DNA from: Syntrophaceae bacterium
GTDB lineage: Bacteria; Desulfobacterota; BSN033; UBA1163
Direction of reading: 5' to 3'
DNA length: 64,000 nucleotides
Assembly: GCA_013388635.1 (NCBI GenBank)
Contig: JACAEX010000043.1
Span: forward strand, 62,001-126,000
Part shown: positions 1 through 64,000 of the stretch, piece by piece
How the letters are laid out: each line of letters opens with the position of its first letter
Numbering within the stretch: the first letter of the stretch is position 1
Notes under the pieces: model-generated
The model's database searches: none
What the model was told of the DNA's origin: nothing
Seen by the model: the letters and a program-made list of their open reading frames with translations, nothing else
Position numbers and translations under genes: made by a program

Positions 1-132
1 GTAGATATGGAGATCTGTGCCGCAGATGCTCGCCCAGTGAACCCGGACGAGGACCTGACCTCTCCCGGGGTGAGGTTCGGGAACTTCCTCGAATCGAATC
101 TCCTTATCATCTATGAGAACAGAGGCCTTCAT
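1..132 (-). CDS. Zinc-dependent alcohol/polyol dehydrogenase, N-terminal fragment (truncated by window edge)
   Basis: Reverse-strand ATG at 132 gives MKASVLIDDKEIRFEEVPEPHPGRGQVLVRVHWASICGTDLHIY; CGTDLHIY is typical of medium-chain Zn dehydrogenases. Not in the ORF track. Confidence 0.8.
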   Translation of the reverse strand, partial: MKASVLIDDKEIRFEEVPEPHPGRGQVLVRVHWASICGTDLHIY

Positions 133-143
133 TTGAATCTCCC

Positions 144-1670
144 TCAATCGATCCTTTCCTTTTCGGCGACCGAGGCCATCTTCTCCTCCTTCTCCATCGC
201 CCTTTTGATCCGATAGTAAGAGGTGATGATGATAAATATCCCGATGAAGATGAAGGCCGCACTGATCGGCCGCGTGATGAATATCAATGGATCACCATGG
301 GAGATGATCAGAGACCTTCGTAGGTTCTGCTCGACCATGGGCCCGAGGATCAACGCAAGCAGGATGGGCGACCCCGGGAATCCATAGTAATTCATGAAGT
401 AAGCAATGATCCCGATGATCAGAGAGACCCCCACATCGAAGAAGCTGAACCGCATGGCATAAGACCCGACCACACAGAGAAGGAAGATGATCGGGGTCAT
501 CACTCGTCGATCAATATTGATCAGGCTAGCGAAGAATCTTGCCCCGCCCAATCCCACTCCTAACATCACAAACTGGGCCAGGATCATCCCTGCAAAGATC
601 GGGTAGACCACCTCAGGGTGATCCCTGAATAAGAGCGGGCCCGGCTGAAAATTATGGATCGTCAGAGCACCCATCAATACGGCTGTCACCGCATCTCCAG
701 GGACCCCTAAGGTCAACATGGGGATCATCGCACCGCCTGTCGCCCCGTTGTTCCCGCTCTCCGGTGCGGCCACACCTTCGAGAATCCCTGTCCCGAACTT
801 CTCAGGGTTTTTAGATGATCTTCGAGCCTCTCCATAAGAGACAAAGGCTGCGATATCACACCCTGTCCCGGGCACTGCACCGATGAAGGTACCCATCAGC
901 GCTGATTTGACCATGGTCTTAAAGACACTCCCGATCTCTTTAAATTTTGGGATGATATTCTTTAACTCAGACTTGACAGGGGGAAGGATGAGGATCTTCT
1001 CAATCCCTTGAAAGACCTGGGAATAACCAAAAAGCCCGATCAGCGCAGGGATGAAGGTAACCCCTCCAAGAAGTTCTGTTGAGTTAAAGGTCAACCGGGG
1101 GCAACCTGAGAGGGGATCGAAGCCGATCGTGGTGATCATCAATCCAAAGACTCCGGAGATCAGACCCTTTAGAATCGATTTCCCGGAGACCGTGATGATG
1201 ATTCCAAGGCCGAAGAAGGCCAAGGCAAAAAACTCAGGAGGCCCAAACTTCAGCGCGATCTTTGCAATTTGCGGAGAGAGGAAACTCATGATCAAAGCTC
1301 CCACTGTCCCTCCAAAAAATGAGGCAATGGTGGCCATGCCAATCGCTTTGCCCGCCAATCCCTTCTTACAGAGTGGATGTCCGTCCAACACGGTCGCGGC
1401 AGCAGAAGGGGTGCCTGGAATACCGATGAGGATGGCTGAGATCGACCCGCCATAAATCCCGCCGGAGAAGAGCCCTAAGAGCATGAGCAGACCCTTCACC
1501 GGATCTAAACCAAAGGTGAAGGGGATCAAAAGGGCAACCCCCATGGTGGCTGTAAGACCGGGCAAGGCTCCAACGATGATCCCTGATGTCACTCCGATAA
1601 AGACGAAAAGGAAATTGATCGGATCGAACATCACCTTTCCAAAGGCTTCAAAGAGAAGTTCAAGTTGCAA
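144..1670 (-). CDS. tctA: Tripartite tricarboxylate transporter permease, TctA family
   Basis: Large multi-TM ORF with TctA-like motifs (GALPGLTATMGVALLIPFTFGLDP, GIPGTPSAAATVLDG, GAVPGTGCDIAAFVSYGEA). Confidence 0.95.
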   Translation of the reverse strand: MQLELLFEAFGKVMFDPINFLFVFIGVTSGIIVGALPGLTATMGVALLIPFTFGLDPVKGLLMLLGLFSGGIYGGSISAILIGIPGTPSAAATVLDGHPLCKKGLAGKAIGMATIASFFGGTVGALIMSFLSPQIAKIALKFGPPEFFALAFFGLGIIITVSGKSILKGLISGVFGLMITTIGFDPLSGCPRLTFNSTELLGGVTFIPALIGLFGYSQVFQGIEKILILPPVKSELKNIIPKFKEIGSVFKTMVKSALMGTFIGAVPGTGCDIAAFVSYGEARRSSKNPEKFGTGILEGVAAPESGNNGATGGAMIPMLTLGVPGDAVTAVLMGALTIHNFQPGPLLFRDHPEVVYPIFAGMILAQFVMLGVGLGGARFFASLINIDRRVMTPIIFLLCVVGSYAMRFSFFDVGVSLIIGIIAYFMNYYGFPGSPILLALILGPMVEQNLRRSLIISHGDPLIFITRPISAAFIFIGIFIIITSYYRIKRAMEKEEKMASVAEKERID

Positions 1671-1685
1671 GTTCAGCCCCCTTAA

Positions 1686-2135
1686 TCAGAATAACAATCC
1701 CTCAGGCAAGGGAATGACCAGAAAATACCTGAATATTGACCAGACCAATATGGCAGTGGCCACCGAACTGAATAGCCTGACTAAAATCCCCTTCTGTCTT
1801 AAAAAGGTCATCAGACCGAAAAGGAAGAGAAAGGTAGCCGTTGCAAAACCCAGGATATTCGTAAGAATGAGGTAACCGATACAGATAGCAATGGAGATGA
1901 GCATCCTCACAAACCCTTTCGGGTCGATCCTGTCGCCCATCTTGAGCGAATTTCCGAGCAATGCATTGACGATGAGACTCAGGCCAAGGATGGCCATCAT
2001 CACCGCGAGGACCCTTGGAAAGAAATCAGGCCCGTAACCATAGATCTCCTTGACCCGGTACCTTCCCACATACCAGAAGAGCCATGTGCTCAGGATGAGC
2101 AACCCCACTCCGATACCGATATCTTCTCTCTTCAC
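1686..2135 (-). CDS. tctB: Tripartite tricarboxylate transporter small TM subunit, TctB family
   Basis: Small 4-TM protein next to tctA; GYGPDFFPRVLAVMMAILGL motif. Confidence 0.9.
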   Translation of the reverse strand: MKREDIGIGVGLLILSTWLFWYVGRYRVKEIYGYGPDFFPRVLAVMMAILGLSLIVNALLGNSLKMGDRIDPKGFVRMLISIAICIGYLILTNILGFATATFLFLFGLMTFLRQKGILVRLFSSVATAILVWSIFRYFLVIPLPEGLLF

Positions 2136-2194
2136 GCTTCAACCCCTGTTCTTTGAAAAGGGGCGAAGGTCGGCCTCCGCCCCTCCTCAACAGT

Positions 2195-3172
2195 CTACTT
2201 CTTCTCCTTCAGCAATCCCACACTCTCCAGGGCAGGCCTCAGTGTCTCCTCCATCTCTTTGAGGAACTCTTCAAAGCCTTTTGGATCCCGGTAAGCCAGG
2301 GGCAGTCCCAGATCATGGGCCAACTTTTTGAATTCCGGATCATCGAAGCACTTCTTGAAACCATTGATCAGGATCTGCATCCGATCTGCCGGAACCCCTT
2401 TTGGAGCGCCCAATCCTCGCCAGTCATAGATGATCTTTGGGTTGGGGTATCCAGCCTCGGCAATGGTTGGCACATCCGGAAAGAGCCAATGCCTCTTCGT
2501 ATCGTTGACGGCAAGGATCCTCACCTGACCCGCTCTGTAGAGCTGAAGCAATTCATCAATGCCTGTGGTGGCCACGGCGATATGACCGCCGACGACCGCG
2601 GTCCTCGTGGGTGCGGCTCCGTCGAAGGGAACGAAGTTAAATTTGACTCCTTCTCGGACCGCAATCGAAGCGAGGGCCAGATGCCAGCCTCCTCCTGCAC
2701 CACTATGACCGGCTGTGACCACGCCCGGGTTCTTCTTGGCATACTCCATCAGATCCTTCAGTGTCTTAAACTTCGAATCCGCAGCGACCGAGATGGAGGC
2801 AGGGCTCTGGTTGAGCAGCTGGATCAACCCAAAATCCCTGTAAGAAAGATCCGCAAGCCCCATCATCCGGTAGGTGCTGAGCTGGAAGGTGATCAGGCCC
2901 ACCGTATACCCATCGGGAACGGCCGTGGCCACTGCCCCCATTCCAACCGCGCCCATCCCTCCGGTCTTATTGACCACGTTCACATTGACCCCAAAGTAGT
3001 TCTTCGCATTCTTAACCAGAGCCCTTGCAATGGTGTCGGTCCCTCCACCCGCAGCCCATGGAACGATCAGGGTGATATCCTTGGCAGGAAATTTTTGGGC
3101 CATACCATCAGGAGAGGTGAAGGTAATCAGGCCGGCCACGATCACGAAAATCAATCCCATTCTCTTCAACAT
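2195..3172 (-). CDS. tctC: Tripartite tricarboxylate transporter substrate-binding protein, TctC/Bug family
   Basis: Signal peptide then FPAKDITLIVPWAAGGGTDTIARALV, typical of Bug/TctC proteins. Confidence 0.95.
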   Translation of the reverse strand: MLKRMGLIFVIVAGLITFTSPDGMAQKFPAKDITLIVPWAAGGGTDTIARALVKNAKNYFGVNVNVVNKTGGMGAVGMGAVATAVPDGYTVGLITFQLSTYRMMGLADLSYRDFGLIQLLNQSPASISVAADSKFKTLKDLMEYAKKNPGVVTAGHSGAGGGWHLALASIAVREGVKFNFVPFDGAAPTRTAVVGGHIAVATTGIDELLQLYRAGQVRILAVNDTKRHWLFPDVPTIAEAGYPNPKIIYDWRGLGAPKGVPADRMQILINGFKKCFDDPEFKKLAHDLGLPLAYRDPKGFEEFLKEMEETLRPALESVGLLKEKK

Positions 3173-3265
3173 TGAAAACCCTCCTTTCTCGAAAGAATAA
3201 AAGACCTGGTCTACCTCTCAACAGATTTTCCTTCTTCATCTCTGCTTGCTGAACCACCCCCCTTC

Positions 3266-4225
3266 TCAGACCACTTCCTTCAAATCGATCTGCCGTGCAT
3301 ATCGGAGATCCACTTCCACCGCCTCCACAGGATTTCTGAGAATTCCGATCCCCTCGATCTCGGCTTCAATCAGATCCCCCGGCTTGAATGAGCCGGCAGG
3401 AGGCGTGGCTGTGGTCACCACATCTCCCGGCTCCAAGGTCCAGAAGTTTGATACAAATTCGATGATCTCACCAAAACCGAACCTCATATTCGATGTGTTC
3501 GATTCACATTCCACTTTTCCGTTAAGCCTTCTCAGTGTCCTCAGGTTGTAAATGTTCTTCGGCATCTCCTCAGGCGTGACGATCCATGGTCCCATCGGAG
3601 CAAATGTATCGATATTCTTCCCCCAGGGTTGAAATTCTCGATTGGTCGCTTCGAGAGATCTCGCCGTAATATCGTCGAGGATGGTATATCCAAAAATGAC
3701 CTCGTCCACCTTCTCTTTCGGAACCTTTTTACATCTCTTCGAAATGATGCAGGAGAATTCCCATTCATGATAGAAGATACCATATCCCGTGGGAAGATAA
3801 ATCGTCTCTTCATGCCCGATCACAGCAGAAGGAGATTTTAAAAAGACAAGGGGTACGGGTGAGAAAGGGATCCCGATCAGCTTCCGGTAATCTTCGTAAT
3901 TTGTCCCTGTACACACGATCTTGGGAGGTCTGTGGGAGGCTCTGAATCTGATCTGAGATAGGGAATAGACACAGCCTGGGAGTTGAAATCCCTTCCCCGT
4001 TACGAAATCGAGCGTCTCTTTTGCCGCGCGCAATGAAATCTCATTCCTCTCAATAAAGGAGATCAGGTCGCCTGGAAGTTCAAAGGCGGCCTTCCTCTCC
4101 GGTTCCTTCACCCCCCTCTCCTTCAAAAACTCCAGGTAAGCTGAATGCAGATCGATCACCCGATCCCCTTCAAAAGCCCCAAGCCTTGTCTTCCCTTCGA
4201 TCTCAAACGTGCCGAGCTTCACCAA
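3266..4225 (-). CDS. Fumarylacetoacetate hydrolase family protein
   Basis: IVCTGTNYEDYRKLIG, HEWEFSCIISKRCKKVP, GYTILDDITARSLEATNREFQPWGKNIDTFAPMGPWIV: FAH fold motifs. Confidence 0.92.
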   Translation of the reverse strand: MVKLGTFEIEGKTRLGAFEGDRVIDLHSAYLEFLKERGVKEPERKAAFELPGDLISFIERNEISLRAAKETLDFVTGKGFQLPGCVYSLSQIRFRASHRPPKIVCTGTNYEDYRKLIGIPFSPVPLVFLKSPSAVIGHEETIYLPTGYGIFYHEWEFSCIISKRCKKVPKEKVDEVIFGYTILDDITARSLEATNREFQPWGKNIDTFAPMGPWIVTPEEMPKNIYNLRTLRRLNGKVECESNTSNMRFGFGEIIEFVSNFWTLEPGDVVTTATPPAGSFKPGDLIEAEIEGIGILRNPVEAVEVDLRYARQIDLKEVV

Positions 4226-4249
4226 ACCTCCTCTTGAAACCTGCCGTAC

Positions 4250-5026
4250 TCAAGGGGTTTCCACATATCCCATCTTGGACGAAATAAGACGAGCCGCCTC
4301 CACCACATGACTGACATACAGTTTCTCCGATGGAGTGTTGATCTTCCTCTGGGGACCTGAGATGCTGAGGGCCGCGATCACGTTTCCATGATGGTCCCTG
4401 ATCGGCGCTCCAATGCATTCCACATCCTCTTCATGTTCCCTCTGGTCCAGGGCGTATCCCCGCTTTCTGACCTCCTCCAATTCTTTGATCAATCTCTTCC
4501 TGGAGGTGATGGTATTTTTGGTAAAAGGCGTAAACTTGATGTCATGGATGATCTTGGAAGACTCTTCTTCCGTCTGAAAAGCCAATAGGACCTTTCCCAG
4601 GGCGGTGCAGTAAACCGGGGCTGTCTGGCCGATCTTGGAGATCACCCCCAGGCTCCGTGGGGAGTCGGCTCGATCGATGTAAACGATCTCCTTCTCGCTC
4701 AGGACAGCGAGATGGACAGTCTCCTGAACCTTCAAAGCGAGATCCGCCATAACCGGTTTGGAGATCTGGATAAAGTCCATCCGTCTGAGGTAGGCATTTC
4801 CAATCTCGAATGCAGCCATCCCCAGCGAATACTCTCCCGTCTTCTGATCTTTCTCTACCAGACCGCACCTCTCGAGGGAAAGGAGGATCCGGTAGGTGGT
4901 GCTGCGATCGAGTTTGAGCTCGCGAGCGACCTCACCGATCTTGAAATAGCCCTTCTCTCTGGAAAGGCACCTCAGGATATTGCAGGCCCTGAGTATGGAA
5001 TTGATCAGGTATCGATCTCGGTCCAT
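4250..5026 (-). CDS. IclR family transcriptional regulator
   Basis: N-terminal wHTH (SILRACNILRCLSREKGYFKIGEVARELKLDRSTTYRILLSLERCGLV) and IclR effector domain. Confidence 0.95.
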   Translation of the reverse strand: MDRDRYLINSILRACNILRCLSREKGYFKIGEVARELKLDRSTTYRILLSLERCGLVEKDQKTGEYSLGMAAFEIGNAYLRRMDFIQISKPVMADLALKVQETVHLAVLSEKEIVYIDRADSPRSLGVISKIGQTAPVYCTALGKVLLAFQTEEESSKIIHDIKFTPFTKNTITSRKRLIKELEEVRKRGYALDQREHEEDVECIGAPIRDHHGNVIAALSISGPQRKINTPSEKLYVSHVVEAARLISSKMGYVETP

Positions 5027-5150
5027 AGGTGTTTCAGTATTACAACAATCATTTCATTATTACAAATCACCACCTTTGTCAAGAGAAATCTTTGTCATCT
5101 GATCCGAACGATTCAGTGTCCTCGAAGGAGGGCGGGAAAGGAAAAATCCT

Positions 5151-6161
5151 TTACCGGAGATGACAGGCGGCCCAATGGCCGTTGCCCAGATCCCGGAAGG
5201 CGGGCACCTCATTCGTACAGAGATCAATCCGTTCCGGACACCGCGTATGAAAACCGCAACCTGAAGGTGGGTTAAGAGGACTCGGTACGTCCCCCTGGAG
5301 AACGATCCTCCGTTGCTGAACTTCGGGATCTGGAACAGGGACCGCCGAGAGCAGCGCCTGCGTATAAGGATGTTGAGGGTTTCGGTAGAGTTCCTGATCG
5401 GTGGCCAGCTCCACGATCCGGCCTAAATACATGACGGCCACCCGGTTGCTGATGTGCTCCACCACGCTCAGGTCATGGGCGATAAAGAGATAGGAAAGTC
5501 CCATCTCCTCCTGGAGCTGGACCAGGAGGTTGATCACCTGGGCCTGAATGGAGACGTCGAGGGCAGAGACCGGCTCATCACATATGATCACCCTTGGGTT
5601 CAGAGCCAGGGCCCTTGCAATGCCGATTCGCTGCCTCTGTCCTCCGCTGAATTCATGCGGATACCTCCGGGCCTGCTCGGGATGAAGCCCGACCTTCTCC
5701 ATAAGAAAGCAGACCCGATCTCGGATCTCTCCCCGGGACGACCGGGTATGGTTCCTGAGAGGCTCGGCAATGATCTCGCCCACGTTCATCCTGGGATTTA
5801 GCGATGAGTAGGGATCCTGGAAGATGATCTGAAACCTGGCCCTAACCTTTCGCAGCGCCTCCCGATCCATCTTCAGAAGATCCTCTCCCTCGAATAGAAC
5901 CTCTCCTTCGGTAGGCTCGATCAATCGCAGAAGGCAGCGAGCCACCGTGGTCTTTCCGCATCCGCTCTCGCCCACCAGTCCAAGGGTCTCACCTTCTCGA
6001 AGCTCAAAGTCGACCCCATCCACTGCACGAATCGAACCCCGGGTTCCTGAAAACAGACCCTTTCGCACAGGAAAGTCCTTTCTCAGGTTGTGAACTTCTA
6101 ATAAAGCCAAACTATTCCCTCCATCAGTTCCATAACCAGCAGAGAACTTTCCGGCCACCAT
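5151..6161 (-). CDS. Dipeptide/oligopeptide ABC transporter ATP-binding protein (DppF/OppF)
   Basis: Walker [10 protein letters not shown], signature [15 protein letters not shown]-terminal oligopeptide extension with [14 protein letters not shown]. Confidence 0.95.
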
Positions 6162-7104
6162 TGAGCTCCTTCAGGGGAGGCTCTTCTTTTCTGCAGACCT
6201 CCATCACCCGGGGGCATCGGGGATGGAACCGACAGCCCTCTGGCATCTCCAGAGGGTTCGGCACGATCCCCGGAATCTCCCGAAGTAGCCTTTTGCCAGT
6301 CTTCAACTTCTGCCCGATCCAGGGGATCGATTCAAGAAGGCCCTGCGTATAGGGATGGAGCGGTTCCCGGAATAGATCCTTTACAGGCGCCTCCTCCACC
6401 ATCTTACCTAAATACATCACCACAACCCTCCTGGCCATCCCCGCAATCAACCCGAGATTGTGAGTGATCAAAACGATCGAGGTTCTGAACTCCTCCTTCA
6501 GTCGCACCATCAGATCAATAATCTGCGCCTGGATGGTGACGTCCAGTGCAGTGGTCGGTTCATCAGCAAGGAGGAGCTGAGGTCGACATGACAAGGCCAT
6601 AGCAATCATGGCTCGCTGCCGCATTCCTCCGCTCAATTGATGGGGATACTCATGGGCCCTTGCATCGGGAGAAGGGATCTGAACCAGTTCAAGCATCTCC
6701 ACAGCCCTCTTCCATGCCTCCTGACGGGTCACCCCCTGATGGAGTCGAATCGCCTCTGAAATCTGCTCGCCGATGGTCAGGACCGGATTGAGAGAGGTCA
6801 GAGGCTCCTGAAAGATGATTGAGATCGCATTGCCACGGATCTGTCGTATCCTGTCCGGAGTCAGATCCAGGATATTGGTGCCCTCAAATAAGATCTCTCC
6901 TTGGATCTCGGCCGGAGGAGAAGGTAACAATCTGAGAATGGAGAGCGCTGTCACGCTCTTTCCACAGCCGCTTTCACCGACCACCCCGAGGGTCTCTCCC
7001 CGATGCACATCCAGGCTCAGCCGGTCGACAGCCGTGACCATGCCTTCGTAAGTCTTGAAGCGGGTCCGGAGATTCCGAATGGAGAGTAGAGGCTCCGGTC
7101 TCAT
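6124..7104 (-). CDS. Dipeptide/oligopeptide ABC transporter ATP-binding protein (DppD/OppD)
   Basis: Walker [25 protein letters not shown]. Start trimmed from track 7254 to [16 protein letters not shown] at 7104; the upstream part is out-of-frame overlap with the permease. Confidence 0.92.
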
Positions 7105-8015
7105 AGTTTGAACCTCGGATCGAGGGCCTCGCGCAAGCCATCGCCTGAGAGGTTGAACCCGAGGACCGCCAAGAATATGGCGATACCTGGAAAGGTGGCC
7201 ACATGGGGTGCGTGAAAGAGATAGGCCCGGCCTGAACCGAGCATCGCTCCCCACTCCGGTGTCGGCGGCTGGACCCCAACCCCTAAGAAACCCAACCCGG
7301 CAGCAAAGAGGATGGCTGTGCCCATCCCGAGACTGGTCTGGACCGTAATCGGAACCATCACATTCGGAAGAATGTGTCTCATCAGGATCGCCACGTCCCG
7401 AGTGCCAAGGGCCCTGGCCGCCTCGACGTAGACCTGTTCCCTAACCGACAGCACGCACCCTCGAACCAGACGGATGTAGATGGGCACCATGCTGATCCCA
7501 ACAGAGATCACCGTGTTCTTGAGCCCCACTCCCAAGACAGCCACCAGGGCCAGCGCAAGAAGGAACCCTGGAAAGGCGAGCATTGTATCGGTGATCCGCT
7601 GGATGCCGAAATCGACTTTCCCTCCATAGTAGCCGGAAACCAGTCCTAATGGGACACCTAAGAGCAGCCCTAGGGAGACGACCCCGATCGCGATCAGAAG
7701 CGAAACCCTCGAGCCATGGACGATCCGGCCTAAGATTGAGCGGCCTAATTCGTCTGTTCCGAGCGGATGCTGCCGCGAGGGAGTCTCTAAAGATCGAATG
7801 AGGTTTGGAGCGGAGGGGTTGCCCGGATAGAGGATCGGTCCGAAGAGCGCGGTGAAGAGATAGATCAGGATCAGAACGCCACCGAAGAGAGCGGCCTTGT
7901 TCCTTCTCAGTTTCGCCCATCTCCGCCTGAGCTCCCGGTTGCCCGACCAATAGCTCTGCAACTCATTGCTCTTTTTCTTCTCAGTCATAACGAATCCTTG
8001 GATCCACAAAGGCAT
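7101..8015 (-). CDS. Dipeptide/oligopeptide ABC transporter permease (DppC/OppC); likely start MTEKKKSNEL at 7988
   Basis: BPD permease motifs EAARALGTRDVAILMRHILPN; N-terminal OppC-like RRNKAALFGG. Confidence 0.93.
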   Translation of the reverse strand: MPLWIQGFVMTEKKKSNELQSYWSGNRELRRRWAKLRRNKAALFGGVLILIYLFTALFGPILYPGNPSAPNLIRSLETPSRQHPLGTDELGRSILGRIVHGSRVSLLIAIGVVSLGLLLGVPLGLVSGYYGGKVDFGIQRITDTMLAFPGFLLALALVAVLGVGLKNTVISVGISMVPIYIRLVRGCVLSVREQVYVEAARALGTRDVAILMRHILPNVMVPITVQTSLGMGTAILFAAGLGFLGVGVQPPTPEWGAMLGSGRAYLFHAPHVATFPGIAIFLAVLGFNLSGDGLREALDPRFKL

Positions 8016-8901
8016 AGACCAGATCGACCATCAGATTGACCAGGATATAGAGCAGCCCAAAGATCAGGATGGCACCCTGGATGACCGGATAGTCCCGGGC
8101 AAGGATCGAGTCCACAATCAACCGGCCCAGGCCTGGCCAGGCAAAGACGGTTTCGGTCAAGACCGCGCCGCCTAAAAGCAGGCCAAACTGGAGGCCGACG
8201 ACCGTGATGATCGGGATGAGGGCATTTTTCAAGGCATGTTTGACCACGACCACGCTTTCCTTCAGTCCTTTTGAGCGAGCCGTGGTGGTATAATCCTGAG
8301 CAAGGGCCTCCATCATGCTGGCCCGGGTCATCCGTGCGATGAAGGCAACGACAAAAGCAGCCAGGGTGATGGATGGCAGGATGACATGCTTCCATGTTCC
8401 AGTGCCGCCTGCAGGAAGCCATTGGAGGATCACAGAGAAGAGCACGACCAGCATCAGGCCGAGCCAGAAGACAGGCATGGAGATGCCGAATAGAGCCATG
8501 GAGGTGACCAGATAGTCGATCCAGGTATAAGGCCTTACGGCTGATAGAATGCCTGCGGGTATGCCAAAGAGACAGGCAAGAATAATGGCTGCGACTGCTA
8601 AGAGGATCGTGTTCGGCAACCTGGCCCAGACCTCTTCGATCACAGGATTCTGGGTTCGGGCTGATCGGCCGAGGTCGAACCGAACGAGGCGGCCAAGAAA
8701 TAAAGCATATTGGGTGAAGATCGGTCGATCCAGGCCGAGCTGATGCCGGATGTTCTGAACCTCCTCAGGAGTGGCCATCTGTCCGGCAAGGACCTGGGCT
8801 GGGTCTCCCGGCAACATCCGGAGCATAAAGAAGAGGAGAAAAGATATCCCGATCAGGACCGGCAGCGTGGAGATCAGGCGTTTAATGACATACCGCAACA
8901 T
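7981..8901 (-). CDS. Dipeptide/oligopeptide ABC transporter permease (DppB/OppB)
   Basis: MLRYVIKRLISTLPVLIGISFLLFFMLRMLPGDPAQ; start trimmed from track 8946. Confidence 0.93.
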   Translation of the reverse strand: MLRYVIKRLISTLPVLIGISFLLFFMLRMLPGDPAQVLAGQMATPEEVQNIRHQLGLDRPIFTQYALFLGRLVRFDLGRSARTQNPVIEEVWARLPNTILLAVAAIILACLFGIPAGILSAVRPYTWIDYLVTSMALFGISMPVFWLGLMLVVLFSVILQWLPAGGTGTWKHVILPSITLAAFVVAFIARMTRASMMEALAQDYTTTARSKGLKESVVVVKHALKNALIPIITVVGLQFGLLLGGAVLTETVFAWPGLGRLIVDSILARDYPVIQGAILIFGLLYILVNLMVDLVYAFVDPRIRYD

Positions 8902-9021
8902 ATTCCAATCAATCTTGGGTGCAACGAGTCGTGAACACGAAAGCATCAGGGTACCAGGTTCAGAGATTTCTATTTTCTATTTCCCCTGATACCCTGATTG
9001 AGTGGTATCCTGTCATCCGAG

Positions 9022-10581
9022 CTAATCCATGGTCACATAGGTCGGGTAAAACTTCTCCGTGCTGGTAACGACCATGCCCTTCACCTTGCTCGAATAAGCG
9101 ATGACAAACTTCTCTACGTGGAGCCATATCCAGGGGCAGTCGTCCCAGACGATCTCGGAGGCCTTCTTAAAGAGCTCTAATCGCTTCTTCGGATCCTGCT
9201 CCCGGCGAGTCGCCTCCACGGCTTCGTCGTAGACAGGATTGCTGTAGTGCGCAGCACCCAGGCCTTTGGGCGGATTGACACTCGAGTGGAACTGTCCGTA
9301 AAGACCCATGTCCGCATCGAGGATGAGCGGACCCCAGCCTAAGAGAAAGACCTCCAGTTCGCTCTGCTCGATCGGCTTGAGCAGGCCCGCAATATAGGTC
9401 GGCCAGTCATACGTCCTGAGCTCAGCCTTAACTCCAATCGCCTGTAAATACGCCTGGACAGCCTCGGAGACCTGTTTGTCGAAGAGGTAACGGCCCTGGG
9501 GCGTCCTCATGCTCACCGTCTGGTTGAAATCGAAGTTGGCCTTCTTCAAAAGCTCCTTGGCCTTATCCGGGTTGTAATCGTACTGGTGGGCCATCCTGTG
9601 ATACCCGAAAAGGATCGGTGAGACCGGACCCTCCATGGGAATGGCCGTGTCGAAGAGGATCTTCTTGCAGATCGCCTTCTTATCCACGGCATAGTTGAAG
9701 GCCTGACGAACCAGCTTGTTTTGGGTCACGCCCTTCTTGCAATTAAGTCCCATGAAAATCGTCCTTGTATCGAGAGGCATATCCACCCTGATCTTGGGGT
9801 CGGCCTTTAGCGCAGCGACATTGGAAGGCAATGGCTTGTAGCAGACGTCGATCTGCCCGGTCCTGAGCATGGCCTCGCGGGTGGCATCATCTGGAATAAT
9901 CTTGAAGGTCAGCTGGGCCACGTTCGGCCTCTTGCCATAGTAGTTTTCATTGCGGACCATCACAATACGGTCGCCTTTGACCCATTCCTTCAGGATGTAA
10001 GGGCCTGCACCCACAGGTTTCTCACGAACGCCTTCTCCATACTTTTCGATGGCCGCTGGAGAGATGGGGCTGCAGATGGTCAGAGAGAGCGTGGCAGCAA
10101 GAGGCGCGAAGGGGTATTTGAGTTCGAGCCGGATCGTGTGATCGTCGACGACCTTCACCTCTTTGATCACGGCAATTGCGAAGCGCAGAGGGACCCTCAT
10201 CTTGGGATCGAGTGCCCGGTCGAGGGTCAGCTTCACCGCCTTGGCATCACATGGGGTCCCATCGCTGAATTTGACACCTTTTCTCAGATGGATCGTGTAG
10301 GTGAGACCATCCTTCGACATCTCGTAGCGGGTCGCCAAACGTGGCTCCAATTTTGCTTCCGGGTTTTGATAAAAAAGGGTATCATAGATCAAATCGCACA
10401 TGTTCTGAATGAGGGTCGTTGTCTGTTCCTGGGGGTTTAAGGTATCGGCATCGATGCCAATGCCAATTCTGAGCTCCTTCACCTCAGCCCCTTGGCCGGA
10501 CGGAGCAGACCAGAGACCAAGTCCCATGACCAGCAAGGATATGAAAAGAATTCTCTTAATGTGGATCGCCATCTTTTTCAT
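9022..10581 (-). CDS. ABC transporter substrate-binding protein, family 5 (DppA-like)
   Basis: Signal peptide; LRIGIGIDADTLNPQ, YTIHLRKGVKFSDGTPCDAKAVKLTLDR. Confidence 0.95.
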   Translation of the reverse strand: MKKMAIHIKRILFISLLVMGLGLWSAPSGQGAEVKELRIGIGIDADTLNPQEQTTTLIQNMCDLIYDTLFYQNPEAKLEPRLATRYEMSKDGLTYTIHLRKGVKFSDGTPCDAKAVKLTLDRALDPKMRVPLRFAIAVIKEVKVVDDHTIRLELKYPFAPLAATLSLTICSPISPAAIEKYGEGVREKPVGAGPYILKEWVKGDRIVMVRNENYYGKRPNVAQLTFKIIPDDATREAMLRTGQIDVCYKPLPSNVAALKADPKIRVDMPLDTRTIFMGLNCKKGVTQNKLVRQAFNYAVDKKAICKKILFDTAIPMEGPVSPILFGYHRMAHQYDYNPDKAKELLKKANFDFNQTVSMRTPQGRYLFDKQVSEAVQAYLQAIGVKAELRTYDWPTYIAGLLKPIEQSELEVFLLGWGPLILDADMGLYGQFHSSVNPPKGLGAAHYSNPVYDEAVEATRREQDPKKRLELFKKASEIVWDDCPWIWLHVEKFVIAYSSKVKGMVVTSTEKFYPTYVTMD

Positions 10582-10595
10582 AACTCTTCCTCCTT

Positions 10596-11828
10596 TTATT
10601 TAAGAATTTCTGGTGCTGCTTTCACAAATCTCCCGCCCTGCATCACCAGAAGGATCGCCTCGGGTTTGAGAAGGATGTCGATCTCCTCGATCGGATCACC
10701 CTCCACGACGACCAGATCAGCGAGCTTACCTTCCTCGATCGTGCCCAGTTCCTTCTCCAGGCCCACCACCTTTGCCGCGACCTGGGTGGCGGCCTGAATC
10801 GCCTCCATTGCTGAATAACCCACTTCCATCAGACGCATCAACTCGCCAAGGTTCTCACCGTGCAGGTTGAAAGGCGTGCCTGCATCAGTCCCCATGGCCA
10901 CACAGACACCGGACTCCCTGGCCATTCTCACGCTTTCAAGATGAAAAGGCTTGATCCGGAGGGTCTTCTCCACGGCAAAGGCAGGGATCCCCGCTGCAAT
11001 CCCTTTCTTCTCGATGTGATAGAGCGCGGAAAGGGTCGGGACAAGGGGGACGGCTCTCTTCACCATCAAGGAGATGGCCTCCTCGTTGAGGAAGACGCCA
11101 TGTTCAATGCTGTCGATCCCTGCACGAAGCGCATTCAGAATCCCCTGTGTTCCCATGGCGTGGGTCGCCGTTCTTCTGCCCGCTTTGTGGGCCTCCTCTA
11201 TCCCTGCGCGAAGTTCATCCTCGGTGAGCTGTTCGCTGCCAGGCTCCACATCAGGCGTCATCACGCCGCCTGTGGCCATCAGTTTCACCACATCCACACC
11301 CGCCTTGACCTCTTCTCGAGCAGCCTTCCTCACCTCATCCGGGCCGTCCGCCTCTTTTCCCAGTTGCCAGCCGTGGCCTCCGGTCATGCAGATCAACCGA
11401 CCGCTTGCCAGCATCCTCGGGCCCAGGATCAGCCCGGAGCGGATCGCGGCCTTGAGACCGAGGTCGATCCCTTCCTTCCCTCCCATATCCCGAACGGTCG
11501 TCACACCCGCCAAGAGTGTCCTTCGTGCGGCTTCCGCAGCCTTCAACGTCACCATGGAAGCATGCTCTCGAACAAGGGCACCGATAGGATCAGGACTTCC
11601 ATCCAGACAGAGGTGAACGTGACAATCGATGAAACCCGGAAGAAGGGATCGCCCTTCCAGATCAATCCGCTGAGCCTCTTTTGGAATGGATATCTCCTTC
11701 TCCGAAACCTTGGCGATCCGTTCGCCCTCCACCAAGACGCTCCCTCTCTCGAACACCTTTCCATTCCCGACGATAATACGGCCCCCGATGAACCCTGTCA
11801 CCATCCCCGATCTCCTTATATCCGGCAC
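10596..11828 (-). CDS. Metal-dependent amidohydrolase (imidazolonepropionase / Xaa-Pro dipeptidase-like)
   Basis: LPGFIDCHVHLCL, THAMGTQGILNALRAGIDSIEHG, MGTDAGTPFNLHGENLGELMRL. Confidence 0.92.
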   Translation of the reverse strand: MPDIRRSGMVTGFIGGRIIVGNGKVFERGSVLVEGERIAKVSEKEISIPKEAQRIDLEGRSLLPGFIDCHVHLCLDGSPDPIGALVREHASMVTLKAAEAARRTLLAGVTTVRDMGGKEGIDLGLKAAIRSGLILGPRMLASGRLICMTGGHGWQLGKEADGPDEVRKAAREEVKAGVDVVKLMATGGVMTPDVEPGSEQLTEDELRAGIEEAHKAGRRTATHAMGTQGILNALRAGIDSIEHGVFLNEEAISLMVKRAVPLVPTLSALYHIEKKGIAAGIPAFAVEKTLRIKPFHLESVRMARESGVCVAMGTDAGTPFNLHGENLGELMRLMEVGYSAMEAIQAATQVAAKVVGLEKELGTIEEGKLADLVVVEGDPIEEIDILLKPEAILLVMQGGRFVKAAPEILK

Positions 11829-11952
11829 TTCATTGACTCTTCTTGCGACCCTATCAGCGGTAAAAGTCTACCCCCCTAAAATAAAAAAATCAACTCAAAT
11901 TCCCCTTTGCTTCCATAAGGAGAGCGGTTGATGAAATAATGATGATTTCCTG

Positions 11953-11987
11953 TAAAATGAATCCCTTGACTCAGTTTATTCATTTTA
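11953..11987. promoter_or_regulatory. 10-bp perfect inverted repeat (TAAAATGAAT-N15-ATTCATTTTA) overlapping a putative promoter of the methyltransferase gene
   Basis: Arms 11953-11962 and 11978-11987. Candidate -35 TTGACT (11965-11970) and -10 TATCAT (11989-11994); ATG at 12001 has no obvious SD. Confidence 0.5.
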
Positions 11988-12000
11988 TTATCATACCACT

Positions 12001-12951
12001 ATGTTTGATAAACGGAAAATAGTTGAAAAATTTGCCTTGTCAGAACATATTGTAGTTTATCCTGGTGATTGCCTAGACTTACTGAAAACAATCCCGAACG
12101 AATCATTAAAACTTATCGTCACCTCACCGCCTTATAACATTGGTAAAGAATACGAAAGACGACTCAAGTTAGAATCCTACCTTGAACAGCAGGCGGCTGT
12201 AATCCGGGAATGTGTAAGATGCCTATCCCCTAAGGGAAGTATTTGTTGGCAGGTGGGAAATTATGTCGACAATGGTGCCATTATCCCATTAGATACGATC
12301 CTATATCCCATCTTTACTGGTTTAGGCCTAAAGATGAGGAATAGGATTATCTGGCATTTTGAGCACGGGTTACATTGTAGCCGCCGATTTTCGGGCCGAT
12401 ATGAAACCATCATATGGTTTACAAAATCGGATGATTACACATTCAATCTCGATCCTGTAAGAGTGCCACAGAAGTACCCAGGCAAAAAATATTTCAAAGG
12501 ACCAAATGTGGGAAAATATTCATCCAACCCGCTAGGCAAAAACCCGGGAGATTTATGGGTTATCCCTAATGTAAAGAGTAATCATGTAGAAAAGACCGAG
12601 CATCCGTGTCAATTTCCCGTGGAATTGATAGAACGTCTCGTTCTTTCAATGACAAATGAGGAGGATTGGGTGTTAGATCCGTTCCTTGGAGTTGGCACTT
12701 CAATCATTGCAGCTATACGGCACAATCGGCGTGGAGCAGGTGCAGAAATAGTTCCTAAGTACATTGAATTGGCCAAAGAGAGAATTCAACAGGAACTTGC
12801 TGGGACATTGAGAACACGCCCAATGTACAAACCCATATACGATCCAGTGGAGGCAGGGAATACGTTGATTGAAGCTCCTTGGAATAAAACTAAAGATTCA
12901 AAACAGCTTTTGTTAATTAAAGAAAAGAAAGTTAAATACCATACAAGATGA
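12001..12951 (+). CDS. Type II DNA methyltransferase, beta class, probably N4-cytosine
   Basis: Motif IV TSPPYN near the N-terminus and motif I DPFLGVGTS near the C-terminus (beta-class order). SPPY fits m4C enzymes. Confidence 0.88.
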   Translation: MFDKRKIVEKFALSEHIVVYPGDCLDLLKTIPNESLKLIVTSPPYNIGKEYERRLKLESYLEQQAAVIRECVRCLSPKGSICWQVGNYVDNGAIIPLDTILYPIFTGLGLKMRNRIIWHFEHGLHCSRRFSGRYETIIWFTKSDDYTFNLDPVRVPQKYPGKKYFKGPNVGKYSSNPLGKNPGDLWVIPNVKSNHVEKTEHPCQFPVELIERLVLSMTNEEDWVLDPFLGVGTSIIAAIRHNRRGAGAEIVPKYIELAKERIQQELAGTLRTRPMYKPIYDPVEAGNTLIEAPWNKTKDSKQLLLIKEKKVKYHTR

Positions 12952-13559
12952 AAATTATCGAAACATATTCCCACCTAAATGGTCTTGAATATCTTCTTGT
13001 TCACAAGCCAAATCTATGGCGAGAAATACAAGCTGTTATTTCCCATGTGGATGCAGAGAGGTTCAAAACCAAGGTTTCCAACGAGAAGACGATGAAGGGG
13101 AAAATCCTTTATAGCCCCATAGGGATGAATGCTGAGTTTAAAAGGTTACTCCGTGCAAAAAATTGGAAGGAAAGCCGAGTAAGCTATTGGGTTACTAAGA
13201 GTGAAAAGCTTATTAGGAAGACACTTACCATGTCTCCAGAGGAACAGAAGAAAGAAATAGAGGCAGCAGGTGAAGTACCTATTTTTAGTTACAATCAGAC
13301 CGATTTTGTTAAAGATCGTGTAGCTCTTGAGGTGCAATTTGGTAAATATTCATTTGTAGCATATGACCTTTTCGTAAAACATCTTGCCTTCTATGTTGGC
13401 GACTATATTGATGTCGGGGTTGAAATCCTACCAATGAAATCTCTCCAATCACATATGAGTTCAGGTGTCCCCTACTATGAGGGTGAATTCTACAATGTTG
13501 TTAGGCAAGGTCGGGGAGTCCCTGCAGTTCCTTTGGTCATCATTGGAATTGCCTCATAA
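12948..13559 (+). CDS. Type II restriction endonuclease, BglII/BstYI-like (predicted RGATCY specificity)
   Basis: Overlaps the MTase by ATGA. YSHLNGLEYLLVHKPNLWREIQ, TDFVKDRVALEVQFGKYSFVAYDLFVKH and RQGRGVPAVPLVIIGIA match BstYI as I remember it; catalytic D...ExQ core. Confidence 0.85.
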   Translation: MKIIETYSHLNGLEYLLVHKPNLWREIQAVISHVDAERFKTKVSNEKTMKGKILYSPIGMNAEFKRLLRAKNWKESRVSYWVTKSEKLIRKTLTMSPEEQKKEIEAAGEVPIFSYNQTDFVKDRVALEVQFGKYSFVAYDLFVKHLAFYVGDYIDVGVEILPMKSLQSHMSSGVPYYEGEFYNVVRQGRGVPAVPLVIIGIAS

Positions 13560-13569
13560 ATATAAAATC

Positions 13570-13645
13570 AGCTAACAATTCATCCAGCGCCTGCCTGCCG
13601 TAGGCAGGGATGGCTTACAGCCCCCGCTGATTTCAATCATTAGGC
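13570..13645 (+). other. attC-like (59-base element-like) imperfect palindrome downstream of the endonuclease
   Basis: AGCTAACAATTCATCCAGCG ... CCTGCCgtaGGCAGG ... CGCTGATTTCAATCATTAGGC: R''/L''/L'/R' layout with CAGCG/CGCTG and CTAA/TTAG pairing. The GTT core is ATT here. Confidence 0.4.
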
Positions 13646-13648
13646 CAG

Positions 13649-13828
13649 ATGGAAAAGATGACAGCCGAACAATTAAAGGAAATGGCTAAGGCCCTGGACG
13701 GGCCAAGGGTGGTGCAGAAACTCTGCAGAGAGAAGTCGCAACCCACCACGGCAAGGGGCTATCCTCTCTATACCTGTAATTTGTGCAGAGCTATCTGTCC
13801 TAAGGGAAAAGGTCTGGGCGGTTCTTAA
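13649..13828 (+). CDS. Small Cys-rich protein (59 aa), possible Fe-S or Zn mini-protein
   Basis: Translated by hand: MEKMTAEQLKEMAKALDGPRVVQKLCREKSQPTTARGYPLYTCNLCRAICPKGKGLGGS; CxxCxxxCP motif. Below the track cutoff. Confidence 0.6.
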   Translation: MEKMTAEQLKEMAKALDGPRVVQKLCREKSQPTTARGYPLYTCNLCRAICPKGKGLGGS

Positions 13829-13832
13829 GGGC

Positions 13833-15104
13833 TCAAAATCTGGAGATCAAATTACCCTCTTCATCAAATGGAAAGTCGATCGGTTCGGTGAGGATCTCGA
13901 TGCGGGGATTTGATCGGGCCTCGTCAAGCAAGGCTTCGGAGGCGAAGAGGTATTCCAGCTCCAGCGTGTTCTTGATCCAGAGGATCCGGAGATCCCTGGA
14001 GTCGAAGACCCCGGAGTTGTAGTGGGCCGTGCGCAAGGCCTCCCGGTCCCTTTCAAAGAAGACCGGAATACGAGCATTCTCGGGCACCATCCCGTTGATG
14101 CAGTTGATGTGCGTGGAGGGGTAGTCAATCTTATCAACCAGACGTTTGGTCGTATAATCCGCCATCCCGATCCCTGTCGCATTACCGTGAGTCCCCTCGG
14201 TGAGGTCCCTGACGAAGATTCGGGTGATCTTCGGATTCTCAAACCTTGGGTTTCCGATCAGTTGATTCCGGCCGACCACATTGGTATCCATTCCCGTGCC
14301 GCTGATATCCTTGCCCATCTCGTCCACGATCAGAATATCCACCTCATTGAACGGAAGAGAGGGCATCCATTCCCTTGCCCTTCTGAGGAGGGCCTTCTCC
14401 TTCTCTATAAACTCCTCCGGGCTCACAAGCTCGATCAGGGCTGTCTGATCGTACTGGTTTTCTATAATCCCTATCCCAAAGAAGATGGGAAGCTTTTCAA
14501 GGAGGATCGAACCCACCTCAGCCAGGACCGTTGAAAAACCGTGTTTGATCGTCAGCCGGTGTACCATCAGCGACCCCTGGTGCTTTCCCATGCCGATGGC
14601 CATCATCTTGATCAAACCGCTTTCGATCTCTCCCTTGAAATCGGTATGGGGCTTGATTCGATTGACGACGATAATCTTATCCGCCCCTAAAAGATCTCTG
14701 CCGATCAAGACAGGGGTGCCGAATCTGGTCCGGCCAACCTCCTCAACATCCATGGAAGAGATAATGGGTGCTCCTACGCTCCTCTCCGTGATTCCGAGAC
14801 TCTCCAGCACCTCCACCTGACCTTCTGCAGTCGCCCCTCCATGGCTTCCCATCGAAGGAACGACAAAGGGAGAGGCTCCCAAACTCCTGAGATGTTCGAT
14901 CACCGTCTTTAGAACTCTGGGTTTATCTTTAATGCCCCGGCTTCCCGCGGTCAGAGCGATCCGCTCTCCTTTTTTAACCTTTCTGGATAACTGGAATCGA
15001 TTCAAAAGCTCGGACACCCTCTGCTCGACATTCTCTAAGCGGGGGGCATCCATCTTCTGTCGAATCTTGAAAATCTTTGGCAGGCTTTCCATCATCGATT
15101 GCAT
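13833..15104 (-). CDS. LarA-like / DUF2088 domain protein (nickel-dependent lactate racemase superfamily)
   Basis: IALTAGSRGIKDKPRVLKTVIEHLRSLGASPFVVPSMGSHGGATAEGQ and IIVVNRIKPHTDFKGEIESGLIKMMAIGMGKHQG. Confidence 0.82.
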   Translation of the reverse strand: MQSMMESLPKIFKIRQKMDAPRLENVEQRVSELLNRFQLSRKVKKGERIALTAGSRGIKDKPRVLKTVIEHLRSLGASPFVVPSMGSHGGATAEGQVEVLESLGITERSVGAPIISSMDVEEVGRTRFGTPVLIGRDLLGADKIIVVNRIKPHTDFKGEIESGLIKMMAIGMGKHQGSLMVHRLTIKHGFSTVLAEVGSILLEKLPIFFGIGIIENQYDQTALIELVSPEEFIEKEKALLRRAREWMPSLPFNEVDILIVDEMGKDISGTGMDTNVVGRNQLIGNPRFENPKITRIFVRDLTEGTHGNATGIGMADYTTKRLVDKIDYPSTHINCINGMVPENARIPVFFERDREALRTAHYNSGVFDSRDLRILWIKNTLELEYLFASEALLDEARSNPRIEILTEPIDFPFDEEGNLISRF

Positions 15105-15135
15105 TCCGTGATCTGCCCGATGCGATGCCTATGAT

Positions 15136-16227
15136 TCAAAGCAGGGCCTTTTCATCGTCCGGATCAAAAAGGTGGATATTCTCCAGGTTGGCCTGAAGCA
15201 AGATCTTCTGGTGGGGGATCACCCTTGTCTTGGGATCGACAGAGGCGATCAAGGAGTCCCGACCCGCCTTCACATCGAGATAGATCTCATTTCCTATGGG
15301 CTCGATGATCTCGACGAGGGCTTCGATCGTTTCGCCTTCGACAGGGGCTGAGGCTTTTGAAAGGTCTTGCGGTCGAATGCCCAAGGTGATCTTCTTGCCT
15401 ACATGATTTTGAAGATTTCGAGACCTCTCCTCGGGTATCCTCAACCGGAAACCATCCGCCTGAACGAACAATCTGTTCTCCGATCCGATCAGCTCGGTCT
15501 CTATGAAATTCATGGTCGGACTTCCGATAAAGCCTGCCACAAACTTATTGATGGGATGAAAGTAGAGATCCAGTGGCTTCCCCACCTGCTGGATCAGGCC
15601 ATCCTTCATCACGACGATCCGGTCCCCCATGGTCATCGCCTCCACCTGATCATGCGTGACATAGATGATGGTCGAGGAGAGGCGCTCGTGAAGTTTCTTC
15701 AATTCCCCCCTCATCTGAACCCTCAATTTGGCATCCAGATTGGAAAGGGGTTCGTCAAAGAGGAAGACCTGGGGTTTTCTCACGATGGTCCTTCCAACCG
15801 CCACCCTCTGGCGCTGTCCACCGGAGAGTTGCTTGGGTTTTCGGTGCAGGAGCTCCGAGATCTCAAGAAGATCTGCCGCCTCTTTGACCCGCTCATCAAT
15901 CTCCTTTTTGGACAACTTCCTCATCTCCAAGCTGAAGGCCAGATTTTGATAGACCGTCATATGCGGGTAAAGGGCATAGTTCTGAAAGACCATGGCGATA
16001 TCCCGATCCTTGGCCGGGATCCGGTTGATCAGTCGGTCCCCGATATAGATATTCCCTTTCGTGATCTCCTCCAGCCCGGCGATCATCCTCAAGGTCGTTG
16101 TCTTCCCGCACCCGCTGGGACCGACGAAGACCACAAACTCCTTGTCTTCGATCTCTAAACTGAAGTCTTTGACCGCGATCACCTCGTTGAAATATTTGGA
16201 GACGTTCTCCAGGATCACTCTTGCCAT
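15136..16227 (-). CDS. Sugar ABC transporter ATP-binding protein (MalK/UgpC-like)
   Basis: Walker A GPSGCGKTTTLRMIAGLE, LSGGQRQRVAVGRTIVRKP, C-terminal TOBE region. Confidence 0.95.
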   Translation of the reverse strand: MARVILENVSKYFNEVIAVKDFSLEIEDKEFVVFVGPSGCGKTTTLRMIAGLEEITKGNIYIGDRLINRIPAKDRDIAMVFQNYALYPHMTVYQNLAFSLEMRKLSKKEIDERVKEAADLLEISELLHRKPKQLSGGQRQRVAVGRTIVRKPQVFLFDEPLSNLDAKLRVQMRGELKKLHERLSSTIIYVTHDQVEAMTMGDRIVVMKDGLIQQVGKPLDLYFHPINKFVAGFIGSPTMNFIETELIGSENRLFVQADGFRLRIPEERSRNLQNHVGKKITLGIRPQDLSKASAPVEGETIEALVEIIEPIGNEIYLDVKAGRDSLIASVDPKTRVIPHQKILLQANLENIHLFDPDDEKALL

Positions 16228-16234
16228 AGTTGCC

Positions 16235-17071
16235 TTACTCCTTTAAAGCCCCTGTTAAACCAGCCACATAGTGCTCAACAAAAAAGGAATAGACCAGGGC
16301 CACAGGGACTGAAGCTAAAAGAGCCCCGGTCATCAGCGGCCCCCAGTGATAAACGTCCCCGCGGACCAGCTCGGTCACCAGGCCGATGGGAACGGTTTTG
16401 CTCTCCGTCGTCGAAATGAATGCCAGGGCATAGAGAAACTCATTCCAGGATAGGGTGAAGGCGAAGATCCCAGCCGAGAAGATGCCGGGAAGGCAGAGAG
16501 GGATGACGATCCGCCAGAATACCCGGAGCCGGCTGGCCCCATCGATCATCGCGCATTCCTCCATCTCTTTGGGGATGGATTTGAAATAACCCATCAGAAG
16601 CCACGTGCAGAAAGGGATGAGAAAAGTTGGGTAGGTCAAGACCAGAGACCAGAGCGAGTCCCATAATCGGAGGTCGAAGATGATGGTCGCCAGAGGGATG
16701 AAGAGAATCGTGGGCGGGATGAGATATCCGAAGAAGATGGCCAATCCAGTCGGGCCAGAGGTTTTGAACTTGAGCCGCTGAATCGCATAGGCAGCAAGCA
16801 AGCTGGCTCCCAGGGAGATCGCCGTCGAGAGGATCGCCACAAAAAAGGTGTTGTACATCCACCGCAGGAAGATGGTATCGAAGAGAAGGGTCTTCATATT
16901 CTCCAGTGTGGGCTGATGGACGTAGAAAGGGTTCAGTTTCAGGTTATACAGCTCCTTCATCGGCTTGAGGCTGGTATTGAACATCCAGTAGAACGGGAAG
17001 AGGAGAAAGATGACGAAGATGATGAGGGGCACGTAAAACCTGAAGAATTTGCTCCAGAATGATTCGATCAT
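16235..17071 (-). CDS. Carbohydrate ABC transporter permease (MalG-like)
   Basis: EECAMIDGASRLRVFWRIVIPLCLPG EAA loop. Confidence 0.94.
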   Translation of the reverse strand: MIESFWSKFFRFYVPLIIFVIFLLFPFYWMFNTSLKPMKELYNLKLNPFYVHQPTLENMKTLLFDTIFLRWMYNTFFVAILSTAISLGASLLAAYAIQRLKFKTSGPTGLAIFFGYLIPPTILFIPLATIIFDLRLWDSLWSLVLTYPTFLIPFCTWLLMGYFKSIPKEMEECAMIDGASRLRVFWRIVIPLCLPGIFSAGIFAFTLSWNEFLYALAFISTTESKTVPIGLVTELVRGDVYHWGPLMTGALLASVPVALVYSFFVEHYVAGLTGALKE

Positions 17072-17074
17072 CCC

Positions 17075-18016
17075 TTAATCCTCTCTCTTCAAGTATTTGA
17101 AGCTGATCAGCACACAGAGAACCAGGATCGGCAGAATAAAGTTGGAGATCGCTGCACCCTCCCCAAAGTGTCCACCCGGGATCGCCCTTTGAAACGAGAG
17201 CGTTCCAAAGAGATGGGTGGCATTCGCCGGTCCGCCCTTGGTGATCACCCAGACCAGTTGAAAATCACCGAACGTCCAGATCGTGGAGAAGGTCGTGATC
17301 ACCGCAAGAAGTGGAAGGATGAGAGGCAGGGTGATACGACGGAACCTCTTCCAAGACCCGGCCCCATCAATGGCAGCTGCCTCATAGAGAGTGGGGTCGA
17401 TGGTCTGAAGTCCTGCCAGAAGGCCTATCGTAAAGAAAGGGATCCCCCTCCAGACATTGGCAACGATCAGAGAGATTCGGGCATTGGTCGGATCCCCGAG
17501 AAAATCAATCTTATGGTTGATCAGACCCATCTTGATCAGAGACCAGCTGATGGCGCTGAAGGTGGAATCATAAAGCCACCAGAAGACAATCGCAGAGAGG
17601 GCGGTGGGGATGATCCATGGAAGGAGAATGATCGCCCGGACCAGACCCTTGGCCTTGAAGTCCCGGTTGAGAATGATGGCCAGGACAAATCCAAGAATTG
17701 CCTTGAACAACACGGCCACGATCGTATAGAGAAAGGTGTTATAGGTGACCAGCCAGAAGGTGGAGTCTTTCAGGAGGCTGACGTAATTGCCAACGCCGAT
17801 GAAATCTCCCTTCCGACCGATCACGGTATCGGTGAAACCCAGCCAGAGGCCCAGGATGAAAGGATAGGCCAGAAAGATGAAGAGGATGGCCTCAGCCGGA
17901 ATGACCAGAAGAAAGCCGAGGAAGTTGCGGTTCTCCATCAGTGTGGAGAACGCATTTCGGAGCCGAAGCCATCCTCGCTCCTCCGCTTGTATCTGCACAG
18001 AACCCGATCCTTTCAC
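17075..18016 (-). CDS. Carbohydrate ABC transporter permease (MalF-like)
   Basis: YEAAAIDGAGSWKRFRRITLPLILP EAA loop. Confidence 0.94.
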   Translation of the reverse strand: MKGSGSVQIQAEERGWLRLRNAFSTLMENRNFLGFLLVIPAEAILFIFLAYPFILGLWLGFTDTVIGRKGDFIGVGNYVSLLKDSTFWLVTYNTFLYTIVAVLFKAILGFVLAIILNRDFKAKGLVRAIILLPWIIPTALSAIVFWWLYDSTFSAISWSLIKMGLINHKIDFLGDPTNARISLIVANVWRGIPFFTIGLLAGLQTIDPTLYEAAAIDGAGSWKRFRRITLPLILPLLAVITTFSTIWTFGDFQLVWVITKGGPANATHLFGTLSFQRAIPGGHFGEGAAISNFILPILVLCVLISFKYLKRED

Positions 18017-18036
18017 CCCATTCCCCTCTGAGCAGC

Positions 18037-19437
18037 CTATTTTTTAGGGGCTGCAGGAACCTCTTTTTTGGCTGGTGCCGGAGCTTCCTTCTTCGGCACG
18101 GAGACCTTCTTCTTGTAATACCGGAGGAGGCGTTGCTCAGCAATCCTGGCTGCCTCTTTGGGTGACTTTCCTCTCACGCAGACATCCCCGATCAGATCGA
18201 CGACCACATATTCTGCCATCGCTGCAGCAGAAGCCGGCCCCTCGGGCCCTTCATATCCGTTCCAGAGCATATTGGCAATGCAGTCTCTGAAGGGGGTGAT
18301 CTTGGGATCGCTCGTCCAGATCGGCAGTTTCTTATAGTCCTTCAAGCTTGGGCCCACATAACCGATCATCGCATTGATCCAGGGCGCGGCCTGAGGCTCC
18401 TCCAACATGAACATCAGGTAATGTTTGCAGGCATTCGGGAATCGGGTGTACTTAAAGATGAATGCCTGGTTGAAGAGGTGGAGTTCAGTCGGCTTTCCGA
18501 CCGGTCCGATGGGCATGTTCACATGGTTCATGTCGTTTGCGATCTCGGGCCATTTGCCTTTTGCCGCCGCATAGATGCTGATGCCGTTTGTGGTGACCGA
18601 GATCTCACCGGCCAGGAAGGCCTTGTTGTTATGGGGGTCAAGCCAGGAGGCTGTCCCGGGGATGAGGGTATCGTAGAGCTCTCTGACCGCCTCCAGGGCA
18701 TTCCAGGTTTCGGGTGAATTGATGACCACATTCGCATCCTTATCCACGCACTTCCCACCAAAGGCCCAGAGCCAGTGGTGGGTCCAGTTGTTTCCATCGC
18801 CCACGGCATGTCCGAGGGCAAATCCTGGCGGATGACCTTTCTCCTTCAGTTTCTTACACATCTTGATAAATTCGAAGATATTGCTCGGCGGCTTTTCATA
18901 GCCCACCTCTTTGACCCAGCTCTCCCGGTAGTTGATGCAGTTCACCGGGCCACCCATGGGGATGGCGATCCAGCGGTTGGTCCTTGGGTTGATCGCATAT
19001 TTATAGCAGACAGGCTCCCATCCTCCGTATTTTTTGCCCAGGTAGGTGGCGATGTCCGTGACATCGAGAAGCTTATCCGGGTAGAGATGGGGGTCATCGT
19101 GCCATCCGAGGACGATGTCGTGTCCCGCACCCACTGAGGCAGCCATGGCAGCCTTTGGCCTCACATCCTCCCAGCTGATGTATTCGGTCATCACCTTGCA
19201 GCCAGTCGTCTCCTCCCATTTCTTGGTGTTCTTGTTCCACAGATCCTTGTCGCCCTGGACGAAGACCTCCCAGCGCAGGACTCGCAAGACCGCATCCTTC
19301 TCAGGCTTCAGCGGAGGAGGTTCAACGCCTTTCTGCGCCACCGATTCAAACGGGAGCGAAGCCAGTCCAGCCCCAGCGATTCCAACTGCCGTGCTTTTAA
19401 GAAAATCCCTCCTTGTCAGTCCGTTCTTCTCTTTCAT
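18037..19437 (-). CDS. Carbohydrate ABC transporter substrate-binding protein with Tat signal
   Basis: TRRDFLKSTAVGIAGAGLASLP; family-1 SBP architecture; Lys/Pro/Ala-rich C-terminal tail. Confidence 0.9.
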   Translation of the reverse strand: MKEKNGLTRRDFLKSTAVGIAGAGLASLPFESVAQKGVEPPPLKPEKDAVLRVLRWEVFVQGDKDLWNKNTKKWEETTGCKVMTEYISWEDVRPKAAMAASVGAGHDIVLGWHDDPHLYPDKLLDVTDIATYLGKKYGGWEPVCYKYAINPRTNRWIAIPMGGPVNCINYRESWVKEVGYEKPPSNIFEFIKMCKKLKEKGHPPGFALGHAVGDGNNWTHHWLWAFGGKCVDKDANVVINSPETWNALEAVRELYDTLIPGTASWLDPHNNKAFLAGEISVTTNGISIYAAAKGKWPEIANDMNHVNMPIGPVGKPTELHLFNQAFIFKYTRFPNACKHYLMFMLEEPQAAPWINAMIGYVGPSLKDYKKLPIWTSDPKITPFRDCIANMLWNGYEGPEGPASAAAMAEYVVVDLIGDVCVRGKSPKEAARIAEQRLLRYYKKKVSVPKKEAPAPAKKEVPAAPKK

Positions 19438-19594
19438 AGCCTTTCACCTCCTTCAAAGGTTCTCCTCACCAAACCGAACTTCGCCATAGCCAGTCACAAT
19501 GAAAAACTTTCCCTCGGTCCCACCTCCTTTCGTTGTGATGGAAAAGAACCTCCAGAATCTACACGGCCTATTAAACCCCCTTTTCTTGTCAATG

Positions 19595-20608
19595 TCAATA
19601 TCGGCGGTTTTCATTGGCGGACCGGTAGGCATCATCCACCAGCTTCAAGGTCTTGAGGTTGTCGAGAGGATCGGTTTCAAAGGGCTTTCCGGTTCGCAGA
19701 CACTCCACGAAGTGAGAGATGGCATGGTCGTACGAGCTCTGATAGGCCTCATCGAGATCGAAACAGACCGTCTCGTTCGTCTCCCCGGCAATGCTCAGTG
19801 TGTCGTTCTCAAAGAGAATGCTCGCACGATCGCCAATCAGCTCCAACCGGTCTCTCGGAAGGGGTGGAGCACCGGCCGCTGAGAAGTTTCCCGAAACCGT
19901 ACCAATAGCCCCTCCTTCAGCCTTGAGCATGATGAGCGCAACATCCTCGCCGATCACCTCAGGGCTGATCCGGCTGATCCTCGCGCTGACCACGCTCATC
20001 TCCCCGACCAGAAAACGGGCAGTGTCCAGATGATGGATGAGAAGTTCCAAGATGAGAAAGCGATCCATCTTTGCCATAAAAGGCTGCCTCTCCAGAGCAA
20101 AGGGTCTTCCACTCTCCGCCCTTGTCAGGAGGCCTGAGCTCCTCGTTGAGAATCGAAATTCGCTGATCGGCCCGGTCTTCCCTTCAGCCATCCAGCAGCC
20201 TGCCTGTCGGTATTGGGGTCGGAATCGCCAGTTCTCATGAACCATAAATCTTACTCTCTGACCGATCTCTGCCACCAATGCCTCGGCCTCCCTCAAGGTC
20301 GGAGCCATCGGCTTCTGACAGAGGATGTGAATGCCGCGCTCAGCTGCCATCTTGGCAAATCGGGCGTGGGCTTCCACAGCCACGGCAATGTCAAGGGCGT
20401 CGGGCCTCTCTCGGTCGAGCATCTCTTCGATATCGGAATAAACCCTTGGAATGTTAAATTCCGTTGCTCGAATATTGGCCTTATCCAGATTTCGATTATA
20501 GAGGGCCACCACTTCAACCCCGGAGGCACGAGACCAGGCGATCAGATGATGCCGGGTCACCATCCCGGCCCCGGCTATGGCAACTCTGAGTTTTCTGACA
20601 TTCGTCAT
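19595..20608 (-). CDS. Gfo/Idh/MocA family oxidoreductase
   Basis: RVAIAGAGMVTRHHLIAWSRA Rossmann motif; HILCQKPMAPTLREAEALV. Confidence 0.92.
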   Translation of the reverse strand: MTNVRKLRVAIAGAGMVTRHHLIAWSRASGVEVVALYNRNLDKANIRATEFNIPRVYSDIEEMLDRERPDALDIAVAVEAHARFAKMAAERGIHILCQKPMAPTLREAEALVAEIGQRVRFMVHENWRFRPQYRQAGCWMAEGKTGPISEFRFSTRSSGLLTRAESGRPFALERQPFMAKMDRFLILELLIHHLDTARFLVGEMSVVSARISRISPEVIGEDVALIMLKAEGGAIGTVSGNFSAAGAPPLPRDRLELIGDRASILFENDTLSIAGETNETVCFDLDEAYQSSYDHAISHFVECLRTGKPFETDPLDNLKTLKLVDDAYRSANENRRY

Positions 20609-20651
20609 ATCCTCCGTCTCCTCAAAAAAGGGAAATGGGGCAGAGGACTTC

Positions 20652-22379
20652 TTAATACTCCGTATAAGCGCCCTTGCTGGCCGGAGCCGCAGATTGAGTA
20701 TACCGTTTCAATACCCCGGACCGGCGGGGAAATTCTGGCATCTTCCAGCGTTGCCTCCTTTTGTGAAGGTTCTCCTCGACCTTTTCTGGGCTCATGGGAG
20801 TGCCCTGAATTCCGACCACCTCCAACCTCCTCTGAGGGATGTCTATCCTTATCAGATCGCCATTCTCAACCAGAGCAATCGGGCCACCCCGGGCTGCTTC
20901 TGGACAGACATGACCAATGCATGGGCCCCTTGTCGCACCCGAGTACCTTCCGTCGGTGATGAGAGCAGTGGTCTTCGAGAGCAGGGGGTCTGCGGCCAGC
21001 GCCTCTGTCGTGGCAAGCATCTCCGGCATCCCCGTTCCTCTCGGCCCTTCATAACGGATGATGATCACATCCCCGGGTTTGATCTTCTTCTGGAGAACAG
21101 CGGCCAGGGCCTCTTCTTCCCGGTCGAAGACAATTGCTGGGCCTGTATGGACCAACATCTCCTTTGCCACAGCTGAAAACTTGATCACCGCACCTTCAGG
21201 AGCCAGACTTCCCTTGAGAACGGCAATCGACCCTTTTAGAGAGGCATTCTTCGCCTGCCGGATGACATCCTCCCGGCTCAGTTTATGATTTCTCAGCCAT
21301 CCCTCGTTCCTCTCAAAGAAGCCCTCCTTCTTTAAATCCTCCAAATTCTCTTTCAGCGTCTTTCCTGTAACGGTTAAGACATCGAGGTTCAAGAGATCCC
21401 GGATCTCCCATTGGACTCGAGGAATCCCTCCTGCAAACCAGAAGAGCTCGGTCAGAAATCTTCCGCTGGGCTGGATATCGGTGAGGTAGGGAACGCTCCG
21501 GTTGGCCTTCTCGAAATCGTCGCAGGTGATCTCAATGCCGAGCTCGTGGCCGATCGCCGGAAGGTGAAGCAAGGCATTGGTCGATCCGGCAATGGCCGCA
21601 TGAACCTTGATCGCATTAAGAAAGGCCTCTCGGGTCAGGATGTCTGAAACCCGGATCCCTCTCTCTGCCAGTTCCATAACCCTCTGGCCTGCCTTTCGCG
21701 CATATCGGTAAATCTCCCGTAGGGTCGCGGGGATGAGCGCCGCTCCAGGAAGGGCCATTCCTAAGGCCTCGGACATGCACTGCATGGTGCTGGCCGTCCC
21801 CATGAACTGGCAGGCACCCGAGCTCGGATCGCACGACAGGATATAGGGCCTGGCCTCCTCTTTTGATACCCTTCCCTGTTTATATCCTGAGGTAATCTCT
21901 CCGCTCTTAGCGGAATGGGTCATATCCGGACCTAAGCGGGCACTTCCTCCCGGGATATGGAGGGCCGGGATATTGATCCGGGAGGCGGCCATCAGATGTG
22001 CAGGGATCGCCTTATCACAGGAGGAGACGAGAACGATCCCATCCCAGGGCAAGACCGCAGCATGGACCTCGACCATTTCGCAGATGATCTCCCTGGAAAG
22101 GAGGATATAGTTCATCCCATCGTGACCCATGGCCCAGCCATCGCAGATGTCCGTCACATGGAACTCCGAAGGTTTTCCTCCGCCCTGATAAACGCCCTTT
22201 GAGACCTCCTGAGAGATCGAATCGAGATGAAAACTGCCCGCGTGGCTGTGGCCGAAGACGTCGTCGATCAATATCTGTGGCCGCTCGAGATCCTCCTCGG
22301 ACCAGTCCATCCCGCACCGCAAGGTATCGATCTGAAGCCAGTTCTCCCGAAATGGTCTCCCTCTCTGTTGAATCGCCAT
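20652..22379 (-). CDS. IlvD/Edd family dehydratase (dihydroxy-acid/sugar-acid dehydratase)
   Basis: SSCDKAIPAHLMAASRINIPALHIPGG, GACQFMGTASTMQCMSEALGMALPG, ALITDGRYSGATRGPCIGHVCPEAARGGPIAL. Start trimmed to MAIQQRGRPFRENW. Confidence 0.93.
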   Translation of the reverse strand: MAIQQRGRPFRENWLQIDTLRCGMDWSEEDLERPQILIDDVFGHSHAGSFHLDSISQEVSKGVYQGGGKPSEFHVTDICDGWAMGHDGMNYILLSREIICEMVEVHAAVLPWDGIVLVSSCDKAIPAHLMAASRINIPALHIPGGSARLGPDMTHSAKSGEITSGYKQGRVSKEEARPYILSCDPSSGACQFMGTASTMQCMSEALGMALPGAALIPATLREIYRYARKAGQRVMELAERGIRVSDILTREAFLNAIKVHAAIAGSTNALLHLPAIGHELGIEITCDDFEKANRSVPYLTDIQPSGRFLTELFWFAGGIPRVQWEIRDLLNLDVLTVTGKTLKENLEDLKKEGFFERNEGWLRNHKLSREDVIRQAKNASLKGSIAVLKGSLAPEGAVIKFSAVAKEMLVHTGPAIVFDREEEALAAVLQKKIKPGDVIIIRYEGPRGTGMPEMLATTEALAADPLLSKTTALITDGRYSGATRGPCIGHVCPEAARGGPIALVENGDLIRIDIPQRRLEVVGIQGTPMSPEKVEENLHKRRQRWKMPEFPRRSGVLKRYTQSAAPASKGAYTEY

Positions 22380-22505
22380 ACGCTTTACCTCCCCGGGAAG
22401 AAGATTCAGCCAGAATCCTATCAAATATTTTCTCCTGAATCAATCGATTTCGTGCAGCGAAATTTATGGCATTTCTACCAAAATTCTTGTATATATGGAA
22501 AGAGT

Positions 22506-22811
22506 ATGAAGCCAATCGATGCCGACAGAAAAATCATTCTGAGCCATCCCACGGACAACGTCGCCACTGCAAAATCTGAGATCCAACCTGAGACGATCCT
22601 TTTCTTACCAAAGGGAAGAAAGATTGAGGTAAGGGAGGAGATTCCGTTCGGTCATAAGGTCTGCCTCCGGACGATACCAAAGGGAGGCCCTGTGATCAAA
22701 TACGGCGAGCGCATCGGGAGGGCGATTCGAACAATCCGGCCTGGAGAGTTGGTCCACATCCATAATGTGGTGGGCGAGCGGGGAAAGAGTCAAAGTAAAA
22801 ATAAAGGTTAA
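22506..22811 (+). CDS. SAF-domain protein, UxaA small-subunit-like
   Basis: MKPIDADRKIILSHPTDNVATAKSEIQPETILFLPKGRKIEVREEIPFGHKVCLRTIPKGGPVIKYGERIGRA, typical of UxaA N-domain. Start trimmed from track 22227. Confidence 0.88.
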   Translation: MKPIDADRKIILSHPTDNVATAKSEIQPETILFLPKGRKIEVREEIPFGHKVCLRTIPKGGPVIKYGERIGRAIRTIRPGELVHIHNVVGERGKSQSKNKG

Positions 22812-22834
22812 GGTTAAGATTGAGGTCCAGGAAA

Positions 22835-23992
22835 ATGAATTTTCTGGGCTATAAACGACCGGATGGAAAGGTTGGGGTGAGGAACCACATCGCCATCATT
22901 CCATCGGTCGTCTGTGCAAGCGAAGTCTGTATCGCGATTGCCAGGAAGGTGAAGGGCACAGTGGCGATCCCCCATCCCCATGGCTGTGCCCAGTTGCCCT
23001 TTGACGCTGAGCAGACAGCGAGGACTTTAATCGGCGTTGGCAAAAATCCCAATGTGGCAGCCGTTCTGGTCATCGGCCTGGGATGCGAAGTTGTCGATCC
23101 CTTCCTGATCGCCTCCAAGATCGCAGAGTCAGACAAGTTGGTTAAGAGTCTGATCATCCAGGAGGTCGGAGGAACCCTGAAAACGGTAAAAGAAGGGACC
23201 AGGATGGCCAGAGCGATGTGGTCAGAGGCGTCTCGTTTCAAGAGGGAAAGGGTGGATCTGGATTCATTGATCCTTGGCGTGGAGTGCGGAGGTTCAGATG
23301 CCTGTTCCGGTCTTTCGGCCAATCCAGCCCTCGGCGTGGCCAGCGATCTCTTGATCAAAGAGGGCGGAACCGTCATCCTCTCAGAAACGACGGAGAGCAT
23401 CGGAGCCGAACATATCCTGGCGAAGAGGGCGATCAATAAGAAGGTGAAGGAGAGAATCCTGGAGATCGTGAGACGGACGGAGAGTCGGGCGCTTAATCTC
23501 GGGCTTGACATCGGAAAGGCGAACCCGGCACCCGGCAACATCAGGGGCGGGATCACCACTCTGGAAGAGAAGTCCCTCGGATGCATATTGAAAGGCGGAA
23601 GCAGCAGGATCATGGAAGTCCTTGAGTATGCGGAAGCCCCGGCTCAAAAAGGTCTCGTCCTCATGGATACCCCTGGACATGACGCCGAATCTGTCACGGG
23701 ATTGATCGCAGGGGGTGCGCAGATCATTGCCTTTACAACGGGTCGCGGAACCCCTGTGGGATCTCCCATTGCTCCGGTCATCAAGATATCGACCAATTCC
23801 CACCTCTATTCGAAGATGAAGGACAATATCGATATCGACGCCGGTGAGATCATCACAGGGGACAAGACGGTTCAGGAGGTGGGAGAGAAGATCTTCAGGG
23901 AGGTTCTAAGGGTTGCCTCGGGAAGGTTGACCAAGAGCGAAATCCTGGGCCATCGGGAATTTGCGATCAACCGGATCGGTCCCTCTTTTTAA
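22835..23992 (+). CDS. UxaA family hydrolase large subunit (altronate/galactarate dehydratase-like)
   Basis: GYKRPDGKVGVRNHIAIIPSVVCASEV; HPHGCAQLPFDAEQTARTLIGVGKNPNVAAVLVIGLGCE; GVECGGSDACSGLSANPALG. Confidence 0.93.
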   Translation: MNFLGYKRPDGKVGVRNHIAIIPSVVCASEVCIAIARKVKGTVAIPHPHGCAQLPFDAEQTARTLIGVGKNPNVAAVLVIGLGCEVVDPFLIASKIAESDKLVKSLIIQEVGGTLKTVKEGTRMARAMWSEASRFKRERVDLDSLILGVECGGSDACSGLSANPALGVASDLLIKEGGTVILSETTESIGAEHILAKRAINKKVKERILEIVRRTESRALNLGLDIGKANPAPGNIRGGITTLEEKSLGCILKGGSSRIMEVLEYAEAPAQKGLVLMDTPGHDAESVTGLIAGGAQIIAFTTGRGTPVGSPIAPVIKISTNSHLYSKMKDNIDIDAGEIITGDKTVQEVGEKIFREVLRVASGRLTKSEILGHREFAINRIGPSF

Positions 23993-23994
23993 AA

Positions 23995-24140
23995 ACATAA
24001 ATTCGAAGCACAAAATCCGAATTTCGAAACAAATTCAGATCGCCAGAATTCAAAGTGATAAATTGATATTGGTTTTGGAAATTTGAACATTTGGATTTTG
24101 AATTAGTTTCGATATTCGAATTTCGAAATCTCTCTTTATA
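23995..24140. repeat. AT-rich imperfect inverted-repeat intergenic element (TTCGAAACAAATTC family)
   Basis: ATCCGAATTTCGAAACAAATTC pairs imperfectly with GAATTAGTTTCGATATTCGAAT. Core TTCGAAACAAATTCA recurs in 59280-59385. Confidence 0.7.
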
Positions 24141-24150
24141 AGGAGCCCTC

Positions 24151-25056
24151 ATGTTCAAGCCTGAAGGCATTTATGTGGCGATGATGACCCCTTTTGAAGG
24201 CGGAAGGATTAACGAAGCCGTCGTCCGCCAGATGGTAGACTTCGTCATAGAGAGAGGGGTTCATGGAATCTTCCCGGTCGGCTCCGTGGGCGAATTTGTC
24301 CACCTCGGTTTTGAGGAGAAGGTCTTTCTCATGCAGATCGTCCATGATCAAGCACGGGGAAGGGTCCCTGTGACGCCTGGAATCACCTCCACCCGTCCGG
24401 AAGACTCCATCCGTCTTGCCAAAAAGGCCCGAGAGATCGGTTGCGAGGCTGTGGTGATCGCTCCTCCTTACTACTATCCTCTCAGTCAGGAAAATATGGA
24501 GCGCTACTTTGAGACGGTGAGCGATGCGATCGATCTTCCGATCATCCTCTACAACATCCCGCTCTTCGCCCCTCCGATCGGTACCGATCTGGTCGAACGC
24601 CTCTCTCGTCGGAAGAACATCGTCGCTATGAAGGACTCCAGTGGGAGCATGGTCGATCTTCTCCACTACATGGACAAGGTCCGGTTAATCGGAGAGGACC
24701 TCTCCTTTCTGGTGGGCCGGGAGGATATCCTCTTCCCTGCCTTGATGGTGGGAGCAAAGGGATGTATGACCGCCACATCAGGCATTCTTCCGGAGATCAT
24801 GGTCGGGATTTACAACGCCTGGCGAGACGGTGATTATGAGAAAGCCAGAGAGCTTCAGCTCTCCATCCTCTTGCTGATTCGCGCAATGTTCTCGGTTCCA
24901 TTCCCCCTTGGATTTAAGACCGCCCTCGAAGTCAGGGGATTTAAAATGGGCCCGCCTCAACAGCCCCTCTCCGATGCGGAGTATTCTCGGTTTGCGGAAA
25001 CAAAGAACCGCATCCAAGAGATCATGAAAGTAATCCTCCATGGTCTAAATTCTTAA
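24151..25056 (+). CDS. Dihydrodipicolinate synthase/N-acetylneuraminate lyase family aldolase
   Basis: VAMMTPFEGGRINEAVVRQMVDFVIERGVHGIFPVGSVGEF; VVIAPPYYYPLSQENMERYF; ILYNIPLF; NIVAMKDSSG. Confidence 0.93.
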   Translation: MFKPEGIYVAMMTPFEGGRINEAVVRQMVDFVIERGVHGIFPVGSVGEFVHLGFEEKVFLMQIVHDQARGRVPVTPGITSTRPEDSIRLAKKAREIGCEAVVIAPPYYYPLSQENMERYFETVSDAIDLPIILYNIPLFAPPIGTDLVERLSRRKNIVAMKDSSGSMVDLLHYMDKVRLIGEDLSFLVGREDILFPALMVGAKGCMTATSGILPEIMVGIYNAWRDGDYEKARELQLSILLLIRAMFSVPFPLGFKTALEVRGFKMGPPQQPLSDAEYSRFAETKNRIQEIMKVILHGLNS

Positions 25057-25122
25057 TCCCCGGAGTGCACCTTCTGTTTTTCCTTCCTGAAAGCAGCTGG
25101 GTCTGACAGTTACGAAGGAGGA

Positions 25123-25971
25123 TTACTTCTTCAGGGCGGCCATGAGTTTGGCATGTTCTCCTTCGAGCATGCCGTAGGTATGTTTTGGCTCAGGAAATCT
25201 CCCTGCCCTCACCTCTTCCGCATAGGTCTCGAGGGCCTTCAATGTCTCCTCTCCCAAGTTGGCATACCTCTTCACGAACTTTGCGGTAAAGGCCTGGAAG
25301 ATTCCCAGGATGTCACTGACGATCATGAGCTGACCATCCGCATCGGCTCCAGCCCCGATACTGTAAACCGGGATGGTCAATACATCCCGGATGATCTTGC
25401 AGACCTCCTGGGGAACAGCCTCCACAAGCAGGGAAAAGGCCCCGGCCTTCTCGACCGCCTTCGCATCCTCGATCAGGTCTATCGCAGCCTCAGCCGTACG
25501 GCCCTGGGCCTTGAACCCGCCAAGCTGACCCGAACTCTGAGGGGTCAAACCGATATGGCCCATCACCAGCATCCCCCCATCTGAGATCGCCCTGATCTGG
25601 GCACAGACCCTTTGGCCTCCCTCCAGCTTGATCGCATCGACCCTCGCCTCTTTAAAGAAACGACCAGCATTTCGAACCGCCTCATCCGCATTCACCTGAT
25701 AGGAGAGAAAGGGCATATCACCGATCACAAAGGTATTGGGAGCCCCTCGCCGAACTGCCTCGGAATGGTAGATGCATTGATCCATGGTGACCGGAATGGT
25801 GCCTTCATAACCGTAGATGCACATGCCCAGAGAATCGCCTACGAGAATCATATCCATCCCTGCTTTTTCCGCAAACTGGGCGGTCCAGTAATCGTAGGCC
25901 GTCACCCAGACCGCTTTCTTCCCAGATTCCTTCATGCTCTGAAGATCGAACCGGGTCAGCTTCGTTTTCAT
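25123..25971 (-). CDS. panB: 3-methyl-2-oxobutanoate hydroxymethyltransferase
   Basis: VWVTAYDYWTAQFAEKAGMDMILVGDSLGMCIYGYEGTIPVTMDQ; MGHIGLTPQSSGQLGGFKAQGRT; SIGAGADADGQLMIVSDILG. Confidence 0.93.
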   Translation of the reverse strand: MKTKLTRFDLQSMKESGKKAVWVTAYDYWTAQFAEKAGMDMILVGDSLGMCIYGYEGTIPVTMDQCIYHSEAVRRGAPNTFVIGDMPFLSYQVNADEAVRNAGRFFKEARVDAIKLEGGQRVCAQIRAISDGGMLVMGHIGLTPQSSGQLGGFKAQGRTAEAAIDLIEDAKAVEKAGAFSLLVEAVPQEVCKIIRDVLTIPVYSIGAGADADGQLMIVSDILGIFQAFTAKFVKRYANLGEETLKALETYAEEVRAGRFPEPKHTYGMLEGEHAKLMAALKK

Positions 25972-26074
25972 CTCTCCCTCCTCAACTTTTTTTTACAAAC
26001 TTAAAACGTTGCGTATCCTCTGATCACAAATGGACAGCCTGACTCCAATTTATTATACTTGATTTCATAAGATT

Positions 26075-27733
26075 GTGAAAATGAAAATCCTTCTGATTCA
26101 ACCGCCGGTTCGGGATTTTTATCAGACCACGATACGGACACAGCCGATCGGCCTGGCCTATCTTGCTGCCTCTCTTCAAAAACATGGCTACGAAGTCGAG
26201 ATTCTCGACTGCCAAAAAGGGACGAAGAAATCGGTCCCCATCCCTGCCGAGCTCTCCTATCTCAAGGCTCTCTACCCCTTTGATGACCGGAGTCCGTTCA
26301 AGCTCTATTCGGGCTATTACCATTTCGGAATGGGTTGGGAAGAGATCCGGCGAAAGATCGAGGGCTCGGAGGCCGATCTCTTTGGGATCTCCTCTAACTT
26401 CACGCCATATCATGGCGAGGCATTGGAGATCGCTCGAATTGTTAAGGAATCTGATAGAAGAAGAATCGTGGTCATGGGAGGGGCACATGTCAGCTGCGAT
26501 CCGGAAGGGGTTCTCCGCAACCCGTTCGTCGACTATGTCGTCTTGGGAGAAGGAGAGGTTCGCCTTCCCTCCCTTCTGAATCGCCTTCAAAAAGGAGGAG
26601 TCCCGCGCGATATCGAAGGCATCGGGTATCGGGTGAACGGAGAGATCCGGGTGAATCCGCTCCGGACTTTTATCCAGGATCTGGATTCTCTTCCACATCC
26701 TTCAAGGGAGAGGCTCGATCTGGATCGATATCGGATCGGAAGGAAACGATCCACCATGATCATCACCAGCAGGGGCTGCCCCCATGGATGCGCCTATTGT
26801 TCAACCCATCTCGTGATGGGCACCTCTTTTCGAACCCGGTCTCCAGATGCCATTATTCAGGAGATGATCGCATGCAGGAAGCAATACGACATCCGAGCCT
26901 TTGACATCGAAGATGACAATTTCACCTTTGATCAGGAACGGGCAAAGAGATTGATGAGATTGATCATTGAGACTTTTGGAGAGGAGAATATCGAACTGAC
27001 GGCCATGAACGGCATCTCCTTTGCCTCTCTCGATCAGGAGCTTCTGGAATTGATGAAGAGGGCAGGGTTTAGAACCATCAATCTCTCATTCGTCAGCACA
27101 GATCCGTCGGTCAAAATGATGATGCATCGGCCTGCCGCCCCACATGATTTTCATGAGGTCTTGGAGATGGCCAGAAAGATTGGGTTGAGCGTCATTGCTT
27201 ATGCCATTTTTGGAATGCCAGGTCAAACCATAGAAGAAATGGTGGACACGTTAATCTATCTAATGGAGAAAAGGGTTCTGATCGGGCCGAGCGTTTACTA
27301 TCCCACCCCCGGAACTCCTCTCTTTGAGAAGTGTAGAAAGGAACGGACCCTCCCATCGCATCCCTCCCAATGGCGGTCGAGCGCCCTGCCCATCGAAACG
27401 GATAAATTTAACCGCCTCGATTTATTAACCCTTCTCCGCCTGGTCAGGGTCATCAACTTTATAAAGGGAAAAATGGACCAGGAGGAATTGAGCGAAGGAA
27501 TGACGTGGAAAGCACTTGACCAACTGTTGAAGGCTGAGGCCGAGGCCAAGGATGAGTCAGTGACGTGGAAGGACCTTCTTTCATTGCTCTTGAGAGAAAA
27601 GACCTTTTTCAGTATGAAGACGGATTCTAAGCAAAAGACATCGATTTTGAAAGAGGCGAGTTCCGGAAGGGTCATGGATGCTTTCTTTGAGAGGGCCTGG
27701 GAAACTCCTGTCCTGAAGAGTAGAAATGCTTAA
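26075..27733 (+). CDS. B12-binding domain radical SAM protein
   Basis: ILLIQPPVRDFYQ...PIGLAYLAASLQKHGYEVEILDC N-domain; SRGCPHGCAYCSTHLVMG (CxxxCxxC). Confidence 0.93.
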   Translation: MKMKILLIQPPVRDFYQTTIRTQPIGLAYLAASLQKHGYEVEILDCQKGTKKSVPIPAELSYLKALYPFDDRSPFKLYSGYYHFGMGWEEIRRKIEGSEADLFGISSNFTPYHGEALEIARIVKESDRRRIVVMGGAHVSCDPEGVLRNPFVDYVVLGEGEVRLPSLLNRLQKGGVPRDIEGIGYRVNGEIRVNPLRTFIQDLDSLPHPSRERLDLDRYRIGRKRSTMIITSRGCPHGCAYCSTHLVMGTSFRTRSPDAIIQEMIACRKQYDIRAFDIEDDNFTFDQERAKRLMRLIIETFGEENIELTAMNGISFASLDQELLELMKRAGFRTINLSFVSTDPSVKMMMHRPAAPHDFHEVLEMARKIGLSVIAYAIFGMPGQTIEEMVDTLIYLMEKRVLIGPSVYYPTPGTPLFEKCRKERTLPSHPSQWRSSALPIETDKFNRLDLLTLLRLVRVINFIKGKMDQEELSEGMTWKALDQLLKAEAEAKDESVTWKDLLSLLLREKTFFSMKTDSKQKTSILKEASSGRVMDAFFERAWETPVLKSRNA

Positions 27734-27825
27734 GGAGGTTTAATCCTTACCAATGCAAACTCCTTAGCTGTTGGTTTTTTTGCCGGGAAGTGGTATGGAT
27801 AAGAATAGAGAAAAGAGGATTCAAG

Positions 27826-28464
27826 ATGACAACGATCTATCTGGTGCGTCATGGACAAACCGCATGGAACAAAGAGGAGGTCTTTCGGGGAAGAACGGAC
27901 ATTCCCCTCAATGAAATCGGAATTCGAGAGGCTGAACTGGCCGGAGAGTACCTGAAAGGGATGGACATCGAGGCCATCTATTCCAGTCCTCTCTCTCGGG
28001 CTAAGGAGACCGCCCTAAGAATCGCACACTTTTTCAGTTTGGAAGTCCAACCTCTCGAAGGCATCACGGATATGAGTTTCGGAAAGTGGGAAGGTCGCCC
28101 GCTGAAGGAGGTTCAAGTCGACGATGCGGAGCTGTATCGACAGTGGAGAGAAGAGCCGCATCTGGTCAGACTTCCTGGAGGGGAGACTCTGGATGAGGTT
28201 CGCGTCAGGGCCATGGCCGCGCTCGAAGAGGTGATCGAGTCTCATCCGGGAAGGAATATCGTCCTCGTCTCTCACCGGGTCGTCAACAAAGTCATCATCT
28301 GTGGCATTTTAGGAATAGATAACTCCCATTTCTGGCAGATCGGTCAGGATACAGCCGCCATCAACCGGATCCGATTCGAGAGGGGTAGGTATGTCCTCTC
28401 CCTTTTGAATGAGACCTGCCACCTCAACCCTCTCGAGACCGAGAGGTTGAAGCGCGACTTTTAG
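27826..28464 (+). CDS. Histidine phosphatase family protein (phosphoglycerate mutase-like)
   Basis: TTIYLVRHGQTAWNKEEVFRGRTDIPLNEIG. Start trimmed from track 27790. Confidence 0.92.
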   Translation: MTTIYLVRHGQTAWNKEEVFRGRTDIPLNEIGIREAELAGEYLKGMDIEAIYSSPLSRAKETALRIAHFFSLEVQPLEGITDMSFGKWEGRPLKEVQVDDAELYRQWREEPHLVRLPGGETLDEVRVRAMAALEEVIESHPGRNIVLVSHRVVNKVIICGILGIDNSHFWQIGQDTAAINRIRFERGRYVLSLLNETCHLNPLETERLKRDF

Positions 28465-28505
28465 CCAATTGAAGCGGGTTCGAGGTTATCCGAGATACGT
28501 TTACA

Positions 28506-28928
28506 TCAAGACACAGATTTAAGAAAGTTTTCGATTTTGGTTTTGATCTCGTCCCTGATCTTCCGAAAGACGGCCAATCGCTGCTTCTCCGTTCCAACCG
28601 CTGCCGCGGGGTCTTTAAGGGCCCAATGGAGTCGTTTGCCAGAACCGGGAAAGACAGGACAGCTCATCGCTGCATAATCGCAAAGGGTGATCACATAATC
28701 AAACTCTTGATTGAGGAAATCGTCCACAGATTTGGAGGATTGATGGGAGATATCGATCCCGACCTCTTTCATCACCTCAATGGCCAGAGGGTGAACAAAG
28801 GAGGGAAGGATCCCTGCACTCTGAACCTCCCACTCTCCAGCTCCTAAAGACCTCATCAGTCCCTCAGCCATTTGACTCCGAGCCGAATTTCCAGTACAGA
28901 GAAAGAGGACCTTCTTCTTGCCTGGCAT
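28506..28928 (-). CDS. arsC: Arsenate reductase, low-molecular-weight protein tyrosine phosphatase type
   Basis: KKVLFLCTGNSARSQMAEGLMRSLG active-site loop; DYVITLCDYAAMSCPVFPGSGKRLHWALKDPA. Confidence 0.9.
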   Translation of the reverse strand: MPGKKKVLFLCTGNSARSQMAEGLMRSLGAGEWEVQSAGILPSFVHPLAIEVMKEVGIDISHQSSKSVDDFLNQEFDYVITLCDYAAMSCPVFPGSGKRLHWALKDPAAAVGTEKQRLAVFRKIRDEIKTKIENFLKSVS

Positions 28929-28952
28929 GATAGTTCCGATTTTAAATTGTGA

Positions 28953-29354
28953 TTATCTACCCTTGCTTGACCGCCTGGGAGGATAGGTGGCCTCGATCGT
29001 GCTCTTCATCCCTCCCCGGACATTGAACTCACCAATGACAATCGCCCGGATCGGCTTGGTAGCCTTTACGAAGTCTCTCAGGATTCGGTTGACCGCATTC
29101 TCGTAGAAGATCCCCAAATTCCGGTAACCGAGGATGTACATCTTTAAGGACTTCAATTCTGCACACCACCGATTGGGAACATACCGAATCGTAATGGTCC
29201 CGAAATCCGGCAATCCTGTTCGAGGACAGACGGAGGTAAACTCGGGGATCGAGATGGTGATCTCGTAATCCCTAAATTGATTTTCGAAACATTCGATCTT
29301 CGGAAGAGGGGTGCTGATCCCTGCCTTTGCATGGGCTTCCGTATACTCAGCCAT
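28953..29354 (-). CDS. queF: NADPH-dependent 7-cyano-7-deazaguanine reductase (preQ1 synthase)
   Basis: FTSVCPRTGLPDFGTITIRYVPNRWCAELKSLKMYILGYRN. Confidence 0.95.
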   Translation of the reverse strand: MAEYTEAHAKAGISTPLPKIECFENQFRDYEITISIPEFTSVCPRTGLPDFGTITIRYVPNRWCAELKSLKMYILGYRNLGIFYENAVNRILRDFVKATKPIRAIVIGEFNVRGGMKSTIEATYPPRRSSKGR

Positions 29355-29536
29355 GGTCTCACCTTTTTAGAGCCATCTTAATTCCAGGGCCTGGGCTCAG
29401 GCCGTGGAGAATTACATTATAATTGCACGCGGAATACAATGTCAAAAGGAAAGATATTGAATCTTTTTCTCACTATTGTTAAATATAGGTGGTATAATCT
29501 CGAGGGATTTAATAAGAATTTGGCTGAGGTGAAGAT

Positions 29537-30688
29537 TTGGATCTGACCCTTTCGATCCAGCAGAGACAGATAAGGAGAATGGCCCGTCAGTTTGCCAAGA
29601 CCGAGCTCGCGCCCATCGCCAAGGAGATCGACGAGGAAGGCCGCTTCCCCTGGGAAGCGGTGGAGAAGATGGGAGCCCTCAATTTTTTTGGGATGCAGGC
29701 TCCCAGACGGTATGGCGGTGCAGAACTGGACTCCATCTCGTATTGTCTGGTGATCGAGGAGATCTCGCGCCTCTGCGCATCGATGGGGCTGATGCTGGCC
29801 GTCCATAACAGCGTCGTCGTCTTTCCCCTAAACCAATTCGGAAGCGACGAGCAGAAGGCCAAGTTCCTTCCTCCCTTAGCCTCAGGCGAAAAGATCGGCG
29901 CCTTCTGTCTGACCGAACCAAATGCCGGCTCAGACGCCATGGCCATTGAATCGACCGCCATCAGAGACGGCGACTCTTATATCGTCAATGCCAATAAGAT
30001 ATTCGTGACCAATGGCGGGGTGGCCGACACCCTGATCGTCTTCGTCTCAGTGAATCCAGAGGATGTGAAGAAGGGATTCAGTGCGATCCTGGTTGAGCGC
30101 GGCACTCCAGGATTTGAGGTAGGGCTCCTTGAGAACAATTGCGGCATGCGCGCCAATCCGGTCACCTCGATCGTCCTCACCGACTGCCGGGTGCCCAGGA
30201 CCAACCTCCTCGGCCGGGAGGGCGACGGATTTAAGGTTGCCATGGCTGCCTTAGATACCGGCCGGATCGGTATTGCGGCACAGGCGGTGGGGATCGCTCA
30301 GGGTGCCCTGGACGTCTCCTTGAAATATGCGAAGGAGCGGATTCAATTCCGCGTCCCTCTGGCGAGGCATCAGGCCATTCAGATGATGCTCGCTGACATG
30401 GGGACCATGGTCGAAGCAGCGCGGCTTCTCACCTTAAAGGCAGCCCATGTGAGAGACCAAGGAGGTGATCTCTCCGGGCCCTCAGCCATGGCCAAGCTCT
30501 TTGCCGGCCGCACCGCTTCAAAGGTTGCCTCCATGGGTGTCCAGATTCACGGAGGTTATGGATACAGCAAGGACTACCCCATTGAACGATATTTCCGCGA
30601 TGCCCGGGTCACAGAGATTTATGAGGGCACGAATGAGATCCAGCAGATCGTCATCGCCCGTGAGCTTCTAAAAGGGGGCGAAGACTGA
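29537..30688 (+). CDS. Acyl-CoA dehydrogenase (TTG start)
   Basis: [62 protein letters not shown]. Confidence 0.95.
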
Positions 30689-31473
30689 TGGAGATCATCG
30701 TCTGTATCAAACAGGTGGTAGCTGGAGATCGGGTGAAGATCGATCCGCGCACTTACAGCCTCGTGCGGTCCGCAGAATCCTCCCATATCAACCCCTTCGA
30801 TCTATTCGCTCTGGATATGGCGGTTCAACTGAGGAAAAAGTATGCCGGGTCGATCACCGCTCTCACCATGGGGCCAAAGATCAGTGAGGAGGTCCTCTGG
30901 GAGGCCCTATCCCTTGGAGCTGACAGGGCCATACTCCTCTCGGATCCGCGATGCGCTGCAAGCGATACCCTGGCCACCTCCTACGTGCTGGGCATGGGCA
31001 TTCGGAAGATCGGCAGGTTCGATCTGATCCTCTGCGGGATGCGGACCACTGATGGTGATACCGGTCAGGTCGGTCCCCAACTGGCAGAGGAGCTGAATCT
31101 TCCCCATATCGGCAACGTGGAAAAGGTGGAGGGGGAGAGGGGACTTCTTCGCATCGAAAGGCTGACGGACGGATTCAGAGAGATCCTGGAGGTCTCTCTG
31201 CCAGCTCTGCTCACCGTCTCTCCGAGAAGAACGGTACGCCTTGCGAGCCTGATAGAGATTCAGGATGCCTTTACCCGATGCTCCATCGAGTCCTGGAATT
31301 TAGAGGATCTGAAGGCCGATCCAGCGAAGGCGGGCATTTCCGGTTCTGGGACATGGGTGGAGGGACTGACTCCTCTCACACAGGAGAAGTCCTGTGTCTT
31401 GATTGAAGGAGATCCCCGGCAGCAGGCTAAGTCACTCTTGAAAAAACTGATCGAAAGGAATCTGCTTTCATAG
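30688..31473 (+). CDS. etfB: Electron transfer flavoprotein beta subunit
   Basis: [46 protein letters not shown]. Confidence 0.93.
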   Translation: MEIIVCIKQVVAGDRVKIDPRTYSLVRSAESSHINPFDLFALDMAVQLRKKYAGSITALTMGPKISEEVLWEALSLGADRAILLSDPRCAASDTLATSYVLGMGIRKIGRFDLILCGMRTTDGDTGQVGPQLAEELNLPHIGNVEKVEGERGLLRIERLTDGFREILEVSLPALLTVSPRRTVRLASLIEIQDAFTRCSIESWNLEDLKADPAKAGISGSGTWVEGLTPLTQEKSCVLIEGDPRQQAKSLLKKLIERNLLS

Positions 31474-31477
31474 AGCG

Positions 31478-33058
31478 ATGAAGAGAGATTTGGAGATCTG
31501 GGTCTTCGGAGATCATCGCAATCATCCCAGGGATCGTCTGACCCTGCAGGTCCTGGCAAAGGCGAGGACCCTTTCCGAAAATACGGGAAGGGTGACGGTG
31601 GTCCTCTTGGGACATCAGATGGAGGATATCGCAAGGGAGTATATCGCCTACGGTGCCCAGCGTATCCTCATGGTCGATCATCCAGAGCTTGCCGTCTATC
31701 GGGCAGATCTATTCACAGGTATGATCAGCGATCTGATTCAGGAAGAAAGACCGGATATCTTTCTCTTGGGAGCGTCAGGGTTTGGAAGAGAGCTGGCTGC
31801 CAGAATCGCTAAACGGATCGGAGCAGGCCTCGGCGCAGATTGCGTCTCCCTGGATTGGGATGAGCAGAAGCAGATGCTGATCGCCTCCAGTCCAGCGTTT
31901 GGTGGAAACTTCCTGGCACAGATCTGCTGGAGTTCTGTTAGACCTTCCATGGCCACGGTCAGCCCTGGAAGCTTTCCCGAACGGCCTTATGATAAGGCTG
32001 CTCATGGGGAGATTGTGAAGGTGAGAAGAGATCTGAATCAGGCCTTCTCAAGAATCAGAGTGATCTCCTCTGTTCGAGAGCCAACCCGATCTGCCAGACT
32101 GGAAGAGGCTAAGATCGTGGTCGCCGGTGGCCGGGGAATGAAAGATCTCCAGGGATTCGACCATATCCGAGAACTCTCCCTGCTCCTGGGAGGCGAGGTG
32201 GGTGCAACCCGGCCGGCTGTCGATGCCCACTGGACATCGGATGAGCAATTGATCGGCCAGACCGGGAAGTCGATCAGACCACAGCTTCTGATCACCTGCG
32301 GCACCTCTGGTGCAATCCAGTACACTGCTGCCATTCGAGGCTCAGGGACGATTGTGGCTGTCAATCGTGATCCCCATGCCCCAATATTCAAGATGGCCGA
32401 TTTCGGAGTGGTGACCGACGCCCTATCCTTCCTGCCCGCCTTCATTGCCGAGGTAAAAGGCCATCTCTTCAGGGAGATTGCAGATCTCTATCGCCATCAG
32501 GTCCGAATCGGAAGGGATCAGATGCCGGTCTCTTTCGGCCAGCGGATAAAGAAGTTGAGGGAAGACCGGAGGATGAGCGTCGCAGAGATGGCAGAAAAGA
32601 CAGGCCAGCCACCGGAGTTCATCAAGGAGGTGGAGTCGGACAGTCTGACGCCTCCGGTTTCGTTCTTATTACAACTCTCCCATGCCCTTCAGATCGACCC
32701 GAGCAACTTTCTAACAGAGCAGGAGAAGGTCCAGATCGGCGGAAAGAGGCAGGAGGCATTTGTAAAGCGCACCCAGAACTACTCCTACCGGACCCTCACC
32801 CCAGGGGCTGCGGACAAACACCTCCGCTCCTTCATGGTCACGATTGAGCCCAGAGAGAAGCATAAGATGGTGGAGTATAAACACCCGGGAGAGGAGTTCA
32901 TCTTTGTCTATAAGGGAGAGCTGGAACTGACGCTGGGGACCAAGGTGATCCATTTGAAGCAGGGAGAGACCATCCACTTTGACTCCGAAACGAAACACAA
33001 ACTCCGAAACCTCTCCGATGAGAAATGCGAACTGATCGTCACCCTCTACACCCCGTAA
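31478..33058 (+). CDS. Electron transfer flavoprotein alpha subunit fused to XRE-type HTH and cupin domains
   Basis: ETF-alpha part (to about 32470) with FAD-site motifs GVGATRPAVDAHWTSDEQLIGQTGKSIRPQLLITCGTSGAIQYTAAIRGSGTIVAVNRDPHAPIFKMADFGVVTD. HTH from about 32534 (FGQRIKKLREDRRMSVAEMAEKTGQPPEFIKEVESD). Cupin to the stop (HPGEEFIFVYKGELELTLGTKVIHLKQGETIHFDSETKHKLRN). Confidence 0.92.
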   Translation: MKRDLEIWVFGDHRNHPRDRLTLQVLAKARTLSENTGRVTVVLLGHQMEDIAREYIAYGAQRILMVDHPELAVYRADLFTGMISDLIQEERPDIFLLGASGFGRELAARIAKRIGAGLGADCVSLDWDEQKQMLIASSPAFGGNFLAQICWSSVRPSMATVSPGSFPERPYDKAAHGEIVKVRRDLNQAFSRIRVISSVREPTRSARLEEAKIVVAGGRGMKDLQGFDHIRELSLLLGGEVGATRPAVDAHWTSDEQLIGQTGKSIRPQLLITCGTSGAIQYTAAIRGSGTIVAVNRDPHAPIFKMADFGVVTDALSFLPAFIAEVKGHLFREIADLYRHQVRIGRDQMPVSFGQRIKKLREDRRMSVAEMAEKTGQPPEFIKEVESDSLTPPVSFLLQLSHALQIDPSNFLTEQEKVQIGGKRQEAFVKRTQNYSYRTLTPGAADKHLRSFMVTIEPREKHKMVEYKHPGEEFIFVYKGELELTLGTKVIHLKQGETIHFDSETKHKLRNLSDEKCELIVTLYTP

Positions 33059-33246
33059 AATTGTTTCAAATTGGACTAAAAAAATAGAACCTTAATTGAG
33101 CAGTCCTCACCATTTCCGTGCAGATCAGGTTCAACAGATTCACGCCACTTTCGATTCGACGAATGGGGAAATACTGTGCTATACTTTTAACCTACCTGAT
33201 CCGTTTAGTCAGGTCATCGATCCTCATGATGAGAGGAGAAAATTGA

Positions 33247-33861
33247 GTGCCTAAAAGATCCTGCTTTTTCGTCCTTTGTCTCTTGCTTCTCTCCCTTTCT
33301 CTTTTCGGATGTCCCAAGAGAGTGGCCAAACTTCCTCCCCTGGAGGCGCCCCCGATCAAGAATCCGATCGTCAAACTCCTTGAAGCCTTCTCGCCTGCAG
33401 AATCTCTTCAGGCCAGGACCTCGATCCGGATCGAAACCGTAAGGAGCGGCCAGGAGATGAATTTCCTGCTCAACGGCTTCATCCTTTACCAAAGGCCGGA
33501 CAGGTTTCGACTGCTCGGCTATCACCCGTTTGGAATGGGTCTATTCGACGCCCTCTACCGAGACGGAGAGTTCTTCCTCCTCGTCCCCCCACAGAAAAGA
33601 GCCTACATCGGAGAAGCCTCCCAGTTCGACGACCTGATGGAGAGGGCGGGTGAAATTCAGATCGTGACGGAGAGGGGCGAGGCCAATGAGATCCCAACCC
33701 GGATCCGTATCGATTTGGTCGCCAAAGAGACTCGCATCGACCTTCGATTAAAGGAGATCCAGGTCAATCCGTCCATGCCAGAGGATTCCTTCCGATGGGT
33801 CGTCCCGGAAGAGGTAGATGTCCAACCGCTTGAGAAGCTCTTAAGAAAGAGACCGAGATAA
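33247..33861 (+). CDS. Putative outer-membrane lipoprotein (LolA/DUF4292-like)
   Basis: GTG start; signal peptide with lipobox LFGC; LQARTSIRIETVRSGQEMNFLLNGFILYQRPDRFRLLGYHPFG. Confidence 0.7.
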   Translation: MPKRSCFFVLCLLLLSLSLFGCPKRVAKLPPLEAPPIKNPIVKLLEAFSPAESLQARTSIRIETVRSGQEMNFLLNGFILYQRPDRFRLLGYHPFGMGLFDALYRDGEFFLLVPPQKRAYIGEASQFDDLMERAGEIQIVTERGEANEIPTRIRIDLVAKETRIDLRLKEIQVNPSMPEDSFRWVVPEEVDVQPLEKLLRKRPR

Positions 33862-33946
33862 TGAAACTCATCTCAAGCGTCGGAATATTCTGGTAATCGG
33901 GATCCCAGGTTGAAAAACCAATTGAGGACATCTTACAATTTCTCCA

Positions 33947-35536
33947 ATGGCAAAAGTGGACTGCCTCTTCATCCATGTCCCCAAGCTGAAAAATCACTAC
34001 CGCCCCATTGATCAGTTTATCTGGATCAACTTCCTTCCGATGGGCCTCCTCGGATTGGCAGACCTCCTTCAACGCCATGGCATCTCAACCGAGATCGTCC
34101 ACATGGGAGTGGAGTGGATCGAAGATCATCATTTCTCCATTGTCAATTATGTCCGAGAGAAGAATCCACGGATGATTGCGATGGACCTCCACTGGCACCA
34201 TCAGAGTTTCGATGTGATTGAGATGGCCAAGAGGTTGAAGGCTGCCTTCTCCGACCTCTATCTTTTACTCGGAGGGTTCACCGCCAGTTTTTTTCATGAA
34301 GAGATCCTGAGGAACTTTGATGCGATCGATGGGATCATCCGGGGTGAAGCAGAAGAGCCGATTTTACAGCTGGCCCGGGCGCTTCTCCAGGGAAAAGAGG
34401 ACCTCTTCTCCGTGCCCAACCTCACCTGGAGGAGGGGAAAAAGAGTCCTGGTCAACCCCCTTTCCTATGTGGCCTCGGAGGAGGATCTCAACGCTCTTTC
34501 CTTCACAGACTTTCAGTTGTTAAAGAATTATCCGACCTACATCCGCTACATCGGCCAACCCTTTTATGTGAAGGGTCTCTCCAAGGAGAAAAATTTCAAG
34601 TTCTATTCCTTAAAATCGCCGACCTATCATCTTACGGTTGGAAGAGGCTGTCCTGTCCAATGCACCTGGTGCAGCGGCAATATCCCTTCTCAGGAGACGG
34701 TGACAGGTCGAAAGGAGGTGGTCTTCAGAGGGGTGGAGGAGGTCCTCCAATCGATCAGAGAAGCCTTCTCCTATGGGTATGAGAGTTTCCACATCTGTTT
34801 CGATCCCTATCCCCAAAGACCTGAATACTTTCTCGACCTCTTCTCTCATATCCGGAAAGAGAGGATCCAGATGGAATGTGTCTTTGAATCCTTCGGGCTA
34901 CCAGCAGTCGATTTTATTAAATCCTTTAAGGAGACCTTCCCCGGAGAAAAATCCCGGATCGCCCTCTCACCCGATGCCGGATCGGATCGGCTGAGGAGGA
35001 TGCACAAAGGTTATGCCTACACCAATCGGGAATTGATGGAGTGCCTTGAGCGATCGAAAGAGCACGGAGTCCTCTGCGACCTTTTCTTTATCCTGGGCCT
35101 CCCGTTTGAGAAGGAAGGAGATCTTCACGAAATGGTTCGACTCCAAAGAGAGGTCCGCCACCGATACCCCAATGTGAGAGGAATCCGCACCTTCACGGTC
35201 CAGATGGAGCCAGGCTCTCCCTGGCACCTCGATCCCGAAGCGTTCGGGGTGAAGACCTCTCTTCGGAATTTTATGGATTTTTACCATTATCATTCTGAGG
35301 AGGGTAGCCCATTTTCCTCTCCGGGATACTGGATCCCGGACTACTTCCAGGGGGTGGAGGATGAGAGCAATTTCGAAAAGAGATTGAAGAAGATCCAATG
35401 TCGCCACTTCTGCTTCATCCATCCCGACGTCAGGAAGTCATCAAGCCCATTCTGGGGAAGAAGGTTCTGCGACCTGTCGAATCTTTTATGGAAAATAAAG
35501 GCGTTGTCAGGGAGGAAAGAAATTGATATATTTTAA
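33947..35536 (+). CDS. B12-binding domain radical SAM protein
   Basis: LTVGRGCPVQCTWCSGNIP (CxxxCxxC) after a cobalamin-binding-like N-domain. Confidence 0.88.
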   Translation: MAKVDCLFIHVPKLKNHYRPIDQFIWINFLPMGLLGLADLLQRHGISTEIVHMGVEWIEDHHFSIVNYVREKNPRMIAMDLHWHHQSFDVIEMAKRLKAAFSDLYLLLGGFTASFFHEEILRNFDAIDGIIRGEAEEPILQLARALLQGKEDLFSVPNLTWRRGKRVLVNPLSYVASEEDLNALSFTDFQLLKNYPTYIRYIGQPFYVKGLSKEKNFKFYSLKSPTYHLTVGRGCPVQCTWCSGNIPSQETVTGRKEVVFRGVEEVLQSIREAFSYGYESFHICFDPYPQRPEYFLDLFSHIRKERIQMECVFESFGLPAVDFIKSFKETFPGEKSRIALSPDAGSDRLRRMHKGYAYTNRELMECLERSKEHGVLCDLFFILGLPFEKEGDLHEMVRLQREVRHRYPNVRGIRTFTVQMEPGSPWHLDPEAFGVKTSLRNFMDFYHYHSEEGSPFSSPGYWIPDYFQGVEDESNFEKRLKKIQCRHFCFIHPDVRKSSSPFWGRRFCDLSNLLWKIKALSGRKEIDIF

Positions 35537-35563
35537 AAATCTTGACAGAAGGAGGTATGGGCC

Positions 35564-36352
35564 ATGAAGAAATCCAATCTTGTTCTCTGTGTGATGTCAA
35601 TCTTGTTGCTGGTCCTCTCAGTCCCTCTCCATGCTGAAGAGATCGGCAGGGGGGTGAAGGTCACCTACCTGGGCCATGCCGCATTCAAGCTGGTCTCTCC
35701 CAATGGAGTGGTCATTTACCTCGATCCTTTCCTGAGCGGGAACCCTAAGACACCGCCCGAGCTGAAGACCGTGGAAAAGGCTGATCTCATCCTCGTCACC
35801 CATGGCCATGCGGACCATGTGGGCGATACGCTTGCCATCGCAGAAAAGACGAATGCGAAGATCGTTGTGATCCCTGAGTTAGGAAGATACCTGACCCGGA
35901 AGGGCGCCAAGAATGTGGTCGGGATGAATAAGGGAGGGACCTACACCTCCCATGGCATGGCGATCACCATGGTTCATGCCCTGCACAGCTCCAGCATCAC
36001 CGAAGGGGATCAGGTGATCTATGCGGGAGACCCCGCGGGGTTCGTCATCCGGTTTGAGAATGGGTTCACCGTCTATCACGCAGGCGATACCGGATTGTTC
36101 GGAGATATGAAGCTCATCGGTGAGATCTATAAACCCGATCTCTCTCTTCTTCCGATCGGAAGCCATTTCACCATGGATCCCAGAGAGGCAACCTACGCAG
36201 CAAAACTTTTAGGATCGAAGTATGTGATCCCCATGCATTACGGGACCTTTCCGGTTTTGACAGGGACGGCAGAAGAGTTCGTGAGATTGATGACGAAAGA
36301 GGTTCCAAAGACCAAGGTGCTGGTATTAAAACCGGGACAGATGGTTCAGTAG
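35564..36352 (+). CDS. Metallo-beta-lactamase fold metal-dependent hydrolase (UPF0173-like) with signal peptide
   Basis: VTYLGHAAFKLVSPNGVVIYLDPFLSGNP; THGHADHVGD; YHAGDTGLFGDM. Confidence 0.9.
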   Translation: MKKSNLVLCVMSILLLVLSVPLHAEEIGRGVKVTYLGHAAFKLVSPNGVVIYLDPFLSGNPKTPPELKTVEKADLILVTHGHADHVGDTLAIAEKTNAKIVVIPELGRYLTRKGAKNVVGMNKGGTYTSHGMAITMVHALHSSSITEGDQVIYAGDPAGFVIRFENGFTVYHAGDTGLFGDMKLIGEIYKPDLSLLPIGSHFTMDPREATYAAKLLGSKYVIPMHYGTFPVLTGTAEEFVRLMTKEVPKTKVLVLKPGQMVQ

Positions 36353-36407
36353 GTGTTTCCCAATATTATAGCCCACGGGGCACAGAGTCCCGTGGGCCCT
36401 TCTTCTC

Positions 36408-37340
36408 CTACACCCTTTCGAGTTTTGTGCTGATCACATGTTTAAAGGCTGCCACCACTTCTGGATCGAACTGTTTCCCTGCGTTGGCCACGATCTCCTC
36501 CAATGCTTCCCATGGCGGCATGCCCTTTCGGTACGGGCGGTCGGTCGTCATCGCATCGAACGAGTCAGCCACCGCAATGATACGAGCAGCGAGAGGAATC
36601 TTCGCCGCATCCCTATCATCGGTAAGGCTATCGACGAAATACTTATGGTGGGCGACCACAATGGGGACGACCTCTTTGAGCACAGAGCCCACCGAGGTGA
36701 GGATGTAGGCACCCTTGACCACATGGGCATCCATTAACTCCCGCTCATCCGTAGTCAGGTCTGCGGCCTTTCGCAAGATCTCGCCACTGACATCGATCTT
36801 ACCGATGTCGTGAAGCAGGCCGGCCACCCGAACGTTTTCGATCTCGTTTCGAGGGAGATCCATGATGATCGCCGTCTCCATGGCAAGTTCAGACACCCGA
36901 ACGGAATGACCTTTGGTGTAGGGATCTGTCGATTCGAGATACTTGGAAAGGATTTCGAGAATCCCGATGTAAGCGTTTTTCAGATCCCGTACCTTCTCCT
37001 CGTTCTGTTCATACAGGGTACCGACGACGACACTGGCCAGGATGAGAAAGCCGCCCCACGAAGAGAGTTTTGCAATGCTGAGCCAGAACATCTTTTCATC
37101 GAAGAAACGTTGCGGAGAGCCCAGGACGAAGTAGAGAACGGCTAAGATGGATAAGACAGCGGTGAGAACCCCCATTCGCCTTCCCAGGTAATAACCGGCA
37201 ACCAGGACCGGCAGATAGTAGAAGTTGAAGATAAAAGTCTTTTCCTCGACATAATGGGTTCCGACAAATCCACCAACCAGGATGATGAAGACAATAATCC
37301 TTTCAAAGTGTCTCAGAACGAACTGTTTGAAATTCTCCAT
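36408..37340 (-). CDS. Membrane HD-domain phosphohydrolase, HD-GYP-like with degenerate GYP motif
   Basis: Four N-terminal TM segments; LLHDIGKIDVSGEILRKAADLT; VAHHKYFVDSLTDDRDAAKIPLAARIIAVADSFDAMTTDRPYRKGMP. Confidence 0.85.
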   Translation of the reverse strand: MENFKQFVLRHFERIIVFIILVGGFVGTHYVEEKTFIFNFYYLPVLVAGYYLGRRMGVLTAVLSILAVLYFVLGSPQRFFDEKMFWLSIAKLSSWGGFLILASVVVGTLYEQNEEKVRDLKNAYIGILEILSKYLESTDPYTKGHSVRVSELAMETAIIMDLPRNEIENVRVAGLLHDIGKIDVSGEILRKAADLTTDERELMDAHVVKGAYILTSVGSVLKEVVPIVVAHHKYFVDSLTDDRDAAKIPLAARIIAVADSFDAMTTDRPYRKGMPPWEALEEIVANAGKQFDPEVVAAFKHVISTKLERV

Positions 37341-37439
37341 AATCCTTCTTCTCCAGGATCCTCCCGATTTGCCATGATCTCTTAGAGCGGGATCTTGTTC
37401 ACGACTGAGTCCTAATATAAATTCTGATCAACGTCAAGG

Positions 37440-37500
37440 GATAAAGACAGGATGCAAGATACAAGATACAAGATTCAGGACACAAGATATAGGATAAATG
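37440..37500. repeat. Short tandem-like AT-rich intergenic repeat (ACAAGATACAAGAT...)
   Basis: GGATGCAAGATACAAGATACAAGATTCAGGACACAAGATATAGGATAA. Confidence 0.6.
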
Positions 37501-37710
37501 ATTCATAATTTCCGGAAGGTCATTTCTATCGTCTGCTCGCCAAATGCATTTTCTGTACCAACATTTGAGTAGACCAAACTTATTAGAATTTAAAAAGAAT
37601 TTACCTTTGAGCAGAGACAATAAAGAGATGCAGTCACATTTTTGGTAATGGCTGGGGAAATTTTGTCCACCCTTGCCCCCTGCCGGCTGAAATCTAATAG
37701 GGCAACCACT

Positions 37711-39111
37711 CTAAATCCCTCTTTCAGGATCTCTTGTGAGACGGTGGTCAGATACCTCTGCAACGCCTACGGGCGCGGAACAGCCTCTCACAGAAACCTC
37801 GCCCAACCTCCGAAGCCGGTAGGGGTGGCCGGTTGGCAGGCGACTGGCCACCTGATCGGAAATCAGCATATCGACGCCCAGGGATTTTGTCAGTTCCTCC
37901 AGGCGTTTGGCCAGATTGACGGTGAGGCCAAGAACTGTGGAATCCATCCGATTGGAAGAGCCAATGGTTCCTAAAATCACTGGGCCACTGTGAAGGCCGA
38001 TCCCGATCCTGATGCACTGGTCGCTTCTGAGATTCTTCTCACCATTGAACGATTTCACGAGGGAAAGCATATCCAGGCCGCAGGCCACCCCCCTTTCCGC
38101 AGAATTGGGCTCTTCAAAGATACAAAGAATTGCATCGCCGATGAATTTGTCGATCACCCCTTGATTTTGAGTGACCGCAGAGGTCATTCTTTCGAGGATC
38201 TGGTTGAGAAAGGAGAGCAGTTCACCGGGGTTGAGCTGCTCGGAAAGGGCCGTAAAGCCCCGGATGTCGCAACAGAGGATCGTCACCCACTGCCGGTCGG
38301 CCTCGCCCAAACGGATCGCGGCCAGTCCTTCCCTCGCAATTCTGCGAAGGTAGGCAGGGGGGACGAACCGTTCAAAGACGTCGCGGGCCTCTCGAACGGC
38401 TCTCTCTAACGAGCGAAAATGGAGTCCAACAGCGATGGTTAAGAAGACCGAGAGCCAGAAAGAGGCGAACCACAAGATCTGCTCTTTAATGAAGATCGTC
38501 ACGCCGGCGACGCGGAGAGAGTCATGAACTCCACCCAAAAACCAGATCAGGAGCCCCGAGGCAGCAGGCAGGAGATACGTCCGTTCTTCTTTAAAACGTC
38601 GTAGCCTCACCACGGTCCATGACAGGTAAAAAAGGCATGCGATCAAACAGTAACAGAGGATCAATGGCCGGAGGAACTGGGACTGGGGTCGCAAGACATT
38701 GACTGCGATCCGATCGGGCTCGAGCGGAAACCCAAAGAACCCGGGCCCCTCTCCCAGTAAGGCTACGGCAGCCAAAAAGAGGCTGGTTCCGGTCAAGGCC
38801 CATGTGAACCCGCTCGGCCTCTCGTTGATAAGGGTGGAGTAGAACCAGAGCCAACTGGCTGGCAGCATCGCCAAAGCGGCAAACATCACTCTGTATCCCA
38901 ACAGGATGGACTCTGGTGAGCCCTGAAGGCTGTAGAGAACCCATCCCGAGAAACAGAATGTTATAAAGAGATTGAAGAACAGGAGGCCCCGCAAAGGTCG
39001 GTAATGGCGGTAGAGGGCCATGACGATCAAACACAAAATAGTCATGACCGCATTGGCGACGAAACCGAAGAGGGGTCCCACGCTGTAACGGGGAATGGAC
39101 TCAGGCAGCAT
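37711..39111 (-). CDS. Membrane class III adenylate/guanylate cyclase
   Basis: N-terminal 7TM-like region; VTILCCDIRGFTALSEQLNPGELLSFLNQILERMTSAVTQNQGVIDKFIGDAILCIFEEP. Confidence 0.9.
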   Translation of the reverse strand: MLPESIPRYSVGPLFGFVANAVMTILCLIVMALYRHYRPLRGLLFFNLFITFCFSGWVLYSLQGSPESILLGYRVMFAALAMLPASWLWFYSTLINERPSGFTWALTGTSLFLAAVALLGEGPGFFGFPLEPDRIAVNVLRPQSQFLRPLILCYCLIACLFYLSWTVVRLRRFKEERTYLLPAASGLLIWFLGGVHDSLRVAGVTIFIKEQILWFASFWLSVFLTIAVGLHFRSLERAVREARDVFERFVPPAYLRRIAREGLAAIRLGEADRQWVTILCCDIRGFTALSEQLNPGELLSFLNQILERMTSAVTQNQGVIDKFIGDAILCIFEEPNSAERGVACGLDMLSLVKSFNGEKNLRSDQCIRIGIGLHSGPVILGTIGSSNRMDSTVLGLTVNLAKRLEELTKSLGVDMLISDQVASRLPTGHPYRLRRLGEVSVRGCSAPVGVAEVSDHRLTRDPERGI

Positions 39112-39281
39112 GGTCGATCTCTTTAAACTTATGGGTAAAAGATCTCTTCGACCTCCTTCTGTCTCTTCTGGCCACGCTCCAATCCTGTGAATCAGGATCG
39201 TGTAAAAGTTTACTAAATTAGGGAAAAGGAATCAATTGGGAATTTAAACTGGTTTTCCGAATTTCACATTGGCCAAATTTC

Positions 39282-39308
39282 TTGACAATTGGAACGAAAT
39301 GCGATAAT
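39282..39308 (+). promoter_or_regulatory. Putative sigma70 promoter for the inositol-3-phosphate synthase gene
   Basis: TTGACA (39282-39287), 15-nt spacer, GATAAT (39303-39308), about 50 bp before the ATG. Confidence 0.45.
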
Positions 39309-39356
39309 TAGATTGCCTAGAATCAATCGGGATATCATTAGAAAGGTTGAAGTCTT

Positions 39357-40469
39357 ATGAAAAGAGATCCGATACGAATTGCTGTCGTAGGCGTTGGAAA
39401 TTGTGCCAGTGCCCTCATCCAAGGGATTGAATTTTACAGGGAGAAAGGTTTGAAGGATCCAAATTTTGAGGCCCTAGGCTTGATGCACCTCGATATCGGA
39501 GGTTACAAGCCCTGGGATATTGAAGTGGGAGCGGCTTTCGATGTCGATCGCAGAAAGGTGGGAAAACCTCTTAAAGAGGCCATCTTCGCCAAGCCCAACT
39601 GCACCAAAATCCTCTACCCCAACCTGAACGACTCAGGGGTGATCGTCTCCATGGGCCATGTTCTGGATGGGGTTTCCGAACATATGAAGGACTACCCTGA
39701 GGAGAGGACCTTCGTCCTGGCGAATGAAAAACCTTGCAATGTGGAAAAGGTGCTCAGAGATTCCGGGATAGACATCCTTCTCAACTATCTTCCCGTGGGA
39801 TCTGATCGGGCAGCAGCCTTCTATGCAGAGGCCTGCCTCAACGCAGGGGTGAGTCTGATCAATTGTATGCCGAGCTTCATCGTCTCCGACCCTCGGTGGG
39901 CGAAACGGTTTGAAGAAAAGGGCATTCCAGCTGTGGGGGACGACGTCAAGTCCCAGATGGGTGCGACCATCATCCATCGAGCCCTGGTCAAACTCTTTGA
40001 GGACCGCGGGGTGCGATTGGACCGAACCTACCAGATCAATACAGGAGGGAACACCGACTTCCTCAATATGCTGAACCGGGATCGATTGAAGAGCAAACGG
40101 ATCTCAAAAACAGAGGCGATCCAATCGCAACTCGGCATCCCTCTGGAACCGGAGAATATCCACATCGGTCCTTCAGACTATGTCCCCTGGCAGAATGATA
40201 ATAAGGTCTGCTTTCTCCGTATGGAAGGAAGGGGATTTGGAGAGGTTCCGCTCAACCTGGAGCTGAGACTCTCTGTCGAGGACTCACCCAATAGCGGCGG
40301 CATGACCATTGATGCGATCCGGTGCTGTCAGATTGCGCGTGAACGAGAGATCGGCGGTCCTCTCACCTCCATCTCTGCCTATGCCATGAAACACCCCCTC
40401 GTCCAAATTCCGGACGAGCAGGCCAAACTGATGGTGGAGGAGTTCATTGCAGGGAAGAGGGAACGGTGA
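39357..40469 (+). CDS. myo-inositol-1-phosphate synthase family protein
   Basis: IRIAVVGVGNCASALIQGIEFYRE; NTGGNTDFLNMLNRDRLKSKRISKTEAIQSQLG; DYVPWQNDNKVCFLRMEGRGFGEVPLNLELRLSVEDSPNSGG. Confidence 0.92.
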   Translation: MKRDPIRIAVVGVGNCASALIQGIEFYREKGLKDPNFEALGLMHLDIGGYKPWDIEVGAAFDVDRRKVGKPLKEAIFAKPNCTKILYPNLNDSGVIVSMGHVLDGVSEHMKDYPEERTFVLANEKPCNVEKVLRDSGIDILLNYLPVGSDRAAAFYAEACLNAGVSLINCMPSFIVSDPRWAKRFEEKGIPAVGDDVKSQMGATIIHRALVKLFEDRGVRLDRTYQINTGGNTDFLNMLNRDRLKSKRISKTEAIQSQLGIPLEPENIHIGPSDYVPWQNDNKVCFLRMEGRGFGEVPLNLELRLSVEDSPNSGGMTIDAIRCCQIAREREIGGPLTSISAYAMKHPLVQIPDEQAKLMVEEFIAGKRER

Positions 40470-40474
40470 GGAAA

Positions 40475-40535
40475 GTTTGGAGTTAAGAGTTTTGAGTTTT
40501 GAATTTTGAGTTTTGAATTTTGAATTGGTATCGTT
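40475..40535. repeat. AT-rich direct-repeat intergenic element (GAGTTTTGAATTTT)n
   Basis: GAGTTTTGAGTTTTGAATTTTGAGTTTTGAATTTTGAATTGG right after the stop at 40469. Confidence 0.6.
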
Positions 40536-40542
40536 AAGATGT

Positions 40543-41535
40543 TCATTCCAGAAAAGAAGCAACTGCAGATTTATCTCCTGAGGCTTTAACCCTCCTAAAG
40601 AATTCGATGACCCTCCTGAGATCCTTTCCTTGACTTTCATAGAGGGTCTCAAACTTCTCGAGGCGGTGGACGTATCGCCGATAGGCCAGCAGCACGGCAT
40701 TATTGAGATCCATCCTGTCAAAGTCTTTGTAACAGTCCGTTTTCAATCGAACCTTTATCTCTTTAAAATCCTCTTTGATCGATCGAAATATCTCTTCCCT
40801 CCCTCTTAATTTTTCTTCTCTTGGGATCTCTTTCGCATAATAGGTGGATAGCCGTTGACAGGCCTGATCGATCCATCTGGAGAAGAAAAGGTCGTCCTCC
40901 TGGATCCGTATGGCCTCGGCCACCTCCTTCGATCCTGGCCCAAATTTCTCGATCAGAAATTCGATCGCCCCTCGATTCCCGATGAAGGTGGCCAGCTGCT
41001 CATTGAAATCGGTCTGGCCTTTGAAATAGATCGTGGAATGGGTCATCTCATGAAGGATCAGATTGGTTAGGATTACCCGATCCCATTCCATCATCGAGGA
41101 GAAAATAGGATCTTTCAACCATCCGAGTGTGCTGTAAGCCCCGGCCTGCTGGATGAACGTATCCAATCCATTTCTTTCAAGAAAGTCCTTCTCCCGTAAA
41201 ACCCCCCGCCGGGTGAAAAAACCTTTGTAATCGACCCTGCCGATGAAGGGAAAACTCCAGCTGTAAGGTTGGAGACGATCTTTCTCAGAAGCCGTGATCA
41301 CATGGAGAACCGGACCTTTGACCTCGAAAAATCTTGAATAACTCTTCGTCCTTCTCAGACCTAGCCTCTCCTCACCAAACCTCTTCACCTCCTGGATGAA
41401 ACGGATCTGATCCTTCCACTCGACGCTTACGCTCTCATCATCCAACACCTCCTCGACGGGAACGCTGTGAAACGTGATAAAGGATTGATGCCATCCCATT
41501 TTCGACAGGTAGAGGAGATTTCCACACCCGCTCAA
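40543..41535 (-). CDS. Predicted aminopeptidase (pfam10023-like), probable lipoprotein; true start likely upstream of 41535
   Basis: HEMTHSTIYFKGQTDFNEQLATFIGNRGA. The frame continues upstream as LGSLASLISLAFLLIPLSGC, a lipobox. Confidence 0.82.
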   Translation of the reverse strand: MSGCGNLLYLSKMGWHQSFITFHSVPVEEVLDDESVSVEWKDQIRFIQEVKRFGEERLGLRRTKSYSRFFEVKGPVLHVITASEKDRLQPYSWSFPFIGRVDYKGFFTRRGVLREKDFLERNGLDTFIQQAGAYSTLGWLKDPIFSSMMEWDRVILTNLILHEMTHSTIYFKGQTDFNEQLATFIGNRGAIEFLIEKFGPGSKEVAEAIRIQEDDLFFSRWIDQACQRLSTYYAKEIPREEKLRGREEIFRSIKEDFKEIKVRLKTDCYKDFDRMDLNNAVLLAYRRYVHRLEKFETLYESQGKDLRRVIEFFRRVKASGDKSAVASFLE

Positions 41536-41603
41536 AGGGATGAGAAGAAAGGCGAGCGATATGAGGGATGCTAAAGAACCCAGCTTAGAGTGAATAGCCG
41601 AAC

Positions 41604-43550
41604 CTACTCCTCTTTCCTCAATTTCTGTAAGATGATTACGGCGGCCATCAGCCCAAACCCAACCGCGTCATAGGAAGGGATCGGGTAGACCAGCAGAAGT
41701 CCTGCCGCAATGAGCATGATCCGTTCATAGATCGTGGTCTTCCTTAAAAACCAGTTTTCGACTCCGCCAGCCAGAGCCAGGATCCCGACAAAAGCCGTGA
41801 CCGTTGTCCAGATGACATCGATCACCGGCCCTTTGAGCAGAATGCCAACCCCTTTGGGATCGAGAGTGAACATGAAAGGCACGATGAAGGCGGGCAGAGT
41901 ATACTTCCATGCATACATCGTCGTCTTGTACGGATTCCCCTTGGTCAAGGCAGCCGCCGCGAAGCATGAGAGGGCTGTTGGTGGAGAGACCTCCGAAAGA
42001 ATCGCATAGTAGAATATAAACATATGAGCAGCGAAGTTAGGGATTCCCAGATGGATCAATGCCGGTGCCGCGATCACCGCAGAAATGATGTAAGAGGCGG
42101 TAACCGGAACAGCCAGACCAATCACCCAAACAATGAGCGCCGTATAAACTGCTGTTAGGAAAACGCTCCCCCCGGCATAAGCAATAATGATCGAACTGAA
42201 TTTTAATCCCAGACCTGTCAGGGTCACCACACCGACGATGATCCCCGCGGCTGCGCAGGTGGTGGCAACCGTTAGAACCCCGATCGAACCTCCTCTCAAC
42301 GCTTGAATCAATTTCTTCGGACCAAGGGCTGTATCTTTTCGGATGAAACTCACTGCAAAGGTGATCACCGTTGCCCAGAAGACCGCCATGATGGGCGTAA
42401 AGCCGATGATCATGATGACCACAATCGCAATAAGGGAGATGAAATGGAATCCGTAGAGATACGTAAGCTGACCCAGACTATAGGTTTTATCAAAGGCTAT
42501 CTCCTTGACCCCGAATTTCTTGGCATCCAGTTCCACCATCAAAAAGATGGACCAATAATAGAGGCAGGTCGGAATGGAGGCCATGATGATCACATCTAAG
42601 TAGGAGATCTTTAAGAATTCAGCGATGAGAAAGGCCGCTGCTCCTAAGACAGGAGGGGAGAGAATCGCCCCTATACCCCCTGCAGAGAGAAGCCCCCCTG
42701 CAGCATCCCTGCTATACCCTGCCTTGGCGAGCATGGGATAGGCCACCGATCCCAATGTAACAGTCGTAGCCACACCACTTCCGGAAGGGCCTCCGAGGAG
42801 AAAAGAGGCCAGCGTCACAGTCCGGCCCGCACCGGTCGGCTTCCCTCCCATCGCTGCAAAAGAGAAGTCAATGAAGAATTTTCCAGCGCCTGAAAATTCT
42901 AAAAAGGCCCCCCAAATGGTGAAGAGAATAATGAATGTGGAGGAGACATCGATCGGGACTCCGAAGATCCCTTCGAGGGTCATATACATATGGCCTACAA
43001 TGCGATCGATATCATATCCTCGATGGGTCCAGGGAGCCGGAAGCTGCGGCCCGACAAGGGCATAAACGAGAAACGCTATGACGATTACAAGCATGATCCA
43101 TCCCGTCGTCCTGCGCGTTGCTTCTAAAATAAGAAGAATCAGAATCACCCCAAAAAAGATATCCCAGGAATTTGGAACAACGGAACGGTAGATAAAATCT
43201 TCAAAGTCGATCAACATATAGCCAATCGTGGCGATTCCGAGAAGGGCGAGAAGAAAATCATACCAGATGATCCGATTCCTAAATCGCTTCAAGGAAGGGA
43301 AGACGAGAAAGGAGAGAAAGAGAACGAACATCACATGGATTCCCCTTAAGATCTGGGTCATAATAATGCCGATGGCTGCATAGAGGTGGATCAGTGACAT
43401 GGCGACCGCTACGACTGTGATAAACAAGTCCATCTTCCCCGTGAGGCGACGAGAAGAGCCTTCCTCTTCCTCGATATACTTCTCAGCCTCTTTCAGGGCC
43501 TCTTCCGTAATGACCGGTTCCTGATTATCTCGTCTCTTTTCCTCTTCCAT
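41604..43550 (-). CDS. TRAP transporter permease, 4TM/12TM fused
   Basis: LLGGPSGSGVATTVTLGSVAYPMLAKAGYSRDAAGGLLSAGGIGAILSPPVLGAAAFLIAEFL; multi-TM. Confidence 0.95.
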   Translation of the reverse strand: MEEEKRRDNQEPVITEEALKEAEKYIEEEEGSSRRLTGKMDLFITVVAVAMSLIHLYAAIGIIMTQILRGIHVMFVLFLSFLVFPSLKRFRNRIIWYDFLLALLGIATIGYMLIDFEDFIYRSVVPNSWDIFFGVILILLILEATRRTTGWIMLVIVIAFLVYALVGPQLPAPWTHRGYDIDRIVGHMYMTLEGIFGVPIDVSSTFIILFTIWGAFLEFSGAGKFFIDFSFAAMGGKPTGAGRTVTLASFLLGGPSGSGVATTVTLGSVAYPMLAKAGYSRDAAGGLLSAGGIGAILSPPVLGAAAFLIAEFLKISYLDVIIMASIPTCLYYWSIFLMVELDAKKFGVKEIAFDKTYSLGQLTYLYGFHFISLIAIVVIMIIGFTPIMAVFWATVITFAVSFIRKDTALGPKKLIQALRGGSIGVLTVATTCAAAGIIVGVVTLTGLGLKFSSIIIAYAGGSVFLTAVYTALIVWVIGLAVPVTASYIISAVIAAPALIHLGIPNFAAHMFIFYYAILSEVSPPTALSCFAAAALTKGNPYKTTMYAWKYTLPAFIVPFMFTLDPKGVGILLKGPVIDVIWTTVTAFVGILALAGGVENWFLRKTTIYERIMLIAAGLLLVYPIPSYDAVGFGLMAAVIILQKLRKEE

Positions 43551-44040
43551 GAATCTCCCGTGACCGGAACTGATCGAGAAGGTATTTTCCCAATGTGACC
43601 GATTCCACTCTTAACCGGATCCGATCCCCCTTCTCTCCGATCTCGCTCAAATAGATCTTCTCATCTCGAACGATCAATCCCTGCCCCTCGCCCATCCCCC
43701 TCCGAATGATGAAGAGGGCCCCCAGTCTCCGATTCAACGGATGGAATTCTCCCCCGTCCTCGAACCCGTAGTATTCCATGACAGCAGAACTTTTCGTTCT
43801 GACCCATTTCAGGACAATAGCCCCTTGTTCTACCTCAAATTCTTCGATGACGGGTTCCAGATAAATCGAGTGAATATAGAAGATAGAAAATTTCTCCGAA
43901 GGATGGAGACGGATCGCCATTGCTCTTGGATGATCCATATTCTCCAGGCGGAGAATCACGATCTTCTTTAAAAACAAAACCCCTCCTGCGATGATCGATA
44001 TGACAATTAATGCCAGAAGGGGCCAGGCTTTTCGTTTCAA
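43525..44040 (-). CDS. DUF1850 domain-containing protein
   Basis: FSIFYIHSIYLEPVIEEFEVEQGAIVLKWVRTKSSAVMEYYGFE; position between TAXI and TRAP genes. Confidence 0.8.
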   Translation of the reverse strand: MKRKAWPLLALIVISIIAGGVLFLKKIVILRLENMDHPRAMAIRLHPSEKFSIFYIHSIYLEPVIEEFEVEQGAIVLKWVRTKSSAVMEYYGFEDGGEFHPLNRRLGALFIIRRGMGEGQGLIVRDEKIYLSEIGEKGDRIRLRVESVTLGKYLLDQFRSREIHGRGKETR

Positions 44041-45000
44041 TTATTTAAGTTTCAGTCCTTTCTCTCCAAGGTACCGAATTACTCCCGGATGGAATGGAAA
44101 AGGAGACCCTCCGACCTGACGCTCCAGTGACAACCATCTTGCTTCTCGATGGACGTTGGTCAGGTCTAATTTATAGCCAAAGAGCGTCTTTATAATGTCA
44201 TAGGCCACATCGCCTTTCATCTTCTCATGGCAGACAAGGAGATTCCATACTACGGCAATCGGGACATCCACAGTCTGGCCGGGATAGCTTTTGGCTGGAA
44301 TGATCCCTTTCACATAAATAGGTCCATACTTCTCCCTCATCTTAGGAATCGCATCCTCGTGACCGATCAGTTTTATCTTGATTCCCGGAGTTGCGGCCAA
44401 ATCGGTCACCGAGGCGGTTGGGATCCCTCCATCCCAGAAGTAAGCATCGATCTTTCTATCCTTTAATGCACCAGCTGATTCAGAGGCACCCAATCTATCT
44501 CTCTTCATATCCTTATCCGGGTCCAATCCGTAAGCCTCTAAAACCCTCAGGGCCTTCACCTCAGTTCCACTGCCAGGGGAACCTGTCGAAACCCTTCTGC
44601 CTTTCAGATCGCTCACGTTCTCAATACCAGTCCCCTCTAATGTTACAATATGCATGTTATTTGGATAAAGGACTGCTATAGCTCTCAGAGGAATCTTAGC
44701 CTTAAATTTTCCCTTTCCCTGATAGGCATCCCACCCCACGTCTGCCATGATCAGGGCTAAGTCAGCTTTTCCCGCACCGACCAGGAGGCAGTTGTCCACA
44801 GAAGCAGACGTCACTTCTGCGGTGGCTTCAACGTAGGGGATGTACTTAGACAATATATTGGCCATTCCTCCACCCAGTGGATAATACACGCCTCCTGTAC
44901 CCCCGGTAGCGATGGATAACCGAACCGACTTCTGCGCATATGCGAAGGAAAAAGAGAAAACCAAAACCAGGATGGTTCCAAGGATCAATACCCGTCGCAT
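44041..45000 (-). CDS. TAXI family TRAP transporter solute-binding protein
   Basis: VRLSIATGGTGGVYYPLGGGMANILSKY; KGRRVSTGSPGSGTEVKALRVLEAYGL. Confidence 0.95.
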   Translation of the reverse strand: MRRVLILGTILVLVFSFSFAYAQKSVRLSIATGGTGGVYYPLGGGMANILSKYIPYVEATAEVTSASVDNCLLVGAGKADLALIMADVGWDAYQGKGKFKAKIPLRAIAVLYPNNMHIVTLEGTGIENVSDLKGRRVSTGSPGSGTEVKALRVLEAYGLDPDKDMKRDRLGASESAGALKDRKIDAYFWDGGIPTASVTDLAATPGIKIKLIGHEDAIPKMREKYGPIYVKGIIPAKSYPGQTVDVPIAVVWNLLVCHEKMKGDVAYDIIKTLFGYKLDLTNVHREARWLSLERQVGGSPFPFHPGVIRYLGEKGLKLK

Positions 45001-45206
45001 AACAAGACCTCCTTTCCAGAATTTTAGTTATGCTTTTATATCAAGAATCGGTCATCGTTGTCAATAAAAAGTTTCCACTTGAAGCATTCATCTCCTTGAT
45101 CAATCACGAGGCTTTCTACGGGGGGTAAAGGAAATCGGGTGGGCATATACTTCATTGCAGATTTCAAATCGAAGATCCCTAATTGACCACTGGTCATTGA
45201 TGCTTG

Positions 45207-46826
45207 CTACCCGTCATCTACCGATTTCACGGGTCGATGCGTGATTTGCAGTTCCTCCTTACTCAAACGGTAGCATGTGTTCTTCATCCAGTTCTGGTCA
45301 TCCTGATCTGGGAAGTCCTTACGATAAAAGGAACCGCGGCTCTCTTCTCGAAGCAGACTTCCCTTCAAGATGGCCTTAAGAAGAAGAGCAATATTCTCCA
45401 AATCTCTCTTTGCGAAAAGGTCTCTCGGTGTGGCAGGGTAAACCTTTTCGATTCTCTTCTCGACAGAAGTTAAGCAGTCCAATCCCTCCTTTAATAGACT
45501 CCCCTCCCGGGCAGGTCCGGCATACTTCCATGCCAGATTTCTCAGCTCCTTGAAGAGGTCTTTCGGATGATCGAAGGTGCCCTTCCTTCTCCTGAGGTAG
45601 GCCTTTGCCTTCCTCTCGCACTTCCTTTTTAAACGTTCAGAAAGATCTGGCCGTATCCCCTCTCTGCCTTTGATGCGAGCATACTCGGCTGCTGACCGGC
45701 CTGCAATCGCTCCAAAAACTGCGGCCTCGGTCAATGCATTCCCTCCGAGGCGATTGGCGCCATGGACCCCCCAGGCCACTTCACCCGCGGCAAAAAGACC
45801 GGGAAGAGCCGTCTTTCCTCCCTCGTCGGTTTCAACCCCTCCCATGAAGAAATGAACGGCTGGAGAGATCAGGAAGGGCCGCTCTCGAAAAGGGAATTTG
45901 GACTTCTTTAAGAAATTGAGGGGGTATCGGTTCCATCGCTCCTCTGGAACCTGTCTGAAGTCAAAATAGACATCTCCACCACGAGAAGCCTCGTAAAGGG
46001 CAATGGAAACACGGTCTCGCTCGGCGATGATGGCCCGATTGAAATCTCCTCGAATGCCCAGTCTCTCTGCGAGGTCCTCTCCCCTATCATTCAATAATCG
46101 GGCTTCTTCCGGATAAGGGGGCAACAGAATGAAGGTGGAGAGCCTCGGCTCTGCGAGAACGAAGGGATAGAACTGAACAAACTCCAGGTCAAAAAGGGGA
46201 AGACCTGCCCGGAGGGCCAAGGCATATCCATCTCCGAGGATGCTCTTCTGGTTGTCATTCCGCTGATAGATCGCCCCTGCCCCTCCGGTAGCGAGGACGA
46301 CAGACTTCGCCTCAATCCAATAGGGCCTCCCGTCTCGAAAGAATCCGAACGCCCCTCGAACCTCTCCCTCCTCAACGATCAGATCGAAAACGATTGCCCC
46401 GGGAAGGAGTGTGACAGTGCTTCTCTTCAACCTTTCTGCCAAAGCCCTGACCAGAAGGACGCCGGGCAGTTGAGAGGAGCCCTCAGGCCGGGCAAGGAGA
46501 TACCCGATCCCCCTCTCGACCATCGGGACTCCATAGGCCTCCAACCTCTTCATGGCCTCAGTCCCGTTTTCGACCAGAGCCCTTACCACTTTTACATGGT
46601 TCAGGCCCTTCCCGGATTCCAGCGTGGCACGGAGATGTTCCTCTCTTGAAAAACGGGAGTTGGCTGCGGTGAAGGCACCGTTGGCCATGGAGGTATTGGT
46701 CCCCATTCCAATGCTGAACTTGCCCACGATGAGGACTTTTTGGGCTGACCGCTCCGCCTCTAAGGCAGAGACAATCCCTGCGAGGCCACTGCCGATCACA
46801 AGGATGTCAGTAGAGAGTTCTTCCAT
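45207..46826 (-). CDS. FAD-binding fumarate reductase/succinate dehydrogenase flavoprotein-like
   Basis: DILVIGSGLAGIVSALEAERSAQKVLIVGK; SVVLATGGAGAIYQRNDNQKSILGDGYALALRAGLPLFDLEFVQFYP; GLFAAGEVAWGVHGANRLGGNALTEAAVFGAIAG. Start trimmed from 46916. Confidence 0.92.
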   Translation of the reverse strand: MEELSTDILVIGSGLAGIVSALEAERSAQKVLIVGKFSIGMGTNTSMANGAFTAANSRFSREEHLRATLESGKGLNHVKVVRALVENGTEAMKRLEAYGVPMVERGIGYLLARPEGSSQLPGVLLVRALAERLKRSTVTLLPGAIVFDLIVEEGEVRGAFGFFRDGRPYWIEAKSVVLATGGAGAIYQRNDNQKSILGDGYALALRAGLPLFDLEFVQFYPFVLAEPRLSTFILLPPYPEEARLLNDRGEDLAERLGIRGDFNRAIIAERDRVSIALYEASRGGDVYFDFRQVPEERWNRYPLNFLKKSKFPFRERPFLISPAVHFFMGGVETDEGGKTALPGLFAAGEVAWGVHGANRLGGNALTEAAVFGAIAGRSAAEYARIKGREGIRPDLSERLKRKCERKAKAYLRRRKGTFDHPKDLFKELRNLAWKYAGPAREGSLLKEGLDCLTSVEKRIEKVYPATPRDLFAKRDLENIALLLKAILKGSLLREESRGSFYRKDFPDQDDQNWMKNTCYRLSKEELQITHRPVKSVDDG

Positions 46827-47003
46827 AGAACGGTGATCTCCTTTTGCCAAATCCCTTCCTCCGCTGGAGGGACTTCGCACAGAAAGGTCAACCTCGCCAT
46901 AAGTCCCGATCTCCAATAACGACCTAATAGGGCGCTAACGGAATTTAGAGATCGGGTATGATTTGATTATTGGTGCGCGGTGATGGGCTCTTTGGAGAAC
47001 GAA

Positions 47004-47177
47004 CTAAGCGCGCTTTTGGGGCCTCATCTGTTTTTCGCAGCAGATGATGTCACAAGCGTCAATGCAGCCGCAAACCTCATCCACCCTTACCGCCAGACCG
47101 CAGACGCTGCATTTGTAAACATCGCCCTTCTTCACACCCTTCTTTGAAACCTTCTTCACTGCTTTCTTCTGAGCCAT
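47004..47177 (-). CDS. Desulforedoxin-like small metalloprotein (57 aa)
   Basis: Translated by hand: MAQKKAVKKVSKKGVKKGDVYKCSVCGLAVRVDEVCGCIDACDIICCEKQMRPQKRA; DVYKCxxCG...CC is desulforedoxin-like. Good SD upstream. Absent from the ORF track. Confidence 0.75.
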   Translation of the reverse strand: MAQKKAVKKVSKKGVKKGDVYKCSVCGLAVRVDEVCGCIDACDIICCEKQMRPQKRA

Positions 47178-47288
47178 GATTTCCTCCTTTTGTTAAAGAT
47201 CGTAAAGCGCATAGGGCGTAGCGCTAAGCGCAAAAGCCGTTAAGGTAAAGCAGGAGCGTCTTACCTTCCTGCAATCGACTGCGTAGAG

Positions 47289-48059
47289 TTAACCCTCCTT
47301 CACTTCTTCCAATTCGAATCTGACATTTCCGACCGGAAGCTCCAATTCCATTAAGATAGGGATCTTTTTCCCATCCATCGTATACCAGATCCGAATCCTT
47401 CCTTCCTTTTCACCGAAGGTGGAGAATGAGGTCACCGACTCCAGGCAAACGCTCTCCACCTCTCCATAGACCTGCGATCTTATCTTCTCTCTCTTCGAAT
47501 GAAAAACCATCTGTCTGAAGCGGATCCCGTCGTAGAGCGAAACCCGAATCTCCTCTTCGGGACGGAGTTCTTCTTTTAAATAATATCGGGCGAAGACCGA
47601 GAGGGGATCGTAGGTCTCAGCCGGAAGGGAGATCTCGTGTTTTTCCTCTCCTCCTCCCTCCACAATCACCTTCTGATGCGAGAGATCGAAGCTGAGCGTC
47701 TGAGTGTACTGCTTCCTGTGGAATAGGAGCCCTCCCTGGTCAATGGTCTTCAGGTATCGAACCGGGAAACAGGTCTCCGCATCAATGATCGAAGCAAACC
47801 GGTTCTTCATCCGGAAGAAAAGGCCCAGCGAACCAAGTGACTCCACACTTACCCGGATCTGCGAGAGGGACCTTCCTTGCTCCGCTGTTCCATTCCCAAT
47901 CCTTATGCTCGCCTTCAGGATAGGAATGCCCAGTTTCTTTGCCGTATAAAAAAAGCATCTCTCTGATTTCGGTCCGGAATTTTGGGCCTGCCCATCACCA
48001 TAGGCGATGCTTCCCAACAACAAAATGATCCCAAAAAGAAGATAAATCCTGCCTCTCAA
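47289..48059 (-). CDS. DUF3108 domain-containing exported protein
   Basis: Signal peptide; FFYTAKKLGIPILKASIRIGNG; CFPVRYLKTIDQGGLLFHRKQYTQTLSFD; YDPLSVFARYYLK. Confidence 0.75.
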   Translation of the reverse strand: MRGRIYLLFGIILLLGSIAYGDGQAQNSGPKSERCFFYTAKKLGIPILKASIRIGNGTAEQGRSLSQIRVSVESLGSLGLFFRMKNRFASIIDAETCFPVRYLKTIDQGGLLFHRKQYTQTLSFDLSHQKVIVEGGGEEKHEISLPAETYDPLSVFARYYLKEELRPEEEIRVSLYDGIRFRQMVFHSKREKIRSQVYGEVESVCLESVTSFSTFGEKEGRIRIWYTMDGKKIPILMELELPVGNVRFELEEVKEG

Positions 48060-48074
48060 TTCTGGCCTCCCCTT

Positions 48075-48205
48075 ATTTAAATAACCAAATCCAAATCACC
48101 AAATAATAACCAATGCCCACTTTCCAAGATCCAAATTCTTGGTCATTGGAGCTTACCTGGTTATCCGTTATTGGTCATTGGTGATTCTCCTACCTAAATA
48201 TCCGA
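48075..48205. repeat. AT-rich imperfect inverted-repeat element (GGTCATTGGT.. / ..ACCAATGACC family)
   Basis: AACCAAATCCAAATCACCAAATAATAACCAATG ... TTGGTCATTGGAGC...GTTATTGGTCATTGGTGATTC. Confidence 0.65.
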
Positions 48206-48235
48206 CGTCTATGGTCTTACTGTCTGAATCACATT

Positions 48236-51200
48236 TTACCCGCAGTCCGAATAACCGCAGGGGCACTTCACGCAACCCTCCTCAAAGCGAAGAGGTCCTC
48301 CACATTCCGGGCACGCCCCCCTCAGGAAGACCTGAATGGATTCGTTTCGAGACGTCTCTTTGATCGGCAGTGCAAGACCTCCCTCTCTCCTCGTATGGCT
48401 TGCCAAGGCACCCCCATCTCTTTGAACCTCAACCTTAACCTTTTTCCGATCCTGAAGATGCCACTCGATCGCCTTAGCGACCCCATCCGAGCAGGAGAGG
48501 ATCTTCCCTTCCTGATACCAGACCGGCATGTGGCAACTGATCCCCCTTAGCTGTCGAACGACATCTTCCGGCTCGACGCCGGAGCGAAAGGCTAAAGAGA
48601 CGAGGCGGCCGATTGCCTCGGACTGAGAGGCGGCGCAGCCACCTGCCTTCCCGATCTGATTGAAGATCTCAAAAAGATTCCCATCCTCATCCTCGTTGAC
48701 GGTGACATAAAGATTTCCACAGCCGGTCCGGATCTTTCTTGTAGAACCGTGGATCACATCCCGCCGTGCCCTTGGCCTCCTTTCAACCCCTGATAACGAT
48801 TCTTCGACCTTCACCTCCTGCTGGTCGAGTGAGATCGCCCCTTTGTAGAGAACCTGTTTGGCTCGGCTCCTGTCCCGATAGATGGTGACCCCTTTGCACC
48901 CCAGCTCATAAGCCAGCCGGTAGACCCTGGCCACATCGTCCACGGTTGCCTCGTGAGGGAAGTTCACTGTCTTCGAGACCGCATTGTCCGTGTATTTCTG
49001 GAAGGCAGCCTGCATTCGAATATGGTCGTCAGGAGAGATATCGTGAGCCGTGACAAATATCCTTTTCACTCTCTCCGGCACCTCTTGAAGATTCTGGACA
49101 TTGCCTGTCCGGGCGATCTTTCTCATAAGATCTTCGGAATAGAATCCCTCTTCCCTGGCCACCTTCTCAAAAAAGGGGTTCACCTCCAGGAGTTCCTTAC
49201 CATCGAGGACATGGCGAACAAAGGCCAAGGCAAAGATGGGTTCGATCCCGGATGATGTGCCTGCGATGATCGAGAGGGTGCCTGTGGGCGCGATGGTTGT
49301 CACCGTAGCATTTCTCATCGCATCCCAGCGGTCTTTCAAAATACTGAACTGGAAATTGGGAAAAGAACCTCTCCTCAGACCCAGCTCCCGAGAAGCCCTC
49401 CTCCCTCTTTCCTGAATGAAGCTCATCGTCCTCTCCCCGATCTCCAGGGCCTTCGGATCGTTGTAGGGGATCCCCAATTGAATCAAAAGATCGGCAAACC
49501 CCATCACACCCAAACCGATCTTTCGATTGGCCTTTGTCATGGCCTCAATCTGGGGGAGGGTATAGCGATTCATGTCGATCACATTATCCAAAAAATGGAC
49601 CGCCCTCTCAGTAACCGAGCCCAACCTTTCCCAATCGATCTCACCGTCCTTGACCATATTGGAAAGGTTGATCGAGCCGAGATTGCACGACTCGTAAGGA
49701 AGCAGCGGCTGTTCCCCACAGTTGTGGACAACAAGGCCATTGGCCTCAAAGGCGTTGACCCCAGGGATCACCACATCAAAAACAGGTTCTTCTCCCGCCG
49801 GTTTTACCGCCTTCACCTTGGCGAGAAACCTCTCCCTGTAGATAGCCCTTCGATATGAGGATAGCTTCTCATTCAGAAGTTTCTGTTTGCGTAGATCGGA
49901 GAAACCGATAACCGTCGAAAAGACCAACAAATTATCTCTGGTGATCACAAGCTCATGATTTGCCTTGGTGTGATAAAGCCTCTTTCCGCCCCTTCCATTT
50001 GGAAGGATTTTTTCTTTTTCCTTCATCCTGTTCTCATACACCGTCGATGCAATGCCAAGTCTCAGGAGCATCCTCTGAACACCCCATAGGGTCTCTATCT
50101 TCGATTGGGAAAGCCTGACGCTTAAGCCTTTTTTCTGATCACCCAAAACGCACCCATCCGAATCAAAAAGACCTCTCAAGAACCCCTTATAGAAACCGGA
50201 GCTGGCCGATTCTATTCTTTCTGAAATACCTTTGAACCCAGGAGAAAGCCCAAAACTCTTGGACAGATCATGAAGGGATCTCAATCTGAGTCGGTACTCC
50301 CCTCTCTCGGCAATGGGTTTCTGGAAACCTGCAAAATCCTTCCTGTGAGAAAGTCGTCTGGCATAGCTCTCTGCCACTCTTCGAATAGACTCAGGCCCTT
50401 CGCCCTCTCCCCATACCGAAATGACCGCATTTTCCTTTTTTATTGTTCCATCTCCAACGATCAGGCCGAGGAGATACCCTTCTTCAAAACTCCCAAGCCC
50501 ATCCCAATCAAGGCCACGATTATTGGAAAGGATGAGCGCATCCCCTTCCTTTAGATCCCTCAATCTCTTCCACGAGGTCTTGACCTCTTTCCGCGTCACC
50601 TTTTCTGCCACCAGCAACGGATGGTCAGCCGTAGCTTGCAATCCATATCCGCGGTCTGTGACCACATTAAAGACGATCTTTCTACCTGTGCAAAAAAAAC
50701 CCCTATGATCGCTTGAGTGAAACTTGGCGTGAAGAAGTAATTCTGTTTTTTTACCGATGATCTCTCCGATCCTCTTTGGGCCACTGCTCGTGGTCACCCA
50801 TGTGTTAACCGTGAGACATGGGTTGGTGCTCTCGATCTCTCCGATCTGGGGCGTCGGATTGTCTTGATTGATCCGATCGATGAAGATGATTCCTGGATCT
50901 CCGTTCTTCCACGCATAATAGACCATCTTTTCAAACACCTGAGAGGCATCGAGAAAGCGGACGATCTCTTTTGTCCTCGGGTTTCGAAGGGGATACGCTC
51001 TCCCTCCCTCCAACGCCTCCATGAACTCTCGGGTTGCCGCCACGGAAATATTGAAGTTGTTGAAATGGTGATCTCCCTCTTTGCATTGGATAAAATCGAG
51101 AATATCGGGATGGTCGACACGAAGGATGCCCATGTTCGCCCCCCTCCGCGTCCCTCCCTGTTTGACTGTCTCGGTCGCTGCATCGAAGACCTTCATAAAC

Positions 51201-51637
51201 GAGACCGGCCCACTGGAGACGCCCCTGGTGGAACCCACCACATCGTTTCTCGGCCGGATTCTGGAGAAGGAGAAACCCGTTCCCCCTCCGCTCTTCTGGA
51301 TCAGGGCCATCTGTTTGACAGCGTCGAAGATCTCTTCCATCGAATCCCCGACAGGGAGCACAAAGCACGCCGAGAGTTGCTGAAGCTCTCTGCCCGCATT
51401 CATCAATGTCGGAGAATTGGGAAGGAAGTCTAAGGTCGCCATCAAGGAATAAAATTCCTCTTCCACGGAGGCGAGGTCTGTCCGGGGAGAATAATTTCGA
51501 TCCGCGAGGGCGATATTTTTTGCAACTCGTCTGAACATCTCTTCAGGCGTTTCGATCACATTGCCCTGAATATCTTTGAGGAGGTAACGCTTTTGGAGCA
51601 CGGTCATGGCGTTCTCGGTCAGAGGACTTAACCGCAT
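48236..51637 (-). CDS. nrdJ: Adenosylcobalamin-dependent (class II) ribonucleotide reductase, intein-containing
   Basis: Exteins: FVLPVGDSMEEIFDAVKQMALIQKSGGGTGFSFSRIRPRNDVV, CGEQPLLPYESCNLGSINLS, IAPTGTLSIIAGTSSGIEPIFAL, C-terminal CPECGGPLRFEEGCVKCPCGYSDCG. Confidence 0.95.
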   Translation of the reverse strand: MRLSPLTENAMTVLQKRYLLKDIQGNVIETPEEMFRRVAKNIALADRNYSPRTDLASVEEEFYSLMATLDFLPNSPTLMNAGRELQQLSACFVLPVGDSMEEIFDAVKQMALIQKSGGGTGFSFSRIRPRNDVVGSTRGVSSGPVSFMKVFDAATETVKQGGTRRGANMGILRVDHPDILDFIQCKEGDHHFNNFNISVAATREFMEALEGGRAYPLRNPRTKEIVRFLDASQVFEKMVYYAWKNGDPGIIFIDRINQDNPTPQIGEIESTNPCLTVNTWVTTSSGPKRIGEIIGKKTELLLHAKFHSSDHRGFFCTGRKIVFNVVTDRGYGLQATADHPLLVAEKVTRKEVKTSWKRLRDLKEGDALILSNNRGLDWDGLGSFEEGYLLGLIVGDGTIKKENAVISVWGEGEGPESIRRVAESYARRLSHRKDFAGFQKPIAERGEYRLRLRSLHDLSKSFGLSPGFKGISERIESASSGFYKGFLRGLFDSDGCVLGDQKKGLSVRLSQSKIETLWGVQRMLLRLGIASTVYENRMKEKEKILPNGRGGKRLYHTKANHELVITRDNLLVFSTVIGFSDLRKQKLLNEKLSSYRRAIYRERFLAKVKAVKPAGEEPVFDVVIPGVNAFEANGLVVHNCGEQPLLPYESCNLGSINLSNMVKDGEIDWERLGSVTERAVHFLDNVIDMNRYTLPQIEAMTKANRKIGLGVMGFADLLIQLGIPYNDPKALEIGERTMSFIQERGRRASRELGLRRGSFPNFQFSILKDRWDAMRNATVTTIAPTGTLSIIAGTSSGIEPIFALAFVRHVLDGKELLEVNPFFEKVAREEGFYSEDLMRKIARTGNVQNLQEVPERVKRIFVTAHDISPDDHIRMQAAFQKYTDNAVSKTVNFPHEATVDDVARVYRLAYELGCKGVTIYRDRSRAKQVLYKGAISLDQQEVKVEESLSGVERRPRARRDVIHGSTRKIRTGCGNLYVTVNEDEDGNLFEIFNQIGKAGGCAASQSEAIGRLVSLAFRSGVEPEDVVRQLRGISCHMPVWYQEGKILSCSDGVAKAIEWHLQDRKKVKVEVQRDGGALASHTRREGGLALPIKETSRNESIQVFLRGACPECGGPLRFEEGCVKCPCGYSDCG
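49721..50818 (-). mobile_element. Intein (366 aa) with LAGLIDADG homing endonuclease, inserted in nrdJ at NP/CGEQPL
   Basis: Block A CLTVNTWVTTSSGPKRIGEI, block B GLQATADHPLLV, endonuclease LLGLIVGDGTI and LRGLFDSDGCV, terminal FDVVIPGVNAFEANGLVVHN followed by extein C. 1098 nt. Confidence 0.95.
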
Positions 51638-51771
51638 TTCTTTCTCCTGTGAAGAATCGAGTGCTTCAAAAAAAGATTAGCACAGTATTGGATGTTGTCA
51701 AGAACAAATTGAGAGAGATTTTGGAAAAACGATTAGAGCCCTCATCTGAAAACTTTTGAAAACTTTAAAAA

Positions 51772-51800
51772 TTGACAAACCATCTGAAAAGCAATAGCAT
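51772..51800 (+). promoter_or_regulatory. Putative sigma70 promoter upstream of the SDF symporter
   Basis: TTGACA-N17-TAGCAT. Confidence 0.45.
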
Positions 51801-51856
51801 ATGATCGAAAATTTTAGAGGGTGGGTTGGCTAAAAAATAATTGAAGGGAGGTGAAA

Positions 51857-51904
51857 ATGAGATATCTTTCTGTCTTTATTGAATCAGGAGGTGAAGACTT
51901 ATGA
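51857..51904 (+). CDS. Leader peptide MRYLSVFIESGGEDL, ATGA-coupled to the downstream symporter
   Basis: SD AGGGAGGTG before the ATG; 15 codons then TGA overlapping the symporter ATG at 51901. Confidence 0.5.
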   Translation: MRYLSVFIESGGEDL

Positions 51905-53115
51905 AAAGACTGGGCGTCTTGGAGTGGATTCTTATCGGATTTGTGGTGGGTATTATTGTGGGAGCCATGGTGGGTAAGCCCATCACCGTGATTAAACCTC
52001 TTGGAACATTGTTCATCAATCTCCTGAAGATGTTGGTCGTCCCTCTGATATTTTCCACCTTAGCAGTGGGGGTTTCAACCTTTACAGGGGAGAAATTGGG
52101 CAAGATGTTTGGGAAGACTTTCTTCTTCTACTATTTTACTGGAGCTCTCGCCATGGTGATTGCGTTAATCATTGCCGGAATAAGCGGGGCAGGGATCGGA
52201 TTCCCGGTGGGGGAGCTAAAAAAGATCGAGGTGAAGCCCATGCCTTCATTGGTTGATGTAGGGCTTGCCATTGTTCCAACAAATCCTGTCGAATCCCTTG
52301 CTAAAGGGGATGCCCTTCCCATCATCTTCTTTGCCATTGTGTTGGGGATGTCGATCGCCGCAGCGGGGAAGGTGGCCGAGCCGTTAAAGAACTTTCTCGA
52401 AGCCCTTGCTGAGACCATGTATAAGCTGGTCAGCTACGTCCTGTGGTATGGGCCGATTGGCGTTTTTGCCTTAATGGCCACGACAGTAGGAACATACGGC
52501 TTAGGGGTCTTAAAACCTTACGCCTATCTGATCTTCCTCGTCTATTTGGGTACAGCGATTCAGGCCTTTGGAGTCTATGCAGGGCTTTTGAGGATCTTCA
52601 AGATCAGACCCTACCACTATCTCAATAAGATCAAGGAGGCTTCTATCTTTGCCTTCACCACCTGCAGCAGTTCTGCCACACTTCCGGTTTCGATGCGTGT
52701 GACGAGAGATGCCGGGGTGTCAAATGAGACGTGTAGCTTTGTTCTGCCGATGGGAGCGACTGTCAATATGGATGGCACAGGGATGTATCAGGCGATCTCA
52801 GCCGTATTTCTCGCCAATGCCTTCGGGATTCACCTCACCTTCTACCATTACATGATGATCGGTGTGGTGGCATTGCTCGCCTCCATTGGAACAGCCGGTG
52901 TGCCGGGGGCTGGATTGATCATGCTCAGTATGGTGTTAGGGGCAATTGGCGTTCCTCTCGAGGGGATTGCTATCATCGCAGGTGTGGATCGAATTATGGA
53001 TATGCCTCGGACAGCGGTAAACGTAACCGATGATATGGTTGCAGCTGTCCTGGTGGCGAAATCAGAAGGAGAAAAACTTCCTGACGATCTGTTGGTCGGG
53101 AAGGCAATTGCTTAA
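51901..53115 (+). CDS. Dicarboxylate/amino acid:cation symporter (SDF family)
   Basis: FTTCSSSATLPVSMRVTRDAGVSNETCSFVLPMGATVNMDGTGMYQAI; GTAGVPGAGLIMLSMVLGAIGVPLEGIAIIAGVDRIMDMPRTAVNVTDD. Confidence 0.95.
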   Translation: MKRLGVLEWILIGFVVGIIVGAMVGKPITVIKPLGTLFINLLKMLVVPLIFSTLAVGVSTFTGEKLGKMFGKTFFFYYFTGALAMVIALIIAGISGAGIGFPVGELKKIEVKPMPSLVDVGLAIVPTNPVESLAKGDALPIIFFAIVLGMSIAAAGKVAEPLKNFLEALAETMYKLVSYVLWYGPIGVFALMATTVGTYGLGVLKPYAYLIFLVYLGTAIQAFGVYAGLLRIFKIRPYHYLNKIKEASIFAFTTCSSSATLPVSMRVTRDAGVSNETCSFVLPMGATVNMDGTGMYQAISAVFLANAFGIHLTFYHYMMIGVVALLASIGTAGVPGAGLIMLSMVLGAIGVPLEGIAIIAGVDRIMDMPRTAVNVTDDMVAAVLVAKSEGEKLPDDLLVGKAIA

Positions 53116-53173
53116 ACAGTGATCCCCCTTTTGTCTCGTTTAGACGGAAGGGGGGGGTTTATCAGAGGACACA

Positions 53174-53890
53174 ATGGGAGAGAAGATCATCGGCATTCTG
53201 GGCGGGATGGGGCCGGAGGCGACAATCGATCTCTTCAAAAAGATCGTAATGGGAACGAAGGTGAAGAGGGATCAGGATCATCTGAGGATTCTGATCGACA
53301 ATAACCCGAAGGTCCCGGACCGAACGTTGGCCATTGAGAGAAAGGGACCAAGCCCCCTGCCCCATCTGGTTCGAAGCGCAAGGATCCTGGAGAATGCCGG
53401 AGCGGACTTCATCGTCATCCCTTGCGTGACGGCCCATTACTACTACGTCCCCCTCCAGAGGAGAATCAAGATCCCTATCCTTCACCTAGTGGAAGAAACC
53501 ACGAAATACATTCAGGCCAGGCTGAAAGGGATCGTCAGAATCGGACTGATCGCAACCACAGGAACGATCAGAGCAGGCCTCTTCCAGAATGCCTTTGCGG
53601 GGAAGGCTATGAAATTAATCCTTCCCGCTTCTGAAATCCAGAGGAGGTGGGTGATGGAGGCCATTTATGGTAAGGAGGGAATTAAGGTCATCGGCCCCTC
53701 CAGCCGCTCAAAACGTCTCATCCTGAAGGTTGCAGAGAATCTGATCGAGCGTGGAGCACAGGCCATCCTTGCAGGCTGCACAGAGGTTCCACTGGTATTG
53801 AGGGAGGGGGATGTCCCTGTGCCGGTGATCGATCCCATTGCGATTCTCGGCCATGCTGCGATTCAGCAGGCGCGGGGTAAGAAGAGATGA
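53174..53890 (+). CDS. Aspartate/glutamate racemase family protein
   Basis: IIGILGGMGPEATIDLFKKIV; FIVIPCVTAHYY; AILAGCTEVPLVL. Confidence 0.93.
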   Translation: MGEKIIGILGGMGPEATIDLFKKIVMGTKVKRDQDHLRILIDNNPKVPDRTLAIERKGPSPLPHLVRSARILENAGADFIVIPCVTAHYYYVPLQRRIKIPILHLVEETTKYIQARLKGIVRIGLIATTGTIRAGLFQNAFAGKAMKLILPASEIQRRWVMEAIYGKEGIKVIGPSSRSKRLILKVAENLIERGAQAILAGCTEVPLVLREGDVPVPVIDPIAILGHAAIQQARGKKR

Positions 53891-54858
53891 CCATGCCTCT
53901 TCAGGTGTTCGATAAGATCTATAAGATTGAGCTCCCCATCCCTTTCCCTCTCAAGACCACCAACGTCTACTTCGTTGACGAAACTCCGAGAACGCTCGTC
54001 GACACAGGCATCAAGACCAAGGCATCTTACGAGGCATTGAAAAAGGGGCTGGAAGAGGCCGGTTTCAGCATTCGCTCGATCGAACGAATTCTGATCACCC
54101 ACGGTCATATCGACCACTACGGCCAAGCCAAAAGGCTATCCTCTCTCTCGGGCGCCTCCATCTACATCCATCCGAAAGAGTATGGAAGGATTCGGTCGAT
54201 CCTTCATGTCCTGGGTGTCTTGAAGAAGGTTCTGTTGAGAAACGGAGTCCCCGAAATCCTTGCCCACGAAGCTGTCCATTATATTGAATCGGCCCAGAAG
54301 ATGGCCGACCCCTTAGAGGAGGCCTTCTTCCTAAACGACGGGGACCCGATTCCCTTTCAATCGGCTACGTGGATATCCATCCATTGTCCCGGCCATAGCC
54401 CTGGCCTGCTCTGTTTCTACTGGCCGGAAAAGAAACTCCTCTTCACGGGTGACCATCTTTTAAAAGAGATCACTCCGAATCCCGTCTTAAATGTTCCGGA
54501 GAGCGGAGCTCCCCTCCGCTACCCGAGCCTGAAGGAGTATTTGACCTCGTTGGAAAAGGTCGAGAAGATGGACCTCTCCCTTCTCCTCCCGGGACATGGA
54601 GAAGAGGTCCAGGATCCTAAGGGCCTGATTCAGAAGCTCTTCGCCCACCACAAGGAACGAATGGAGCATATCCTGGCCTCTCTTACCAAAGGAGAGAAGA
54701 CATCCTTTGAGATTGCCCAGGATCTATTTCCTGGAGTCCCTTCCTTTGAGGTCTTTCTGGGAATCTCCGAAGCCGTCGGCCACCTGGAGATTCTGAGGAA
54801 GAAAGGAATGGTCAAGGTGACGGAGAGAGACGGAAAAGACTATTATTCATTGGAATAA
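53887..54858 (+). CDS. MBL-fold metallo-hydrolase
   Basis: ILITHGHIDHYGQAKRLS; IHCPGHSPGLLCFYWPEKKLLFTGDHLL; ATGA overlap with upstream gene. Confidence 0.92.
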   Translation: MTMPLQVFDKIYKIELPIPFPLKTTNVYFVDETPRTLVDTGIKTKASYEALKKGLEEAGFSIRSIERILITHGHIDHYGQAKRLSSLSGASIYIHPKEYGRIRSILHVLGVLKKVLLRNGVPEILAHEAVHYIESAQKMADPLEEAFFLNDGDPIPFQSATWISIHCPGHSPGLLCFYWPEKKLLFTGDHLLKEITPNPVLNVPESGAPLRYPSLKEYLTSLEKVEKMDLSLLLPGHGEEVQDPKGLIQKLFAHHKERMEHILASLTKGEKTSFEIAQDLFPGVPSFEVFLGISEAVGHLEILRKKGMVKVTERDGKDYYSLE

Positions 54859-54896
54859 TAAAGCCATCCCGTCATCCCCGCCCAAAATTGCCTACT

Positions 54897-57194
54897 TCAT
54901 TTGGATCCCTCGAAGCCTTTCAATTCCTCTTTAAGACGTTTCACATCATATCCCAGATGGATCAATAGCTCTTCGGTGGCCTTTGTGAGAAGCTCCTGAT
55001 ACTTTTTGACATCGTAGGTGTCATCCGGACCTATCAGCGGAAAAGGCCTTACCCTCTCGTCCTTCTCCTTCGATAAAGCATCCTTGATCACATACCGGAC
55101 CTTCTCTCCGGGATGGATCGGGATTCCAAAGTCCTCTAATTGCTGTGCGGCAAGGGCGGTGAGACCATCGACCTTATACTCGTTCGGTTCCTTTGAGATC
55201 CTCTTTCCGATAGTCAAGTCCTCTTGCCTTGCCCGTCCTTCCTTCAATCTCAGATTGTATTCGAAGAGAAGCTCTAAAACCTGAGGGACCTTCGACTGAT
55301 AATCCTCCTTGTTTTTTGTCCCGGACAGGACTTCGAGCATTCGAAGTTGAGCCTCCTGAACCAGAGGAGGCGTATCGCCTCTTCGAAAGGCCAACCCTCT
55401 CGCCTTGATCTTTCCGTTCTGGAAGAGCCCGAAATACCGGTTGGCCACCGGGCTTTCTGGGTTCCCTTTCGATGGTAGAAAAACCATCCATCGATAAATT
55501 CCTTCCAGACCCATGGCGATCCCGGTCGCCTCGCTGATCCTCCGGCAGAGATCAAGAACCTCTTCTTCTCTTAAATTCTTTTTACGAATCCAGAGGGAAT
55601 CGGTGATGGCATGGAGAAGCTCAAACCCCTCTTCCTCACAGATCTCCTTGGCCTGAAGGAGTTTCTCCCTTCCAAAAGCAGTGACCGCCTCATGGGCTTC
55701 AATTCTTCCAAAACGGGCATTCCGATAACCCAAATATCCAAAACACGTCACAAGCATCCACTTGAGCGCTGTCTGCTTCCGATTGTAGATCTCCTTCTTC
55801 GCCCCCTCACCCTCTCCTACCAGGGGAGAGGGATGATGAGTTACCCCGAACTCCCCGCCTGCCAAAGTATCATTACGACGGGCAGGTGAATCCTGAACTC
55901 CAAACTTTAGTTCTTTCGCCATTCTTTTCAGCCACGCCCTTCTTTCTAAGATAGGCTTCAGCGTCCTGGGAACAATCCCTTCTCTTTTCTCGCAGATGGA
56001 ATAGCCTGCCTCAGGAACCTTCTGGTTCTCACAACATCCGCAGAGCACGGTCTCCGGAGAGATATTATGAGTCGCCATGATCGTTGGATACATCGAAGCG
56101 AAGTCGATCTCTGCCACATCTTCGAAGATCCCCACCTTAGGCTGAAAGACGAGTCCACCCTTGTCCGCAACGAGCAGATCCCATGCCGTCTTGAATCGTT
56201 CCGGTTCTCCCTTTCTCCAGGGAATGAGGATACCCTCCTGAAATGCCCGGTCGAGCTGCATGGAGGTGATGGCCGTTCCAGGAGAGGTCCGGGCCATTCG
56301 CTGAACTGGAATCTTAGCCAATCGCGCCAGTTCGATCACGCCCTCCATCCCGGACTCTCCATAGATGAAGGAGTTTCTCCGATCGATGTGCCACCTCCCA
56401 AGAAAGAGATGAGCAGGGGCTCGATAATAGGTTCTCCCATAGGAGAAGTAAGAAAAGCCTTTGGGAGGAACCTGCCTCTTCCCAGGATAAGGCTCTCGAT
56501 CCCAGGAGATAGAAGTTCCCCACCTTCTCTCCAATGAAAAGAGGAGAGGTAAAAGCGTGGCATCCCCCTCATCGCTCAGGATCACATCGGGGTCGAACTG
56601 TTTGATGAACCTCTCGATTTCGCCGAGATCGAGGGTTTCCATCTCCATACGATACCCTTCACATTCCAAAAGGAGAGACCGGCGCATTCCATTCATGCGA
56701 AGTTCCATCGTCCTGAGGTCGGAAATCTCCCCATCGTCCAACCACAAGGATTCGGACGGATCAGGATGAATTTCAAAGATCCGATTTCCTTCAACCTCAA
56801 TGATACATCGTCCTGTGGGAAAGATTTTTCTCTCGTAAAGATAGGTCTGGGACAAGGGGATGTCACAATTGTAGAAGGTCATTTTCTCTTCCCATGGAAG
56901 GAGGATTCGAGGGAGTTGGTCATACTGTTCCGAATCGACCAGCTCGATCTCCATCACTTCCACTTCATTCCCGCTCCAGAGATCCCTCTTTCTGGTCCAC
57001 CAGTATCCTGCTGCCCGCCGTCCTCTCTCGAGAAAATGGAAAAGATCGAGAAGATCACCCTTCTTTCCTCGAGCAGAAAATCGAGGTCGAAGAGGATCTT
57101 CGAGCCGGCGAAGCCCTCCCTCCTCGTCCTTAACCCAGAGGATCATCGAGGCTTCCAGAGGGTAAAGGTCAAAGAGCCTTCCCTGAAATTGCAT
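54897..57194 (-). CDS. Divergent family-B DNA polymerase (Dpo2/PolB2-like), exonuclease motifs degenerate, motif C altered
   Basis: Motif A EIDFASMYPTIMATHNISPETV intact; motif B-like KQTALKWMLVTCFGYLGY; motif C HAITDSLWI instead of YxDTDS; RRGD thumb-proximal motif; no ExoI DxE. Confidence 0.88.
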   Translation of the reverse strand: MQFQGRLFDLYPLEASMILWVKDEEGGLRRLEDPLRPRFSARGKKGDLLDLFHFLERGRRAAGYWWTRKRDLWSGNEVEVMEIELVDSEQYDQLPRILLPWEEKMTFYNCDIPLSQTYLYERKIFPTGRCIIEVEGNRIFEIHPDPSESLWLDDGEISDLRTMELRMNGMRRSLLLECEGYRMEMETLDLGEIERFIKQFDPDVILSDEGDATLLPLLFSLERRWGTSISWDREPYPGKRQVPPKGFSYFSYGRTYYRAPAHLFLGRWHIDRRNSFIYGESGMEGVIELARLAKIPVQRMARTSPGTAITSMQLDRAFQEGILIPWRKGEPERFKTAWDLLVADKGGLVFQPKVGIFEDVAEIDFASMYPTIMATHNISPETVLCGCCENQKVPEAGYSICEKREGIVPRTLKPILERRAWLKRMAKELKFGVQDSPARRNDTLAGGEFGVTHHPSPLVGEGEGAKKEIYNRKQTALKWMLVTCFGYLGYRNARFGRIEAHEAVTAFGREKLLQAKEICEEEGFELLHAITDSLWIRKKNLREEEVLDLCRRISEATGIAMGLEGIYRWMVFLPSKGNPESPVANRYFGLFQNGKIKARGLAFRRGDTPPLVQEAQLRMLEVLSGTKNKEDYQSKVPQVLELLFEYNLRLKEGRARQEDLTIGKRISKEPNEYKVDGLTALAAQQLEDFGIPIHPGEKVRYVIKDALSKEKDERVRPFPLIGPDDTYDVKKYQELLTKATEELLIHLGYDVKRLKEELKGFEGSK
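55795..55905. repeat. Composite palindromic repeat inserted in frame in the polymerase gene
   Basis: CCCTCACCCTCTCCTACCAGGGGAGAGGG hairpin plus CGCCTGCC...GGGCAGGTG inverted repeat; encodes VQDSPARRNDTLAGGEFGVTHHPSPLVGEGEGA. Confidence 0.75.
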
Positions 57195-57327
57195 AAATAC
57201 TCTGTTGGAGGATGGAGGATCGCTTCGCCAAAAAAAAGGCTACGCTTGAGGTAAGAGGTAGAATCTTTTGCCTCAAACGACCTGCCTGCACTTCTCGGAG
57301 TGAGTTTCGCGCAGGCGGGAGTGATCC

Positions 57328-57618
57328 TCAAGTGCAACGATCCTCATCCGACGGGTCTCCTTCTTTTTCTTCCATCGCCCTCAGTTTGGCTCTCAACTCC
57401 ACCAGGGCCTTCTCATGTTCGAGGAGGATCGAGATCAGGATTGTCTCAAAAGGCCAGGGTCTCGAAGCATAAACCCCTGCCTGCACATGGAGCCTCGCTT
57501 CTTCGAAGAGCCGGTCGAGAAACTGCTGATCCTCTTTCCTCAGACCCCTCCGAAACCTCTTCCACTCCTGGACTTCCTGTTCTAACACTTGACTGAAAGG
57601 AAGAACGGTTCGACCCAT
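57328..57618 (-). CDS. Small helical hypothetical protein between the polymerase and RecA-like genes
   Basis: MGRTVLPFSQVLEQEVQEWKRFRRGLRKEDQQFLDRLFEEARLHVQAGVYASRPWPFETILISILLEHEKALVELRAKLRAM; same strand and order as flanking genes. Confidence 0.7.
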   Translation of the reverse strand: MGRTVLPFSQVLEQEVQEWKRFRRGLRKEDQQFLDRLFEEARLHVQAGVYASRPWPFETILISILLEHEKALVELRAKLRAMEEKEGDPSDEDRCT

Positions 57619-57634
57619 CGCAAACCCCCTTAAA

Positions 57635-57800
57635 TCCTAAATCCAAATATCGAAATCCTAAACAAATCCAAAATTCTAATGTCCAAATGACCAAAACTTC
57701 TAAACCGCTTGGCGTTTTTGAATTCGGTCATTGGATATTGGTTATTATTTGGGTATTGGTACTTGGGATTTGGTGCTTGTTATTTGGATATTTCTCTATT
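57635..57800. repeat. AT-rich imperfect inverted-repeat element covering the 3' end of the RecA-like gene
   Basis: AAATCCTAAATCCAAATATCGAAATCC ... GGTCATTGGATATTGGTTATTATTTGGGTATTGGTACTTGGGATTTGG; resembles 48075-48205. Confidence 0.65.
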
Positions 57801-58474
57801 CGTCCTTTCTTCAGAATCAGTTTCGGTCCCTGGTCCTCCAGATCGATTCTCCAGACTATGTTAGAAAATTGGAAGAGACTTCTCACGAGATACACTCTCC
57901 TTGAACTCATCCCCACCCGCTCTCCCCCCTTTCGTAAAGGAGACTTGGGGAGATTAGATTGGAAGAGGAGGAAAGGAATCCCTTTCATCGCCATCTCCTC
58001 CATCTTCTTCAGAGATCTTTCAAAGAAGGGACGAACCTCTCTTTCGACAACATCCTCATCTAAAAAAGTGGAGATCGGCCCCAGGACGATGACCCACAAT
58101 TTTTGCGGTTGAACGGATCTTTCTTCTCGTCCAAGTAGATGGAGCAACCTCTCGCCCACCAACGTGGCCATTTGATAGCACGGGAAGGCCCTTGCGATCC
58201 GAATCTTTTTGAGAAGCCCCTCCGGAGAAACCAATGCCTTTTTAGCGAAGGATGAGACCGTGTAAGGGTCGAAGCGATTGGTCCCATCCACTACGATGAC
58301 ATCGATCTCTTTCTCTGCTAACCACCCCGCCACATAGGAAGCAATCCCCCCTGCCCCTTCGCCCCAGAAAAGAATCTTTCTCGGAAGGCCAGGAGGGTTA
58401 GCGAAGGTCAGTTGAGACAAAATTTGATCGAGCGAATACTTTGCGGGTACCGGTAAATCCATCAGGCGCCTCAA
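57728..58474 (-). CDS. RecA-superfamily-like protein with degenerate Walker A
   Basis: RKILFWGEGAGGIASYVAGWLAEKEIDVIVVDGTNRFDPYTVSSFAKKALVSPEGLLKKIRIARAFPCYQMATLVGERL; RecA/Rad55-like core without GK[ST]. Confidence 0.7.
   Translation of the reverse strand: MRRLMDLPVPAKYSLDQILSQLTFANPPGLPRKILFWGEGAGGIASYVAGWLAEKEIDVIVVDGTNRFDPYTVSSFAKKALVSPEGLLKKIRIARAFPCYQMATLVGERLLHLLGREERSVQPQKLWVIVLGPISTFLDEDVVEREVRPFFERSLKKMEEMAMKGIPFLLFQSNLPKSPLRKGGERVGMSSRRVYLVRSLFQFSNIVWRIDLEDQGPKLILKKGRIEKYPNNKHQIPSTNTQIITNIQ
57918..57960. repeat. Palindromic repeat inserted in frame in the RecA-like gene
   Basis: GCTCTCCCCCCTTTCGTAAAGGAGACTTGGGGAGATTAGATT; encodes NLPKSPLRKGGERVG, a peptide I associate with dispersed intergenic repeats. 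Confidence 0.6.
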
Positions 58475-58537
58475 TAGTTCGGAGTTCGGCGTGTTGAATT
58501 CATATGTTTTAGTTTGAAGTTCTTCGAACCTTTAGGA

Positions 58538-59203
58538 TTAGCACTTCCTGAACACCCCGATCACTTTTCCGAGGATTTGAACTTCTCTCGACCCCTCCTC
58601 GATCTGAATCGTCTCCCAGCGTTCGTTCTCTGGCTTCAATTCGATCTTCCCCCCCTTTTTGTAAAATCGCTTCACCGTTGCCTCCTCCCCCACCAGGGTG
58701 ACCACCACATCCCCATTCTCCGCCGAAGATTGGGAACGGACCAGCACATAGTCACCGGGAAGGATAAAGGGGGACATGCTCTCTCCCTTTACCTTTAGAA
58801 GGAAAACCTCCTTTCCTTTCACCCATTCGATAGGAAGCGGAATCGTCCCTTCCACATGCTCTACCGCTAATGTGGGTTTTCCTGCCTCCACCCTGCCCAC
58901 GACAGGAATCTCACGAACCCATGGCCTCCCTTCTCTCCTCAGATGTTCCTCATCCAGTCCAGCCCGCCGGTACGGGCCATGCGATTCAACCTCTTGAAAG
59001 ACAAGAATCTCGAGGCCTCGGGACATCGAACCTCTCCGTTTCAAATACCCTTTTTTCTCCAGTGCCCTGAGGTGATCGAAGGCTGCCCTGGGATAGATAT
59101 GGAAATGCTCGCCGACCTCCCTCACCGAAGGAGGATAACCTCTCTCTTTAATAAACCCTTTGATGTAATCAAAAATCTCTCTCTGCCGAGACGTCAGTTC
59201 CAT
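58538..59203 (-). CDS. lexA: LexA repressor
   Basis: N-terminal wHTH (MELTSRQREIFDYIKGFIKERGYPPSVREVGEHF), A-G cleavage site GRVEAGKPTLA, catalytic GESMSPFILPGDYVLVR and VVVTLVGEEATVKRF. Confidence 0.95.
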   Translation of the reverse strand: MELTSRQREIFDYIKGFIKERGYPPSVREVGEHFHIYPRAAFDHLRALEKKGYLKRRGSMSRGLEILVFQEVESHGPYRRAGLDEEHLRREGRPWVREIPVVGRVEAGKPTLAVEHVEGTIPLPIEWVKGKEVFLLKVKGESMSPFILPGDYVLVRSQSSAENGDVVVTLVGEEATVKRFYKKGGKIELKPENERWETIQIEEGSREVQILGKVIGVFRKC

Positions 59204-59275
59204 AACCCTCCCATTGATAACTTTCGATTTGCGAATTGGATGAATTCCTCAAGCTCGATATGACCGATTAAATCA

Positions 59276-59385
59276 GAAATACGAAATTCTAAATTCGAAA
59301 CAAGCACGAATCTTCAAAATACAAAATGACCAAAACATATGAGAGGTTTTGAGTGTTGAAAATTTGAATTTGTTTCGAATTTTTC
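59276..59385. repeat. AT-rich inverted-repeat element in the lexA 5' region (TTCGAAACAAATTC family)
   Basis: GAAATTCTAAATTCGAAACAA ... TTGAATTTGTTTCGAATTTTT; shares the core of 23995-24140. Confidence 0.65.
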
Positions 59386-59391
59386 GGTTAA

Positions 59392-59420
59392 AGTATACTA
59401 TACATTTGTTTAGTTGTCAA
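59392..59420 (-). promoter_or_regulatory. lexA operon promoter with overlapping palindrome (candidate LexA operator)
   Basis: Minus strand TTGACA-N17-TATACT; palindrome GTATA-N-TATAC at 59393-59403 overlaps the -10. Confidence 0.65.
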
Positions 59421-59588
59421 GAGAATTCTGGAATCGGTCAGATCTTTTCCTCCATTTCAACTTCAGCGATTTGAATTTTTAGGGCCGCCAGAAATCTTCT
59501 AACCAGACGAAAAATTTATTGATCCGACACTGTATTTTGTTTAATCCTTGAGTTAAGATGGTTTATTTGTTAAAAGTAAGATTTAGCG

Positions 59589-60251
59589 ATGTGGAAACGC
59601 CTGAAGGAAGATATCCAAACCATTAAAGAGAGGGACCCCGCTGCAAAAAACTATCTGGAGATCTTTCTCTGTTACCCGGGTCTCCATGCGATTTGGCTGC
59701 ATCGCATCGCCCATCTCCTCTACCAACGGCGATGGTATACAACGGCCCGTTTGATCTCCCATTTCAACCGGTGGCTCACGGGAATCGAGATTCATCCCGG
59801 GGCCAAAATCGGGAGGCGGCTCTTCATCGACCATGGAATGGGGGTCGTGATCGGAGAGACATCGGAGATCGGCGATGACTGCCTCATCTATAAAGGTGTG
59901 GTGCTGGGAGGGACAACCCTCGAAAAAAAGAAACGCCATCCCACCTTAGGAAACCGTGTCATCGTAGGTTCCAATTCTACTGTATTGGGTGCGATCACGA
60001 TCGGTGACGGAGTGAGGATCGGCTCCGGCTCGGTAGTGATCAGATCGGTTCCGGCCGGAGCAACGGTCGTTGGCGTTCCAGGCCGGGTTGTGGAGTCCTG
60101 GACACCGGAAAAAGAAGAGCTCGATTTCGAACATGGAAATCTCCCTGATCCTCTGTCCGATATTATGAAGATGCTCCTTCAACTCCATAACAAATTGGAG
60201 GAAAGGGTCAAACGATTGGAGGATCAGGCCGAGAGAAACCGTTCTCGTTGA
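59589..60251 (+). CDS. cysE: Serine O-acetyltransferase
   Basis: [58 protein letters not shown] hexapeptide repeats. Confidence 0.93.
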
Positions 60252-60261
60252 GGAGCGAAAG

Positions 60262-60684
60262 ATGGCAAAGTACCCAAAATTTCTGATGGAACATTTTCAA
60301 AATCCACGAAACGTAGGGGAGATCTCCGATGCGGATGGAGTGGGTACAGTAGGTAATGCCTCCTGCGGTGACATCATGCAATTGTTTATCAAGGTCAGTG
60401 ACGGCAGGATCATCGAAGCGAAGTTCAAGACCTTTGGCTGCGGGGCAGCCATTGCAACCAGTTCTATCCTGACAGAGCGGGTCAAAGGAGCCACCCTTGA
60501 CGAAGCCTTGAAGATATCGGAGGCGACCTCACAGGAAGTCCTCTCCCACTTGCCCAAAGAGAAAATTCCTTGCTTCACCTTGGCCATAGATGCCTTGAAA
60601 CTGGCAATCGAAGAGTTCCGCTGCAAAGAGGCGGGCATTCATGAAAAAGGTGGCTTTGCCCCTGAAGAAATGAAGAAAGGATGA
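60262..60684 (+). CDS. Fe-S cluster scaffold, IscU/NifU N-terminal domain family
   Basis: HFQNPRNVGEISDADGVGTVGNASCGDIMQLFIKV; FKTFGCGAAIATSSILTERVKG; KIPCFTLAIDALKLAI: three conserved Cys. Confidence 0.94.
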   Translation: MAKYPKFLMEHFQNPRNVGEISDADGVGTVGNASCGDIMQLFIKVSDGRIIEAKFKTFGCGAAIATSSILTERVKGATLDEALKISEATSQEVLSHLPKEKIPCFTLAIDALKLAIEEFRCKEAGIHEKGGFAPEEMKKG

Positions 60685-61604
60685 GAGAAAACTCCGTGAC
60701 CAGGGTGGAAAAAATCGTCTTTCTCAAGAACCCCAACAGCGTTCTGGAACAACTCATTAGGAATTTTATCAAAGAGAATGAGGCGAATCGGAGAACGCCA
60801 CTAGACCATGGGGTTTACTGGGAAGAGCCCCTGGTGGGCTTTGCCTCAGGGACAGATCCTCTCTTCTTCGAATACAAGAGCCTCATTGGCTCCTTCCACC
60901 TCACCCCGAGAGAGATCATCGCAGCCGCTCTGAGAGAGAAGGGGAGAGATCTCCCCCTCTCCGAGATTGAACAGATCAGTGTGATCTCATGGATCCTGCC
61001 CGCACCCGAAGATACCCGCAGAAGCAACCGCAAAGAGGATAAGTTTCCATCTAAGCTCTGGGCCTACACCAGAGACTTCGGGGAGGCCTGCAATAATGCC
61101 CTGAGAAGGCATGTCGTCAGTTTTTTGCACGATTTAGGGCATGTGGCCGTGGCACCCGTTCTCCTGCCTTCCTTTAAACACTTGCGGGACGAAAAGGTGG
61201 GCTGGGCCTCTCCATGGTCGGAGCGCCACGTCGCCTACGCCTGCGGCCTTGGAACCTTCAGCCTCAACGATGGTTTCATCACCCCTAAAGGAATGGCGGT
61301 ACGAATCGGGAGTGTGGTCACCCTGCTCAGGTTGACACCCAGTGAAAAAAGATACCGTCATCCCAAAGAGAACTGTCTTCGGTTTCGTAACGAAAAATGC
61401 GGCAAATGCATTCTTAGGTGTCCTGCCGGTGCGATCACGGAGCAAGGACACGATAAGGATAGGTGCAGGGATTATATCAATTCCGAACCCCTCCAGGCGA
61501 GGCGTTCCGAATACGGTCTCCAGAATCCGCCGCCTGCCTGTGGCCTTTGTCAGACCGGTGTCCCCTGCGAATTCGAGATCCCAAGAGCCGACCTGATCGC
61601 CTAA
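60681..61604 (+). CDS. 4Fe-4S protein, epoxyqueuosine reductase (QueG)-like
   Basis: YACGLGTFSLNDGFITPKGMAVRIGSVVT; CGKCILRCPAGAI; CGLCQTGVPCEF. Confidence 0.8.
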   Translation: MRENSVTRVEKIVFLKNPNSVLEQLIRNFIKENEANRRTPLDHGVYWEEPLVGFASGTDPLFFEYKSLIGSFHLTPREIIAAALREKGRDLPLSEIEQISVISWILPAPEDTRRSNRKEDKFPSKLWAYTRDFGEACNNALRRHVVSFLHDLGHVAVAPVLLPSFKHLRDEKVGWASPWSERHVAYACGLGTFSLNDGFITPKGMAVRIGSVVTLLRLTPSEKRYRHPKENCLRFRNEKCGKCILRCPAGAITEQGHDKDRCRDYINSEPLQARRSEYGLQNPPPACGLCQTGVPCEFEIPRADLIA

Positions 61605-61646
61605 ACCCTCCTCGAAGCCTCCCCTCCGACTTCTAAAAAATAATTC

Positions 61647-61675
61647 TTGACGGCATTGCTAAAGTCATGTTAAAA
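61647..61675 (+). promoter_or_regulatory. Putative promoter upstream of the redox operon hairpin
   Basis: TTGACG-N17-TTAAAA. Confidence 0.35.
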
Positions 61676-61693
61676 AGATTAAAAAAACTTAGG

Positions 61694-61727
61694 GGGGAAC
61701 AGACGTTTCGTCTGCTTCCCCTTTTTT
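61694..61727 (+). terminator. Rho-independent terminator-like hairpin with U-tract
   Basis: GGGGAACAGACG-TTT-CGTCTGCTTCCCC followed by TTTTTT. Confidence 0.8.
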
Positions 61728-61754
61728 ATTCTCGAACGAGGAGGAAATGGAATC

Positions 61755-62066
61755 ATGAAGAAGTTTCTCCTTTTACTATCTCTGCTTGGGGTTTTCTTCT
61801 TTTCGAACATTGGACTGGGAAGAATCGGGGGTGGAGATATTCCCTTCGCCCCTAAGAAGGCAAAGGGGGTGGTCTTCAGCCACGACTTCCATGTGACGGA
61901 TTTAGGCTTGACCTGCCAGAGGTGCCATCCGACCCTTTATGTCACAAGGGCAAAGGACAAACCCGTGACGATGGCCGAGATGAATCAGGGAAAGTCGTGC
62001 GGCGCCTGCCATAACGGAAAAGACGCCTTTACGTCAAAAGGGAACTGTTTCAAATGTCATCAATAA
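61755..62066 (+). CDS. Triheme cytochrome c7-like protein
   Basis: Signal peptide; three CxxCH motifs (CQRCH, CGACH, CFKCH) and FSHDFH. Confidence 0.9.
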   Translation: MKKFLLLLSLLGVFFFSNIGLGRIGGGDIPFAPKKAKGVVFSHDFHVTDLGLTCQRCHPTLYVTRAKDKPVTMAEMNQGKSCGACHNGKDAFTSKGNCFKCHQ

Positions 62067-62080
62067 TCACGGAGGCTCCT

Positions 62081-62923
62081 ATGTACGAAGGAAGAGATGA
62101 ACTTGCGGTCATTCAAGAAGATATCAAGAGGGCCTTGACCAAACCACAGAGAAAGTGGGCCATGCTTATCGATCTGAGGCGATGCGTCCTCTGCCACGCC
62201 TGCACAGCCGGCTGTGTGGCAGAACAGAAGAGCCCACCGGGGATCATCTACCGACCTGTCTATGAGGAAGAGATGGGGGCTTATCCTTCTGTCAAAAGGC
62301 GTTTTACCCCCAGGCCGTGCCTTCAATGTGACAACCCTCCCTGTGTTCAGGCCTGCCCGAATAAAGGGGAGGGAAAGGCCACCTGGAAGAGCACAAAAGG
62401 CATCAGCGCGGGCATTGTGATGATCAACTATATGGAGTGCATTGGGTGTGGCCGATGTGTCATTGCCTGTCCGTATAAGGCAAGAAATTTGGATTCGGGT
62501 GCCTTCTACACCGAGGGGACCCCGAAAATCGAACCGTATGAAACCTCTCCGACCTGGGAATATTCGAGAAAGTGGCCACGTCAGAAAAACCATATTCCTA
62601 TTGGGAACGCAAGAAAGTGCCACTTCTGCTATCACCGACTGAAGAACGGAATGGTCCCCATGTGCGTGAGCACCTGCATCGCGAGGGCCAATTATTTTGG
62701 AGATCCCGAGGATAAGGAAAGCCTCATCTATAAAGTGATGAAGGCCAATAAGATTTCGGTCCTCAGGTCGGTAAAGGGAGATGGGGAAACCAGGCTTACC
62801 TTCGCTCAACTGAAGGATCTGACTTCTGAAGAAATAGCCAAAAAGACCGGTTATCCTGGGAAAATACCTGTCTTTGCCGAATCTTCTCCTACCAAACCGA
62901 GAGTCTATTACATACTCCCATAA
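62081..62923 (+). CDS. 4Fe-4S ferredoxin-type electron-transfer subunit (DmsB/PhsB-like)
   Basis: Four Cys clusters: CVLCHACTAGC, CLQCDNPPCVQACPN, CIGCGRCVIACPYKARN, CHFCYHRLKNGMVPMCVSTC. Start trimmed from 62054. Confidence 0.92.
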   Translation: MYEGRDELAVIQEDIKRALTKPQRKWAMLIDLRRCVLCHACTAGCVAEQKSPPGIIYRPVYEEEMGAYPSVKRRFTPRPCLQCDNPPCVQACPNKGEGKATWKSTKGISAGIVMINYMECIGCGRCVIACPYKARNLDSGAFYTEGTPKIEPYETSPTWEYSRKWPRQKNHIPIGNARKCHFCYHRLKNGMVPMCVSTCIARANYFGDPEDKESLIYKVMKANKISVLRSVKGDGETRLTFAQLKDLTSEEIAKKTGYPGKIPVFAESSPTKPRVYYILP

Positions 62924-62934
62924 GGAGGATAAAA

Positions 62935-64000
62935 ATGGGAAACTCAAATAATGGAAGCGGAATCTCAAGAAGGAATTTCATGAAATGTTCCGCTATCTTG
63001 GGGGGATCTTTTCTTGCATCCCAAATGGAGTGGGCGTCCGATCTAATGAAAAGGGCCGAAGCAGGTCTTCTGACTCCGGAGGAAGATTACGAACTGATCA
63101 AGGCGGAAAATACTCTCTATACGGTATGCCTCCAGTGCAATACAGGGTGTGGGATCAAAGTGAAGCTTTTCAGAAAGAATGGTTCTGCCCTTGCTCTAAA
63201 GATCGACGGGAATCCTTATGATCCCTGGGTAGCCGTTCCTCACCTCCCGTATAAAACCTCGCCTTTTGACGTCAATACGATAGATACAGCCATCTGCCCC
63301 AAAGGTCAAGCTGGCCTCCAAACAGTCTACGATCCCTATCGCATTACGAAGGTCCTAAAGAGAGCGGGCAAGAGGGGTGAGGGGAAATGGATGACCATCC
63401 CTTTTGATCAGGCCATCGATGAGATCGTAAATGGCGGCCTCCTGTTCAAACACGTCCAAGGGGAAGAGAATCGTTACGTGGAAGGGCTTGAGGACATCTG
63501 CGTGCTGAGAGATCCGAAGATCCTGAAAGCTCTCGCCGATGACCTCGCTCCCATCCGAAGGGCCAAGACACCTGAAGAAAGAAAGAGGGCAGTTGAAGAA
63601 TATCAGAAAAAGCATGCGGCTAACCTCCATTACCTGATCGACCCGGACCATCCCGATTTCGGACCAAAGAATAATCAATTGGTCTACGGCTGGGGAAGAA
63701 AGAAGGGTGGGAGAAGCGATTTCTCGAGCCGTTTCTTTGGCGACGCCCTCGGCACCACAAACCGCCATGGGCATACGACCGTCTGTCAGGGATCGCTCTA
63801 TTTCTCCGGAAAGGCGATGAGCGAGCAATATGACGAAGGCTCCTGGAAAGGGGGGGCAAAGTTCTACTGGCAGACAGAGATCGAAGGAGCCGAATTCATC
63901 CTTTTCGTCGGTGCGAATCTTTTTGACGCCAACTACGGCCCTCCGAACAGGGCGGCCAGGCTCATCCCTAACATCACTTCAGGGAAAACGAAGATTGCCG
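62935..64000 (+). CDS. Molybdopterin-dependent oxidoreductase catalytic subunit (DMSO reductase superfamily), truncated by window end
   Basis: Translated by hand: MGNSNNGSGISRRNFMKCSAILGG (Tat signal), CLQCNTGCGIKVKLFRKNG, ICPKGQAGLQTVYDPYRITKVLKR, GHTTVCQGSLYFSGKAMSEQ. Open to 64000; not in the ORF track. Confidence 0.9.
   Translation, partial: MGNSNNGSGISRRNFMKCSAILGGSFLASQMEWASDLMKRAEAGLLTPEEDYELIKAENTLYTVCLQCNTGCGIKVKLFRKNGSALALKIDGNPYDPWVAVPHLPYKTSPFDVNTIDTAICPKGQAGLQTVYDPYRITKVLKRAGKRGEGKWMTIPFDQAIDEIVNGGLLFKHVQGEENRYVEGLEDICVLRDPKILKALADDLAPIRRAKTPEERKRAVEEYQKKHAANLHYLIDPDHPDFGPKNNQLVYGWGRKKGGRSDFSSRFFGDALGTTNRHGHTTVCQGSLYFSGKAMSEQYDEGSWKGGAKFYWQTEIEGAEFILFVGANLFDANYGPPNRAARLIPNITSGKTKIA

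Follow-up and report, generated by a model that had tools for sequence, protein, structure and literature searches.

Chromosomal attCs that are conserved by taxon have been described (PMC8352920). The 64-kb window, which is the whole stretch of DNA analysed here, contains a 76-nt site that shares with the attCs of sedentary chromosomal integrons the R''-L''-L'-R' order of boxes, the extra base in L'', the usual length, the cassette polarity, and a sequence type typical of its taxon. By contrast, it is a single site located off an array, has A in place of G in its R' box, and carries a palindrome in its terminal structure. IntegronFinder 2 places a single attC lacking an integron-integrase in the category SALIN (PMC12690207). 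The site described here is likewise one attC with no IntI nearby, and its assignment to this category is based on covariance models built in this study and not on IntegronFinder. Restriction-modification (R-M) genes are known among the anti-phage cassettes of chromosomal integrons, as in Xanthomonas (PMC12444791). The genes preceding the attC also encode an R-M system; however, it is of the BstYI type, has its own predicted promoter, is solitary, and recurs in several phyla. Its restriction endonuclease is homologous along its full length to that of the BstYI R-M system (PDB 1sdo), from which it differs by its location in a cassette, with the recognition of RGATCY being only predicted.

The locus represents a known kind of element, a solitary R-M cassette that ends in an attC, and its unusual feature is the palindrome-bearing terminal structure of the attC. 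It is very probable that positions 13570–13645 are an attC ending an integron cassette with a BstYI-like R-M operon and its own promoter, and that this cassette is now solitary and partly decayed. For an uncultured lineage, the element documents a defence system that moves between distant bacteria in an integron cassette, probably expressed from its own promoter, and that afterwards is retained outside the integron. A solitary R-M cassette is a natural case in which to ask how cassettes turn into fixed chromosomal genes.

The attC and the integrons of its host genome

The attC (13570–13645; all features described here are on the plus strand) is located 11 nt downstream of the stop codon of the restriction endonuclease gene at 13559 and has the same orientation. 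Its R'' box AGCTAAC (13570–13576) is identified by its sequence, the match to covariance model R1, and the alignment of attCs from the family. The L'' box ATCCAGCG (13582–13589), in which one extra C corresponds to an extrahelical G on the bottom strand, and the L' box CGCTGAT (13625–13631) are defined by their pairing, R1, and the alignment. The R' box ATTAGGC (13639–13645) is defined by its sequence, the reference attCs, and the alignment. The spacers are AATTC between R'' and L'' and TTCAATC between L' and R'. The preliminary description placed an attC-like order of boxes with a spacing of about 75 nt 11 bases after the stop codon, and its coordinates are correct, with the length being 76 nt. 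All seven L''/L' positions (7/7) pair if one C (13584/13585) is skipped; the same holds for the attC of aadA1. The R'' box deviates by one base from RYYYAAC, the R' box lacks the first G of GTTRRRY, and the four central bases of R'' and R' pair with each other. The G preceding TT in R' is invariant in 16 of 16 class 1 attCs and nearly so in the 24 attCs of the second model, R2. The possible decay proposed earlier from ATT in place of GTT is thus supported by an A at a nearly invariant position.

Folding of a 91-bp stretch as DNA gives z-scores of −2.4 for the top strand and −1.3 for the bottom strand. When the sequence is restricted to the 76 nt of the attC, the bottom strand is predicted to form a single closed attC-like hairpin with an energy of −15.6 kcal/mol, in which the R and L arms are closed and which contains two inner hairpins. 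In the cell, the single-stranded bottom strand would fold so that R'' pairs with R' and L'' with L', with bases remaining extrahelical, and an integron integrase would cut the attC in the R box and join it to another att site. Because the R' box reads A|TTAGGC instead of G|TTAGGC, recombination and mobility are probably weakened, which would leave the R-M pair close to fixed.

Two covariance models of attC were used. R1 was built from 16 attCs located behind annotated class 1 integron cassettes, in a gap-free alignment with the middle parts trimmed. R2 was built from 24 attCs from arrays of class 1 integrons and of environmental origin, with contigs C73 and C60 of the host genome contributing three attCs; it leaves out the target attC and the family arrays. 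In a search of both strands of the 64-kb window, R1 ranks the target first with an end-to-end match of 15.6 bits (E 0.2), followed by a second hit of 9.9 bits, and R2 places it at the top with 22.2 bits (E 0.0019), followed by a hit of 11.2 bits. In the whole genome of 3.4 Mb, R2 gives the target an E of 0.10 and rank 5, which makes it borderline on model score alone. Beyond the model score, the identification of the attC is carried by its position 11 nt after the gene and by comparative evidence. The preliminary description had named the lack of a covariance-model hit as evidence against an attC; both models rank the site first in the window, and its R and L boxes match those of array attCs of the family. 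A scan with a strict R''/R' motif missed the target because its boxes are variant, and a loose R''/R' motif search returned only background. An Rfam scan of positions 12000–15500 and of three attC-bearing loci produced no relevant match, and a search of plasmid DNA with the target site produced zero matches.

The attC type of the family is TAACAAnTCACTCCAGCGGATGGCTTACAGCC(n)CCGCTGA, to which the target aligns throughout. This type is present in 10 of the 12 other family genomes searched, is multi-copy in eight, and at some family loci occurs several times within 3 kb. A 26-nt segment of the target, GGATGGCTTACAGCCCCCGCTGATTT, has an exact match in an attC from an array of a sister genus (genome G005, locus L200). 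Judged from the alignment, the target attC belongs to the type that is used by the chromosomal integrons of the family and is repeated in sister-genus arrays.

The host genome is a draft assembly of 3.4 Mb in 106 contigs. An intact IntI (TIGR02249; 426.7 bits against a cut-off of 265) is encoded at the edge of contig C23, and a truncated IntI on C60 has an attC about 1.5 kb away. The C60 gene (G000:C60:141550-141826; L020 13553-13831) encodes only the C-terminal part of IntI, fused to a short start, and has beside it a sequence resembling attI and a stretch that bears an attC. The sequence AACAATTATTGAACTGC, found beside intI both at the start of C23 and at the C60 locus, is a candidate attI. 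Contig C73 contains an attC cluster with toxin-antitoxin genes (MazEF- and ParE-like), and the family-type attC GTCTAACAAAACACTCCAGCGGATGGCTTAGAGCCACCGCTGACTTTTGTCGTTCAATT is positioned at the end of contig C9. The search for an IntI and other attCs suggested by the preliminary description was thus productive. Its statement that neither an integrase nor an array can be seen is correct for the window only, since other contigs of the genome have an intact IntI, a truncated IntI, and further attCs. The host genome still encodes an IntI, which may be able to act on the target attC.

Restriction-modification cargo and its relatives in cassettes

The putative gene cassette is approximately 1.71 kb long (11928–13639), and its right edge, 13639|13640, is the attC crossover. 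It encodes a 316-residue DNA methyltransferase with the motif TSPPY (12001–12951; Pfam N6_N4_Mtase, 5.9e-52; PADLOC MTase_II, 3.4e-86), the best PDB match of which is M.RsrI (1.5e-32), and a 203-residue BstYI/BglII-type restriction endonuclease (12948–13559; Pfam Endonuc-BglII, 1.7e-34), the start of which overlaps the methyltransferase stop. The endonuclease matches BstYI at full length (5.4e-94), and the residues D119, E128, and Q130, which we take to be catalytic, are identical in the alignment. By sequence, the full-length endonuclease and the adjacent methyltransferase are a type II R-M system of the BstYI family, with a predicted specificity for RGATCY. A predicted promoter (11966–11994) consists of a −35 box TTGACT (11966–11971) and a −10 box TATCAT (11989–11994) separated by 17 bp, and the cassette thus appears to carry its own promoter. 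Because the ATG follows the −10 box after 7 nt, the predicted mRNA is leaderless or nearly so. The −35 box is found again in relatives, at a comparable distance.

Relatives of the endonuclease were collected from genome contigs, and the best 80 of 479 were kept. According to the record titles they belong to many phyla; however, most of the records are MAGs, and some of the taxonomic labels may therefore be binning errors. Nine of the 80 relatives (L058, L065, L078, L093, L095, L102, L107, L109, and L119) have an attC (R2, E up to 5) on the same strand within about 15 nt of the endonuclease end, against a chance expectation of about 0.04 on the assumption of an even distribution of the 28 hits along the searched sequence. 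Across the loci of the relatives, 25 of the 28 R2 hits are on the strand of the R-M genes. In L107, a Syntrophaceae MAG, the order is IntI, attC, attC, R-M pair, attC. In other phyla too, close relatives of the BstYI-like pair have attCs at their ends; some of these relatives belong to arrays, and one is next to an intact IntI. Integron arrays of several other bacterial groups contain closely related gene pairs. The closest relatives, L058 and L059 (92% at the amino acid level), have the same type of attC at their end, with both R boxes degraded.

The array-borne relatives also indicate where the cassette begins. The cassettes of L107, L096, L091, and L081 begin at G|TTCTCT, directly behind an attC-like R' box, and that of L102 begins at G|TTCGCTG; in all five, TTGACT, the −35 box also present in the target, follows 23–37 nt further on. 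In L107, L109, and L102, the cassette starts are complementary to the R'' boxes located downstream of the endonuclease gene. From the G|TT starts of the relatives, the left edge of the target cassette is placed by homology at G11927|T11928, where G|TTGATGA is located 38 nt before the −35 box. This boundary complements the R'' box poorly, the expected sequence being approximately G|TTAGCTG.

Other relatives occur in different settings. In the proteobacterial loci L124, L130, and L133–L135, read by eye, the R-M pair is positioned each time between what seem to be the same two host genes, with similar coding sequence on either side and without an attC, which looks like a different recurrent insertion place. 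A viral scan found seven relatives of the endonuclease. The small class 1 integron plasmid pYTSY4-VIM (NZ_MT313930, L146) contains a short fragment of a BstYI-family endonuclease gene beside a resolvase gene and intI1.

Origin of the solitary state

Neither R1 nor R2 detects a second attC in the 64-kb window, and with the speed filters off the sequences beside the cassette, both upstream and downstream, give only background of at most 1.7 bits. The window contains no IntI. The locus is thus not a complete integron with intI, attI, and a cassette array, but has exactly one attC and no integrase nearby, as defined for SALINs. The right flank begins with TTAGGCCAG-ATG, and 46 bp further on it reaches the last 44 or so codons of a gene for a cysteine-rich protein. 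These codons are part of a 59-codon open reading frame outside the cassette (13649–13828), codons 13–56 of which match the C-terminal end of the protein. The parent gene, for a cysteine-rich (4Fe-4S-like) protein of about 230 residues, is full-length in sister genomes, and its remainder is absent here. The first 12 codons of the open reading frame are similar to the beginning of another gene (L053). To the left of the cassette, the conserved block includes an amidohydrolase and a peptide ABC transporter, and to the right a nickel-pincer isomerase and a second ABC transporter; both blocks have other neighbours in relatives. Because the flanks are from different conserved blocks, the region appears to have been rearranged. 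Searches from the NPN-isomerase side, the amidohydrolase side, and the small open reading frame found no empty site among relatives. Therefore, the solitary R-M cassette of the preliminary description is supported by the single attC and by the relatives in cassettes, but its insertion outside an integron is not proven.

The cassette would have come to stand alone, away from an array, either through insertion at a secondary site by IntI or through the loss of neighbouring cassettes. The former, to which we give slightly less than an even chance, would have required IntI to put a circular R-M cassette into the chromosome at a G|TT-type (attG-like) site. The single attC without an integrase and the lack of an array remnant on the left side agree with such an event, and the flanks when joined read GAGAGCGG|TTAGGCCAG, which has a full GTTRRRY core. 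Off-target recombination by IntI at GNT and GTTRRRY has been documented (PMC10127599), and insertion at attG is cited in passages of PMC12444791 and PMC12901181. However, an empty site is missing from the relatives searched, and the two flanks do not derive from one conserved block. It is just as probable that the R-M cassette was once a member of a chromosomal integron or attC cluster, the other members of which were deleted. The beginning of the right flank looks like the start of a next cassette, with the gene fragment following 46 bp later; the genome contains further clusters in a degraded state, as well as a truncated IntI; and the decayed R boxes of the target have counterparts in L058 and L059. 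By contrast, the window contains neither a second attC nor a remnant of IntI. As the searches of relatives returned no empty site, the two histories, insertion at a secondary site and loss of an array, are equally probable.

Both of these histories presuppose an attC. It is most improbable that the site is instead a hairpin that arose by chance or resembles a terminator, with a dispersed palindrome downstream of the operon as its source, although its inner palindrome is a dispersed repeat, its R' box is non-canonical, and its genome-wide model score is borderline. The identity of GGATGGCTTACAGCCCCCGCTGATTT to the sister-genus array attC in L200 and the presence of attCs in the same place in the R-M relatives argue against such a hairpin. 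The reading as a terminator was rejected because the hairpin lacks a downstream T-run and the site matches the family attC.

A dispersed palindrome in the terminal structure

The terminal structure of the attC includes the palindrome CCTGCCTGCCGTAGGCAGG (13590–13608), which has about 20 close copies dispersed in the host genome. Searched with a 101-bp query, the genome yielded 33 matches (E ≤ 10), about 20 of which are close copies of the palindrome. In the preliminary description, CCTGCC-gta-GGCAGG was the central hairpin of the attC. The hairpin is present; however, it is a dispersed genomic palindrome inside the attC. The objection raised there, that the hairpin may be an ordinary dispersed repeat, applies to the inner palindrome but not to the site, the boxes of which match the family attCs; the anatomy is corrected and the site stands. 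The 24-nt palindromic repeat CGCCTGCCTGCCGnAGGCAGGGAT is dispersed in the host genome in about 20 close copies, such as those in L003–L008.

In the alignment, the target without CCTGCCTGCCGTAGGCAG corresponds to the family attC, the basic 57–58-nt forms of which lack the palindrome. The palindrome is located at an identical position in five other attCs, one from contig C73 (L002) and the others from genomes G007, G008, G009, and G010. The six palindrome-bearing attCs are thus from five genomes and three genera, and their layout is always CCAGCG|palindrome|GATGGC. One of the six, that of G007, is intact and scores 38.6 bits; it is part of an array of four attCs (L218). The attC of G009 (L220) also has ATT in its R' box. 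The palindrome within the terminal structure would turn the attC hairpin into a branched one. A tentative and rather doubtful reading is that the terminal structures of family attCs diversify by capturing genome-wide repeats, with the dispersed palindrome repeatedly entering, or riding in, the terminal loop. Palindrome-bearing attCs provide a test of which changes of the terminal structure are tolerated without loss of function.

The palindrome-bearing attC of contig C73 (L002 1501-1988; G000:C73:20801-21288) is of the family type and is missing its R'' box. The relatives of IS1111 include elements known to target attCs (PMC11187229). A fragment beside the C73 attC resembles the N-terminus of an IS110-family transposase (NCBIfam E 0.0004, below the cut-off).

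Follow-up and report, generated by a model that had tools for sequence, protein, structure and literature searches.

An electron-transfer flavoprotein alpha subunit (ETF-alpha) of a Syntrophaceae bacterium, part of a flavin electron carrier that serves acyl-CoA (fatty-acid) degradation, is joined, within one polypeptide, to an XRE-type helix-turn-helix (HTH) and a C-terminal cupin, and this fusion is an old and conserved family, present in many sulfate reducers and syntrophs, rather than a one-off. We propose that the protein is a bifunctional, PutA-like “trigger” ETF-alpha, most likely an autogenous repressor of its own acd-etfB-etfA operon, a reading to which we give about even credence.

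Results

The fusion gene is a single open frame of 526 amino acids that begins with ATG and has no internal stop (Table 1). Its N-terminal part belongs to the ETF-alpha family: PF01012 and PF00766 both score over their cut-offs, GQTGK, SGAxQ, and R245 are conserved, and fold matches agree. The remainder has the architecture of an XRE-cupin, with HTH_3 (aa 357–409, E=6e-06, exceeding the Pfam gathering score) followed by Cupin_2 (aa 453–521, E=6e-17); the NCBIfam model for PuuR covers aa 350–521, with a score far under its cut-off. An uninterrupted ETF-alpha/XRE HTH/cupin frame of this length, with a junction near 32470–32540, had been described in a first-pass annotation of the window (the whole stretch of 64,000 nucleotides analyzed here). 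Exact coordinates and Pfam domains agree with that description, and the linker maps to about 32468–32530 (aa 331–351). The annotation had named a stop or frameshift between the domains as grounds for abandoning the idea; there is none, and because many independent assemblies contain full-length fused homologues free of stops, the domain junction is biological.

Table 1. Coordinates of the operon, its candidate promoter, and the domains of the fusion protein in the window
Feature	Position	Strand	Basis
Candidate acd promoter and leader; candidate autoregulation site	29459..29532	+	TTGAAT ... TGGTATAAT (extended -10 like) and ribosome-binding site
acd, acyl-CoA dehydrogenase, first operon gene, TTG start	29537..30688	+	Pfam Acyl-CoA_dh_N/M/1
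etfB, ETF beta subunit	30688..31473	+	Pfam ETF E=7e-36; DGDT(G)QVGP motif
etfA~HTH-cupin fusion	31478..33058	+	ORF, Pfam, and fused homologues
ETF-alpha N-terminal (core) domain, aa 7-184	31496..32029	+	PF01012, E=2e-37
ETF-alpha FAD (shuttle) domain, aa 208-330	32099..32467	+	PF00766 at 208-286, E=2e-28; motifs; fold match to 7koe/4kpu/5ol2
Variable linker, aa 331-351	32468..32530	+	Identity averages 21% over 35 fused proteins; pLDDT <50 at 341-349
XRE-type helix-turn-helix, aa 352-413	32531..32716	+	HTH_3/HTH_19; modeled helices at expected places
Recognition helix region, aa 377-388, QPPEFIKEVESD	32606..32641	+	Fused-clade consensus Q[TSP]PEFIxQVExD
Cupin barrel, aa 428-526	32759..33055	+	Cupin_2; invariant H462, Y467, H469, E472, E473, H507

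As the same annotation had noted, etfB and an acyl-CoA dehydrogenase gene adjoin the fusion, and the three form a tight operon, acd-etfB-etfA~HTH-cupin, in the window: the start of etfB overlaps the end of acd by one base, and the fusion starts 4 bases after etfB. The TTG start of acd and the N terminus that follows it are kept in relatives, and GAGGTGA, which resembles a ribosome-binding site, stands 5' of acd at 29526–29532. A sigma-70-like promoter of the TTGAAA-N17-TATGAT type is common to close relatives at this place; the match in the window is weak and below the scan threshold, with TTGAAT at about 29458 and TGGTATAAT ending at about 29498. A simple scan, of a kind that could miss one, found no inverted repeat common to the promoters of the fused operons. 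The sole strong palindrome 5' of the window acd, from about 29383, is absent in relatives and was rejected as a shared operator. A perfect sigma-70 consensus promoter (TTGACA, 18 nt, TATAAT) at 29416–29445 on the minus strand faces a divergent QueF-like gene (28953–29354, minus strand). Outside the operon the genes are unrelated to it and include, besides the QueF-like gene, those for B12/radical-SAM proteins, a histidine phosphatase, an LMW phosphatase, a metallo-hydrolase, an HD-domain protein, a cyclase, and an inositol-phosphate synthase. Two of them, for B12-binding radical SAM proteins (26075–27733 and 33947–35536), lie on either side of the operon region and are not conserved neighbors of the fusion.

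The FAD domain of the ETF-alpha portion carries the motifs GATRPAVDAHW, GQTGK, and SGAIQYTA, the last replacing the usual SGAIQH. The Tyr for His in this motif is not a specific mark of the fusion, being found also in some unfused relatives. By sequence and by fold, the nearest ETF-alphas are those of bifurcating complexes (7koe, 6fah, 5ol2, and 4kpu). Bifurcating ETFs have a small residue, Gly (Gly123), in EtfB where beta-FAD binds (PMC12630350). By our own mapping of that residue onto DxDTxQVGP, the window copy of EtfB has Gly at the beta-FAD position, and Ser stands at the mapped position in 31 of the 33 EtfBs from fused operons with an identified DxD motif. The NCBIfam equivalog cut-offs for acryloyl-CoA reductase are not reached (AcrA, 244 of 600 bits; AcrB, 142 of 475; AcrC, 475 of 640), AcrC being the best NCBIfam model for acd. 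To judge from these motifs, bifurcation by the fused ETF is possible.

In all, 40 distinct full-length fused proteins were found, mostly in Desulfobacterota. The fusion is rare, as the first-pass annotation had supposed. Of 396 sampled Desulfobacterota genomes, 21 carry it at full length, most often as the last gene of acd-etfB-etfA~HTH-cupin. Five genomes of the same family have full-length fused homologues at 66–75% identity, and more distant homologues are 41–47% identical. Scanning of GTDB genomes turned up 32 fused loci, of which one is truncated by a contig end. The carriers belong to Syntrophales, Desulfobacterales, Desulfatiglandales, and Syntrophobacteria, some are metagenome-assembled genomes (MAGs) labeled otherwise, and one is an isolate, Desulfatibacillum alkenivorans DSM 16219. 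A fused protein close to a Desulfatiglandales one is found in a MAG named Nitrospirota (L049, CP070743.1), which reflects either transfer or a misnamed MAG. The genome of the window has a single fusion; five further ETF-alpha paralogues in it are unfused, and several HTH-cupins stand alone.

A mechanical ORF map shows the gene order acd-etfB-etfA~HTH-cupin at 22 of the 32 GTDB loci, and further genomes have it as well. The flanking genes differ each time, and therefore the unit itself is under selection. On one Smithellaceae contig (L054), the fusion (1260–2846) has no adjacent acd or etfB, and a stand-alone HTH-cupin of the sister family described below lies 2.5 kb away (5352–5897). Across seven close relatives, identity averages 64% in the ETF N-domain, 79% in the FAD domain, 82% in the HTH, and 90% in the cupin; the corresponding values for EtfB and the acyl-CoA dehydrogenase are 69% and 84%. 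Because it is more conserved than the ETF N-domain, the HTH-cupin half is not vestigial but under purifying constraint, and conservation of residues and of identity likewise rules out a decayed HTH or a lost cupin metal site. An accidental fusion or assembly artefact with a functionless C-terminal half has a negligible chance of being correct, given the 40 distinct sequences, the independent assemblies, the conserved operon, the purifying constraint, and the isolate genome.

The closest unfused relatives of the C-terminal half are a sister family of stand-alone HTH-cupins, 38–53% identical to it, the next relatives reaching about 35% or less. Of 20 genomes, 15 have the stand-alone sister gene directly next to an acyl-CoA dehydrogenase gene, and in some a thiolase gene adjoins it as well. 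This strengthens the link to acyl-CoA metabolism that the first-pass annotation had drawn and, since the sisters so often adjoin acd, means that the fusion joined an acyl-CoA-dehydrogenase-linked XRE-cupin to an ETF serving such a dehydrogenase. In the window genome a member of this family (G000:C49:13956–14483; L006, L128), 49% identical to the fused half, stands by itself and does not adjoin acd as it does in many relatives.

In the HTH-cupin tree the fused proteins form one clade, with support of 97/94 for 37 of the 40 and 82/14 once three long-branched rows are included. In the ETF-alpha tree, 37 of the 40 form a clade (99/94) that includes one loss of the HTH-cupin, and the other three stand apart on a long branch; a tree that unites all 40 is not rejected (p-AU 0.38). 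We considered separate origins of the fusion and set them aside, given this result and the one fused HTH-cupin clade, whose deepest fork has weak support. Most simply, an acd-linked XRE-cupin was fused once to the ETF-alpha encoded in an acd-etfBA operon, and the fusion then spread within the phylum and was lost at least once. The locus of the loss (L173, G323:C70, 7047–8105) has acd-etfB-etfA inside the fused clade with the HTH-cupin cleanly gone and no remnant downstream, and is a natural control for the role of the added half.

Six cupin residues (H462, Y467, H469, E472, E473, and H507) are invariant in 40/40 fused proteins, and four of them (H469, E472, E473, and H507) also in 24/24 stand-alone sisters. 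H469-x3-E473...H507 has the form of a 2-His/1-carboxylate (2-His/1-Glu type) metal site, and this complete triad points to a ligand that is metal-dependent or a small acid, and not to acyl-CoA directly. In the HTH, G354, R361, A372, and E386 are invariant in the fused proteins, and G354, R361, and E386 in all stand-alone sisters too. The recognition helix of the fused clade is strongly conserved, clade-specific, and acidic, with a mean net charge of -3.2 versus -1.25 in the unfused sisters, whose helix is more variable. The 434 repressor contacts bases through Gln residues of its recognition helix; at those positions, as commonly given, the fused helix has Pro and Glu. Such an acidic helix neither proves nor excludes DNA binding.

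An AlphaFold2 model of the fusion, built with 35 fused sequences, has good domains (mean pLDDT 79.6), a poor linker, and an uncertain domain arrangement (pTM 0.41). A separate model of the HTH-cupin (mean pLDDT 82.9) shows XRE helices of the normal kind and, after them, a beta barrel. The first-pass annotation had named structural models in which the HTH lacks DNA-contact residues as counting against its reading; in the model the HTH has a normal XRE fold, but its recognition helix is acidic. A fold search returned ETF-alphas first, bifurcating and other, and then, for the C-terminal half, the HTH_3 regulator 1y9q, the best solved full-length relative, and the epoxidase HppE. Overall TM-scores in this search are only about 0.4 because the relative placement of the domains is uncertain.

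Discussion

In an autoregulatory fusion, EtfB and the fused ETF-alpha would make up an ETF that accepts electrons from the co-encoded acyl-CoA dehydrogenase or donates electrons to it, and the C-terminal XRE-cupin half would serve as a local transcriptional regulator, most likely repressing acd-etfB-etfA. The comparisons above establish the fusion, its conservation, the operon, the constraint on the HTH-cupin half, and the origin of that half. Beyond this, we infer that the fusion would bind at the acd promoter in dimeric or higher oligomeric form and come off the DNA when the cupin binds a metal-dependent ligand; alternatively, release could follow engagement of the ETF moiety by EtfB or the partner dehydrogenase, or a redox change. 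With one regulator for each ETF, the outcome would be homeostatic feedback as in PutA, a flavoenzyme that carries its own DNA-binding domain and switch (PMC5293562). Characterized XRE-cupins of Pseudomonas repress neighboring genes, in one case an FAD oxidoreductase gene of the predicted operon to which the regulator itself belongs (PMC7901475).

The retained helix pattern of the HTH, with G354, R361, and E386 invariant, favors autoregulation, as do the 40 distinct fused proteins, the kept operon order, the sisters that adjoin acd, and the conservation of HTH (82%) and cupin (90%) versus the ETF N-domain (64%). Against it count the acidic recognition helix, the want of a shared inverted repeat, the uncertain domain orientation (pTM 0.41), and the stand-alone paralogue present in 8/9 sampled fusion genomes, which might do the regulation itself. 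A redox- or acyl-CoA-sensing regulator, as the first-pass annotation had it, would be plausible. The shuttle (FAD) domain of ETFs is mobile and rotates in the ETF cycle (PMC10765413), and coupling of the state of the electron carrier to DNA binding would be physically plausible because the HTH-cupin hangs on this rotating domain through a flexible linker. That the redox or docking state of the FAD shuttle, alone or with a metal-dependent cupin ligand, switches the XRE domain at its own acd/ETF promoter seems to us unlikely. If true, electron-carrier load would be read directly at the DNA in strict anaerobes, and the ETF itself would be a transcription factor.

The HTH-cupin could also be a structural or docking module that does not bind DNA, its oligomers gathering ETF around the tetrameric acyl-CoA dehydrogenase or docking another partner, with an effect on the efficiency of electron transfer and not on transcription. 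The recognition helix, acidic and strongly conserved where that of the sisters is more variable, would fit such a role, as would the lack of an operator common to the promoters and the high constraint on HTH and cupin although the promoters are unalike. HppE, whose HTH domain serves assembly and the binding of substrate rather than of DNA, is the next-best full-length fold match after the HTH_3 regulator. Yet the XRE helix pattern is canonical and its core residues are conserved, the sister family and the Pseudomonas XRE-cupins adjoin or regulate metabolic genes, and the L173 lineage retains acd-etfB-etfA after loss of the HTH-cupin, which is therefore not needed for assembly there. We consider this a serious alternative, though less likely than autoregulation. 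The likeness to HppE would bear as well on a cupin that is a catalytic metal center, making the fusion a two-activity enzyme fed by ETF electrons. The invariant H469, E473, and H507, the H-x3-E spacing, and the fold match point that way, but the regulator-like sisters, which are unfused, have these residues invariant too, sensor cupins also commonly have metal sites, the HppE reaction is oxidative and unlikely in strict anaerobes, and the overall TM-scores are only about 0.4; we regard catalysis as very improbable.

The stand-alone paralogues raise a further possibility, namely that the fusion acts in trans, forming mixed oligomers with or competing against a stand-alone XRE-cupin that governs another acd, so that the level or state of the ETF would tune the paralogue. 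A stand-alone sister is present in 8/9 sampled fusion genomes versus 25/109 without a fusion (Fisher p 1e-4, confounded by phylogeny), and the two HTH-cupin halves in the window genome are 49% identical. However, the stand-alone gene there does not adjoin an acyl-CoA dehydrogenase gene, and the co-occurrence may be plain ancestry, and we judge action in trans to be improbable.

Sulfate reducers and syntrophs operate close to the thermodynamic limit, at which the dehydrogenation of acyl-CoA and the carriage of electrons need close matching, and the fusion may let an ETF switch its own genes on or off. A conserved polypeptide that is both carrier and regulator is a direct, testable handle on such regulation, and one of its carriers is the isolate D. 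alkenivorans DSM 16219. If the protein is PutA-like, it would be an ETF acting as its own regulator, for which the literature searched gave no precedent; in the same literature, mostly outside subscription journals, we found no published combination of ETF, HTH, and cupin.

Several known systems resemble the fusion in part. Trifunctional PutA likewise unites a flavin redox protein and a DNA-binding-type domain in one polypeptide, and autogenous control is the logic expected of such a protein. The two are not homologous, however: PutA has a ribbon-helix-helix (RHH), whereas here an electron carrier subunit has a C-terminal XRE-cupin with putative DNA binding, and by Pfam the PRODH/P5CDH and RHH domains of PutA are absent from the fusion; the comparison concerns the way of working only. 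The Pseudomonas transcription inhibitors ErfA, PsdR, PauR, and PA0535 share the order of XRE HTH then cupin and have metabolic neighbors, in one case FAD-dependent, but they stand alone rather than fused to ETF-alpha, and no palindromic operator was found at the fused operons. In Bcd-EtfAB and the acryloyl-CoA and caffeyl-CoA reductases, an acyl-CoA dehydrogenase is encoded with etfB and etfA, as here, and EtfB has a motif of the DxDTxQVGP type. The fused operons differ from these bifurcating complexes in scoring under all NCBIfam equivalog cut-offs, in having mostly Ser and not Gly at the beta-FAD position, in the change of the SGAIQH His to Tyr/Phe, and in the extra HTH-cupin. HppE (hydroxypropylphosphonate epoxidase) combines an HTH with a 2-His/1-Glu metal cupin; the fusion matches its fold and has a conserved H-x3-E...H. 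HppE is an oxidative enzyme with no ETF link, about 20% identical in the fold alignment. The stand-alone HTH-cupins beside acd in Desulfobacterota form the sister clade and have the same metal-type residues, but they are separate proteins with a less acidic and more variable recognition helix. The component families are all known, and their combination is a further form of a known kind of protein, the enzyme-regulator fusion.
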